Positions 1-64,000 of a DNA stretch of 64,000 nucleotides are shown here, in pieces (the first letter of the stretch is position 1; every line of letters begins with the position of its first letter). The stretch comes from Diospyros lotus. Its lineage: Eukaryota; Streptophyta; Magnoliopsida; Ericales; Ebenaceae. The stretch spans positions 36,640,670 to 36,704,669 of the forward strand of contig NC_068344.1 in the NCBI RefSeq assembly GCF_014633365.1. The letters are read 5' to 3'. A model generated the notes under the pieces. The model made no database searches. It saw nothing but the letters and a program-made list of their open reading frames with translations, and was not told the DNA's origin. The translations under genes were made by a program, and so were the position numbers.

Positions 1-667
1 ATAGATAAACTATTAGTTAATGGGGTCAAAATGGGACCATCTAAAGGATAAATGTAATTCTCCGAATGGGCCAGGTGGGCTAATTATGGGCATAACCTTC
101 TATTGTTGTGTGCTTTGGTGCTACTTTGGGTTGTTTAGTGTCAGGTTTTAAAAATAAGTCAAACTTTTTAAGTTTTTCTGAGTTTGGGACCCAATATCAT
201 GTTTTGAATATCCTAAACTTTTCTAATGTATTATTGTCACTCATATAAGGCACTTAAAAGATTATTTTTGGACACGAAACGAATATATGTAGAAAAAATA
301 AAATTTGAAAAACTATCACATCAAAGAATAATTTGAATTTAAAAAAGATGACCAATCAATTGACAGTCGACTACTCTACACTGAGGTATTGAAAAACAAT
401 AAGAGATTTAAATCTCATAAAGTTCAACTTCGATTCTCCCGGGACCATTTATCTGTGACCAAAGATTTTTTATTCGAACTATTTTTTTTCTTTTATTTCC
501 TTAATAGAAATTGATTAAACCCATAATAATAAAGGGCACACGAGACGGCATTGCGTAGCTTTTTCTTGACGGCGACCCGTCTCTCTATAAAGCCGCTTTT
601 TGCCGGGCAGCCGCTGCTCACCGGCGATTGAGAATCGGATTCCGTGTTAAAGTTTGGAGCTTTTAAT
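1..667. other. AT-rich intergenic DNA with a promoter-like patch
   Basis: No coding region is visible. A short GC-richer patch at about 545-650 contains a TATA-like CTATAAAG on the plus strand followed by GC-rich leader-like sequence. This could be the decayed 5' end of a gene, cut off by the MITE that starts at 668. That reading is weak. Confidence 0.25.
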
Positions 668-1236
668 TAGGGGTGTCAATTTGGGTTAGCGTGTCATTGT
701 CGTGTCGTGTTGGGATACACATATAATACGTTTCAGGTTAAGTCAAACACGATTCGTTTAATAATCGTGTCAAATTTCTTAGACCCAAACACGACACGTT
801 TATTAAACATGTAACACAACACGACCCGTTTAACCGGTTTAACTAAATGTGTTGTGTCGTGTCGTGTCGTGTCGTATCACCTATTTAACCCGTTTAATTT
901 AAACGGATCGTGTTGTATCACCTGTTAAACGTGTTATTTAGTTTTAAACGTGTTATTTCGTATATAATCGTGTTAATGTGTTCAGATCAACCCACTAACC
1001 CTTTTAATTAAATATGTCATTTCGTATATAATCGTGTTAACGTGTTCAGATCAACCCGTTAACACGTTTAATTAAACGTGTCATTTCGTGTCTATATAGA
1101 TTAGACGGTTTGACCCTCCTAGGACACGAAAATAATCGTGTCATGACCCGAACCCAATTAACCCCAACCCTAACCCACTTAATTTCGTGTCATGTCGTAT
1201 CGTGTAATCGATTCATGTCCAAAATTGCCGGCCCTA
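668..1236. mobile_element. hAT-type MITE, 569 bp
   Basis: Imperfect terminal inverted repeats begin TAGGGGTGTCAATTTGGG on the left and, read inward from the right, TAGGGCCGGCAATTTTGG. They are flanked by a perfect 8-bp target-site duplication, CTTTTAAT (660-667 and 1237-1244). An 8-bp TSD with TAGGG ends is typical of hAT elements. The interior is full of repeats of the motif CGTGT and contains a roughly 75-bp tandem duplication (about 940-1085). It encodes no transposase, so it is non-autonomous. Confidence 0.85.
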
Positions 1237-2584
1237 CTTTTAATGATTGTTCGATGATTCAAATTAATAGCTCTTCCACTTCACTCTTTTCATTCTTAAT
1301 TAAAAAAATTAGTTGCTAATAAGGTTTTATATTGATATATATTAATAAATAAATATATTTTATTTTTAATACTTAAATAATTCTATTAATTGATTAAGAG
1401 TTTTGCTATCAAGTGCACTAAAAGATGCATTTAATTCATGTGTTTTGAGCATCTTAACGTCTTTATTAATTGATAATAAATATATCGTATTTTAAAATAT
1501 TTTAACGGTGAATAAAAATAGTCAAATGCTTAAAATCAAATAAGTTTAATGTACCTTAACAAGTGTTTAACTTAAACCCATTGACTAAATATTTCAAAAA
1601 GGGAAGACATAAAAATACCCTTATACTTTATTAAAAGTGTTCCCGTGACGCATCGAATTTTTAAAACATTTCATTATAAATACTTTTACTTTAAAAAAAT
1701 AAAATTATTACACACCTATTAGACAATAATTAGGGATAGTTTGTAAGTATAAAATGCACGAGCAAAAATCTCATAGACCAAATAAGAGGGTGCCATGTGT
1801 GACGTGAAAGAAGGTGTTTAATAATTTTATTTTTGGAGGTAGAGGAGTTGTAACACCCCGCTCTCACCTACGGGTGTTACTCACGAATAGCCAGCTTACT
1901 ATTCACGCGCTAGGGCAAAGATGAAGAGACGACAACGTTTCAACGAGAAACGACCTAGGTAGGAATTAGGCTTTGCCCTCTCTTTGCTTCACTCAAGGGT
2001 CCGGGAATTACCGAAACGACCCCGCGAAAATAAAACCCGAAACCTTACAAGTGTCACCTCTTCTCAAGCTCTTTAATGAAGAGCTAAGAATGACTTCCCA
2101 AAATCGAAAGAAATAAACTAATGTAAAGATCCAAAAAAAAAAAAAAAAAAGAAACTAAATTAATTAAATTAATTAAATTATATATATAATAATTAATTAA
2201 AACAAAAAAAAAAACAAAAAAAATATAAAAAGAAAAGGGGGAGGCGCTCGGCAGCCCCCCCCCCAAATCAGAAAATCTCTCTCTCTCTCTCTCTTTTATT
2301 TTCTCTTGATTTCCTCTCGGATTATCTTCGATTCCAAGCGATCCGGCCGTTCGATCGTTGATCCGACTTCGCTTTCACCGTTAAAGTGCCCCCGATCTAC
2401 AAGGAGGTAAGTGTTTTGGCTTCATCCTCTCTGTTTTGCTTGTTGTTTTCGTGAAATGAGGCTTGAGGCGCGATGGGGCTTGTTGGCCGAATGTTTGAGG
2501 TTAGATCTACGAAGATCCAACCGTTGGATTTTTGTGATTAACATCCCGATCGAGCGATAGGAAGAACCGGAACAACTTACCCTG

Positions 2585-2668
2585 ATGGACCTACACGAAC
2601 TTCCCAGGGGGGTCACCCATCCTTGGATTACCCCAGGTCAAGCACGCTTAACTTGGGAGTTCTTTGCC
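2585..2668 (-). promoter_or_regulatory. 5S rRNA-like pol III promoter region in left Cassandra LTR
   Basis: On the minus strand the segment contains AGTTAAGCGTGCTTG (5S box A region) and AGGATGGGTGACC followed by a CCTGGGAAGT-type block (5S box C region), in the order and spacing of plant 5S rRNA. It is diverged from a functional 5S gene elsewhere, so it is a 5S-derived promoter rather than a 5S gene. Confidence 0.85.
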
Positions 2669-2934
2669 AACATTCAGCCCAAAAGGTATCCAGCTGGTGT
2701 TGTTTCCTTTCTTACGCTATCCTCGATATATTCTAACTTCTCTGGGCTCTCGGGGTATTACATTCTCCCCCCCTTGAGCACATGACGTCCTCGTCATGCG
2801 ACCTTACAACTGGTCCCAGACCTTCTCCCCTTGGGGGCTGCCATCCTAGAAGCCTGCCAGAAGCCGCTCCTTGTACAGGCCCTCGAGCCCCGGCGCCACT
2901 CCCCGCCCTCATCGGACCGCCTTCACCAAGGGTC

Positions 2935-2947
2935 GGCTCTGATACCA
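2935..2947 (-). other. Primer-binding site of the Cassandra element
   Basis: The minus strand reads TGGTATCAGAGCC two bases inside the right-hand LTR. It is complementary to the 3' end of plant initiator methionine tRNA. Its position fixes the element's orientation as minus. Confidence 0.85.
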
Positions 2948-2997
2948 CCTGTAACATCCCGATCGAGCGATAGGAAGAACCGGAACAACTTACCCTG

Positions 2998-3081
2998 ATG
3001 GACCTACACGAACTTCCCAGGGGGGTCACCCATCCTTGGATTACCCCAGGTCAAGCACGCTTAACTTGGGAGTTCTTTGCC
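2998..3081 (-). promoter_or_regulatory. 5S rRNA-like pol III promoter region in right Cassandra LTR
   Basis: This is the same 5S-derived block as in the left LTR, with box A-like AGTTAAGCGTGCTTG and box C-like AGGATGGGTGACC on the minus strand. In minus orientation this is the 5' LTR, the copy that would drive transcription of the element. Confidence 0.85.
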
Positions 3082-5681
3082 AACATTCAGCCCAAAAGGT
3101 ATCCAGCTGGTGTTGTTTCCTTTCTTACGCTATCCTCGATATATTCTAACTTCTCTGGGCTCTCGGGGTATTACAACTAACTCACTTGCTTCATATAAAT
3201 TATGGCATAAAGCCTTAATTATAAGAAAATAATTCTTCTTTGCCCCAACTATTAACTCATTTTCTCACTTTCAATTCCTTTAGAAAATATTTGGATTAAT
3301 ATTTCTTTAGAAAAATTTAATAAAATTTCCCTTATCAATTCTCCATTGATTTTTCTCTTTTAATTATTTCAAAAATCATAATTTTTCAACCCTTAGGAAA
3401 TTAATTTTTGAAATTCAAACCTCAAGGCATCCTCATCCATTTTCAAATTTTAAGGAAAATACTTCATTATTTATTTTCCAAAATATATGATTTTTTTCCC
3501 AATTTCCTCAAATTTATATTAATTTAATAATTAATTTTGAGGCTAAAATACCTATTTATTTATTTAAACATAAATTATTTCAGAATTTCCAAAATAACAT
3601 ATTATATTTAAATAAACAGAAAATAAAATAAAATAAAAAAGAAAATCCCAACAACAGCAGGAGGGCATGCGGCAGCCGCATACTGGCGCGCAGCCGCGCC
3701 CAACCGTGCCCAGGCGCACCCAGGCGCGCCCCCTGGGCTAGAACACTGCCTCAACTTTTTTTTATGAAAAAAATATATATATTTTTTTCTTTTAAAATCC
3801 AAAATTTTCAGAATGCTTTTACACTTCAAATGGCTTCCAAAACATTCAAATTTGCCACTATTCAACCACATTAAGCATTCATTACATATTTAACAAAATA
3901 AATACAACATCAACCACTAAATCCACAAATACATATACTTCACATGCATTTCTCTTTTCTTCATTACCTTCAACCTTCCAAAACTCTTTTTCCTTTAGAT
4001 GATTCTCTACCTACATAAAGATCAAATGACCTTATAAGCCAATGCTCAGTAAGGGTGCTATGCAAATATAAATGTAACGTGAGAATATAAACATGTAATG
4101 CAAATGTAATGCATATAATGGGTAGTCCTCCATGCCCTCATAACTACTTAGGTTAAGGCACCAATCAACCCCTTTTTCATCACTAGTCTTCCATATGGCC
4201 ATAGATCCACTAGAACACAAAACATGCAATAAGACCATTACATACAACTCATTAAAAACATGTACAAATGCAAGCAAAACCCTCCACCACTTGGGGTTAT
4301 CCCTTACCTCTTTCCTTGAAGTTTCAATACTTCCACTTGTCAAGACTCTCTCTTTGGCTTTTAATCACCTTAAGAAAATATCCTTAAAGTATTAGAGATC
4401 TTTAAGACTAAAGAATGAATGGAGAATGGAAACTTTCCTACACACTTGAAGAAATTTAAACTAAGGTTTACCTCTTGCTTACATTTCTTCTTCATTCTCC
4501 TAAACTTCTTCTTACTCTCTTTCTCTTAATATGTGGAAAAACTTTGCACAAAAATCTCAACTCCCTATTTATAGAGATTTCCTACTCAATCCATGTCAAA
4601 ACTCAAGATTACATCTTAGACATTGGTTTTTCTTTAATTCAAGAGACTTAATCTCAACCCTCCAATACAAGCACAATCCTTGTGCTTCTTTTAACCCTCA
4701 ATCTTAGTCTTTGATTTTAAGAGAACTCATCTCTAGTCTCTAAAGAAACACAATCCAAGAGACTTAGTCTCTTTAAATCTCATCCTTTGATTTTCTTTGG
4801 AGATTAAATCCTCAACCATTAGATCAATCTCTAATTCCCATAATTCTCCAATTTTCAAAATTAATAAATAATGACTAATTTCAAGATTAACTAATTTCTC
4901 CATTTTTCATTTAATTTAAATCCATAACTTTTCAAGCATTTAATGGAGACTAATATCTTTTCTTTTTGATTTTATTTAAATTGCTCTTGAAAGATCTAAT
5001 TCAATTTACTTTGGCATTTAATTAAATCTACCATTTTCTCACATAAATGCATGACTAATTTTCATTTAATATGGAATTTCTTTTAATTCTCTCCATAATG
5101 ACTCTCATTTAATGCTTGAGAGACTAATTTCTTTTCTTTTTACATTTATTTAAATCCCACTCTTGTTTCATAAGATCATGCCAAGTGTCCCTTTACACTT
5201 AATCAATAAATTTATTATTCCTAAATTAAATTAAATCTCATTCCATGAGATCTTGCCAAGTGTCACAAATCTAACCTACTTGGCTTCCATTTTTAATTTC
5301 TAATTATCCATGCATTTAAACAAAAATTAAATTATCCAAAAATCAATTCTCCAATATAAATAATTTCTCCAAAAATAATTTATCCTTTTATGGGACAAGA
5401 CTCCAAATTACCGTTTTGCCCCTTCTAAGGCATTATATATTATGGGTCTTCTCTTTAATTCAAGGGCAATTATGAAATTTTCCCTATACCAATATTCTCT
5501 TAATTGATAAAATCTATCATGACTCATCAAGGGTATTACAGGAGTCTAACGGAATGTTTTGAATGTTCAAGATGTCACATGACATTTTTGATAAATTACA
5601 GAGGTATTTTTATGCCTTCCCCATTTCAAAAACAAGATTCATTTATTATGTATTGTGTTTAACATCCAAACAATTTTATTA

Positions 5682-6039
5682 GGTAGAGTTTGTTAAAATG
5701 AGTAAAATAAGTTTGAAATATTTTATGAATCAAAATATAGAATGATCAAGATAAAACTGAGAAGCATTCTAATATTTTTATCAAATTACTTGTTAAATTT
5801 TTTAGAATAAATTAGAGGACATAAACAACATATTTTCTTATCTGTAAAAACCAAAATATGCTTATCTTGAGAGGGAGAAAGAGATAAACATATATGAAAA
5901 GACCAAGATAAGAAGTCACGTAACATTTTTTTCAATGGTCGTCATATAAATTTAACAAACACATTGAAAATGATAAAAAATTATAATATTTTTCATATCT
6001 TATATTTTTTTATCTATATCTTGATTAACAAATACTACC
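5682..6039. mobile_element. PIF/Harbinger (Tourist-like) MITE, 358 bp
   Basis: The ends are GGTAGAGTTTGTTAA and, inverted, GGTAGTATTTGTTAA, flanked by the TSD TTA (5679-5681 and 6040-6042). TTA target duplications and a GTTTGTTAA-type TIR are characteristic of PIF/Harbinger MITEs. There is no coding sequence. It belongs to the same family as 16619-16965 and the outer frame at 45524-58329. Confidence 0.8.
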
Positions 6040-7929
6040 TTAATTAATTAATAGTTCAGAACACGAAACATTTATCATCATAAATAAAATTGTCTGAACG
6101 TAAAAAACAAGATGCAATACGTATAATTTATCTAAAAATAAAATATATTTATTGTTACTTAACCATTTGTAATACCTGGGAAATATTTAAGGGCATAAAT
6201 GGAATTTTATGAAGGGCATAAGTGAAATTTGCGAAATAAATAGGCTATAGGGTACATTATCGCAGTTTTAAGCGATCGAAACTACCGGAGGGAGTACCCC
6301 AAACCTTAGATAGCCAAGGAAAATGTAATGGTATCAACGAGTAATACGAGTTTTGATTTCAAGTGTTAAAAGAAATTGGATCGGAAACAGTTTTCGGTAC
6401 AACTGTCGACTGAGCTGAGAAAATCGAATCGACGTAAGGAACATCCAAAAAGTCAACGGAATGTCTTGAGAACTTAGAATTTGTATATGAAACAACCGTC
6501 TAGCGATTTCGGGTTGAAACGAATGAATTTAAGGTCAAAACGAGCAATCGTGCCAAAGTGTAATTTTTCAATTTTTCCCGAGAGAGGTCAAAACGATGGT
6601 TTTTCAGAAAGTTCGAGGATGAAATGAAGAGTACTAATCATTTGGGCCTTAATGGTGTTGTTAGAAAGATCATGGGCTCAAGGAAAAGGGCAAAATTGAG
6701 AATGAAAGAAATCAGGGGGCTAAAGTGCAATTTATCAAACTTCAAGTGTGAACACAGCAACAAAGAAATCGGCCGCCATTTTCCTCCACACGTGGCCCTC
6801 GTTTCCGGCAATGGGACGGCCGAGGGAGACCTGGGGAAGGTTGTATACGGCGTGGGCTGGCTTGGAGGCCAAGCCTTGGCCAGTAATTGGTCGAGAGGTG
6901 GCCGAAAATTGCTATGAAATGGGGCCGAGGGTTTCAAATTTTGGGAAAGAAATTGGCCACAATTTGGAGTGATTTTGAGAGAGTAGATAAGGGCCTATTG
7001 ATCCTTGCATTTAGGAGAAGGATTCTGGAGCATTTGGGGTCGAATTGAGCACGTTTAAAGGTTGTTCGAAGCTCGCCGGAAAATTCGAGGCGATCTGCCT
7101 CGCTGGACCTGCAACTGGCCTTTTGGAGGCCATTCTAGTATCCTTTCAGCCAGAAACAGATACCATTGACATCGATTCATCAAGGGCTTCAAGGGGGTGC
7201 CGTTGTTTTGGCCACTGGAGTCGTCGACAGCAGCTGGAAAACAGAGAAGAATGTGGTGCGTGAGCTACACGCGCCACACTCCACACGTAGCCACGCGCTG
7301 AGCGCGTGAGCAAGGGCATTTTCAGTATTTTTCTTCTAATATTTTTCTTAAATTATTTTAGTATTTATCATGTTGAAAAATTTGGGAAAAAGTTTGAAGA
7401 GATAAATATTTTTGAATTATCGAGGTGAAAATTGGGAGAAAAATAGAGAAAATTATGGAAAAATTGAGAAAAATAGATTTTGATGCTCTTTAATTAAATA
7501 TGGTGTTTATGGAGTATCATGGCTCGAGGTTGAGTATAAGTACAAGTGTTTATGACTTGGCACGCAAATCGAGGTAGTGCACGAGGATTAAGGCGATCCG
7601 AATACATTTGAGATGAGTACTTGCCCCCAAAACTTGACTTATTGTGAGTGGTTCTCCCCCAAACTTGTTTATTGTGAGTTGTTCACTACCAAAACTTGTT
7701 TACTGTGGATGTTTTATCCTAAAAACTTGGTGTTTGTTCTATCTAAAAATGTTGTGATTTCATGCAAAATGGTTTTGTTGCAATACAAAAAGGTAACCGG
7801 AGACAGTTAGTTTATGAGGGAGGTTCGTCCCTAAATGTTTTGAACTTGTGCATTGCATTTTATAAAATGTTGTTTATATGTTGCTTTGAATTGTGAATAT
7901 GACATTGTTTTGCGTTTTGTGTGTTCGTA

Positions 7930-8280
7930 TAGAATGTCAGCCTAAGATGTCTGGATAATGTAGCCATAATTCTCCAAGGGCGTGACGGAATAATAGGGGT
8001 ATCTTATGCTGATGTACATGCCGGGATAGCTGCCTTGGTTTCCATGGCAGGCCATTTGGTCAGAGAAGCTGCACTAGGATGACTAGGTGGTCTATATTGT
8101 GTTGTTCATGTAGGATGTCAGTCTAGGATGTTGTCTGGATAGTGTAGACATAATTTTCCAAGGGCGTGGCGGAATAATAGAGGTATCTTGTGCTGGTGAG
8201 TATGCCGAGATAGTCGTCTTGGTTTCTGTGCCAGGCCGTTTGGTCAGAGAAGTTGCACTAGGATGACTAGGTGGTCCATG
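7930..8280. repeat. Tandem duplication, two units of about 175-180 bp
   Basis: Both units share the blocks AGAATGTCAG/AGGATGTCAG, CCAAGGGCGTG, GGAATAATAG and TTGGTCAGAGAAG..GCACTAGGATGACTAGGTGGTC. They differ by scattered substitutions, so the duplication is not recent. It lies inside the solo LTR. Confidence 0.8.
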
Positions 8281-8714
8281 TGAAATTTTGGAGTTGGGAT
8301 TGTGTGGCGGTTCCTGGACACTTAGAGTTGGAACGTAATCTCTGATGTAAATGTGGTAAGCCGGGCTCCTACGTTGATGTGATCCTCTTGGGCCGGGAGT
8401 TGGTAACGATTGTTCCCGAGATGTTGGAGAGATGCATTGACTTGCCCTTCTTAAGCTAGAATTGGGTCGTGTCGATGTGTCGGTATGGCTACATAGCTTT
8501 TAGAGAGATTGTTCTTTTTCCGCGGTAGGGTTAAGCGCTGTGGAATTCTTTTGGGCTAGGGCTTGCAGGGTTGTATTGGTTTATTTCATGTCTTGCATTC
8601 ATTCATGAAAATGTGATTTTGAACTCTCACTTAAATGATTCATCATCTAATATGGACTATGTCCTTAGAATATTCAAACGTTTCAGGTGAAAGCAGCGGT
8701 GCGAAAGGGAAATG

Positions 8715-8897
8715 GATCGCCAAGGAGTGACGACAATTAGTGGATAGTTTACTTTATGTAATTTTCAATTATGTTGTTAATTTTGATAACGTCATGTAAA
8801 CATTGGTTCGAGTGACGACAATTAGTGGATAATTTACTTTATGTAATTTTCAATTATGTTGTTAATTTTGATAACGTCATGTAAACATTGGTTCGAC
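8715..8897. repeat. Tandem duplication, two units of about 88 bp
   Basis: Both units start GAGTGACGACAATTAGTGG and end ACATTGGTTCGA, with only one or two differences between them. This is a young tandem duplication near the 3' end of the solo LTR. Confidence 0.85.
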
Positions 8898-9134
8898 TTT
8901 ATATTATGAATAAAGTGGTTTCGATTATGTCTATTGAGGTTTCGATCTAACTTCCGCTTTTAAAATGATGTACATGTTTTAGTTTATTGATATGGTTCAT
9001 AGTTAATATACTAAAAAGGTGTAACGGGATCTTTGGGGAATGATTTTGTGTTGAGTTTCTGTTGATTGAAAAAAAAAAACATTCCCAAAATCTTACATTA
9101 CCTAACACTCCGAAAATTGGGGTGTTACACCATT

Positions 9135-10459
9135 GCTCTTAACATAATTAATTAGCATTACCTAATTCATAATTATTTCTTATTTTATTCATATAGATAT
9201 ATGTAAAGAATGACAAAAAAAAAAAATACTATTTGAATTCTCCACATTGACACTTGTTATGATATTCGACATTTATGTATTGTATTATATAGACTTAATA
9301 CATATGACGTCTTTTTATTAATTAAAAAATATAATATTTAATTTTTAATGTATAAAATATCAATATTTGATATTCAATCTAATCAAATATTATTAACTGA
9401 TCATTTATGTGATATGTTACTTGAGAAAACGAATGCGTTCATACACACCCTAGTGTTCTATCATAACAATGACTTAAAAGCAATAATTTTTAATAATTAA
9501 AATATCAAATTTCGACATTTGCACTTCAGAGGCTAAATTAATATTATATTTTTTAATTATTGAAGAGACGTCATATATACTAAACATATTATATATTACA
9601 TTAATATAAATATACAATGTCAATGCCTAAAATAAAAAACAATAATATAATAATAATAATAATTAAAGTTCGTTAATCTTTATATCTTTTTCAAATCATT
9701 TTCAAAATTATTTAATCTGATTGATGGCTCTGCTAATACACCTGTAACAAAAAAAGCAAAGATGCTAATCTTTTTTTTTTTTTTTCAATTAAGGTAAGAA
9801 AATACCTATTTTAAATAAATAAAATTTTTATACAAAATAATGTGTTCTTCCTAGAGAAGTAATCTCCAATTTAAAAAATTTAATTATATGTCATAAGTAA
9901 AAACCCATCAAAAGACTAAAAAGACCCAACACAAAATTTGAGCTTTCTTGAAAATCATGCGAAAAGGCCAAGCTTGAAAGAAAAATGCTATTTGTACATA
10001 ATGGATGACCAAAAGAATGATCGAAAGACTTCAAAATGATAAAAATATTCTCACCTGCAATTGTTTTCCCTTCCCTTCCCATGGTCGCCTCTTCTCTCAT
10101 CTCTTTTCCTTTCCCATGGGGGCCTCAAGCAATTGCTAACAACCGTCGGCTCACACCGACCACCGCACTGTCGTTGCCTCCTTCATTGCCGACAACCATT
10201 CCAAGAAAACAATGAGTGATTAAAGCATTTTCTACCCTATCACTATTAAATTATAATTTCAATGTTTTATCGTTCACGTTTCCAAAAAAAGCACAAAATA
10301 TAATTTATTCACAATTATTTTGTCTGTAAACCATCAATTTTTTTACTTTTTCATCAACTTAAAGTCAACATCATCATGCATTTCTGTGTCTTCTTTGTAT
10401 ATCTAGCTATAGATTTATTTATTTTTTATATTTTGGGTTTTGTTGCTTGATATGGGCAG
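9135..10459. other. AT-rich intergenic DNA, possible MITE at about 9985-10235
   Basis: No gene is visible. At 9985 the sequence AAAAATGCTATTTGTACATAA matches the TIR of the MITE at 29462-29897. A degenerate counterpart, AAAGCATTTTC, occurs near 10225, and GC-richer gene-like sequence lies between (10050-10200). No TSD could be found, so the element call is tentative. Confidence 0.35.
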
Positions 10460-10582
10460 ATGTTATCGGACGATCTAAGTCACAACAAGTTCGATTTTGA
10501 GTTCCTGGACAACACCATCGATGAACCCTACTTGGTTCAAACCAATGTTTATGTTAATAGCGTCGAAAACAGAGAACATAGA
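10460..10582 (+). pseudogene. Xyloglucan endotransglucosylase/hydrolase (XTH) exon fragment
   Basis: A 41-codon open stretch reads SDDLSHNKFDFEFLDNTIDE and continues into a PYLVQTNVYVN block. This is the catalytic exon of XTH (GH16) enzymes, which cut and rejoin xyloglucan in the cell wall. The family active-site motif HDEFDFEFLGN is here HNKFDFEFLDN, so the first catalytic Glu and the preceding Asp are lost. An AG acceptor (GGGCAG) sits directly before the segment. No other XTH exons could be recognised nearby. It is an orphan, almost certainly non-functional exon. Confidence 0.7.
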
Positions 10583-10974
10583 TGATCGGACTTCATCCAT
10601 GGATGAAGTCTCCGATGAAGTCCGATCAAACTTTTATCCTTATGGAGACTTACTCCCCTGATAAAGTTCGTTGATTTGCGACTGAGAAGCGCCTGAAAAT
10701 GTCAACGGCGGTGGCAGGTAGGGACAATAGTAGGTGCGACTGGCAGTTGTGGCCAACGATGCGAGCTAGGATGCGATTGGGGGCAATGACAGTGCAAGTT
10801 GGGGTGTTGATGGGGGCAACAACGACGATACGGGGTAACAATGGCGATGGGTTTCTCAAGACTAGAGGTGCCGTGGAAGTGATTTGAGAGAGAGATATTT
10901 TCGTTATTTTATCATGTGTGTGTAAGGTTGTGTGTAAATCTTGATGTACATGTAGCATTGCCCAGCCTGAAAAC

Positions 10975-11520
10975 AAAAGGTCAAGAGACCTTGCGATCTA
11001 TTAGAAATCTTAAATCGAAAGACCACTGGAGGTCTTTGCATTCTCCCAAAAAACTTAAATTGATAGATCAGGAGATCTTAAATCGAGAGACTACAAGGTC
11101 TCCCTAAGACTACTTTGCATTCGAAGGATTCGTCTTTCAAAAACCTATACTGGGGAACTATTTCTGTCTCTCGAAGACTAATTTTTCTCTTAATGATGGG
11201 GAGTCTCAAATAAAGTGCAAGTAAAATAATTTCGATATTCAAAAATCTTTCATAGAGTCTTGTAAGAAGAATAGACATTATTCATAAGGATTTTAATTCT
11301 AGTTGATCTCATAATGTCAAGATAAATATCATCCCTAAGAATCATAATTCTAGTAGATCTTGAAAAACTTCATACTTCTCTATAAATAGATGAGTTCTCA
11401 TTGCAGAAAGATTACTACGCATCTGATAATAGTTTCAATACGGCATTTAAAATTTTAATGTTCGACTTAAATATCAAAGTATTTGCGTAAGTTGGAAACT
11501 TTCTTACGCTCTCTAATCAT
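10975..11520 (+). repeat. Dispersed LTR-like repeat with TATA box, copy 1
   Basis: Contains CTTCTCTATAAATAGATGAG (about 11379-11398) followed by CATCTGATAATAGTTTCAATAC. A matching arrangement occurs in the opposite orientation at about 15400-15840 and, more diverged, at about 62440-62790. Upstream are short repeats with GAGACCT/GGTCT motifs. No clean TG..CA ends were located. It is probably an old LTR or solo LTR, with approximate limits. Confidence 0.45.
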
Positions 11521-11959
11521 TCTATTTTTTTTTTTTTTTTGAAGAGTTCTCTTCTTGGTTTTCACATCCTTTAAATTAAAATTTATTTAATAATTTTTTT
11601 TAAATTAGTCACCCACCCGAATCATGGCTTTTTGAGGGTATAATGTTACTAATTTTAAAAAATTTAAAGACTAATAGGATAAATTTTAAGAATTAAGATA
11701 TATGCAATTTAAATAAATAAATAATAATAATGTTGACCGCAAGATTTTTTTTGTGTTGGGAATTTCTTCACCTTATGTGCCATCTCGGCATCTCCTCTTG
11801 CGCTGCTCTCCAGGTTCCAACTGCAAACGATAAAAATGGAAGCTTTTTCTTCTCCTTTATCCTTTTACCTTTTCTTTTCCTTGGATTCCAAGGAAGTTGT
11901 GAATTCTTATCATGGGAAGAGCTTAACGGTGTTCATTACTTGAAACTGAAAGTAGGGTT

Positions 11960-12170
11960 TTTTGTCCCTCTCTCTCTCTCTCTCTCTCTCTCTGTGGATT
12001 ATCTCAACTGGTTTCTGATTTCTTTGTTCACAAAAAGGAAAGAAGCTAGATTGAAGCTGTAAAACTGGGAATTCTTTACTTGGTATTTCTGCATTTCACC
12101 CTTTTTAAGGCCCAGCCGTCCCTTCTTTCTCTCTTTCAATTCAATCTCTCTCTCTCTCTCTCTCTCAATT
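11960..12170. repeat. CT microsatellites in the IQD 5' leader
   Basis: Two (CT)n tracts at about 11970-11992 and 12145-12166 precede the IQD start codon. CT-rich leaders are common around plant transcription start sites, so this stretch is probably core promoter and 5' UTR of the gene at 12177. Confidence 0.6.
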
Positions 12171-12176
12171 CAATCT

Positions 12177-13631
12177 ATGGGAAGAGCAACCAGGTGGCTA
12201 AAGGGCTTGTTCGGGATAAAGAAAGACAAACCAAAAAAGGACAGCACCAATCCCGGTGACCGGAAAGACACGAATAGCTGGAGCCTTGGCCACTCGGGGA
12301 GAGACACCGGTCCGCTGTGTCAGAATCCAGCGACCATACCACCAAACATTACGCCGGCCGAGGCTGCTTGGCTCAAATCCTTCTACCATGACACCGAAAC
12401 CGGCGAAACGGAGCAGAACAAGCACGCAATCGCCGTCGCGGCCGCCACTGCCGCCGCCGCAGACGCAGCCGTCGCAGCAGCTCAGGCGGCAGTCGCGGTC
12501 GTCAGGCTCACTAGCCAGGGCCGAGGCACCATGTTCGGTGGCGGCCGGGACTGGTGGGCCGCCGTCAAGATTCAGACCGTTTTCCGCGGATTTTTAGTAA
12601 TTACATCAGCTTTTTGGGACCGTTTCTTCTTTTTTGTAACGTTTCAGTTACAATTAGAAGGAGATTGGATTTGAATTAGCTTTTTGATTATATTTGAACA
12701 GGCCAGAAAGGCGTTGAAAGCTCTGAAAGCACTGGTGAAGCTTCAAGCTCTAGTTAGAGGGTATCTGGTGAGGAAACAAGCCGCTGCAACGTTCCATGGA
12801 ATGCAAGCTTTGATACGAGCACAGGCGACTGTTCGTGCCCAGAAATCGCTCGGATTATCCTTCAACACTAACAATTTTCATCCACATTTTAGAGCAAGAA
12901 AATCTAGCGTAAGACCCAAGTCTTTGATTTTGTCTTTTATTGGATAAGAATGAGAATCCGCAGAATGAACAGTTTCTTTTCTTTGACAGGAAAGATTTGA
13001 TGATACGAGAAGCGAGTACATTTCACGAATTCATAGCAGAAGGCTTTCGGCTTCTTTCGATGCCACAATGAACGGAAATTATGGCGTAGATGAGAGCCCC
13101 AAGATAGTGGAAATGGACACCGGGAGGCCCAAATCAAGATCCCGGCGGACGGACGCCTCGCCGTCGGATTCCGGCGAGGACCCGTTCGGCCATCCGCCGC
13201 CGTCGCCGCTCTGCTGCCGGATCCTCCGAGACGATGACTGCCGCTTCTCCACTGCCCAGAGCACGCCCCGCTTCGTCAATTCCACCGGACAAGTCACCCC
13301 TGCGAAAAGCACCTGCACCGACGGCGGCGTTTACCGGCAGTACGCCGGTTTCCCGAACTACATGGCGAATACACAGTCGTTCAAGGCGAAGCTGAGGTCT
13401 CAGAGCGCCCCGAAACAGCGGCCCGACGCGGGGTCGTCGAAGAAGAGGCTTTCGTTGAACGAGATGATGGAATCAAGAAGAAACAGCCTGAGTGGGGTCA
13501 GAATGCAGAGGTCATGTTCACGAGCCCAGGAGGTGATCAATTTCAAGAACGCTGTGATGGGCAATCTTAACAGGTCTTCAGAATTTTCTCGAGAAAAGGA
13601 GAGAGATTTCGGTTTGCCGAGAAAGTGGTGA
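12177..13631 (+). CDS. IQD: IQ67-domain (IQD) calmodulin-binding protein
   Basis: The model is join(12177..12596, 12702..12908, 12990..13631), 422 aa, with GT-AG introns in phase 0. IQD proteins are plant scaffolds that bind calmodulin through IQ motifs and associate with microtubules, membranes or the nucleus. The N-terminus [16 protein letters not shown] is typical of an IQD22-24-like clade. The IQ67 domain starts near residue 130 ([13 protein letters not shown], then [20 protein letters not shown]). The first intron falls inside it after residue 140, the conserved family position. An Ala-rich helix precedes it (about 84-107). The C-terminal half is Ser/Arg-rich with a DUF4005-like [16 protein letters not shown] block and a [15 protein letters not shown] block. 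CT-rich leader sequence lies upstream. Family membership is secure; the exact orthologue is inferred. Confidence 0.93.
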
Positions 13632-14844
13632 GAAAGACATGAGAATGTGTGTAAAGTACGTGCAAGGAAGATGTGATTAGAGTTTCCCCCTTTGCTTTTC
13701 CTTTTGAGTTTAAGGTTTAATGATGGTATACTAGGTAATCATCTTTAAATCATTGCAGATCTCTTGCTTTGTCTAATCATTGCTTCTTGATTTGACTTCC
13801 TCAAAACGAATCCAGCAGCAGCAGAAAGCTCTAAGCTGCTACACTATTTGTAATTCACTAATTAAGTGTAGTCATTTGGACTCGATAATCAAACTGAACC
13901 AATGTAATTGACCTGATTTCATTCGGGATTTTTCTTAACTTCGATGTGGTTCTGAGTATGATTTTGTAGACTTAATTGGTATGTTGTTGGGATAAATCTA
14001 AATTAGACCAGAAGTTTAAGGGTTAGACTCAACTTGAGGCTTAAACATGAAGCAATAATGTAATGTCCTGTTAGAAGTTAGCAAAAGGCAAATCATCTCA
14101 TTCTACCAAATGAAATGCAGCGTTTTTGCTAAACCCGAACCGACCCGACTTCTAAATATCGTAACAGAAGCTAGTACGAGACAGACTGTACACCTACTGT
14201 CTACCTCAAAGTCTACAAATTAATTAGCTGGGATTGATTTGAAATGGCATATGTTGGGATGGGATCTAGGTAGTCTGCTAGAACAGAGATTTGTTTGTAT
14301 TATATAACGTTAACAATTCAAATTTGTTGGGGATTTTCTCCGATCATGGATAGCCAGGCCCCTTAAGTATTAGATTCCATCTGACCCACTTTGATTGGAT
14401 AAATTAACCCAGCGATATTGATATTTTGTATTCTTTCTCCCTTCATTTGTATCAACCAACAAATCGTTTCTATACATCATCTTACTTATCATTTGTGTTT
14501 TTTTTTAAAATATGCGTCGACAGCTCAAGCTAGTAACTTTTCAATAATATAGGTGTAACCTTATCGTTTTTATTATTAATGATGATGGGATGGGATATGG
14601 CAATGATGCATTTTGGGACCCTTTTTATTTAGGAAATATATGCCATTCTTGGTTGATGCTAAAAAGTACAACAATCTCTTCAAGAGCCAGCCCTTGATGA
14701 AACATTACAAAAAGAAAGGTTTTCATGATCAAATTTATGGAGTTCTTATTTTTCAAGGAATGGGTCTTTGTGTGAGGATGATGGGCACAAATTAAGGGCA
14801 GTTTTGTCTGTCTTGGTGTCTACAGGGACAGTGCCTAGAAAATT
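13632..14844. other. IQD 3' region and intergenic DNA
   Basis: The first few hundred bases after the IQD stop codon are T-rich and probably include its 3' UTR; no single polyadenylation site can be chosen. The rest is AT-rich without a recognised gene or element. Confidence 0.4.
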
Positions 14845-14910
14845 ATTGATGCACGGGTGGTGTTTGATGAAATGCCTCAAAAAGAACAGAGTGTTGTGGG
14901 CTGCAATTAG
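14845..14910 (+). pseudogene. PPR-repeat remnant
   Basis: The translation IDARVVFDEMPQKEQSVVGC matches the very recognisable DARKVFDEMPxxxVVSW junction of plant PLS-class pentatricopeptide repeats. It stops at a TAG, and upstream sequence reads on only through stops and frameshifts. It is a scrap of a PPR gene (RNA-binding organelle factors), with no function expected. Confidence 0.5.
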
Positions 14911-16615
14911 CCAGGTAATGCTCAACATGTGAAACACATATTTCTTCGTTTGCTGTTTGCTTTGACTGGAGATGTTGGTGGCTTTTGTGGTATTGATTAT
15001 GTTTATATCAATACCGATTCGATCGGAGCTCTTGGAATATTTATTGCAGGAAAAATAATATATAGTCTAACCAAACATTAAAACGGAATAAAAATTTTAG
15101 TGGAGAACTTATAAAAAAAAAAAGGAAAAGGAAATGCTTACTATACTAACTGGAAACTTTAGTAAATCATAATGATTATTTTTAAAGAACTTTTTGATAA
15201 AATTCATGTCTAAACGAATTGAATTTGAGCATTAACATCCAAAATACTGTATGCATAATGAAATCAAGAAGTTGGGCTGTTAAACTCTTGCTAAATATTT
15301 GATAATTGTTGTTACTTGAACATAATAATAAATTTATTTATTGAGAATATCATCTGTTTAAAATTTATAAGAAAAAAAAATAATTAGAGAGCACGGGATA
15401 GTCTTTATGTAAACACTTTAATGCTTAAATTAGATTATTAAAAATTCTTAAATAAATTACAAAGCTCTTGAATCAATATTAATGATATATCTTTTTTGGA
15501 ATGAGCACTCTCATCTATTTATAGAGAAGTGTAGTGGATCGTAATAGGAATTTATGGTATTTTAAGATCAATTAAGATTATGACTTTTATTAATTATGTC
15601 TGTCTTGTATGGAATTCTCAAAAGAATTTTTAGATGTTACAACTATTATATTCATATTTTTTTAAGAAAGGGTTTGTATACTGGTCTCTAGGACATTGAG
15701 TCTAACTAGGACCTCTTATGGTCTCTAAAAGATTGGAGTCTATCTAAAACCTCTTACGATCTATGAAAAACTAGAATTTTCTCGGGACCTTTATGATCTT
15801 TGAGGGATTGGAGTCTAACTATATTCACAAAATTATTATGGGTTATGGGCTTTTTGCCTTTTAGCGGACCTTTGCCCACGTCACATCAACAACAAATGTG
15901 TTTTTCATTTTGCCTTAGACTCTTTAAATTCTTCTTTGCCCCTCTTGGAGACCTGCTGGCAGCATGTTCTCTTTCTGGAAACAAATTGATTGCTAGCTCT
16001 AGCCATCGAGTAGCCTACTGATTTGAAGTGTTCATTTATCTGTTAGTAGCTGGTTAGAGAGGGTTGGACCAAAAAACAAAATGTAAGAAAGAGGAAAAGT
16101 TGTCTTCTACTCTAAAAGAAGAAGGTTTGGTGGCCAATGCTTTCCAGCAGCCATGATTGACCTTCAAAAATTGTATACAAAGCATGGGTCCTCTTAATAG
16201 AGTCTGTGACTCGGTGTTCCTTGTTCAGTACGATTATTATCAAGTACTTAGGAATTTTCAAACTTGATGTCTTTTCACTATAATCTAATGTGTTTAACAA
16301 CACTTTTACGTGTGTTAGTATCACCACCAGTAAGGAAAAACCATCTAATTAGGATGGAAGGATGACAGATGACAAGTCTGTAACTTTATCCTCCTTTTTC
16401 TCCCTAAGAATTGGTTGTGTATAGAAATGTTATCCAAAAATTTAGCAAAGTTGTATCAGAGCATACCTGTCAAATTCCAACAGAGTGGTATGAAACAGGG
16501 TTGAATAACTGTGGGAATGGATCAAAAGGCCTACTAGAGTGTGGGCTTTGATCATACAGGTTGATTGTTCTTTGGAGATGGTTCAAATGGTCGAGGTGGA
16601 AGAAACAATGTATAC
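14911..16615. repeat. Intergenic DNA with reverse-oriented copy 2 of an LTR-like repeat
   Basis: At 15400-15840 the minus strand carries CTTCTCTATAAATAGATGAG (about 15517-15536) and GGTCTC/GAGTCT short repeats, as in copy 1 near 11379 but inverted. The remainder is AT-rich with no gene that I recognise. Element limits are approximate. Confidence 0.4.
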
Positions 16616-16618
16616 TTA

Positions 16619-16965
16619 GGTGGCGTTTGTTAATCATCAAGATATGAACTGAAAAAGTCAAGATATGGAATGCATCCCAAACTTCTATCATTTTCAACAT
16701 GATCTTTAAGCTTATCTAACCATTCTTGAAAAAATCATTAATGATTTCTTATCTTAATCTTTCAAGATATACTTATCTCCCCCCTCGAGATAAGCATATA
16801 TTGATCTTTATAGATAAGTGTCCTCTAGTGCATTTTAAAAAATAATTTGATAAAAATCTTAAAATGCTTCTCAACTTTATCTTGACCATTTCATATCTTA
16901 GTCCGAAAACCATTTCGGACTTATCTTAATACTCCCTTATCTTACTCATTTTAACAAACGCTATT
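16619..16965. mobile_element. PIF/Harbinger (Tourist-like) MITE, 347 bp
   Basis: The left end is GGTGGCGTTTGTTAATC; the inverted right end is AATAGCGTTTGTTAAAATG. The TSD TTA is at 16616-16618 and 16966-16968. Subterminal AAGATAAG-type motifs match the MITE at 5682 and the frame of the element at 45524. Non-coding. Confidence 0.75.
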
Positions 16966-17221
16966 TTAGTGAAATTTGATCTTTCAACAACATGAGATTA
17001 AAGTTTTTCTTAGTTCCTACCTCAGAGCATGCAATGTGTGGGATGTTGGAAAAGAGTCACAAAGTACCGTATGTATCCACAGGTGTTTCAAATTTAGGAA
17101 AAAAACATTTGCAATTTCGCGAAAGGCAATACGACGTGTGATATGGATGGAGATTGAAAATTGGGGGAAAGAGAATGTCCAAGTTGTATTTTGAAACATG
17201 CCAGATCAAACTCTCTGATAT

Positions 17222-18303
17222 TAGGGGTGTGCAAAACTTTGGTCCAATCCAAGTAACCAAATCGAATCAACTAAAATTGTTGGATCGGTTAAGTTTTTGT
17301 GAAAATTCAGTTCGGTTCTTTTTTTTTTTTTAGAAATTTTGATTTTTCGATTTCGATTTGGTTTTTCGATTGGAAATAACCCAACTAACCTAATGATCAA
17401 AGTTTATAAAACATCATTTTGGGCTCAGTATAAAAGAGAAACAGATAAAACAGTAAAAGGATCAAACCAATGCTTCGATCCTTCTACCTTTCCCTTCACT
17501 TAGCCTTTTCCCTTCCCTCTCGTCTCCTATTGCCATCTTCGACTCTCTAACCTATCCCATTCCCTCAAATGCCAAACCCTTTTTGTCTACCTCCAACCCT
17601 AACGGCGGCCAGCTTTGTTCCCATCGGCCATTGCTACTGGCATCTCTCTCTTCCTTTGATTCACGCCACCGTGCTTGCCCATCAACCCCATCTCGGTAGC
17701 CACCATCATTTCAAATCGCCTCTATTTCCTTCAACGATTCATAGCATATGGGCTTAGGCCCCTTTAGAAAGTTTTTCAGTAGGTGGGTATTCTACATTAA
17801 AACCTAGATCTACTAAAATCCAACCATTAGATCTTTTTTAATTTTGGGGTACGTGGGTCAATGAGTCAAGGCTAATTTGATGGTCAATTCTGATCGTCAT
17901 AATCTATTGTGGATGGTGATCAGTGATGTTTTTCCAAAAATGAGTTACAAAATTAATTTTTAGATTTACAAAAAATCAACCATTTAATCAAACTGATTTT
18001 TTGATAAATGAATCATCGCGGTTGGGGGAATTCGATAATCAATTTTGATCATTGGAATTACTAGCTGGCTAGGTGGCCAACGGCAACAGTAAGGCCGAAA
18101 ATTAGTTCGGTCTCTTCTATTATTTTTGGGTTTGTTTGGTCGATTTGATTTTTATGAATTTTGTTTGATTTTTTTGGTTTTTGATGAGTTTAGTTTTTGG
18201 GTTTGTTAAGTCGGTTCGCTTCAATTTTGTATAGCAGTTCGATTTTTTCAATTATTGAATTTCAATCGATTTAGTAACCAACTCGACGTTTTGCACACCC
18301 CTA
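17222..18303. mobile_element. hAT-like non-autonomous TIR element, 1.08 kb
   Basis: Perfect 16-bp TIRs, TAGGGGTGTGCAAAAC, lie at both ends in inverted orientation. The interior has AT-rich TCGGTT/GGTTTTTCGATT repeats and a GC-richer, gene-like block at about 17470-17760. There is no transposase. A convincing 8-bp TSD was not found (left TCTGATAT, right TAGACTGA), so superfamily assignment rests on the termini. It sits about 200 bp downstream of the pectinesterase stop codon. Confidence 0.7.
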
Positions 18304-18501
18304 TAGACTGAGATAGAGACCAGGGTTAAATAGTCCAAAGGAGTTGTATGATTTTGGCATGGAAGCATAACATCATAGAAGAAATTCAGGATAAAACAAG
18401 TTTTATTCTTCCTCATTATCTCAATCTGGAGTTGACTATGCATACAACCGTGTGTGTACGTATATATATATATATATGTAGTTTTGCTGTTGTTATTATC
18501 A

Positions 18502-21500
18502 CTACAATTTAACCCATTCAGAGCCATCAATGAAGCTAAGAGAAACAAAAGGCTTAGCTTCCTCATCAGTGAGTTCTCTTGCCCATGACACTCTTCCTGC
18601 AAAACTAGCCCCTGGTCCTGTGCACTTGTATTGCCCATAGAATACAGTCCTGCATAATATAGTCAATGCCACCATCATAATTACAATTTAACAATTCCCT
18701 TTCATTCACATCTTAAGAAAGCTTGTTCTAATGACTCATTCTGATTGAACTTAATGTTAAGGGTTTAGTTTAAATAGCATCATCCATATAAACACACACA
18801 CACAGACATATAAGCCTCGGTGTTTTAGTTGATTAGGGTTTTCTATTGGTGGGTTTACAAGTTGAGCAGAGTGGACAAGCAGAATAAGGTTGAAGATTCT
18901 AGCCTACCCTAGTTGTTTTGGGTACCAAAAGTGTCTCCTTGAGGAAGGACAAATAAATGGCCCTAGCTGACTTTAGTGGGCATTTGGTCATTTAATTAAA
19001 TAAAAGCTTAACAAGCTACCCGTTAGAGAATATGCAGCTACATTACCTTTGGTAAAGGTAACATGATTAATATATAGCCTAGTCTATTCCAAAAGGAGAT
19101 TATGGATTAGATTGGGGACGGTGGCACCGCCCTAGACCACTGTATAAAGGTTGTGTTGCATTTTTGCATTTCCTAAGTCTCTCCCTGAGTGGGATAAGCT
19201 TTTTGGTGGGAAGACAATATGTGTGTGTGTGTGTGTGTTTGCAGAAAGAAAGCTTTAGAAAGCGTCCCTCATTCAGTGCACTGTGCACTCCTTTGTTTGT
19301 TAGCTCTAGAAGAGTCGGGGGATGATAGTTATTGTACATAGTCTTATCCTTGCCTTGCAAAGAGACTATTTTCATAATTAAATCTGTGACCTTCCAAACA
19401 TAATGAGTAATCTTACCCTTGCTATCAACTATTGAGGTGACCGTTTTTATTTAACTGTCGGGAAATGTGAAAAGATGGAGAGAAAGGAGGGGGGCCTTAC
19501 ATTTCTCTGTTGGGGTCACCCCAATTATACCAGCCTTTTGGGATGATGATATTGTCCATGTATGTATATGAAAAGACAACCCTAGAGAAGGCTCCCCATG
19601 CCCTTCCTAGGTACAAAGCCCCTGATCCCGTGACCTTACAGTTCACAAAAGAGAAGCCAGAGTCCTCCAGCAAGCTGCTTCTCCCTTGTGCTGTCACTGC
19701 CCCAATTAACTGTGCTATTGCATGCACGTGACATCCCTGCAACACCAACAGTATCATGTACCATTGAAGAAAAACTAATATTCAGTCATTTCGTGATGTC
19801 TCAATCTCTCACTTTGTTCTATTGCTATGATTAAACCAATAAGTCTTCCCAGAAAACAGAGGAAAAGGATAGTTGATTCGAGTCATATAGCTCATGGTTT
19901 CATAAAACTGCAAGATTTTCGTAATCAAAATCAAACTCTTTACATGAACATTCATTATGATTAGAGAAACCAGACCTCATACAGAGAGAGGGCGTTGCCA
20001 AAGATGAAATCCACAGAGCCTTCAATGTAGCAATCCTTGTAGTAATGCCTACCCACATGATCATAGAGTGTGTCCTGTGCTCCAAGAAATCTACACCCTA
20101 CAAAGGTTGCTGTATCTCCTGATATTCTAAATGCCACTGCTTGTCTTCCTACGGCTCCTGGCGGTGGAACTGGCGCTGTGTTCTGTATTTGACATGTATT
20201 CATATAATATGGCTTAGAAATGCAGATAGATACAGAGAAACGGGAGAATGCTATAGAATTTTTATATAGAAACTGCTACCAGAAAAATTTGACAGGATAC
20301 TCTTAGGTATATTTAAGTTGTGAATTATAAGAGCCTTACAAAAAATCAAGCCTTAGATAGATATGATTGGCGTTCGATTCCACATAGAGTGAGGATAAAG
20401 GCATGATATTTTGTTGTTTGTTGTTGTTAATTACTGCTTGGATGCTCTTACAGTGAATTCTTTTTTATAATTATGAGTCATTTTGATGAATGCTTTACTC
20501 CTAATATATATATCTGTGTGTGTGTGTGTGTGTGTGTGGTCTTCAATTGTAGAATTTCCTTTTCTATATCATTATCCAATGCTTTGCCCAAAGAGAGAGG
20601 TTGGGTAATGATATTAATAGTGATACTTTTGCTATTATGAGTCCATTTTTGTGGTATATTAGTAAGTCAGGTCATTTTATAGCAGAAATGGGATTACCGG
20701 ATTAGATTCATACCTTGAATGTGAGGTTCTTGGCAATGAAATATTGGGAATTGACAGCAAAAGTTGCAGAGGCATAGGTCCCAAGTGGCTGGCCTTTTGG
20801 GCCGGGTGTCTGGGCTGTGTCTCCCCATTGGACTATCGTCTTCTCTGCTCCTGCTCCTTCTATGGTGATGAACGATTTTAATGGAGGTATGTTAACTTTC
20901 TCCCTGAAGAATTCACAATTTTCAATCCAAATCCAAGAACTAACTAAAATGAATGGACTCAGAAGAGGCACATGAAGCATTCAAAAGAAGTTGAAAAGTA
21001 AAAGACAGAAGCCATTAATTATTAGGCCAATGACCGACCAGCTTCCAATGGGGATCATAAATAAGAGGACAAAGGACAAGGCAAGAAACAAAACCACTGT
21101 TCCACTATCTCACAGGCCATGGAATTGCAGGAAACCTCAATATTGACAAACTCTTTTAAGTCCCTGATTTGATAGAATATGGCCCATTTGTCACAACTTG
21201 AAACGAATCAAAACAAAAAGTAAAATAAAAATTATTCTCGGAATTAGGGCCTGCCCCTTTTGCTAAGAAGAAAAAGAAAAAGAAAAAGAAAAGGCTAAAA
21301 AGGTCCATCTTACGTGTAAACTCCTGCATGAACTTTGATCACAACTCTGACAAGATTGGCAAAGGGGAGAGAATCAATGGCATCCTGGATCGACGTGAAG
21401 TCTCCGGCGGCCGGATTCTTGTCGACGGTGAGGGTGTAGGAAGGAAAGAGCTTGTTCTTGGCAGCCTTGAAAAGGGAGTGCTTGAGGCTGCCTACAAAAT

Positions 21501-21678
21501 TCACCCATCTCATGAACTGTTGCTCTGGGACCTGCGCTTGCCCTGTGATGTTTGTTGTGAGTGGCAGCCCTGGGGATCCCTTGTGCCTATGTTTCTTGGA
21601 ATGGCAAAGGGTTTGCTTTGCATCGAGGAGAACGAGGAGGACGAGAATATTGCACAAAATGTGCCTAAAATGAGGCAT
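18502..21678 (-). CDS. PME53: Pectin methylesterase, PME53-like (type without PRO domain)
   Basis: The model is complement of join(18502..18649, 19501..19736, 19976..20182, 20714..20903, 21314..21678), 381 aa, with all junctions GT-AG and in frame. The enzyme removes methyl esters from wall homogalacturonan, changing pectin stiffness. Residues 1-26 form a signal peptide. Family motifs in order are GVYTE (118-122), QAVAFR (199-204), QDTLYDH (221-227), DFIFGNA (243-249) and LGRAWG (297-302). The catalytic Asp222 and Asp243, the oxyanion Gln199 and Gln221, and Arg300 are all present. There is no N-terminal PMEI-like PRO region, which fits the short class. The mature protein has a Lys/His-rich stretch after the signal peptide. 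The gene looks intact; PME53 orthology is by resemblance. Confidence 0.93.
19217..19240. repeat. GT microsatellite in last PME intron
   Basis: A (TG)n tract lies inside the intron between exons 4 and 5 of the pectinesterase gene. A second (TG)n tract lies in the intron between exons 2 and 3 at about 20515-20539. Confidence 0.9.
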
Positions 21679-21770
21679 GGAATGGGAGAAAGAGAAGGTA
21701 ATGAAGAGGAGAGGAGAGGAACGTACTTTTGGAGTTGGGGAAGTACACTAAGAAGCTGGTTTGAGTAATG

Positions 21771-21778
21771 CTTATATA
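21771..21778 (-). promoter_or_regulatory. Probable TATA box of the pectinesterase gene
   Basis: TATATAAG on the minus strand lies about 93 bp upstream of the PME start codon. This gives a predicted transcription start near 21745 and a leader of about 65 nt. Position and sequence suit a plant TATA box. Confidence 0.5.
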
Positions 21779-21834
21779 TTATGCATATAATAGCTAGGAA
21801 AGGCTGTGGAATTAAAAATGTAGGTAGTTAAGGG

Positions 21835-21876
<42 letters not shown>

Positions 21877-23492
21877 TTTTATTAAGAACAGTGCGGCCAT
21901 TTTAGTAGTATGCTAATATATTTTTTTGTGAAATTGTCATTTTCCAATCCAAACATTATGAAAGAGTCGTTCTCATTCTCATGTTATTCTATAAGCACTG
22001 GACACAACTAAGATGATCTAATTTGTTTAATGGATAGCGATGTGCAAACTAAGTTTTTGTACAAAATGGCATAGTTTGCTATCTCACAAGAAAATGACCC
22101 GTCAAATTTATCCTTAAAAAAAACCTTATATTATGTAGGCTTTTTAGAATGAAAATTAAAGTTTTAGGCTCGAGTTTGATATCTAATGATATAATTGAGT
22201 TTAAGGATAGAGAGGTCTTTTCAGGAGTTTTTGTTACATTTCAATCACTCGAATTTTTTTTATTTAAAAATATATTATTAAAAAATATAAAGAAAAGCCA
22301 TTCACATATGATTTTGGTAGTGCTAATAAATGTGGTAGAAAAATAGCACTTTCCAATACGAGTATTATAGAATAAGTTGAGTGGTGGGTTTTAGGTAGAA
22401 AGTGACATTGGATTAGAGAGGCATGACATGAACTGAAAGGTCACGGGTGCTTTCACCACTGACAACCAGTTCAATGGATGGAGGGAGAGAGAGAGAGAGA
22501 GAGAGAGAGACCACCGACAACCAGTTCAATGGAAATGGAGAGAGAGAGCGGGACAGGCTGCTACTGCTGGGGGGCTGCCTTTTAGGTGCACTTTTTGGCT
22601 GTAGCTTGTAGAGAATCGCTCGTTTGTAAAACTCTAGCTGCTGCCGCCGCTGGTGCTGAGGCCGCTTTAAGACTTGTTTTTGGTGCCCGTGAATTGTCTC
22701 TGTGTTTGGGTCTGAAGCTGAATATATTCTTCACAAGCTCTGATCCAATCATCGTCATGTGAATGTGTTTTCTCCCCTCTTTATTAAGCCTTTTTGCCAC
22801 CAAATAATACCCACAAACTCAAACATGTGGTTAGGTTGGCCGCCGACCTATCTTCCTTCTTTCTAGTACCTCCATCTTCCTGTCTTTCGAGTACAGTTAT
22901 GGGGTGGAAAATTGTAAGTTTCTTTCTAGAACATTCACATGCTACTTGTACTAGAGATTATTGCTAGATATGGGCTTTCATCTCCTTAAATCACATGTAA
23001 TCTCTTGTTGAAGATTATGGTGTTATTTGTAATCACATGTGTGAGAGCTGTATATTTAGGCTTCACGTGCCTCCAGGGTTTTTTACCCTTTTTTTTTGCA
23101 AATTATTTCTACAAATAAAAAGTTATTGTGAAAATAATGTATTAATAGTATGTTTACAAGTATATGTGAAGTTTAGAATTGTTATTTGATGAATGTGAAA
23201 ATTATATTTTTGCCCTTCTACTTTTATATTTTTGGTATGGCTATTTAAATTTTTTATTATTTCGATTATATTTTTATATTTTATATTTTTTAGTTAATTT
23301 AACTTTTGTACTATGACCATTTTTTGTGTGATAAACCGCATACACCTATGTATCTATATTTTCGAATCCATTTTACTTTGACATGCAAAAAAAAAAAAAA
23401 AAAAAAAGATTAAATTAGTTCATCTCACTTTACCCCTTTTTTATACATTAAAGTATAAATTTTAAATTAAATCAAAATAACAAAAAGTTAGA
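21779..23492. other. Intergenic DNA with microsatellites
   Basis: Contains (TA)n then (GA)n at about 21836-21873, a (GA)n tract at about 22488-22510 flanked by a duplicated ACAACCAGTTCAATGGA block, and AT-rich sequence. An ORF at 22582-22803 (-) has no recognisable domain. No gene is called. Confidence 0.4.
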
Positions 23493-23501
23493 ATCGCCAC
23501 A

Positions 23502-23666
23502 TATGTTGCACGGAAACACTTCATAGGAATCATTTTTTCGTTTTCGAAACGTTTTATATTTCCGTTTCGGACCCTATCTATGCTTATTTTTTTTAGAAAA
23601 ATGTTCGTTTCTACGTTTCTGTTTCCTGTCAGAAACGTTTCCCGTTTCCGTTTCCGTGCAACATAG
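23502..23666. mobile_element. Mutator-type MITE, 165 bp
   Basis: The TIRs are TATGTTGCACGGAAAC and, inverted, CTATGTTGCACGGAAAC. They are flanked by a perfect 9-bp TSD, ATCGCCACA (23493-23501 and 23667-23675). The subterminal parts are repeats of GTTTCCG/AAACG. A 9-bp duplication indicates Mutator-like mobilisation. The element is very short and non-coding. Confidence 0.85.
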
Positions 23667-23842
23667 ATCGCCACAAAAAAAAAAAAAAAGTTAAAATAAA
23701 AGGATTAAATTAACTCAAAAATACATATCTGAGAGTATAATTAAAACAATGAAAAATTCGAGTGATTGTGTTGCAAATCAGGGACAGTCAGTCAATCAAT
23801 TTAATGTGTTGAATAAATTCAAATTTAACTTACTTTTAGTTA

Positions 23843-24675
23843 GTGCTAGTTTGGCGATGCGGTTTGACCGCTTATAAACTATTCATTTAACGTATAACTT
23901 ATGAGGCTTATTTTCTTATATGTTTAGATGTTATTAACAACTTAAACGCTAACTACAGCATCTTCAAAAAGCCATCACCTACTCGCTTTTGCAAAAAAGC
24001 TCTCTGGAACTTCTTGAGTTGACCAGATCAATGACCATTTCACCTTCTAACAATATCAAAATTTACAACCCTTATCCCTTACCTTCCCGAACCTCATTAC
24101 TATCACCTTCTTCTTCACTTCACTATGCTCATCTTCCCTAGTAGATCATCGCCATCACTAACGCTGCAAGCCCCCATCGCTGCCCAGCGTTGCCATAGCG
24201 CAAGCTGCCCCCACCCAGCTGCGAGCTTCGCCTAGTGCCGAAAGCCTCCATCGTCGCCCAAAAATAAATTTAAATATTGATAAAAATTATTGTGTATAAT
24301 CTTGTTGTGTCTCTTATCTAATTTTGAATTTTGTAATTATTAAGTTTATTTAATTATTAATTATTGTGTCATCTATAATTTTGTAATTTTATAATTCATA
24401 TAATTATAAGTATTTTAGCAATTGGACATCAATTTATTTTTTTTTTAAAAAAATTATATTTTTTGAATTTTATTTACTTTATTCAATGTCATGTCCATTT
24501 TAGTCTTTTTGTCAAATTCTAACAGCTTATCAGTATTTACAAACCAAACACATAACTTTACACTAATAATTTAAAAGTATATTATCCAAACACATTATCA
24601 ACTTAAACGCTATTACACAATTTAAACACTATCCAACTTTTCAGCTCATTAAAAAAGGCATAGCCAAACTAAGCC
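23843..24675. mobile_element. PIF/Harbinger-like MITE inside the 5' LTR, 833 bp
   Basis: The termini GTGCTAGTTTGGCGATGC and, inverted, GGCTTAGTTTGGCTATGC agree at 14 of 18 positions. The TSD is TTA (23840-23842 and 24676-24678). The 3' LTR of the same retrotransposon lacks this segment and joins the flanking sequence directly, which confirms it as an insertion. Confidence 0.75.
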
Positions 24676-24896
24676 TTAATCGGTTATGTAAGTTATTCCT
24701 ACTATGTTGCACTTGTTTTTTCTATTCCTTTGGGTTACAGTTGTAAGATTTCACTATATATATGTGGATGAGTTATTGAATAAATCATTAGAATATATCT
24801 AAGGCTTCAAGTTCCTCGGACTACCCAACTTTCCTCTTTACAATTATTGTTCGTGAAACAATCAAAATAGGGAGGACAAAGGGATTTGTACTGGCT

Positions 24897-24909
24897 TGGT
24901 ATCAGAGCA
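24897..24909 (+). other. Primer-binding site (initiator-Met tRNA) of the chromovirus
   Basis: TGGTATCAGAGCA lies just after the 5' LTR and is complementary to the 3' end of plant initiator methionine tRNA, the usual primer for chromoviruses. Confidence 0.9.
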
Positions 24910-24914
24910 CAGGA

Positions 24915-27900
24915 ATGGAAGAAAGAGTACAGCAAGTTGAGCAAATCATATCAATGCTCACCAATGGACAACAAGACATCAAGCAGCAGCAACAAAATTT
25001 TATTACGTAGATGACAGAGTTACTTGCAAAATTGAGTACTAAGGTCGATCATATTGCTGGACAATTAGGCAAGGAAAATACGGAGTCGTCACAAGCTACA
25101 CATCACACCAGTGGTAAACACTCAAACAACAACAGAGAATCTCCAGGTCTTGGTTCATCAAATTCTTATGCACCTAAGCTGATAAAATTGGAATTTTCAC
25201 GCTTCAATGGTGGAGAAGATCTGACTAGTTGGTTGTGTAGAGTGGAGCAATTCTTCCAGTTTCAAGACACTCCCAAGGAAGATCGTGTAGCATTGGCCTC
25301 ATTTCATCTTGAGGGCTATGCCCAGTTATGGTATCAGTTATTGAAGCAAGATTCTGATCATCTCACTTGGGGTAATTTCAGGGAGGGACTTCTCTCCCTC
25401 TTTGGTCCAAACAAATTTTGTGATTTCTTTGGAGAGCTCACGCGATTGCAACAAACATTGACAGCGCAAAATTATCAGGCTCAATTTGAGAAGTTATTGG
25501 CTAGGGTTGGTCATCTTCCCCCCAACCAACAGGTGAGTAGTTTTGTTTGTGGGTTGCAATATTCTATTAAAGCTGATATGTAGGCTGGGAGGCCAAAAAC
25601 AGTGTCTGATGATGTTGCATTAGCCCGTGTCTACGAAGCTCGAAAACTATCTCAAAGGAGGGCGAGCCAGCTACCTGTCTTAAGATCCAACTCTCAATCC
25701 AGTCAAGCAGTAACCAGCAACCTATTCCAATCAGAAAAATGTCATCAGCCGAATTGCAAGATCGAATGAGGAGAGGGCTTTGTTACAATTGCAATGAGAA
25801 GTTTAAACCAGGTCACTGTTGCAAGAAATTATTTGTCATTGAAGCGTGTGTGGAAGAGGAAGATGTAGACTTGATCGTGGAAGAGGATGGAGAGGTGGAC
25901 GAGCAACCTTTGGAGACACCTGGAATTTCTCTTCATGCTATCAGCAGACTTCGCTCTCCAGAAACAATGCGAGTCCATGGCAGCATAAGTCAAAAGTCAA
26001 GTGGTTGTCAGTATTTTAATTGATTCAGGAAGCATCCACAATTTTGTGAGTGAGAAGGTAGCCAAGAAAGCGGGGTTGAAGCCTCAATTAGGTGGGCAAC
26101 TTAAGGTGATGGTAGCATCTGGGGAGAAGCTAACCGGTCCTGGTAAATGTATGAATGTCGCTCTCAGCTTGCAGGGATTTCCTATCTATGTTGATTTTTA
26201 TATATTACCACTTGAATGATATGATGTGGTCTTGGGAGCTCAATGGCTTTGTACTTTGGGACCAATTCTTTGGGATTTCTCTAAGTTACAAATGAAGTTT
26301 TGTATTGACAGTAAAGAGGTAGCCCTACAGGGGATGTCCATTCCAGATGACAAGATTATTGGGGTAAATCAAATGGAACATGCAATCAGGAAAGGGAAAG
26401 ATGGAACTTTTTTGAAGTTGTTTAGCTTGGAGGCTACTCAAGGGAAAATGTTTGGTTCATCTATTCCTTCCAAAGCTCAACCAATTTTGCACAAGTACCA
26501 TGAAGTGTTAGCCCTTCCACCCCTGCATTCTCACGATCATTGAATTCCACCAGGGGCGGATGCAGGGGGGGACTGGGACTGGGACTAGGCTGTGCCTAGA
26601 CTTTTATATATTTATATATATATATATATTACTATAGTATATATATTTTTACTGTTTAGTTCGAGCTGGCACTAATCTTGGGTAAAAGACCAGTATCGGT
26701 TCAACTTTACAGATATTCACAATTCCAAAAATTTAAGATAGAAAGGCTAGTTAATGAGCTATCATCCATAGGGGTTATTCATGTGAGCAACAACCCCAAT
26801 TCCTCTCCGGTCTTTTTAGTGAAGAAAAATGATAGATTGTGGCGTATGTGTATTGACTATCGAGAGCTAAACTAGATTATAATTAAAGACAAATTTCCTA
26901 TTCTTGTAATCGATGAGTTATTAGATGAGTTACATAATGAAAAGATATTTTTCAAACTTGATTTGCGTTCTGACTACCATCAAATCAAAATGCATCACCT
27001 TGACGTGAAGAAAACTGCATTTCGCAGTCATCAAGACCATTATAAATTCTTGGTCATGCTTTTTGGTCTCACGAATGCTCCATTTACATTCCAAGGACTA
27101 ATGAACCAAGTCTTTCAAAAATTCTTAAGGAAGTTTGTTCTTGTATTTTTCGATGACATATTAATTTATAGCAAATCTTGGCACGATCATCTTCGTCACT
27201 TAGAGATTGTATTTTCCACTCTAAAGATTAACCATTTGGTTGTTAAGCTTGAAAAATGCCAATTTGGCCAAGGGGAGATCAAATACTTAGGCCATGTTAT
27301 TTCTAGTGAAGGTGGTGTTGTTGATTCTGATAAGATTTCAACTATGGTTGACTGGCCAAAGCCGAAAATAGTCAAAGCTCTCCGAGAATTTTTGGGTTTA
27401 ATCTGTGACTTTGAGAAAATAGCCAGCCCTTTACAAAATTGCTAAAAAATGGTTATTTTTTATGGACCCCACTTGCAGAAAGTGCATTCGAGCAACTTAA
27501 GACAACAATGACTAAAGCTCCACTTTTAGCCCTTCCAAATTTTGTGAAAGATTTCATTGTCGAGTGTGATGCATCCATCTCAGGAGTAGGAGGTGTTTTG
27601 AGGCAAGATAGACCTATTGCATTCTACAGCCATGCATTAAAGGGTACAAATCTTTTATTGTCCACTTATGAAAAAGAAATATTAGCTCTTGTTCTTGCTG
27701 TCCAAAAATGGAGAACATATTTGTTGGGAAGGTAATTTGTGATTTGTACAGATCACCAAAGTCTCAAGCATTTATGGAATCAGAAGGTCACAACAACGGC
27801 ACAACAAAGATGGTTGTACAAATTAATGGGGTTCATTTTTGTCATTGTGTACAAGAGCGATAAAAGATAATGTGGTAGATGATGCCCTTTCACAAAGGGA

Positions 27901-29346
27901 AGAAGGAAACCAAGGGGAAGTCTTAGCCATCTCTCAGCCTATTTCGAATTGGACCTCAACAGTAAGGGAAGAAGTTCAAAATAATTCCGCTCTTCAGTTG
28001 CCAGTACAGAACATAACTAATGGCGAAGCAGTGGGGCCTTGGAGATTCCAAAACGGATTAATCTTTTTTAAAGATAAGATTTATCTTGCTAAGGATTTTT
28101 TCCTAACCGAAAGAGATAATTAATCAATTCCATGGAAGTACGCATGAAAGTTTTCTTAAAACTCTTCATAAGATACGATCCAATTTTCATTGGCAAGGAA
28201 TGAGGAAACAAATCAAAGAACACATCAGGTGTTGCGATGTTTGTCAACGGCACAAAACTAACCATCTCAAACCCACAACCTTGCTACAGCCATTGCCAAT
28301 TCCAGATCAGATATGGGAAGACATTGCAATGGATTTTATTGAAGGGTTGCCATCTTCTAAAAGTAAGTCAACCATATTTGTTGTGGTGGATCGTTTGTTA
28401 AAGTATGCTCATTTCATTGCAATTTTCCATCCATATTCACCATTGAGTATTGCTCAAATATTTTTTGATAACATATTCGGGCTCCATGGTATGCCAAAAT
28501 CAATTGTCTACGATAGGGACCCCACATTCACTAGTAACTTTTGGACAAAATTATTACGACTGAATGGCACTGAGTTTAATTTTAGCTCAGCATATCATCC
28601 ACAAACAAATGACCAAAGTAAGGTGGTGAACCAAACTATAGAAATGTATCTTCGATGCTTCGCTAGTTCTCAACCTACACGGTGGGGTAAATTGTTGGCT
28701 TGGGCAGAGTATTGTTACAATTTCATTTGGCATTCAACTATCAAGAGAACTCCATTTGAGCTGGTGTATGGTCGAGAACTGTCTAATTTATTGAGACACA
28801 TACCAAGAATGGCAAGGGTGGTTGTAGTAGATAAGGAGCTTAGTGAGAGAGATCTGATTGTAAAGGACTTGAAGGCGAACATTCAGAAAGCTCAAAACCG
28901 TATGAAATAGGCATATGATGCTAAGCGCATTGAAAAGGAGCTCTATATTGGTGATTGAGTGTATTTACGGCTGCAACCATACAGACAATCTTTTGTTCCT
29001 ACAAGGAAGAATTTCAAGCTGTCCCCAAAGTTTTATGATCCATTTTAGATCTTGCAACGTATCGGGCCCGTAGCATATAAGCAGCAATTACCGAATGAAT
29101 CCAGAATCCATTCAGTTTTTCATGTTTCTTAGCTGGGTAGGAAATCATGTTCAAGTATAATCCCAACTTCCTGTTATGAATAATGATAAACTGGTGTATT
29201 ATCCACGAGCAGTTTTAGACCAGTGGGAATATGGACGGAGGAAGGATGTGTTGGTTCATTGGCAGGGACTTTCACCAGCAAAAGCCACTTGGGAAAACGT
29301 GGAGTTTATGAAGAATCAGTTTCCTGATTTTGCACTTGAGGACTAG
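24915..29346 (+). pseudogene. Chromovirus gag-pol polyprotein, multiply broken
   Basis: Reading continues from ATG 24915 through in-frame stops at 25008-25010 and 25581-25583 and several frameshifts. Recognisable parts in order: gag (SWLCRVEQFF region, about 25190-25580); a zinc-knuckle remnant (LCYNCNEKFKPGHCC, about 25778-25820); protease (ILIDSGSIHNFVSE, about 26012-26055); reverse transcriptase with VFFDDILIYS (about 27135-27170); RNase H (VECDASISGVGG, about 27560-27595); integrase with the DVCQRHK zinc-finger end (about 28235) and catalytic core (28300-28760); and a chromodomain (LVHWQGLSPAKATWENVEF, about 29250-29310). A 7-10 residue deletion follows the RT at about 27405. About 110 bp of foreign AT-rich DNA is inserted at about 26555-26680. 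It cannot be translated as one protein. Confidence 0.9.
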
Positions 29347-29356
29347 TGTCAATTCT

Positions 29357-29369
29357 AAGGGGGTGGGGA
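29357..29369 (+). other. Polypurine tract of the chromovirus
   Basis: AAGGGGGTGGGGA abuts the TG of the 3' LTR. This is the plus-strand DNA primer site expected at this position. Confidence 0.85.
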
Positions 29370-29461
29370 TGTTGCTTGTCAGGGACAGTCAGTTAATTTA
29401 ATGTGTTGAATAAGTGCAAGTTTGACTTAGTCTTTTAATTAGTTGGTTTAAGTTATTCCTA

Positions 29462-29897
29462 ACGCCATGCTATTTGTACAGAAAATAGGTTACAAAAACA
29501 CTTACAGGATAATAAAAATATTTATTTTGTCTTTACAATAAATGACTCAAATAACCCAATACCATCTCTCTCCCTCTGTCTTTCTCTCGTTCTCCCTCTC
29601 ACGTCGTCGTCCTCAATGACAAGGTGATGGCAGCTACAAGGCGACGAGGTGAGGTGGTCAAGGTAACACGATGAGGCAGCAGAGGCGACGCAACAAAGGC
29701 GATGAAGCGAGACGAGGCGACTGAGACAAAGAACGACGGCAAGTGGTCAGTTGCATTGGCGAGGGAGAGGGGGGAGAGGGATGAATAAAATATATCATGA
29801 AATATCACGATATTTTGACAAAATATCACGATATTTTACGATATATCATCCCTATAAAACATTCAATTAGAATGTTTATGTACAAATAGCATTTTCC
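29462..29897. mobile_element. TIR element inside the 3' LTR, 436 bp
   Basis: The inverted termini share ATGCTATTTGTACA (left at 29467, right at about 29880-29893). The repeat ATTCCTA flanks the element (29455-29461 and 29898-29904). The 5' LTR has no such insertion at the matching point. The interior has a GC-rich gene-like block (29590-29770) and ATATCACGATATTTT repeats. The family resembles the outer element at 43962-59137, which also has ATGCTA-type ends and GCGATATTTTG motifs. A 7-bp TSD does not settle the superfamily. Confidence 0.7.
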
Positions 29898-30117
29898 ATT
29901 CCTACTATGTTGCCATTGTTTTTCCTATTCCTTTGGGTTACAGTTGCAAGACTCCACCATATATATGTGAATGAGTTATTAAATAAATCATCAGAATATA
30001 TCTCTACTCAATTGAGTTCAATCGGAGGCTTCGGGTTCCTCGAACTACCCTACTTTTCCCTTTACAGTTACTGTTCGGGAAACAATCAAAACAGAGAGGA
30101 CAAAGGGATCTGTACCA

Positions 30118-30928
30118 GGTTACGAAAAAAAATAAAAGTGTATGGACAAAAATATGAGTTTGTCCTTTGATGAATAAATATAAAAGTTTATATAATACTA
30201 GCTACTTTGTATTAAAAGAAGAAACACCTTCCATTATAACATTATCCCCTTTAACAACAAATGGGCTAAAATTACCACCTGTTGGCTGGACCCATAAATC
30301 CATCCACTGGCTTCATCACCACCAAGGGGACCATCTACTACCTATAATCAGGCACTTCAATTTGACATTTTCTATCAATGAAAAAAAAAAGATAATTTGG
30401 TAATTTTGTAACCCAAAGTGAATTGACTTCCATTAACACCACTTAAAGGTACCATTTTCTCAACCATTCCAGCCAACTCGGTTGGTTCAAACCTTGTCTT
30501 GTTCACTCAACCGCCATGCCAAAGAGGAAGGAAAAAAAGGAAACCAAAACAGCCCTTTCACCAACTCAAAATGCCTCTCAAAAGAGGAGAAGAAGATGAT
30601 TCAGACAACCAGAAGAGTTTCAAGTTTCACTGATTAAACAGCCCCCATTGCCTTGACAGCAATGGCCAAGTCTCTCCTTACTCTTCTTCTCATCCCCGCA
30701 AAATCTTCCCATCACCACCACCTGTTCACATCCCTCTTAGACATCGCCTCAAACTCACACCACTTCCTAACCACCACCACCCCCCCCCCCGGGGTTGGCT
30801 GCCAGAACATCGAAGCCACCACCGCCAGCCACCATTGTCGAACAAAGGCTCATCCGCATGGTGGAAATCCAGACAACTCTCTCTCTCTCTCTCATACCTA
30901 TACTGCAAATGCCAGATAACATCAACAG

Positions 30929-30959
<31 letters not shown>

Positions 30960-33900
30960 AGGGGAAGGAAAGCACGAGTTGTTCCTTACCTGAAAATTGA
31001 TTCCGCGGTGTATGGAGCTGGTTTCCGAGCCCCTCTGCAACTCCACTGCCTTGATGAACTACACAAAGAAGCCACTCAACAGGTTCCCTTACCAACAACA
31101 TACACAAATGAATTGCCTAGTTTACCTATGAAGACTGGAATGCCATTGGAAGCAATTCAAAGTTCATTCACTCGCCCTTCCAGTTAGATTTGGCAAGACA
31201 CCGTAAAGAGAAATCATCATTCTAGTTATTAACCGAGCTTCCCATATCTGAAGATTTTAAATATAGGACCTGGAGGATCAGCCTATGCAGCCTTCGTGGT
31301 TTGTGCAACATATTGGTGTTCCTCAGCTGTTTTGTCTCTCGGAGAAGGTAACAGAAACATCTAGTTTTGACATGAGCTTTCTTTTGGTAAGATAAATAGT
31401 GGCACATATTGGGTTAATGACTATAGATATGTACCTATATATGTGTATGTGCTAATTGTTCCTGCAAGTAATTGACAGAGCTTCAAGTTTTCAAATTACT
31501 TGGCCAAATCACTTTGTTTACCCTGCCAAAAGGGTAAAAGAAAGAATTGAACCATCTCAACCGAAGCTGAGTAAAGGATCAAAATAGTTCCAAAATACAA
31601 AGAAACTGTAGTTTCATTAGGACACTGCATAGACAATCCATGGAACACCTTTGACAAGTAGAAGAACAAAGCAAAGGGTTGGCTGTGTTCAAATTTGCAA
31701 ATAAATTTGCACTAGAATTGATTTATGAAGGATACCATACAATCACATTATGCTTCATGCGGCATCATAACTGCTATACCACTACCTTGCATTTTTAACT
31801 TTTGATAAATAACACAAATGTCAAATTTGTCTCATTAGCTACTCAATTTTTTCTTCTTAAAGAGAGTAGAAAACTTTTTAAGTTATTACTAGATAAAATA
31901 CTTCATCTCCCTCCCATATGCAGCAAAACCGAGCCCCAAAATGAATGTTTCCCGATACACTTAATCTAGTTATCATTCCAGATTTATATAGCTTAATTCT
32001 CAGAACAGTAAAGCAAACCTACAAATGGTCCAGTATTTGCCCATGATCCAATGAATTTTTCTATTGTAGGTCGGGCTATGTTATACATAGTAGGTCTGCC
32101 ACTGAGAGTGAAAAAATTACACCACTAAAACAAATACCAGATACATGCTGCTAGAGAAATTTCAACTAACAAAGACCAGCAATTACAAAAAGAGAATTTG
32201 TTCCGCTATAATCAAGTATACAATAATAATGTTAAGTCTCCGTCGCAACCAGGAAATCAACAAAGGAAGAGAGAAATGAGAAAATGAATGAACTATCATC
32301 AATCGAGACAATATTGTCCATGCATAAGAGGAGGAAATGAATTCTATACCATTAGAAGAGAGAAGAAATTATCAAAATAGAAATTTCCATTTTCATTTTC
32401 GTACAATAATGGAACAGTTTATAGTTTACATCCTGTTTTTAAGAGGCAAATAAAGGTTAAAATATGGACATTGAAGCAAGAAATCACCAGGATCTGCCAA
32501 AACAACTGCAAAGTATAATCTGAAATTCCTAAAGTAGAACTCATTTAGAAAAATTAGTTCACTTCAACAAACAAGAAAAGCAACAGAACAACTTAGGACA
32601 TGCATTTCAAACATTAGAAAGCAGCGTGTACAGAGTGAGAAGTCCTGTAACTCCTCAACTTGCAGATGAGGGATTCTTGCCTTCAATTTCCCTTCTTGTG
32701 CATGTAAGCTCCAAGCTGTGGAATATGGACATAATAACTGAGCTGATATTCTCAGCTATATATGTTTGAGGTAGTAGCAAAGTAAATGTGATGCATTTAA
32801 TTCCTTGAAACAGAGAAGTGCACAAGAGTTAAAAGGTGAAATATCAGATAAGGGAATAAACTTAGCCTTGTAAAGTTGAGAAGCTAAAAACAACCTTGTT
32901 CAGTTGAGAAGCTAAAAGCTGCAGCAAACAGAGAAAGGTAATCCTCAAGTTTCACATGACCAATATCTCTGTGAAATTATACAGTTTCAGTGTATGTGCT
33001 ACAAGTACAATTTCCCAGGTAAGGTAGGAGAATAAAGATTGAACATTGGTGTTGAAAAAGGACCTTTGGAGAGAAAGAGACTTGAATGACAGATTAATCA
33101 TGGCAGAATGAGCAATAACAGATTGAGATGGTCTCTGGGAGGCCATGTTACAAGCATTTTGTATGTTTTGCATGTTTCCCTCATAACACGCCAATTCCTG
33201 ATTGATACTAAAATGAGCATTCACAATAGTATTACCCTAGTTTTTACAAATGCACTAAACCAAACAATACTACGACTTTCTCAGATTCATGCACCACCAA
33301 AACACAAAGATTATGGAACTAAATGCCTCCCTCAGATTGATGAAGCAATTGAAAAAGCTAAGGGTCTCAACAAAGATGAATAATGGTGTTCTGTACAACA
33401 AGAAGTTTGGAGAGTCTCTAAAGCTATTACACACATCACTATTCCTCAATGGTGAACTGACATGAACATGGCAATGTACCAACCTAAATGTAGTTCATAT
33501 ATATGATAATTTGGAAAGACTCAATCTTCCCATATGAGTTTTAGACCTGCTGGAGTTTTGCTCAAGAAGATCAATAGGCCCAAAGTCAAATAACTTACTT
33601 TAGGAAAAAATATATATATTAATTTAAGGCAGAGAGAAATTCCCAATAAATTGCATAGCATGGATTGGATATAAAACTTGGATTCTTGAAATGAACCGGA
33701 ACACTGGTTTCATGCATTCAGTCATCTGAAGTGTGCAATCACTCCAGAAGAAGTTGAATCCCTACAATGTCGTGTTTGACAGGTAAGGAACATAAAACGC
33801 AATTGACTTTTGAGAAAAGTGATGAGAAAAATATGTAATAATATGTTATCTCATACACAAAATAACCTTTCCTTGGACATCTTAGGCTAAGATAGAAATC

Positions 33901-34454
33901 TTCTACACTAGTACAGAAAGCTGGTTGAGATGATGACACTGGCATCTTGGCATAAGCCAACCATGAGGTACCAGCAGTTTCTTAAACAGAAGCTTCTTTA
34001 ATCAGGCTACATTTTTTCCCATTCAGTCAGTAGATACATATAAACCCAAAGGTCTCTTTACTCATCCAAAGTTGAATATATTAAGAGGGGTAAGGGAACT
34101 AACTCAAGATTATTCCCAAGTTGAAGAGTCCTAAAGAGATGAGATTTGATAGGTTCATTCTTTTTTACTAAGGGGTGTTACCCTGCTTAAAATACAAAAA
34201 CAAAAATACAAATAGAAATTCTTGAAATTCACACATAAACCTGTGAAATAATAGCATTCAAACTGTATTAAGTTACTATCTGTCCCAATACAGCCACTTG
34301 CTTTACAATCTAGCAACTGGGTGTATTAGGACTGAGGAAGGGGTTGAACGTAGAGTGATGATCCAGGAACGCATCTCCTATTCTTAGTATGTTATGTACA
34401 GTTTTGACTAACATCTGCAGTATGTACAATAAATCACTCTGAAGCTAAGGCCCT
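30118..34454. other. Intergenic DNA between the chromovirus and VPS15
   Basis: I see no confident gene. At 30650-31190 the plus strand has several overlapping open frames rich in His, Pro and Ser, with a poly-C tract (about 30780-30791), a (CT)n tract and a poly-G tract (about 30942-30960). None matches a family I know. The rest is AT-rich and lacks repeats that I can bound. The last few hundred bases before 34455 probably hold the VPS15 3' UTR. Confidence 0.4.
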
Positions 34455-37400
34455 TTACTTCCAAACCTTAATGGCCCCATCTCTACTGCTTGATATTAGA
34501 AGTCGTTGGTTCAGCTTGACAGGAGCCAAAGATAGAATAGAGTCACGATGGCAACCTGCAGAATCAGTGGCAGCAGCAGCAAGTACTGTCTTTGGAGTCA
34601 ACTTGGTTGCCAGAGGTCGTCTCATCGTCTCCTGAGAGAATTAGTGGAATCTCAAATATCAGTCCCACTCCAATGACTTAATAACTATGGAAGACTTACA
34701 ATCTTTTTTCAATTAAAAAAAAATCTTATGTTAAACCCCTAATGGAAGACTGCACAACAATACATCTATAAGAGCCGAGAGACTTTCTACAAAGAATGAG
34801 TTCTTTGCAATTAGGCTTAAGAATACTCAATATACCCATGAGTTTACAACAGTATAAATTTTATAAAAATATATCACAAGAAAATATCAGGGAATCCTGA
34901 ATAGGCCTTGCCTTTAGTCAGTACAGAGCTAGCTATACTAAAGACTTCTACAAAAAAAATTTACAAGTTAATCAACTTTTCTAGGCACCAAGATATTGAC
35001 TACAAACACTTGGGCAACAGGTACATTACCAATACAAGCAAGCAACCGTACATATAGATGAAATAAGGAAACTAAGTATGCAAGTTATAGTGCACAATTA
35101 TATACCAAAACTGCCACACAATAACTTTTTGTTTCTATTATTCTGATAAAAGTCTGGGGGGAATGTACATTCAGCTCATTTCTGTAGGTTTAACTGTCAG
35201 TCCATGAACAGGAGCATATTTAGCATCAACAACACAAAGAAAAGTTTGGGGGAATCCTGCTTCAGTAATAGAAGATACCTGCACAACTTGTACCCCAAAA
35301 CTAGACTTTGTTTCAAAAAAATAATCATTTCCAACTCCCTTTACAGTTGGCCCACAGACACAGTAGCTCTTGTCAGGGCTGCAGTATTGAAACCAATGGC
35401 CAATTAGGTAGAAAAAATCACAGGATAACCAAATGAACAAAAATGGGAAACAAATAAAACCTGTAATGGTCCCAGCGACGTATCTTCAAGTCTGTACCAC
35501 CAGTTAACAGATCTCCTCCAGGTAAGGGGAGCAAAGAACGAATACCAGGAACACGGACAGCAGGCTCATTAAGTTCATCAACCCTGTACTTAGGATTGAC
35601 ATTTCGCCTTAGATCGGGTTTAATATTTGCTTTAGTGGATGGCCTGGCCAATGCCCAAGGAAGGTCAGAAAAATCAGCATCACTGTCATTATTTATCACC
35701 CTCAATACCTGCAAACTCATATGAGAAAATAGTGATTTGTTAGGAGAAAACTGATGAAAAACAAGCAAACTTTATGCATAATGTAAAAAGGGCCACTCCA
35801 GATATTGAAATCATAACAGGTTTATTTCATTTACTTAAAACAACTCATCCTTCAAACTATTAGACAAGCACTTAAAAGTTTACCAATTGATTGTTGTCCA
35901 TTAAATATCTTTAGAATATCTTCCAAACAAAACACGTGAAACAACTTCTAGAATTAGTAAATCCAGATTGAGGATTCTTTCATTTTCTACTGGATTCAAA
36001 ATGCATCCAACTCTCAATTTCACTTATTTTGAAAGCCAAGTTATACAAAGAAGAACCCTGTATTTCGCATAACATTTTCAATGTTTGCCTCTCCTCCATA
36101 CATGCAGGCACTCTGTTTGTCATCATTCAGCATCTTATCAGATATGTCTACCCCATTTATATGTTTATCTCTTTGGGATTATATAAAATTCCAGCATTCT
36201 CATGGAAAAAGGAAGATTAATCTGTCCAATTCCACTAATATAAAGCTTCAATTAAAAAAAAAAAATAGCAACTTGCCTGGTGGCAGCTTCCATTTTCTGC
36301 ATTCCAAAGAGAGACTTCATTACAACCTGCTGCAACATAAACAAGAGGCCTTGCAGCAGTTGATATAGCAGTGTTTGAAGGTGGAAGAAAAAGGCACATT
36401 TTCTCAATAGGACAAACAAGAGAATACTGCCATGAGTTGACAGGAAGACAGAACCTAAGATCCCAAAGAGTAAGCACACCTCTTGAAGAGCCAGACACAA
36501 ACCAGTTCCCACAAGGGCTTGCCACCAGAGAGGACACATAACCTTCCTCAGGATTTACTGTTGAATTCCATGAGTTTGAATTTGTTCTCATATCCCAAAG
36601 ATGTATCCCACAATGCTGGGTGCTGTACATAATCATCTGCCTGGAATCCCTATCTGCTGAATAGTTTAGAAGGCTGAGTATGGCACCTTCTCCAACACTT
36701 GTTTTTTTGACATCAGCAATGCCTGTATACTTCTCAACAATGTTGCCAAGACCTCTAGAGATATAATCAACAGAGAACATATGTATTACACCGTCGCAGG
36801 CTCCAACAACAACTTGAGCGGAGCCTTGGAGCATTGCAACGTGTAGTGCTCTGCTTCCCTCCAGGGAATAAGTTAGCCTCGACCTAAATGAGATGTCTTT
36901 CTCTAACTTCCTGGAATCCCACACCTTAACAGTGGAATCATCAGATGCACTTACAAAAAAGCTATGATCCGTGGAAATGGCAATGTCATTAACAGCAGAA
37001 CGATGCTCCTGAAGATGTGCAACCAACACCCCACGTGGCTTCCACCCTGAACCTGGGATTGATGAACCTCGTGTAAACGATGGTAATCCAGTTACATCTG
37101 TTGGACTTCCGCCATCTTCCTCTACAATAGGACTTCCTTTCATTGCACTAGATCTAGTTGAGTCTTGAAACTTGCTGCTAATAAATGCTGTTTGATCATT
37201 TTCCCTGCTTTCTGCTTCATGCACCACTCTGTGAAACTGTTTAGAATTGTTACTAATACTAAAAGAACCCGAGACTAGCTTAGGCAATGGAACTGAACTA
37301 GCCAAGCCTAAGGATTTATTTGCTGGATCCATCCAAGGCATGGACGATGAACCCAAGCCAAGAGTGTTCAATTGCAGTGATGAACCAGAGGCCGCTGGAG

Positions 37401-40400
37401 TAATTGCTGCTGCTCGTTTATCTTTCTTAAAGTAATACAAAGGTATGCCTCCTGATGATTTCTCAACAATAAAACTGTTCGAGCAACTAATTTGAGGAGA
37501 CATAAAGCTAGAAAATTGCAATTTTTCTGGGCAAAGAGAATCACGATTATCAATTGGGCCAGAAGTAGTAGGAAGAAAGCTAGCCGTAACACCTAGTTTA
37601 GCATCACCATTATCAGGCTTGGTCAGATTCAGCCATTCAGTTCCATTGCCACCAGGTGTATGACCCTCTACATCATATGGTCTGTCAGACCATCCCTTTA
37701 TTGGATTCAATTCTCCAGCTGCTCTCTTGTACAGGTCTACAGTTTCCTGTTGTTTAGATTGAGGTGATGAATTATACCATATCTTTCTCTGTCTCTCTAA
37801 CATGTCTGAACTCTTGGCATTTTCTAAAACTTCATAAAATACCTGCCTAGGGACAGGAGGCTTTAAACATAAAAGAAGAGCCTTTTCTGATGCTAGAGAT
37901 GCAGGTTGTCTGCGGAGGAATGGACGTATGACTGGGACAAGGAAAACATAAGAATCTACAGCACCTAAACTCTCACTGCTAGCTGCAATAAAGGTGACTG
38001 ATGACCTCCTTACCCACTGGCTGGGATAACACAATAATGGAAAAGCACGCTCAATCATTTCAAGCAATACCCTCTTCCGTAGGAAGTCACTCTTGCATAG
38101 AATGGCCAAGCAATCTAATGCATTCACAATTACAGCCTCTGATGCATCACTTAAGGCCTGCTCAATGTAAGGTAGAAGATACTCCTCTACACTTCTTTGG
38201 CCCACAAAGAAGCAGACATAAATGATCTGTCCATAAAATACAGCTCTCAGCTGTTCATCTCTATCATTTAAAAAAGCAGGAAGGATGGGCAACAAAAGGT
38301 CGTTACTCTGTCTCTGACCGAAGAACCAACATAAGTTGCCTATATCCTGCAAAAGTGCTCTCCTGATGTTTGGAGTTTGCTTTGGGCCCATTACAAGTTC
38401 CTGAATGACATCAGCTATGGACTTCCTCAACTGTGCAAGCTGCACATCACTGTTCCGGTTATGCAAGCGTCCAGATGCCTCAGTAAATGGGGGAGACGAA
38501 TTTGCTTCATTGAGAATACCTGCCTCACTCAAGCTTATTGAGTGAAGTAAAAACCCGTAAGCAGTTAGAGCCAGTTTAGATATATTGCTAGCATAACATA
38601 TCCTCACACTTTCCTCTGAATCATCGGGAAGCATGGACAGCATTGGAAGAATATACTCTGGAAAAATTTTAGCATCACTAGGAGGAAAATCTCGAACTAA
38701 AGGCAGAATATCACACAAAGTCTCCAAAGCAGCACAGCGCACGATTGCCGCAACATCAGAAAGCATTGCAACAACATATGGAAGTACACGCTGCAGTCGA
38801 TCTTCATCATCAATATATAAGGAGCAAGACTTAAGCAACAGTACAGCTCCCCTTCTCAGATGAGGCAGTTTGACATTGCGTATGCAAGAACATAGCAGAG
38901 AGGCAATCAGAACCATACCTTCACAGCTATCACCGTCCTGAGGCAATGGTAACAAAGGCATTCCAAAAGTGTCTGACTGATTTTCATATTCAGACATCAA
39001 TGAATTCAACTCATTCATTGTAATTTTTTTCAGAAAAGGATGGTGATTTCTTTTAAATACACTAGAGATGGACTGAAGTAGCTCGCCAGGGGATTGCATG
39101 CCACACTGTTTCTGATCTTCAGATAATGCAGAAGTCGCTGCATCCACTAGTATCGGTTTCATTTCTGAATAGCGATTACTCTGTTTCACATCTCTGAGTA
39201 AATTACTGATATCACCAATAAGTTCAAGACGATCATTAACTGACCCTTTCTCTGCCTCTTCCTTTTCCATCAGGGAAACATTTTTCAAATCAAAGTTTTT
39301 CTTTATACCCATCGGTTGTAATGATTGACCACCTATGGTGCCTGACTGTTTTCCCAGTCCAACACCTGTCTCCTGATTTGAAATTTTGTTCATCATTTGC
39401 TTACGTATCTCCTGAAAAACAGTCTGGCACACTGCAACCTACAGGAGAAAGGAGCAGTATAAGTATTGGTATGCAGGACAAAAGATTCCAGTATTAAAAG
39501 ACTTAAACTATGAAAGTGTCAAAGAGGTTCTGTTTTGACAAATTCGGACATAAGGCTCCATACCCTTGCATCAGAATCAAGTCGATTCAAGTGGGAATAG
39601 AAATTATGAAGAAACGGTGAGAAGTAGCTTGGGAATACAACACTTGCATAGTTCTGAAGGTAATTTTCAGCAGAAAATCTCAACTCTGGATCCAACTGAA
39701 TCATGTGAAGAATCATCTTACGGATTCCTGAATCTGGGATCTACACACATAAGACAGAGATTTGACAGTAAGCATGAATAGAGGTCAATTCAAAAAAAAA
39801 ACTTGTTGGAAAAAATTGATTTAAGTATTTATTGAAAACCTATTTAGAGGAAATTTATAATTTGCAGAAATAATCCACAAAGTAAATACATAATAAAAAA
39901 ATGATAGCATACAGACTAGATCAGAATGAAGTTCCATTTATATCAAAGGGAGCCATGGAACATGAGGCTGAGTCACCAGAGAAGACATGATGCCATGAGA
40001 GACTACCTTCTCAAGATGTTGGGCAGGATCATATTGACCTCTGCGATAAGCAAGAAGCTGAGACAATTCAAAAAGAGGCTGGCCCTCAAGGAAAAGTTCC
40101 GCAATCACACACCTAAAAGCATCAATCACTCCAATTAGAACATGCACACATATGATATTGCATAAATATACACTAAACAATGAAATTTCACATGATGCAT
40201 CAGCACTTGGCCAAGGTCAAACAATTTACCAAATGCATCCCATTTAAGTGAGACAAACATATGATCAAGTTGTACACTTTCTATTAGTGGCAGTAAGGCA
40301 CCCATGTCACACAATGGCATACACAGAGAACATAAAAAGAAACTGGAAGGCTATGAAGTTGTATGATGTCCAATAATAAATCAAATCCCAGAGAGTTGTA

Positions 40401-42858
40401 TGTATGTGACAGTGACAAAAGAACCAGTAAAGGAAAAAACATTAGCATCACAACAGCAGTGGAATTGATGCTAACAGATAAGGCTGGACATCATAGCTCC
40501 CAATGGCAGCCATTAAATTGGTAATGGCGAGCCAGAGAGTTGGAATTTAAGGTTTCATAACTAATTAAAGAAATTAACATGTAGCAAAGGCCAGTATTAC
40601 ACGAACTTGCTACCATTCAAAAAACCAGTAAGATCTGTTCATTTCAAAAAAAAAAAAAATACTCATTTTGTTCAATAGCAGTAACCATAATAACAAATCT
40701 GCAACACACACAAACATATTATTGGATTTGGGCCAATAGGAGAACAATCAAAGTATAGAATGCACCTTCCTAGATATTCTAATTTCAGAAACAACTCACC
40801 CTACAGCAAAGATGTCCATAGATGGCCTTAGTGGTGCATCTTGTGCAACTTGCATCTCACCTCCATGTTCATAGAACCTCTGTCGATAAGAAGAGAAAGC
40901 AATATAACGGTTATATTCAACTCAACGTGATACTTATCAAAAATAAAACAAAACCAAACCTCAATGACTTGTGATGATGAGAATGACTGCAAAGGTTACC
41001 TCAGATTATAGCTAATTTCCCTTTCTTTTCTCTCTCAAAAAGAAGTTGGATGCATGGACATAGATATCATTTTTATTTTTCAAAAAAACTGTGTGGTGAA
41101 GTTCCCAGCTCCACTACCCTATGTAATATAGATACATATATATATATATTGAGAAACAAAATAAAGCATGAATACAGAGCTCAAGAGATAGAGGAACACT
41201 TCAAAATCTAGAGGCTTTAAATTGAGAAGATTGAAAACCAAATAGATGAAATGTAAGTTCAGTATAACAGAAGTGTGGATGATGTTGTGGTGAGACTTGA
41301 AGATCAAGTCATCCCAAAGAAAAAGATCAATTCATAAGATAGATTGATCAGAATGTTATCCATAAAATTAAGGTGGGATAGTTAAAATGAAAAAGTCTGT
41401 CTGGCTATGTGATGGTAAATTCCCAGTAAAACTAAAAGGAAAACTTATAAGATGGCAATGCAACCAACTTTGTTGTATGGCACAAAATGTTGGCTAGTAA
41501 AGCAAGAAAAATTAGAGAGGACCAACCTCCGGAGCAAGATAACATCGTCTTCTTCCTCCAGTGTCAAAGAAAAATGAGAAATCGGAGGGATCATCGTGGG
41601 GAATATAAGTGGGCTTGAAGGACGCAAAGTCAGTAAGGTAAAGCCAATTCCATGAAGTTACAAGAACATTCTCGCACTTAATGTCACCTGGAACATTTAA
41701 TGCTAATTTGTCAACAAAAAAAAAAAGCGCATGCATTATGCTAGGATCATTCTGATTGAATGAGTGAGCTCACCATGACAAACTCCATGCTCATGGCTCT
41801 GTTTCACTGCAAACAATAGCTATGCAACCAGCATAAACAAAATAGTAAGTCACACCATTACCAATTAAAATTCAAAACCTAAAAAGAGAGAGGGAGACAG
41901 ACCTGAAAAGCCAGCCATTTCTTTTCAACAATACTGAGAAAAGGCCGAGTGCTTAATCGGTCATGAAGATTATTGAAAAAGTATTGCCTCAGCAGATAAG
42001 CTGCTTTATCCGTTTCAAGCCAAAACTGTCAGCATACCACGTCAGAACATTGAATGGTTGAATTTTCTAAGTGACAGGGAAAAAATGTGTATTTTAAACA
42101 AAAATCCCCTCATTTGGTCCCAAGAAAATCAATAAAAAGAACAAACAAGAAAATTTAATTCAACTGAAATTTTCATATGACGCTGGAACAGAATGAGCCT
42201 ATTGCAATCATTCAGCAGGTCAATTAGAGTTCTAAAGCAGAAAATCAACAAAGAGAAATAGAGGAACCACAAACCAAATACACTGACTTCAATATGCTCA
42301 TTTTAAGTCAATTTTGAATTTTGATTTTCCTATGGTTCCTTTGCACCTAAACCCAAATAATTTGGCTGTATCATGCCAATTGTATCCTTTATACTATCAT
42401 TGCACTGATCAAACTCAAATTCAAATTTCCACGGTTCCCAACAAATCATACAATTCACAACCGCTATTCCGTCCACGTTCCCGAGTTCCCTCAGCAACCA
42501 AACAAAGGCATCTCCTTTAGGGCTTAATATTATTATCAATGACAGCGCCAAAATCTTAACAAGAAAAATAATAAAGAACAGGGACCTGGAAGGGCCAGCA
42601 ATGGGTATCGTCACGCCTAGGGAAGATCTCACGGATTTGTGCGAGTCGCCGCTCGTAGTCGCGAAGATCGATCGAGTCGCCACGCTTGAAATATACCTTA
42701 ACGAGGACCAATCCCTCGTCGTGCTTGCACTGTATGGATTTGAGGAATCTGCCTCTGCCTAAAACCTCCTTCAGCACAAGATTGTACGACGACGGCAGGT
42801 CGTGGAGGTAGTATTCCGTCGCCGAGGCTTGCGTCGTCCGAGCGATCTTGTTGCCCAT
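34455..42858 (-). CDS. VPS15: VPS15, regulatory kinase-like subunit of the class III PI3-kinase complex
   Basis: The model has 11 exons, 1550 aa: complement of join(34455..34631, 35279..35378, 35461..35708, 36277..39438, 39564..39740, 40007..40112, 40800..40879, 41527..41687, 41774..41819, 41903..42025, 42586..42858). VPS15 anchors and activates VPS34, which makes PI3P for autophagy and endosomal/vacuolar sorting. The start MGNK carries the N-myristoylation Gly2. Kinase domain: residues 1 to about 320, with VKVY Lys, the catalytic loop [10 protein letters not shown] in place of HRD, DFAS in place of DFG, and an intact APE. A HEAT-repeat region follows (about 380-700), then a disordered Ser-rich linker, then a C-terminal WD40 propeller (from about 1165; e.g. 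[31 protein letters not shown] at the end). All junctions are in frame. One intron uses a GC donor. Length agrees with plant VPS15. Confidence 0.95.
36271..36276 (-). other. GC-AG splice donor in VPS15
   Basis: Exon 8 ends CCACCAG and the intron begins GCAAGT, a non-canonical GC donor with otherwise perfect consensus. The acceptor at 35709-35710 is AG. Using it keeps the frame and joins the conserved SCHQ to VLRV; no GT donor nearby does so. Confidence 0.8.
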
Positions 42859-43961
42859 GCTCTGTCTCGAAGACGTCCTCTTCTCTCTGAGTCCCGGCGG
42901 TTAGGTTTTACATTCCGATGGTTCCGACGGGCGATTTGGAGGTTTGGCCTCGGGATTTTCCGCCGGAGAGCCTAAGCAAAGCGAGCATCGCCGCCGTGGC
43001 GGTCTGTATCTCCAGGACTTGTTTTGTTTGGGATACTTGGAGACGGGACTCTCGTATAGACTGGATGTTTAGAGGCCGGTGGATGCTCCAGTTAGGTTTT
43101 GCCACGTCTTCTAACGAAACTTGGAGACGAAGGCTATCAACAAACCATAAATAAAATAATTTCCATATTTAAAAATTTATTCACGAGTTTTATAAAAGAA
43201 TAAATATTATTTATAAATATTTTAATTTTAATAAATCTCAAAATATTAAGATAAATATTATTTATAAAAATATTATGTTGTGTTTTCTTTCTTATTTTTA
43301 GTCTATTTTTAGTTTTTGATTTTTTAAACTAATAAAAATACATTTATTTTGATGTTTTTAAAAACATATTTTTAAAAATAAAAAAAATTATAAAAAGAAT
43401 CCAAACAACTCACCCTCTAAAACATAGGGAGCACATTCATTTTTACTTTCCCTTTCATTCTTTTCTTTTCAAGTCATCAGTGTCACCACTACTTCATTCT
43501 CTTCCTCTTTTCAAGGCCAAATTCGTCGCCACCATTTCGTTAGCCACGCTTGGCCTGTGGCCTTCGCCAACTCGTCGCAACAATCATCGTCGCTCTTACC
43601 ATTTTCCATCGTGATTGTCGTCGACCATCATCGTTGTCAGCCTTCCACGACATGTCTCTCGTAGTAGGTCTCTTGCAGTAGTTGTCAAACGGTCTCCTTC
43701 GTCTTCACCATGGTTGTGCCCACAATCGTCTTTCTCCGGCATCGCCTTCTACCATCATTTTCTCGCTTTGTCACAACAACGTTGACTTTTCATCACGACG
43801 ATGTTGTTACCTTTGCCGGTGGCAAGAGAAGATGAGAGAGATGAAGATGAGTTGCTTACTAAAAAGAATAGTAACAAGTAGATTGCGGGCACATAAAAAA
43901 TGAAGAGAAATGAAATAGAGAAAGAGGTTTTCTTGGGGAACGTGATGGGGGTTTATGAGAT
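42859..43961. other. VPS15 upstream region and intergenic DNA
   Basis: The first 300 bp must hold the VPS15 promoter and leader; no TATA box is evident. A 78-aa ORF on the plus strand (42918-43154) has no recognised domain and is probably chance. At 43150-43280 a fragment with TTTATTCACGAG..AATATTAAGATAAATATTATTTATAA resembles the dispersed LTR-like repeat at 10975. A GC-richer block at 43480-43860 has short repeats and no recognised gene. Confidence 0.35.
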
Positions 43962-45128
43962 GAATAATGCTACACGAACAAACTCTTGGACAACTTGGTG
44001 GATAACTCAATTCATTGCGATATTTTGACACCAAAATATTGCGATAAATTAAACCCAAATTATTTGAAAAATCGTGCGAAATTGGAGCTTATTCTTTATA
44101 CTCTACCCCCTATCTCTCTCACTCCAATGTCTCTCCCTCCATTGCGTCTCCATTTCTCTCTTCCCCCACTGCATCTCCTCTACTTTCGATCATTCGGTGC
44201 TCGTTCTTACCGTCATCGGACCTCTACCAGTAGCTACGTCAGGCATTGACGTGCATCTACTCTGCCTCCAGCCATCGCCGCTTACATCGCCAGCGGCTCA
44301 AATATGAAGGAGTCACCAATGAGCTCAAAGACAGAGGAAATCGGTTGCCGACAAACTCACCTACATCGGTGGCCTATGGTTGGTGCTCGATGCTTAGTGC
44401 TTCCTTCTTTCTAGGTTTTCTATTCTCGCTCATCGCTTCTCTCATGTCACTGTTTGCTGTCCGCCAACATCGACACCAACACCTCCATCTCTCTATCTCC
44501 GTCAAAGATGACTCATTCATTTGCCTCCACCGTTCACCGCCGTTTACTACTATCTAAATATAAATATATACAAATTAAATATCTATATTACACAAAAAAT
44601 TTACATATGTACAAATCTACACAAATTAGGTATATATATTACACAAAAAAATTATATATATATATAAATATATACAAACTAAAAACATATTATAAATTAT
44701 TTATCTAGATCAAATTAAACCTATTTTATTACTTTTAAAAATTTTGGCTTGTAATGTGTTGTAACTTTTAAGAATATAGTTTGGGTTGCAATTTTCAAAA
44801 AATTATTTTGTAATTTTGTTTTATTTTTTAAATTATAAAATGAAAATTAAATTATAAATTATAATATTATAATATTTATTTTTAATAAAAATATATATTT
44901 ATATATTCATCATAATACAATTATACTTCTTCTTCATCATTCATACAAAACATAAAATTTTATGTATTTTATAATTATTTTATCTATGAATAATTATGTA
45001 TATTTTTATGTTATTATTTATTTGTATTCCTTGAATTGAAAGATCAAAAAATGTATGTAAAGTTATACAAAATCTTAATATTATATTTCATAAAAGTCAA
45101 AAATTATATTTAAAGTTAAACAAAACCA

Positions 45129-45523
45129 TAATATCATATTTTAGGTTTATGCAAGTAATATAAATAGATAAAAAAATAAATAATAACATAAAAATATATT
45201 TTAATCCAAAGTATATTATTTATCTGTATAGGTGTTTGGCCTATATTTGTATTTAGAAAATATATATATTTAACCTAAAGTTATATAAAAATACAATTTC
45301 AATAGATATATTTTATATTTATATATGTGTTGGTTTAACAAACTCAAAGAGAGAAGGAGATGGAGGCAGCTTCAATGGCGGCTCCAATGACAGCGACGAT
45401 GTCATATTTTAGGTTCATGCAAGTAATATAAATAGATAATAAATTAAATAATAATATAAAAATATATTTTAATCCAAAGTATATTATTTATTTGTATAGT
45501 TGTTTAGCCTATATTTATATTTA
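45129..45523. repeat. Tandem duplication, unit about 272 bp, second copy split by insertion
   Basis: Unit 1 (about 45129-45400) starts TCATATTTTAGGTTTATGCA. Unit 2 starts at about 45401 with TCATATTTTAGGTTCATGCA and runs to 45523, then resumes at 58330 (TTAGAAAATATGTATATTTAAC) after the nested PIF-type element. Unit 1 gives the intact sequence across the insertion point, which confirms the breakpoints. Confidence 0.85.
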
Positions 45524-45749
45524 GGGGGTGTTTGTTAACCAAGATAAGAGGGAGAAAATGTTAGATATAGGAAGCATTCCGGATGTTTGGTATTTCCAAC
45601 GTATTTGTTAATCTTATTTGACCATTTTCAGAAAAGGCCTCACGTGACCTCTTATCTCTCACTTTCAAGATAAATTTATCCGACCTCCCCCCTCGGATAA
45701 ATTTATCTTGCTCTTTCAAGATAAGGCTGAATTACTTATTTGCCCCTTG

Positions 45750-47839
45750 TGACTGCACTCTCACCCTGCAATTAAAACACAATAAAAACAAATCATAATA
45801 AAACTTTTATATTTTTTTTTATTTTAGTGAGAGGTTTATACTCGCCAGTGTACGAGTGCAGTTGTAGTCCAAATTTATATTTATATTTTCTGGATGAATC
45901 CAGGTCGTCCACTGAGAGATTTATTTATGGCAAAAGAAAAAGAATGTCACACACACGCACACGCATTTGGACAAATTGACAACAAGATTTTTTATGGTTT
46001 TGTTTTTAGACAACAGATACTAGAAAATAAAGTAAGGCAAAAATTAAAATAAACATTAAACGTAAAAATATGAATTTGGATAGTGCTTGAGTTAAGACAA
46101 TTTCAGTACCAACCCGTTGATTCCCAAATTTTAGCATAAAAGATTAGCAACATTAATTTAATTTCAGATATGAGGGTTTGTTATTAAATGCAATTAGAGA
46201 TGATGATAGTTCTAGGTTAAGCAATCCCCATACATGATATGCGGGATTCTAATTTAAGCAACCACCATAAATCCAATTGCAATTAATACACAAAACAACT
46301 AAATTAATCATCCGGATTTGGGTATGATAGCGTTTCCAGTTCTAGTAACTCTCATACATGGCATGAAAGCTCTAAGTTAGGCTTACGCTCCAATCCAAAC
46401 CTAGTGATTTTTTAATAATTAATACACACTCATACTGAAATTTAAATTAATGTTACTTATTTAAAGCGCAGCTTTCTTTGGGAATCATTGGCGTTGGACA
46501 CTGTCCTTGCCTTAACCCAAGATTAGATTTAGCTACTCATTTTTATTTGAAAGTTAATTGACATAAATTTAAATGACGTAATTTAAATAACAGAATTTAA
46601 ATGACAAGAAATTTAAAGGCATAAACTAACCGGCCATTTAGGCGGTGAATAATTAAATGACAAGAATTAAAATTGCAGAAATTTAAAAGCACAAATTAAC
46701 CGGCCATTTAGGCGGTGAATAATTAAATGACAAGAATTAAAATTGCAGAAATTTAAAAGCACAAATTAACCGGCCATTTAGGCGGTGAATAATAAAGTAA
46801 TAATAAATGACATAAGAATTTAAAAGAAGAAAGAAAAAAGTAAGATTATAAGAGAAAGTACTAAAGAAAATGAGAAAGAACAAGAACAATTCTCAAAGAG
46901 AGAATTATAAGGAAACAACTAAACTTTTATTCAAGAATAATAATCACACTTACAAATGCAATCAAGTGAGCTATTTATAGGCCACAAGATGCAATACAAA
47001 CCACACAATTTCAATTATTCAATTAGACATAATTATATCTAATGGGCACTCACACACTTAAAGTTAAATGGATTTTAGCTATAATACACACCTAATATTA
47101 AATGAATTTTAGCTAAAATACATACCTAATAAAGCACTCATAAAGTTAAATGGATTTTAGCTATAACATCCACCTAATAGTTAAATGGATTTTAGCTAAA
47201 AAACACACCTAATAAAGCTCTCACATAAAAAATAAAAATAGATTTCTATAAATTGGTTTTTAATCTTCATTAGGATTAAAAATAATCCTTGGGCCTTCTC
47301 AAAATAATATTTTCCATGGGTTGTTCAAATTGGGCCTTAATTCTTCATGGACTTGATTTCTTCATGGATTTGATTTCTTCATGGATTTGAATTCTTCATG
47401 GACTTTAATTTTTCATGGGCTTGATTTCTTCATGGGTTTGATTTCTTCATGGATTTGAATTCTTCATGGACTTTAAGTCTTCATGGGCTTGAATTCTTCA
47501 TGCCTAAAAAAAAATAATAATAATAATAATAATTTAATGTTATTAATAAATTATATATTATATATATGTATTACACATGGCACATATATATATTAGATTA
47601 TATTATATATATATATATATATTACATGCATGCATATAATGATGTATATGTATTATATATAATTTTATATATTATTATTATTATTATTAAATTTTACTTT
47701 AAAATTTCATTTCATTCATTTTTCAATTTAAACTTGCATATAACCATAAAATATATATTAATATCTAATTTAAACCATTTTTAAGATCAAAAGAAGGGTA
47801 TAATTATAACAAAATTTTTACAAAATTAACCACTAATCA
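45750..47839 (-). repeat. LTR (3' LTR in element orientation)
   Basis: Contains a run of about three roughly 73-bp units sharing ACCGGCCATTTAGGCGGTGAATAA (about 46630-46795), repeats of CTTCATGGATTTGA (about 47345-47505), a TATAAATA box on the minus strand (46972-46979) and a (TA)n tract (about 47600-47625). It duplicates 53195-55280. Confidence 0.95.
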
Positions 47840-49454
47840 TACCCCCAACTTAAACATTGCTAGTCCCTTAGCAATCAGATTATACACATGCCAAGCTTTA
47901 ATAACTGTATGAATGTAAAAATTTTAAATTCGAAACCGAAATGCATAAAATTGAATAAATAATTTAGCATTCTAAATCAGATTTTTGGTTAAAGGTCATA
48001 TAATCTCAGGAATGGAAATTAGTATAACCAACACACAGACTTACTCCCTCAAAGTTTTGACTTCAAATCTTACTATGGATTTTCTCTCCAATAAAAAGGA
48101 TTCCTCAGGTGTACACACAAGGGGGTGCACCGTTATAAGAGTAAATGCAGAACAAGTTCAAAACTCGGTGCCATCCCAAATACAAGGAACGTATTTTCAT
48201 GAAAGAACAGGGAAATTGACATAGCTTCATGATTGGAATAATGCTCTAGACGAGTAACTTCTGAATTTAAACATGATTCCCTACTCCAAACTCGAATTCT
48301 GAGATCACATGATTTATAGCATCAACAGGGACCAGACTGGTTGTAATGGGGCTATAAGGTTAATACGAGTTGTCAAAGAAAATGTAGAGTGTGCAAAGGG
48401 TGTGTCGGGATTTTTTTTTTTTTTTTTTTTTTTTTAGCATTTATTTTGAAACAATTATGCTGAATAGCTAAGAGAATTTGCCCTTTTTTTTTTTTTTTCT
48501 TTTTCTTCTTTTTTTTTCTCTTTTTTTTTTCTTTTTCTCTTTAAATATGAAAATAGAAAGACAGATTAATTCCCAAAATCACACCAGGTTGGATAAAATT
48601 CATATGGTTATGGGTTAACCGAGAGTAACGAAAGAAATTGTACTACAAATGGCTCAAATGGGATAGCAAGGGAGGTTAATTTAAAGAAAGAAAAATGTTT
48701 AATAGGCTCATACTGAAAGAAATTGATCCCCCTATCATGGTTCTCAGTCATCTAAGTCAAAGTTTGAAACCAGTCAAATTCATCCGCTATCATACTAGAC
48801 ATTCAAAGCGAATTGATATTTTGAAACCATTGAAAAGATAAGATAAACAAGAGAGCATATTTAGAGTAAGTGTTATTTCACTCAGAATTAATGGTTATTA
48901 GGCTCAAACACTTACTTGGGTAATAGTCTCCACTTCTGTTGAGGGATCATACAATGTACTAATCAGCTAATTACTGTTACCTTTGACTTTATGACCGATA
49001 ACCAATTTTTAAATTTTGAATCCCCGATGAATGCAAATTACTTATTCTCATGCATAAACGTTTTCAAATAAGAAATCAATGCATCCATGTTTCGTATTGC
49101 AAACTTAACCGGCTATCAGTGCATAACTTTAAAGCTTTAGGAATAGCATTATTTAAAACACAATTTTTTTTTTTTATAAGAGCAGATAAAGATAATCAAT
49201 TCCCACAAGACAACAAACTAGCAATAGCAAACTCACAGTTAAATATGAACCAAATAATTCATGACTAGACCTTACACCCCCCAACTTGAATTGCAGTAAT
49301 AAATCAGGGTTGTTAGGAATACCTGTAACTCCACAAGTCCATAGATTTGCTGTGAACTGCTAAAACTTAAACAACAAATGAACACACCATATATATATAT
49401 ATTTATATTTTCACACCAAAATAAAAATTTCATGCAAGTCATAAGATAAGCAAA

Positions 49455-49499
49455 ATGCGTCTCAAGAGTACAAAAAGTACTCCTTACTCAGCCACCTTA
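49455..49499. repeat. 45-bp hairpin repeat, copy 1
   Basis: ATGCGTCTCAAGAGTAC, then an A-rich loop, then GTACTCCTTACTCAG. The sequences GAGTAC and GTACTC form a perfect 6-bp stem with a 5-nt loop. Copy 2 is at 49617-49661 and a variant lies within the NABP-like gene at 50653-50706. Confidence 0.85.
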
Positions 49500-49538
49500 T
49501 CATAGACTTTGCTAACAACATTCCACAGTTTTGTTTTT

Positions 49539-49569
<31 letters not shown>

Positions 49570-49616
49570 TTAAAGAACACAACCAAGAAAAATCCTGCAA
49601 GGTGTACAATAACTAG

Positions 49617-49661
49617 ATGCGTCTCAAGAGTACAAAAAGTACTCCTTACTCAGCCATCTTA
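49617..49661. repeat. 45-bp hairpin repeat, copy 2
   Basis: Nearly identical to copy 1 at 49455-49499. It ends 14 bp from the LOG stop codon, so it lies in the 3' UTR of any LOG transcript. Confidence 0.85.
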
Positions 49662-49675
49662 ATAAAGAGCATTTC

Positions 49676-50335
49676 TCACAGTGATAAATCTAAATTAATC
49701 GGACCCCTTTGGCGCTTGTTACTAATTGCCTTAGACCAGTCTATCCGAGGCTCATGAGGATCGTACTGTGGAACATAAGCATGTAATTTCTCTAGCAGCT
49801 TATCAATGGTGGATGCAGAAATGAGAATCTTTCTTGCTGAACGAGAAATGAACTGTTGGTCCACAGCCTGATCAAGAAAAGAGAGTAACCCATCGAAAAA
49901 ATGGTTAACATTTAAAAGTCCAATGGGTTTGGTATGGAGATTACTCTTGGCCCAGGAGATTATACAAAAGATTTCTTCAAGTGTTCCAAAACCTCCTGGT
50001 AAAGCAATGAAGGCATCTGACTGATAAATCTTACAAGCCATGCGCTCAGACATAGAAGTCGTTTCTATAAGTTGACCGCGTGTAATCCCGGAAATATGTG
50101 GTTCAGCTAAAGGGATTGGCATTACACCTACCACAGATGAATTTCCAAGATGTACAGCTTGTGAAACATAACCATTCAATCCACGACTCCCCCCCCCATA
50201 TACCAAATTAATTTTTTTCTCTCCTAATTTTTTACCAAGTTCGCTCGCTGCAAGTGCGTAACAAATATCGCTCCCAAGTTGAGAGCCACAAAGTACACAT
50301 ATGGTATTGATTCGACGAACTAACTGGCCTTCCAT
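49676..50335 (-). CDS. LOG: LOG-family cytokinin riboside 5'-monophosphate phosphoribohydrolase, intronless, inside a retrotransposon
   Basis: 219 aa, uninterrupted. LOG enzymes release the active cytokinin base from its nucleotide by removing ribose 5'-phosphate in the cytosol. Signature motifs are kept: CVLCGS near the start (13-18), GGGSRGLNG (47-55; family GGGSxGLMG), an Arg in MSERMA (98), and PGGFGTLEE (113-121), the active-site motif. Length is normal for the family. The C-terminus ends in a Ser/Lys/Arg-rich tail and NLDLSL, an LxLxL pattern. Plant LOG genes usually have several introns; this has none, as expected for a retro-copied transcript. It lies on the element's coding strand, 167 bp downstream of the NABP-like ORF. 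It is clearly diverged from typical LOGs, but the frame and active site are intact. Enzyme activity is inferred. Confidence 0.88.
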   Translation of the reverse strand: MEGQLVRRINTICVLCGSQLGSDICYALAASELGKKLGEKKINLVYGGGSRGLNGYVSQAVHLGNSSVVGVMPIPLAEPHISGITRGQLIETTSMSERMACKIYQSDAFIALPGGFGTLEEIFCIISWAKSNLHTKPIGLLNVNHFFDGLLSFLDQAVDQQFISRSARKILISASTIDKLLEKLHAYVPQYDPHEPRIDWSKAISNKRQRGPINLDLSL

Positions 50336-50502
50336 GTTTGTTCCTTTTGTATGTCCTGAAAAGAAGTTTGGCTATCAAAAGTAGCTATACAACAATTCAA
50401 CAAGAAATAAATACAAACAAAAATCATGCGTATGTATAAGTAGTTGTGATTGTGGCTCACATCTTCCTCTGGTTTTACGTCCAGAAACGGCTTAAACACT
50501 TT

Positions 50503-51048
50503 CTATGAAGCGGGGATAAGCTTCCCATCCAATTTTCTTATAGATTGGCAAACAGGGTCGTTTTTAGTCAGATTCCCAAGACTATAGCGTTGGTGGTCAC
50601 TTCTGAACTGGGTCCATAAAGCAAGAAGTTCTCTTTGCACTATTCCACATGGATGCGTCTCAAGAGTCAATCGGATATCATCCAGAGACTCCTTACTCAG
50701 TCCATCCTTTATGAAACTAATTTTATCTTCTCGATTTATGGACGTAAACCCCACAGATTTGCATCGTGTGTTACAGGTCCATCGAGCACATTTGTAACAA
50801 CCATTCACTCTTTTCGCTCTTCTTTTCTTCGCAAAACTACTCTTCCCTAAGCCTGGAAAATGCTTAAAACTAGGTGAAGTTTCACCAGCTAATCGAACTT
50901 TTGCTTCGATCAGCCAACGAATATCTTCAGGGATGTTATTAAGCATCAACAACCTAAGTCTTTCACACCTAGCAACATAAATTTTTTTCAAATCATTCTG
51001 CGGGAGAGATGGATAGTACTTGTGAATTTTTGAGAGATAAAGATCCAT
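50503..51048 (-). CDS. Basic Cys-rich protein resembling plant RNA-virus nucleic-acid-binding proteins
   Basis: 181 aa, intact. Residues 66-80 are Gly/Ser then strongly basic (GLGKSSFAKKRRAKR). They are followed directly by a C-X2-C-X4-C-X3-C cluster (Cys84, 87, 92, 96). A basic run joined to a Cys cluster and then a charged segment (DKISFIKDG) is the layout of the small nucleic-acid-binding proteins of Betaflexiviridae (carla-, tricho- and vitivirus-like). In those viruses they bind RNA and several act against host silencing. The N-terminal 60 residues are helical and unrecognised. It is intronless, on the coding strand of the retrotransposon, upstream of LOG. A TATA-like CTATAAGA on the minus strand at 51201-51208 could be a private promoter. 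Viral kinship is by pattern only; an unrelated zinc-binding protein is the alternative. Confidence 0.55.
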   Translation of the reverse strand: MDLYLSKIHKYYPSLPQNDLKKIYVARCERLRLLMLNNIPEDIRWLIEAKVRLAGETSPSFKHFPGLGKSSFAKKRRAKRVNGCYKCARWTCNTRCKSVGFTSINREDKISFIKDGLSKESLDDIRLTLETHPCGIVQRELLALWTQFRSDHQRYSLGNLTKNDPVCQSIRKLDGKLIPAS

Positions 51049-51710
51049 TTTTTTTTAAAAAAAAAAAAAAAATTATACTAAGAAGAAAGTAAAGAACTAT
51101 AAACTTTACAAAAGGGATGAGAGTACCTGATCTGAGAATAACACAAAGGAGAGAAGATTGAGCTCAAGAGGGGTGACTTGCCTCATACAGATATGGAGTC
51201 TCTTATAGAGCAATGGGCATCACTATTCTACACTCGACTCGAGGCATGCCATAATTGCACCGTCAGACTTGACGTCGTTTAGCGTCTCATTTTTCAACAT
51301 TTGGCAGTGTGCCTTTTTTTTTTTTCAACGCTCGGCGCCTCTGTTTTCAACATTTGGCAGTGTGCCTTCTTTCTTTATAGGGCAGTGTGATTGCACTGCC
51401 CAAGAAAAGATGGCTACCACCAGCGTCAATTCTGTCTCTCTCAATTCAATTTTTTTTTTTTTAATTAATTTTGTTTTAATTTTTTTTTTTTAGGTAAAAT
51501 TTTGTAGACACCTTACCCCCCAACTTAAATTGCGTATTGTCCTCAATTGGCAATAAAAGGATAGAAGATAGGCATACCTGGCGGTCTTCAATACATAAAC
51601 TCGTATGGAGAAATTTTATTTAGACTGCACATAGAGAAACACTAGTTAAGTAATGCAGAAAAGGAACAACTTATATGTATATATATATATAATTATTTTA
51701 TTATATATTT
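51049..51710. other. Spacer between gag-like and NABP-like ORFs
   Basis: Contains a duplicated 20-bp block CAACATTTGGCAGTGTGCCT (about 51295 and 51348), several T-runs, a TATA-like site on the minus strand, and a TTGAGGACAATACG..AAGTTGGGGGG motif on the minus strand (about 51515-51545) of the type found before the polypurine tract in Tat/Athila elements. No ORF of note. Confidence 0.5.
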
Positions 51711-52961
51711 TTATTTTATTATTTTTTTAGAGTTTTTTTTTTTTTTTTTTTTCTTCCAGTTAAGGATCAAATGAGTGGTTGCCCACCTAATCGTATAATA
51801 TCTCTCATTCACTACACCACTTTTAAAGTTATTTTCAAAATTATGTAAATTGATTTTTCTCATGAATGCACATACATATTTTGAAAATATATCATCCGGC
51901 GGTGTTGGTTTTATTACATCAGAGTACGACACATTAATTTGCACAAACACCTTACACATGTTTAGTTTAATTTGATCCCCAATAATATCGACTAGCCTAA
52001 AAGATAGAATTTTAGGCTTAAATGTGGATAAACTTATGACATCTTCACATTTTAGCTCTCGGATTTTATCCTCTTCTTCCTCCCAGGTTTCTTCTTTTCT
52101 TACATCATTTTGGTCTTTTTCTTCCTCCAAGGCTTCATTGACATCTACCTCACTGTGATCAACCACTCTCTTTTCTTGCACCAAAAGGTGTACTGTCCTA
52201 GGGGCATCAAGTTTCTCAATTATTTCTCCATTCCTTAAGACAGTCACTCCTATGTCCTGCTCCTGACTTTCACTTTTGATGATGTGTTTTATTAATGGGA
52301 TTTGGAGTGAGTTGGGATGGACAGGCTCTGATATACTCAAAGTCTGTGTTAGCTGTGTCAATTGGTTCCTAATGTCCTCTGTAACTCTAATGGTGTGTTC
52401 TTGACATTTGGACATTTGTGTAAAAATTTCCATTTGGCCTTGCATAAATAGATTGAAGGTATCTTCTAATGAACTCCCATGAGGGGGTTGATATGCATCG
52501 AATGTAGACCCTTCATTCGTTTGAAATGATTGAGGCTGGGAAAGGAAGTGCTCATGTGGTTGGGCTACAAAATCATTTTCCCATGAGAAATTTGGATGAA
52601 AGTGTGAATTAAGGTGATATGCATCAAAGTCCGAATGGTAGTTTTCCTCATGGTTCTGGTAATACATTCTCTCATAGTTGTGTGTGTGTGTGTAATTGGA
52701 TTGACCATACAATACCTCCTTAAAAGCAGGTATTATAGGGCAGTCATCCGTTAAATGAGCTGAAGTCTCACACACAGCACACCAAACCTCAATTTCATGG
52801 TAAGTGGGTAACAAATGGGTAGTGTCTGATTGCAAATCAAAAGTGGTTTGCCTAAGAGGGTATAGATAATCCTTAAGAGGTCTAGACAAATCAGATTCAA
52901 AATGATAATTTTCATCATGATAAGTATCTTGTGCAGACAGATTGTAGTAATTTTGAGACAT
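51711..52961 (-). CDS. Gag-like protein of the LTR retrotransposon
   Basis: 416 aa. A zinc knuckle of form C-X2-C-X4-H-X4-C lies at residues 61-74 (CAVCETSAHLTDDC), followed by a Tyr/His/Asn-rich linker, a predicted helical stretch (about 165-215; SLEDTFNLFMQGQMEIFTQ) and an acidic region (about 265-300). The knuckle, the SLEDTFNLFMQ block and VTVLRNGEIIEKL resemble the C-terminal half of gag in plant Tat/Athila Ty3/gypsy elements. The usual N-terminal capsid part seems to be missing. The last residues (K-rich) come from a T-run and may lie beyond the native end. It would supply RNA binding or packaging; particle formation would need a partner element. Confidence 0.65.
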   Translation of the reverse strand: MSQNYYNLSAQDTYHDENYHFESDLSRPLKDYLYPLRQTTFDLQSDTTHLLPTYHEIEVWCAVCETSAHLTDDCPIIPAFKEVLYGQSNYTHTHNYERMYYQNHEENYHSDFDAYHLNSHFHPNFSWENDFVAQPHEHFLSQPQSFQTNEGSTFDAYQPPHGSSLEDTFNLFMQGQMEIFTQMSKCQEHTIRVTEDIRNQLTQLTQTLSISEPVHPNSLQIPLIKHIIKSESQEQDIGVTVLRNGEIIEKLDAPRTVHLLVQEKRVVDHSEVDVNEALEEEKDQNDVRKEETWEEEEDKIRELKCEDVISLSTFKPKILSFRLVDIIGDQIKLNMCKVFVQINVSYSDVIKPTPPDDIFSKYVCAFMRKINLHNFENNFKSGVVNERYYTIRWATTHLILNWKKKKKKKNSKKIIK

Positions 52962-53171
52962 GAGTGTAAAGTTGACAATCCAATTGCAGGTAAAGACTCA
53001 GAATGATATGAAAATACTATTTCAAAATTCTACCTGATCTCAGTCTCATATACAATGCACAAACAAAAATAAAGTAAAAGAGAAATAGAGTTACCGATTT
53101 TATCAAGAGATGCTTATTCTTTCTTTTTTTTTTATTTTATTTATTTTTTTCTTTTTGTTTTTGCCTTAATC

Positions 53172-53189
53172 TCCCCGGCAACGGCGCCA
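53172..53189 (-). other. Primer-binding site (tRNA-Asp)
   Basis: The minus strand reads TGGCGCCGTTGCCGGGGA, five bases from the end of the 5' LTR. It complements the 3' end of plant tRNA-Asp including CCA. It fixes the element orientation as minus. Confidence 0.9.
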
Positions 53190-53194
53190 AAATT

Positions 53195-55280
53195 TGACTG
53201 CACTCTCACCCTGCAATTAAAACACAATAAAAACAAATCATAATAAAACTTTTATATTTTTTTTTATTTTAGTGAGAGGTTTATACTCGCCAGTGTACGA
53301 GTGCAGTTGTAGTCCAAATTTATATTTATATTTTCTGGATGAATCCAGGTCGTCCACTGAGAGATTTATTTATGGCAAAAGAAAAAGAATGTCACACACA
53401 CGCACACGCATTTGGACAAATTGACAACAAGATTTTTTATGGTTTTGTTTTTAGACAACAGATACTAGAAAATAAAGTAAGGCAAAAATTAAAATAAACA
53501 TTAAACGTAAAAATATGAATTTGGATAGTGCTTGAGTTAAGACAATTTCAGTACCAACCCGTTGATTCCCAAATTTTAGCATAAAAGATTAGCAACATTA
53601 ATTTAATTTCAGATATGAGGGTTTGTTATTAAATGCAATTAGAGATGATGATAGTTCTAGGTTAAGCAATCCCCATACATGATATGCGGGATTCTAATTT
53701 AAGCAACCACCATAAATCCAATTGCAATTAATACACAAAACAACTAAATTAATCATCCGGATTTGGGTATGATAGCGTTTCCAGTTCTAGTAACTCTCAT
53801 ACATGGCATGAAAGCTCTAAGTTAGGCTTACGCTCCAATCCAAACCTAGTGATTTTTTAATAATTAATACACACTCATACTGAAATTTAAATTAATGTTA
53901 CTTATTTAAAGCGCAGCTTTCTTTGGGAATCATTGGCGTTGGACACTGTCCTTGCCTTAACCCAAGATTAGATTTAGCTACTCATTTTTATTTGAAAGTT
54001 AATTGACATAAATTTAAATGACGTAATTTAAATAACAGAATTTAAATGACAAGAAATTTAAAGGCATAAACTAACCGGCCATTTAGGCGGTGAATAATTA
54101 AATGACAAGAATTAAAATTGCAGAAATTTAAAAGCACAAATTAACCGGCCATTTAGGCGGTGAATAATTAAATGACAAGAATTAAAATTGCAGAAATTTA
54201 AAAGCACAAATTAACCGGCCATTTAGGCGGTGAATAATAAAGTAATAATAAATGACATAAGAATTTAAAAGAAGAAAGAAAAAAGTAAGATTATAAGAGA
54301 AAGTACTAAAGAAAATGAGAAAGAACAAGAACAATTCTCAAAGAGAGAATTATAAGGAAACAACTAAACTTTTATTCAAGAATAATAATCACACTTACAA
54401 ATGCAATCAAGTGAGCTATTTATAGGCCACAAGATGCAATACAAACCACACAATTTCAATTATTCAATTAGACATAATTATATCTAATGGGCACTCACAC
54501 ACTTAAAGTTAAATGGATTTTAGCTATAATACACACCTAATATTAAATGAATTTTAGCTAAAATACATACCTAATAAAGCACTCATAAAGTTAAATGGAT
54601 TTTAGCTATAACATCCACCTAATAGTTAAATGGATTTTAGCTAAAAAACACACCTAATAAAGCTCTCACATAAAAAATAAAAATAGATTTCTATAAATTG
54701 GTTTTTAATCTTCATTAGGATTAAAAATAATCCTTGGGCCTTCTCAAAATAATATTTTCCATGGGTTGTTCAAATTGGGCCTTAATTCTTCATGGACTTG
54801 ATTTCTTCATGGATTTGATTTCTTCATGGATTTGAATTCTTCATGGACTTTAATTTTTCATGGGCTTGATTTCTTCATGGGTTTGATTTCTTCATGGATT
54901 TGAATTCTTCATGGACTTTAAGTCTTCATGGGCTTGAATTCTTCATGCCTAAAAAAAAAAAATAATAATAATAATAATTTAATGTTATTAATAAATTATA
55001 TATTATATATATGTATTACACATGGCACATATATATATTAGATTATATTATATATATATATATTACATGCATGCATATAATGATGTATATGTATTATATA
55101 TAATTTTATATATTATTATTATTATTATTAAATTTTACTTTAAAATTTCATTTCATTCATTTTTCAATTTAAACTTGCATATAACCATAAAATATATATT
55201 AATATCTAATTTAAACCATTTTTAAGATCAAAAGAAGGGTATAATTATAACAAAATTTTTACAAAATTAACCACTAATCA
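53195..55280 (-). repeat. LTR (5' LTR in element orientation)
   Basis: Duplicate of 45750-47839. In this orientation it is the promoter-bearing LTR. It includes the same 73-bp tandem units and CTTCATGG repeats. Confidence 0.95.
54417..54424 (-). promoter_or_regulatory. LTR TATA box
   Basis: CCTATAAATAG on the minus strand within the 5' LTR. Transcription would begin about 30 bp further along the minus strand (near 54390) and run through the PBS, gag, NABP-like and LOG ORFs. Confidence 0.65.
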
Positions 55281-55580
55281 CCTTGTAAGATAATTAATGT
55301 CATTTAGTGCATTTTAAATATTTAAATTTATTAAAAAACCTTATTTATTTAACTCTTATAATTAATATTTTTTAATATATTTTTAAATTATTATATGTTT
55401 TGACAATTTTTAAAATTTAAATGACATTATTCATTTCATTGATTTTTAAAATTTAAATTTCTCTCTCTATATATTTTATTTAACTCTTTTCAACTCTTTT
55501 TAAATTTATTTTTGGACATGAATTTGAAAAATAAAATATTATTTTTAATTTTAATCTTAATTTTTTTGACAATTCATATT

Positions 55581-58056
55581 TGTAACAGCCCACTTTTTCA
55601 GGGCGTGTTATGCCTTGGGAAATTTGATCTATATATATATATATATTTTATCATTACATTATTCCGAAATTCCCTAAGACCTTATCTAGTGCGAGATATC
55701 TACACTAGAAAATAAATACAAAGCGAAAGCTGAATCGAACCTACTCATGGTAATGCATAATTTAATAATTGTACATGATATTTAATACAAGTTAATACAT
55801 AAAGCGTTTGATGATGGAACAATATACATAAATCTTAAACTAATCATATTATAACATGGTACATTTACTCGCATCTTAATGTCTCGTGTCACTACACATC
55901 ACCACTCTCTGAATCATCTTTGCAAGTCCCGATTGGAACGTTGAATGTTCCAGGGGCGAACCCAAGTTAGATGATGAACCATCTAAGTAAGGGTACATAA
56001 TGTTATGTCATGAGTGTATGTAATGTCTTTCATTGTAGGTGTCAACTGCACCCCTCATGCTACCTACCATTTTAGCAGCCACCTCTTTCGAAGCTGGGGT
56101 GTATGGGTGCACCTTTGGTAAGGCAGCGGTGCTAGTTTGTACTCCCCACGGCCTCATATGCGTGTGATCGATGATATCAACGTGTATTTATGTATTTCAT
56201 AATCATGTATGCAGCCTACGTGATGGATACATATCAGGGCATGTCAATATGATGAAAATATTTTCGAGGAAGTGTCACTTACCTTTTAGAGCTTATCGGG
56301 CTACCTCGAAATCCGTGCCTTACCTCGATTTGCGTGCCAACCTCAAAATTCGCACCAGACACCTCAACTTTGACCTCAAAGCATCCTAATCATTATAGGT
56401 ATTTGAATAAATATTAAATCTTATTTTTTCCATAATTCCTGGCATTTTCTTTAATTTTCTCTCTATTTCTTCCTATTTTTCCTCAATAATTTCAAATTAA
56501 ATATTTCTAGAAATATTTTCTCAAATATTTCACTACGAAAATTTATAAAATAATATTTTGAAATTTCTAAAATTTTCTAGAGAATTTTACTCACCTTGAC
56601 TTAGCATCTCTGATTTCCTCGATTTACGTGCAATATTCTCGAAAAGTATGCCCGAGCCGTTTTTCTCACCGAAATCTCTGGGATATCACCGAAACATAGT
56701 TTCCTATTTTTCAGGATTTTTCTAGAATTTTTCCCATCATTTTTCCTATTTTCTTTTTTTTTCTTTCTCTTTTCTTCTTTCTCCCTCTCTTCTTCTTCCT
56801 CCTCCTCTCCCTTGCTTCCCGCGCGAACCCTGAAACTTCTTCTTCTTCTTCCTTCTTTTCCTTCTTTCTTCTCTTTCTTCTTCCTTCTCTTTTTCTTCTT
56901 CTTCTTTCTTCTTCCTTCTCTTTTTCTTCTTCTTCTTTCTTCTCTCTGCACCGCACCTCTGTTCCTTCTTCCCTGCGTGACCCACGAACCAGCTTCATGC
57001 GTGCACAGCTCCGCCTGCCTCTACCGTCGCCAGCCGCCATTGCGGCTTCCTCCAGCCTCGTCGGCTGCTGCCGCCCTCGTTGCCACTTGCTGCGCGTCGG
57101 CCATGGCTGCCATGGCCGAGCTTGCTGGAAGCTTGGATGCGTCTATGGCAGCCGCCTGCTGCTCTCCGATCAGCCTCTCTCCCTCTCGCGATCTCTCTCT
57201 TTCGGGCTCTCTCTTTTTCTCTCACAAACTCTCGGCCAAATGCTCGTTGCCGCGGCTGCCTCTCACTTCCCTCCATCTGATCTCTTTCTCCCTTGATGCT
57301 TCTCGCACGACCAATGTATCCCAATTTATAGAACTTTCTTGCCTTGGCCGCTACTCCACATTAATTGCTTCATTACTCACTCCATATCTCTGACAAATTC
57401 TTTCCTCACTTCACACTGTCACAATCTTTCATTTTGCAGCCCAAATTTCGGCCATTTAAACCTTCACAGAAGCTTCGCGAAGCCATCACAACACGCACAA
57501 CACGTTTATATATATATATAATTCTATATTATATTGTAAAATTATATATTTAAATTCTAAAAATTCATTTTCATTTCACTTAAATAATTATCTAATTGCA
57601 ACTAAGCCCTTAAATATCGAATTTATTTGCATTACAATACTCTAAACGTAAAATTAATAATCCAATTCTTAGTTGAAAATGACGATTTTGCCCCAGTGTC
57701 CTTACCGGGCTATCGTTTCATCCCGAAACTACTGAAGGGTTGCTTATTACACAAAATCGAAGCCCTCCTAGGGTTCCGTTAATTTTTCGGAAGTTTTCTA
57801 TGACGATTCGGTTTTACAGCCTAAATGGTAGCTGTAATTTAACTGTATCGAAAACCATTCCCGGTCTAATTTCTTTCTATACCATAAATTCTATTTCGAT
57901 ATGCTCGTCGAGACCATATAATTTTCTTTAGATAATTTCATTCCGAGGCACTCCCTACAGTTGATTTGATACTTGAAATTGCTATAAAACCAACTTTTCG
58001 GTGTTCTAAACTCATTGAAATTACGTGTCAACCTTCTCTACACATGGGGTATTACA
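55581..58056 (-). mobile_element. Long solo LTR (Ty3/gypsy-like), 2.48 kb
   Basis: Starts TGTAACAGCCC and ends GGGGTATTACA, with the 5-bp TSD ATATT (55576-55580 and 58057-58061). In minus orientation it begins TGTAATACCCC and shares diverged sequence with the solo LTR at 6168. A CTATAAATTGG box on the minus strand (about 57324-57335) is a likely LTR promoter. A large CT-rich tract (56745-56950) gives long spurious ORFs on both strands. Confidence 0.8.
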
Positions 58057-59143
58057 ATATTAATCATAAAATACTATTTTAATCATAAATTTGATAATAG
58101 AGATATTTTGGTAAAAAAAACCCTTATCTTAATGCTTATCATATGTATTAACAAACACATGAAAAAAAAAATACAATTATCAGTGGATTCTAAAAAATTT
58201 AATAAACAGTCTGATAGAAATTTTGGAATGCTTTCCGACCTTATCTTGATCATTCCATATCTTGATCCGAAAAGCATCACAATTTTATCTTGATACCACC
58301 TTATCTTGCTCATTTTAACAAACGTCCACTTAGAAAATATGTATATTTAACCTAAAGTCATATAAAAATATAATTTCAATAAATATATTATATATTTATA
58401 TATGTGTTGGTTTAACAGGCTCAGAGAGAGAAGGAGATAGAGGCACATTCAATGGCGGTGGAGGTAGCTTTAATGACAACAGCGGCGATTGCGTTGATGG
58501 TGAACGATAGCAACTGTAACGATAAAGGTTTGGCTGACCACAACAAAGGTCCGATCATGCACTGCGTAATGGAGATCTGGCCGTATGCAATAACGAGAAC
58601 GAGAGAGAGAGAGATAGTATATCGTTAATAAATAAGACTCATGCATGTGAGTAGGTGAGAGAAAAATAGAAAGAGCGAATATCGTTGGTGAATGGTGAAT
58701 CTAATAGAGAAAAGCGGTGGCCGACTTGAAGGAAATGATGAGGCTGAGCTTCGACAAAGATAAGTGGTGAAAATGTGGCAGTAAAAGGGTTTTCTGAGAG
58801 GTGATGTGAGAATGAGAGTGTGGGAGAGAGTCAGGCTTGGTGGCCGAAAATGGGGTTTTTGTCTTGGTGGCCAAAAATAGGGTTTTTCTGTTGTAGAAAT
58901 AACGAGTGAGATACGTGAGAGTGAAGGGTGAAGTAGGTTTCAAGGTCAGTAATGGGTAGCCAATCTGTGACATTGATAGAGATAGTAAGAGGTGAGAGTA
59001 AAATAGAGAGTCTCACTGAAAGAGAGAATGTCTCCATCAAGGGTAAAGTTGTCTTTTACACTCAGGATTAATATGATAAGTTTTTTAAAGTTGTCCACCA
59101 AATTGTCCTAAAGTTAGTTCGTGTAGCATTATCCTCGTGAGAT

Positions 59144-61862
59144 TAGTATTATATATGTATATATATTATTTAATTATTATAAAATAATATATTTATAAAA
59201 TTATATTTGTAAATATATTATATACATATATTTTATACATAAATTAAAATATATATTTAGAATATTATTTATATATAACATATCAAATTTTTATTGCTAA
59301 ATTTATCCAATTAAAACATATTAAACACAAATTAATTTTATCTCAAATATTTTTTGTATGACGAATATTTGACTATATTTAAAATATGTAGAACCAAATA
59401 ATAATTGTATTTTTACCATCCTAATTTTTTTTTGTATGTCAAATTGATAACAAGGTGCCTAGCAACTTTTTCTTTAAGCCTAGCTTCCTCTAGAAATTTT
59501 GCAAAAAAATTAACATACAAGTATATTATATATTTGACTTTAAAATTTGTAAACTCTTAATTAAATAATTATAATTTATTAAATTAAACATCATTAAAAA
59601 TTAAATTTCTAAAATTTCAAATTGAATGTATTTTTTAATTTTTTATTTTAAAAAACAATTTTTTAAAATTTTTGAATATAAATTATTAAAATAAAAAATA
59701 AAAAATAAATTTAAAATTAAAAATTAAAAATTAAAAATTAAAACCGAGAATACAGTATAATATTTTTTAAAATAATACAAAATAGATAAATATAAAACTT
59801 TTTTTAATAAATATAACTTTTAATCTAAAAAATTATGAAAATAAATATTTATTATAGAATTAAACATAAATTACATAATACATTTAAATAAATTTTAAAA
59901 AAATAAATTAAAGACAACAAATTCCCCAAAATCCTTTCATAGACAAAGGTGAATTGTTAATATTATAAAATAACTCAAAATATTTTTAAAATTATTAAAA
60001 TGATCAAAATATTTTTTAATATTTTAAAAACGTCCAAAGATACCCAAAATGTCTCATCATAACTCAAAATAATCACAAATTTTCACTAGATCATCATTCA
60101 AAACGTTTCAAAAGTGAATCATAATTTTTATTTTAACTTAATTTAGCTTTCTTTTAAATTTTTATAACTAATTAAAATTTTCTTTTCCTAATTTAATTAA
60201 AATTTAAAATTTAACCGATAAATTGGCCTACTTTAAATTTATTAAACTGCTTAAACAATCACATTTTTTTCTCTAATTAATTAATTCTTACTCTCTGCAT
60301 AAAACTAATTATTACACAGTCACGCTATTAAAAATCCTGTGAAACCCATTTTCTCTACAAAATTATAAATTACACTAGATTGATAGAGATTCCCATAAAT
60401 TCAAACTTTTAATTGAAAAGTATGATTGTTAATTTAATTATTGAATTGATTAAAATTTATTAATTAATTAAATTGAATTGAAAAATAAAATTAAAATAAT
60501 TATTGACGATGTTTAAAATTAGTTGATCATGATTCGTTGATCCGCATTGATGTACTAAATTCGAGAGAAAGGAAGGAAGGTATTATCTAGTTTGATTTGT
60601 TGATTCGTCGGCCTTGCAAGATACTCCGATACTCAAGTAAGTAAGTAAGTAAGTAAATAAATGCAGAGTATCAACAAGTTGACAGAAAAAACATACCATG
60701 GCTCTGAAAAGAACTGGTTGATATATAGGAAGATGAGATGTCCTCATGCCTGTACTGTACGTCTGCAAGTGATGGAACAGAATATCCAGTGCCGACTGAG
60801 GCACCCATGCAGTGGCAAGATGCCGACGAGACCCTCATTAATGTAAACGAAATCCGCCATTAATGAGAATTAGATCTAAAGTAGGTGCGCGAAAATCCAG
60901 AAATAGTTGTAATGATGTTGTTACAATGGGCCAGAATGGAACCGACATGAATCGATCAAATGGGCCAAGAGGACGGGATCAGGTTGGGCCTAAATGGCCC
61001 AGCTGGGATAGCCCTAACCCATTAATATTCTTTGACATGTGACCTTTTCATTATGAGAGCTGATCAGTTAGGCTAGCAAACTGCAAGTCACTGAAAACTC
61101 GCTTGTATAAAACCTGCTTAGTCCTGCGATCTAAACTCGGGCTCTAGTGATGTGCGAGTTTGCTTCAACGACCTCAATTTGGGGTTTATTGTGCTTTATG
61201 CGATTGGACTAACCTGTTAGGTTGAGCCCAGCTTATAAAGAGTAAGCTTATAAAGAGTAGAGCGAAAAATATTCATAACAATTATTAATTAAAAAAATAA
61301 ATTTAAATTATATAAATTGAATTAAATTAATTAAATTTAAAAAAATTTAAAAATCAAAAAGAACTAATAAAAAATACATAAAATAAAAAATAATATAATT
61401 TTATAAATATTGAAATAATATTATTTTAAAATTTAATTGATTCTATTATTTTAACTAAAAAATCAAACTTCTTAAAAAAATTAACTAAATCGAACCGACA
61501 AGAAAGAAAGAAAAAAAAAAAAAAAAAAAACTGATCCTAATCGACAAGTGATCGGTTCGGTTCGGTTGAACAGAACCTTTGCGTTGGGCCGAATATATAG
61601 TAAGTGAGTGTGCAACTAGCATGTTATCTGCAGCAACAGCTTAAACTGTACAAATCCCTTAAATAGTTCTTGATGATCCAAACCCTAAAGGGGGCAGAAA
61701 TGCAAAAGATAGATCCATCGAGAGCTTCAACAACTACACGACGACGATTTATTCTAACAGCAGATCGCTCATGACCTGCGCTACACAGAAATGTATACCT
61801 TGGCTTAGATCTTACACGATCTTACAGAAACCACTCCCCAGGAATCCTTCGCCATCGTCAAA
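59144..61862. other. AT-rich intergenic DNA
   Basis: 59144-60540 is extremely AT-rich with no features that I can bound. A (GTAA)n microsatellite lies at about 60634-60658. 60660-61260 is of more normal composition but shows no domain. A (GAAA)/poly-A tract and a TCGGTTCGG-rich patch (61500-61590) resemble MITE subterminal repeats. The last 200 bp may hold the 3' UTR of the next gene. Confidence 0.35.
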
Positions 61863-62102
61863 TCAAGCATCGACGTTGATCTTCTCCTCTTGGGGATCTT
61901 CAAAATTAGGGTCCTTGGCATCGACAGCCTCGTGTCTGAACCCCAGCTCCGCCTCCGAGTAGCCGACGCCGTCCCACGTGTACTTGCCGCCGCGGCCGCC
62001 TTTCTTGGGCGATCCGATCATTCCGGTGCCGGATTTCCTGTCTTTCCTCACGTCCTGCCCGGACCTGGGGCTGCTCTTCCCGCCCTTACCTGCGTTCTTC
62101 AT
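61863..62102 (-). CDS. Small basic, probably disordered plant protein of unknown function
   Basis: 79 aa from the Met at 62102. An upstream in-frame Met at 62132 would give 89 aa. A TATAAATA box on the minus strand at 62153-62160 places the transcription start at about 62125-62130, which leaves the upstream ATG at or before the 5' end. The 62102 ATG has A at -3 and G at -1. The sequence is Gly/Lys/Arg-rich (GKGGKSSPRSG, SPKKGGRGGKYTW), followed by an acidic tail with DAKDPNFEDPQEE. No catalytic motif or membrane segment is present. The GGKYTW and DPNF segments look conserved-protein-like rather than random, but I do not recognise a named family. Upstream sequence has normal promoter layout, so it is probably a real gene. 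Confidence 0.6.
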   Translation of the reverse strand: MKNAGKGGKSSPRSGQDVRKDRKSGTGMIGSPKKGGRGGKYTWDGVGYSEAELGFRHEAVDAKDPNFEDPQEEKINVDA

Positions 62103-62152
62103 CGTCTCTCTGCGTTTGATCTGGGGGATCATGGATGGAAATTGGGTCTTGG

Positions 62153-62160
62153 TATTTATA
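62153..62160 (-). promoter_or_regulatory. TATA box of the small protein gene
   Basis: TATAAATA on the minus strand, 51 bp upstream of the preferred start codon at 62102. It decides between the two candidate Met codons. Confidence 0.6.
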
Positions 62161-62240
62161 GAAGGAAGGAAGGAATTTGGAAGGCTTTACTGGCGAAGAT
62201 GCTGTTGGCGGAAGCAGGTCACGTGACATGCAGTGGATGA

Positions 62241-63599
62241 TAGTGATGCTGATGAATGAAGTGATGAGGAATGGATAAGAACGAGGTTTTATAATAATTG
62301 TTTATTTTTGATAATTTCAATGCTGTATCATTTTCTCAAATATTAGATAAATCCTGAGTCACTTAATTTTAATAATTAAAATTTTATTAAAAATAATGTG
62401 ACAAGCATAAAAATTTATGAGTTTAAATAATATCATCTATAAGATAAGTCTTCAAAAGATCATTATGATCTCAAGATACATATATTGGGGGATTATTACT
62501 ATTTTCTAAAGATCTAATTTAGTTTCATCCCCTAATTTATTATTTAAATAATTTCAAATAAAATATAAATAATATAATTTTAATATTCAAAAATCTCTCA
62601 AAAATTATACAAAAATGATCAACATTATTCATATGAATTATAATTTTAGTAAATCTTGAATTACTAAAAATATTTATCACAATTTTATACTCATTTATAA
62701 ATAAATAATTTTTTTTTTTAAAAATATGTATCTGATATTAAATTCAATACTACATGCAACTTTTCAATATCTAATTTAGTTCTCGAAATATAAGTATACA
62801 TCATGATAGATATATTATATATTTATATTAATTAGACATATAATATAATGTATTAATTTAAAAATATTAGTGCAAATGCCATTTCTAAGTGTACGTAGTA
62901 TTTTTTTAATTTGATTAGAGAAATTTTAACTTAGTCCAATGTAATTTAAGGTATTTTTACATTAATTCTTTTATAACTCACATAAATATGTTTATTTTAT
63001 AAAACAAAATTTTAAGAAATAAGTTATATGAATTTAAAAATATTAAAAATAAATTAAAAATATATATCTAAAAATTGACCAACTCACAAGATTTTGAGGG
63101 GCCAAAATTAAATATTTGTTGACAATTTAAATTGTTTTTTCAGACATTAATAATACTTTAAAATTTTATATTATAATATAAATAAATGTCAGATTTTGAT
63201 ATTATAAAATTCTGTGAATAAATTGTTTTAACACATGCAACACTTTTTATTAGAAATGAATAAAATTTTAATTTAATTAAAATAATTGACCTAACAATTG
63301 AAGTTGCCAAACTCAATTTGGTTCAAGTTAGGAATCGGTTCGATTCAGTTTTAAATTTGACAATTTAGATTGGATTTGATTTTCATATTTAAAAAAATTA
63401 AAATAATTAATTATTTAAATAAAATTTTGATTACATAATTAAGGTTTCTTATTAATCTAGTATAATATAATAATTATTTACATAATTTTATGAATTAATC
63501 GATTAATATTACTCGTTAATAATAATATGAAAATTAGCTCATTTGTCTTAAGAAATAATCTACTAATATTATTTTAAAAATATTATAATTTTTGTAAGG
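62241..63599. repeat. AT-rich DNA with diverged copy 3 of the LTR-like repeat
   Basis: At about 62440-62790 the blocks TTCATATGAATTATAATTTTAGTAAATCTTGAA, TCATTTATAAATAAATAA and ATCTGATATTAAATTCAATAC parallel copy 1 (11280-11450) in the same order. The remainder is AT-rich with no gene. Confidence 0.35.
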
Positions 63600-64000
63600 A
63601 AAACAAATTCTCTCGCGCCTCTCTTTCCCCACCTTCTTGTCTCTCGTCTCTGCAGCTGGTAAGCTCCTCTCTCTCTCTCTACACACACACGCACACACAT
63701 TGTGTCTTTCCTCCGATTGCAGTCGAGAATCTCCGCCATCTCTGTTCATGCGTTCTCTATATTTCTTCTGCACATTCGCATGTTCGCATTAGCGATCTAT
63801 TTTCCGATTGGCTGTTGCCTCTATCTCTGAAAGCGAGTTAGGTTTCATTTATGCAAATTGAGAGTTTGGTTTTAGCTTGATTTCTTGTTCCTTTATTTCG
63901 CTTTGCTTCCCCCTGTTTCTGAAAGAATTGTAATTGGTTTTGCTCTAAACATGCAAATTTCACGCATAGACAAGCAACATATTGTGATTCATGCTGCTCA
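63600..64000 (+). promoter_or_regulatory. Probable 5' leader of a gene continuing beyond the window
   Basis: Composition changes sharply from AT-rich to C/T-rich with CT and AC runs (63665-63700), and a GCTGGTAAGC splice-donor-like site lies at about 63655-63664. This is how many plant 5' UTRs with a leader intron look. No coding start can be chosen inside the window. Confidence 0.3.

What the first reader, a model, noticed from the sequence alone, without database searches (positions are those of the whole stretch)
49676..50335. An intact, intronless LOG cytokinin-activating enzyme gene carried inside a young LTR retrotransposon
The ORF lies between the gag-like ORF and the polypurine tract, on the element's coding strand, with GGGSRGLNG, Arg98 and PGGFGTLEE kept and no stop codon. 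The family normally has several introns. A retroelement that multiplies a hormone-activating enzyme would be a new type of gene capture with possible effect on host growth. That the ORF stays open in a diverged LOG suggests selection, not a fresh passive capture.
Basis: partly seen in the sequence, partly recalled or inferred. Interest (0 to 1): 0.92.

Follow-up and report, generated by a model that had tools for sequence, protein, structure and literature searches.

The report
Jumping gene carrying plant hormone enzyme
A recently inserted plant retrotransposon carries an intact gene of the type that activates the growth hormone cytokinin, beside a gene resembling a plant RNA-virus protein, and related genes occur in many plants, apparently in mobile elements.

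Summary
In detail: window 50335-49676 (minus strand) is an intact 219-codon LOG-type ORF inside a young LTR element (TSD CCTTG, LTRs 99.76% identical). (1) The LOG is no recent host cDNA copy. In a tree of 117 rows it falls in a clade of 107, on a long branch apart from ten canonical plant LOGs, with members in five eudicot orders. (2) It follows a second intact ORF (51048-50503) whose zinc-finger core matches the nucleic-acid-binding protein (CRP/NABP) of flexi-type RNA viruses (E 1.4e-8; 57 of 61 relatives match; reversed and shuffled controls do not). In an unrelated contig a CRP stands right after a retroelement integrase, with pairwise dN/dS about 0.27. (3) 88 of 107 clade rows end in an EAR-like LxLxL, usually after a basic cluster; 0 of 8 canonical rows do. 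LOG-type (YgdH) domains in Citrus and Populus gypsy elements were already in print, so LOG capture itself is not new; the CRP partner and the tail were not found in the searches made. Best reading: an accessory cassette of a retroelement lineage that acts on host growth or defence; function untested. The source genome could not be searched, so selection on LOG between copies is unmeasured.

The parts
45745..45749 (.). target-site duplication CCTTG (one side)
   Evidence: read from the sequence
55281..55285 (.). target-site duplication CCTTG (other side)
   Evidence: read from the sequence
53195..55280 (-). 5' LTR
   Evidence: 99.76% identical to the 3' LTR
45750..47839 (-). 3' LTR
53172..53189 (-). 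primer binding site TGGCGCCGTTGCCGGGGA (tRNA-Asp/Athila type as recalled)
   Evidence: sequence; assignment recalled
47840..47855 (-). polypurine tract GTTTAAGTTGGGGGTA
   Evidence: sequence
51711..52961 (-). gag-like ORF, 416 aa, no capsid domain found
   Evidence: no Pfam match above cut-off
50503..51048 (-). CRP ORF, 181 aa, viral NABP-like zinc-finger protein
50436..50504 (-). stretch from the last two bases of the CRP stop codon onward, 61 of 69 identical to L005
49676..50335 (-). LOG ORF, 219 aa, basic plus LxLxL C-terminal tail (INLDLSL)
50653..50698 (-). repeat segment inside CRP ORF
49617..49651 (-). shortened copy of that segment 3' of LOG, copy 1
49455..49489 (-). shortened copy of that segment 3' of LOG, copy 2

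Best explanation
The locus is a young, non-autonomous Ty3/gypsy-type LTR retrotransposon of a Diospyros-like plant that carries a two-gene accessory cassette, CRP then LOG, inherited from an old lineage and not copied recently from the host. Shown: LTRs, TSD, three intact ORFs, no RT or integrase trace; LOG in a deep clade with members in five eudicot orders; CRP core homologous to viral NABPs; a CRP right behind an integrase in another element. Inferred mechanism: both proteins are made from element RNA, perhaps by splicing to acceptor-like sites 20-30 nt before each ATG. The CRP binds nucleic acid and may suppress silencing or act as a nuclear factor, as viral CRPs do. The LOG releases active cytokinin, and its basic plus EAR-like tail may bring it to the nucleus and to TOPLESS-type co-repressors. 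Together they would hold host cells in a dividing or less defended state that favours heritable transposition. Confidence about 0.9 for what the element is, about 0.3 for the function.
For: Element structure and youth. LOG clade: 107 of 117 rows, SH-aLRT 100, stem 0.77; five orders by taxonomy look-up. R98 and E121 each in 105 of 107 rows; LxLxL in the last 10 aa in 88 of 107 and a basic cluster in the last 25 aa in 101 of 107, against 0 of 8 and 0 of 8 canonical rows; after reduction to 25 rows under 70% identity, 20 and 24; last seven residues 67% identical on average among the 20, against 35% for residues 191-205. CRP: Viral_NABP 1.4e-8, 57 of 61 members, core alone 6.7e-8 with reversed and two shuffled controls negative; the four Cys kept in 113 of 120, 118, 120 and 116 of 121 rows. 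CRP-LOG linkage elsewhere: three Orobanche gracilis gene models hold both families; three exact contig lengths with shared source, 0.07 expected. CRP after an integrase in L005 with NG86 dN 0.24, dS 0.88. Viral CRPs have an NLS and zinc finger, suppress silencing, and CVB p12 induces hyperplasia (PMC12172455, passages).
Against: No expression, enzyme or localisation data. The residue at 99, K in 8 of 8 canonical rows, is not K in 99 of 107 clade rows, so activity may be altered. NCBI's equivalog model for the enzyme scores 92 against a cut-off of 300. Pairwise identity of the window LOG to other-species clade members (45-60%) is hardly above that to canonical rows (47-51%), so clade membership rests on the tree, which is a quick one without bootstrap. 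L005 has CRP but no LOG in the 983 nt after it. LxLxL is not sufficient for TOPLESS binding: ten such effectors tested did not bind (PMC7446885, passages). Most clade rows were not shown one by one to lie in retroelements. LOG dN/dS is unknown. No RT tree.
Confidence: 0.55

Rival explanations
1. One-off passive capture: a host LOG mRNA was copied into this element by chance and has no role.
For: Gene transduction by LTR elements is known (PMC7264820). The element is young, so an intact ORF alone proves little.
Against: The window LOG is 47-51% identical to the five canonical rows aligned and groups with 106 other rows in a deep clade. It keeps active-site residues and a tail shared across plants.
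Confidence: 0.07
2. The CRP and LOG genes came together from an RNA virus that already carried LOG, and the retroelement took up the viral 3' end.
For: CRP core is viral NABP-like and an A-rich tract lies 3' of LOG.
Against: L005 has CRP without LOG, which fits separate gains or a loss. No virus with LOG was found: search returned only a retrotransposon paper, and viral-contig scans with the LOG alignment gave four distant loci, not examined. A-rich tracts are common throughout the element.
Confidence: 0.12
3. The clade is an ordinary host LOG subfamily, and only the window copy (or a few) sits in a retroelement.
For: Databases name members LOGL10 as host genes; element context was not shown for most rows.
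Against: Clusters with many distinct sequences, 327 for one with a Pterospermum-named representative; CRP linkage in other genomes; YgdH in Citrus and Populus gypsy consensuses.
Confidence: 0.12
4. The LOG is used as a nucleotide-binding scaffold or a co-repressor recruiter and no longer makes cytokinin.
For: Position 99 changed in 99 of 107 rows and a new conserved tail.
Against: R98, E121 and PGGxGT are kept in nearly all rows.
Confidence: 0.25

Closest known systems
YgdH/LOG-type extra domains in plant Ty3/gypsy elements (Citrus, Populus; PMC9289625, citing Steinbauerova 2011)
   Same: A LOG-type domain inside gypsy-type LTR elements.
   Different: Section 12 of PMC9289625 names no CRP/NABP partner and no tail. 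The 2011 paper is not held and was not seen; that it reported Athila-like elements with LOGL4 similarity is recalled.
Flexivirus CRP/NABP (Pfam PF05515, PF01623)
   Same: Basic run followed by a Cys cluster; a 55-aa core matches at 6.7e-8.
   Different: Sits in a retroelement; about 180 aa, with N- and C-terminal parts that match no Pfam family; Cys spacing x2-x4-x3 differs from the carlavirus spacing as I recall it.
Canonical plant LOG (Arabidopsis At2g37210, At5g11950)
   Same: Fold, PGGxGT and R98.
   Different: Separate clade, position 99 mostly not K, basic plus LxLxL tail.
Orchid gypsy elements with an AlkB m6A demethylase (PMC9289625)
   Same: A gypsy lineage that keeps an extra enzyme ORF (abstract).
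   Different: A different enzyme, acting on RNA and not on a hormone precursor.
Pathogen effectors with a C-terminal EAR motif, such as HaRxL21 (PMC7446885)
   Same: LxLxL at the C terminus (passages).
   Different: A secreted oomycete effector with TOPLESS binding shown; here untested.

Membership tests
LOG cytokinin-activating enzyme | family profile and fold | tested here: met
   TIGR00730 146 bits against cut-off 96; PDB matches; fold
LOG cytokinin-activating enzyme | NCBIfam equivalog CtkRMPhLog above its cut-off | tested here: not met
   92 bits against 300; whether canonical plant LOGs reach that cut-off was not tested
LOG cytokinin-activating enzyme | R98, PGGxGT and E121 kept | tested here: met
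   window translation; R98 and E121 each 105 of 107 in the clade
LOG cytokinin-activating enzyme | phosphoribohydrolase activity | not testable with these tools
   needs an enzyme assay
LTR retrotransposon | LTRs, TSD, PBS, PPT | tested here: met
LTR retrotransposon | own RT and integrase (autonomous) | tested here: not met
   only gag-like, CRP and LOG ORFs of 130 aa or more; no convincing tblastn match of RT or integrase queries in the interior; hence non-autonomous
Athila lineage of Ty3/gypsy | RT in the Athila clade | not testable with these tools
   the element has no RT; PBS type recalled; no tree made of the L005 integrase
Viral NABP/CRP family | Pfam PF05515 above gathering score | tested here: met
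   35.4 bits against 23; 57 of 61 members at E 0.01 or better; reversed and two shuffled sequences without it
Viral NABP/CRP family | fold like viral CRPs | tested here: inconclusive
   low-confidence model, pLDDT 65.8; three named plant-virus CRPs among 17 BFVD matches, E 0.94, 2.7, 6.5, none significant
EAR-motif repressor | LxLxL motif | tested here: met
   LDLSL ends the window LOG; 88 of 107 clade rows (recounted)
EAR-motif repressor | TOPLESS binding and nuclear location | not testable with these tools
   needs binding and imaging experiments

The most novel reading that the evidence does not exclude
A retrotransposon lineage of eudicots has built a portable host-reprogramming cassette: an RNA-virus-type zinc-finger protein plus a cytokinin-activating enzyme re-addressed by a basic-EAR tail to the nuclear co-repressor machinery, used to push cells into a proliferating, silencing-poor state in which new copies reach the germ line.
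Probability: 0.25. Interest if true: 0.9.

Novelty: new variant of a known kind. Interest (0 to 1): 0.66.

Why it matters
If functional, a transposable element would be manipulating a plant hormone pathway for its own spread, much as tumour-inducing bacteria and some viruses do. It would join an RNA-virus gene family and a host-derived enzyme in one retroelement. It makes testable why some plant retroelements keep extra genes, and it suggests that some genes annotated LOGL10 in plant genomes may be element genes and not host hormone genes.

Tried and rejected
A one-off passive capture was rejected on the tree. Scans of viral contigs: CRP none; LOG none with the window protein, four distant loci with the alignment (L001-L004, not examined further); conserved non-coding stretch none. 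Genome contigs: one CRP locus, L005. Solved structures with CRP: one chance hit at E 1. Acceptor-like splice sites: 15 in the 5.35-kb interior, two of them 20-30 nt before the CRP and LOG ATGs; suggestive only. Repeats: three copies, none in 100 shuffles, but fold z-scores are weak, -1.30, -0.94 and -0.63; alignments A4 and A5 were not counted further. Contig-length matches under 2000 nt were judged chance and left out, whose lists (24 LOG, 42 CRP rows) were copied by hand. Six of 120 listed LOG proteins (P0005, P0006, P0007, P0032, P0090, P0115) were dropped from the tree as tandem, odd or short; none of the six has LxLxL in its last 10 residues. The 120 listed LOGs are the best-scoring of 7848, so they favour the clade. 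Of the 8 canonical rows, P0119 is short and ends before the tail position. The tail was noticed by eye and then counted, so the count is post hoc.

Full report
What is there. It lies in a 9,531-nt LTR element on the same strand: 5' LTR 55280-53195, 3' LTR 47839-45750, 99.76% identical over 2090 columns with one mismatch and one 4-nt gap, flanked by CCTTG on both sides. A PBS (TGGCGCCGTTGCCGGGGA) and a PPT stand at their expected places. The PBS is of the type I recall for Athila elements; this was not tested. The only ORFs of 130 aa or more in the element are gag-like, CRP and LOG, and tblastn with RT and integrase queries gave no convincing match in the interior.

Host. The closest LOG is a Diospyros lotus protein, 97%, and the closest gag-like protein is also D. 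lotus, 92%. I infer a Diospyros source. Another D. lotus protein joins the gag-like region (52%) to Retrotrans_gag and aspartyl-protease domains, so the window ORF looks like a gag that has lost its capsid domain.

The missed partner. Between gag and LOG lies 51048-50503, 181 aa. Pfam gives Viral_NABP (1.4e-8) and, barely above its cut-off, Carla_C4 (3e-4). Of 61 members aligned out of 121 at hand, 57 and 53 match these families at E 0.01. The match lies in residues 66-120 (6.7e-8); the two flanks, the reversed sequence and two shuffles do not match. The database holds 527 homologues at E 0.01, 120 listed, named ones from Populus, Orobanche, Xanthoceras, Acer and Rhamnella. The structure model is poor, and its viral Foldseek matches, which include three named plant-virus CRPs among 17, are not significant.

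The CRP in another element. One contig filed under a Nomurabacteria MAG (L005), by its content plant DNA, has an integrase ORF (rve and H2C2 domains) followed 192 nt later by a CRP ORF, 72% identical to the window's. NG86 gives dN 0.24 and dS 0.88 over 180 codons, and codon positions agree at 78, 81 and 59%. From the last two bases of the CRP stop onward 61 of 69 bases are identical, more than at third positions, so this is probably a cis element; one short stem, CTGG/CCAG in the window, reads CTAG/CTAG in L005, a compensatory change. There is no LOG in the remaining 983 nt of L005 by ORF list or blastn. So CRP can travel without LOG.

The LOG clade. A quick maximum-likelihood tree of 117 rows (window, 114 of the 120 listed hits, two Arabidopsis proteins) puts 107 rows including the window in one clade, SH-aLRT 100, on a branch of 0.77, apart from ten canonical rows. 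Pairwise identity alone would not show this: the window LOG is 45-60% identical to clade members from farther lineages and 47-51% to five canonical rows. The listed hits are the best of 7848, so they favour the clade. Named members come from Diospyros, Populus, Xanthoceras, Reevesia and Rehmannia among others, that is Ericales, Malpighiales, Sapindales, Malvales and Lamiales. Some clusters hold many distinct sequences, 327 for one with a Pterospermum-named representative, as expected for mobile elements, but element context was not shown row by row. R98 and E121 are each kept in 105 of 107; position 99, K in 8 of 8 canonical rows, is K in 8 of 107.

The tail. 88 of 107 clade rows have LxLxL in the last ten residues (recounted), and 101 of 107 have at least three K/R in five residues within the last 25; 0 of 8 canonical rows have either, one of the eight being cut short. 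In 25 rows reduced to under 70% identity the numbers are 20 and 24. Among the 20, the last seven residues are 67% identical on average, against 62% for the core and 35% for residues 191-205. The rows without the motif include six Xanthoceras rows, placed by the tree at the base of the clade, that end in KKRRLA or KKRKLA. The tail has low confidence in the model, as a short linear motif would. LxLxL is the EAR motif that recruits TOPLESS. A pathogen effector uses it at its C terminus, but ten other LxLxL effectors tested did not bind (PMC7446885, passages). TOPLESS binding is therefore a hypothesis.

Linkage of CRP and LOG elsewhere. Three Orobanche gracilis gene models contain both families, the LOG part incomplete. 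Among contigs of 2,000 to 100,000 nt, three exact lengths with a shared source occur in both hit lists, where jittered lengths give 0.07 on average and three or more in 5 of 100,000 draws' rate (20,000 draws, 5e-5).

Repeats. A 46-nt segment inside the CRP ORF recurs twice, shortened, just after LOG (none in 100 shuffles). Each copy can fold into a hairpin, but not clearly better than shuffles. Its role is unexplained.

How it may work. Viral CRPs carry an NLS and a zinc finger, suppress RNA silencing, and one (CVB p12) acts as a transcription factor and induces hyperplasia (PMC12172455, passages). LOG enzymes release active cytokinin (established knowledge). A cassette joining the two suggests manipulation of host cell division and defence. 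None of these steps has been tested here.

What is known. PMC9289625 section 12 reports the YgdH domain, shared with LOG, in Citrus gypsy elements and, with a looser filter, in Populus, in line with Steinbauerova 2011, which is not held. I saw no mention of a CRP/NABP partner or of the tail in the abstract, passages and section of that paper that I read, nor in part 1 of 3 and passages of PMC7264820, nor in the listings of searches for LONELY GUY with Betaflexiviridae, LONELY GUY with retrotransposon (25 of 44 listed), YgdH with retrotransposon, NABP and CRP terms, Athila with LOGL4, extra-ORF terms and cytokinin riboside with LTR retrotransposon. The library lacks most subscription journals.

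Verdict. A real and young retroelement with an old accessory cassette. LOG in such elements is known; the virus-type partner and the tail make it a new variant. The source genome, which would settle copy number and selection on LOG, could not be searched.

Noticed in passing
25011-28910 (+): Ty3/gypsy remains with separate gag, RT and integrase ORFs (integrase slightly below its Pfam cut-off).
   Followed up: partly
36235-39432 (-): Long VPS15-like ORF with helical and WD40 domains, a host gene about 6 kb from the element.
   Followed up: partly
12177-13631 (+): Two ORFs that look like parts of an IQD-type calmodulin-binding gene (recalled; the first has no Pfam hit).
   Followed up: no
46583-46793 and 47339-47502: Tandem arrays inside the LTR: 70-nt unit x 3.0 and 17-nt unit x 9.6.
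   Followed up: no
50653-50698, 49617-49651, 49455-49489 (-): A CRP-internal segment recurs twice, shortened, 3' of LOG around an A-rich tract.
   Followed up: partly
L005:2346-2414: Stretch after CRP conserved with window 50504-50436 (61 of 69), with one compensatory stem change.
   Followed up: partly
L005:1-3330: Plant retroelement-like DNA filed in a Candidatus Nomurabacteria MAG (DAIEQH010000041.1), probably contamination.
   Followed up: partly
51506-51547 (-): A PPT-like block upstream of CRP in the window matches L005 downstream of its CRP (38 of 42), so the two elements differ in order.
   Followed up: no
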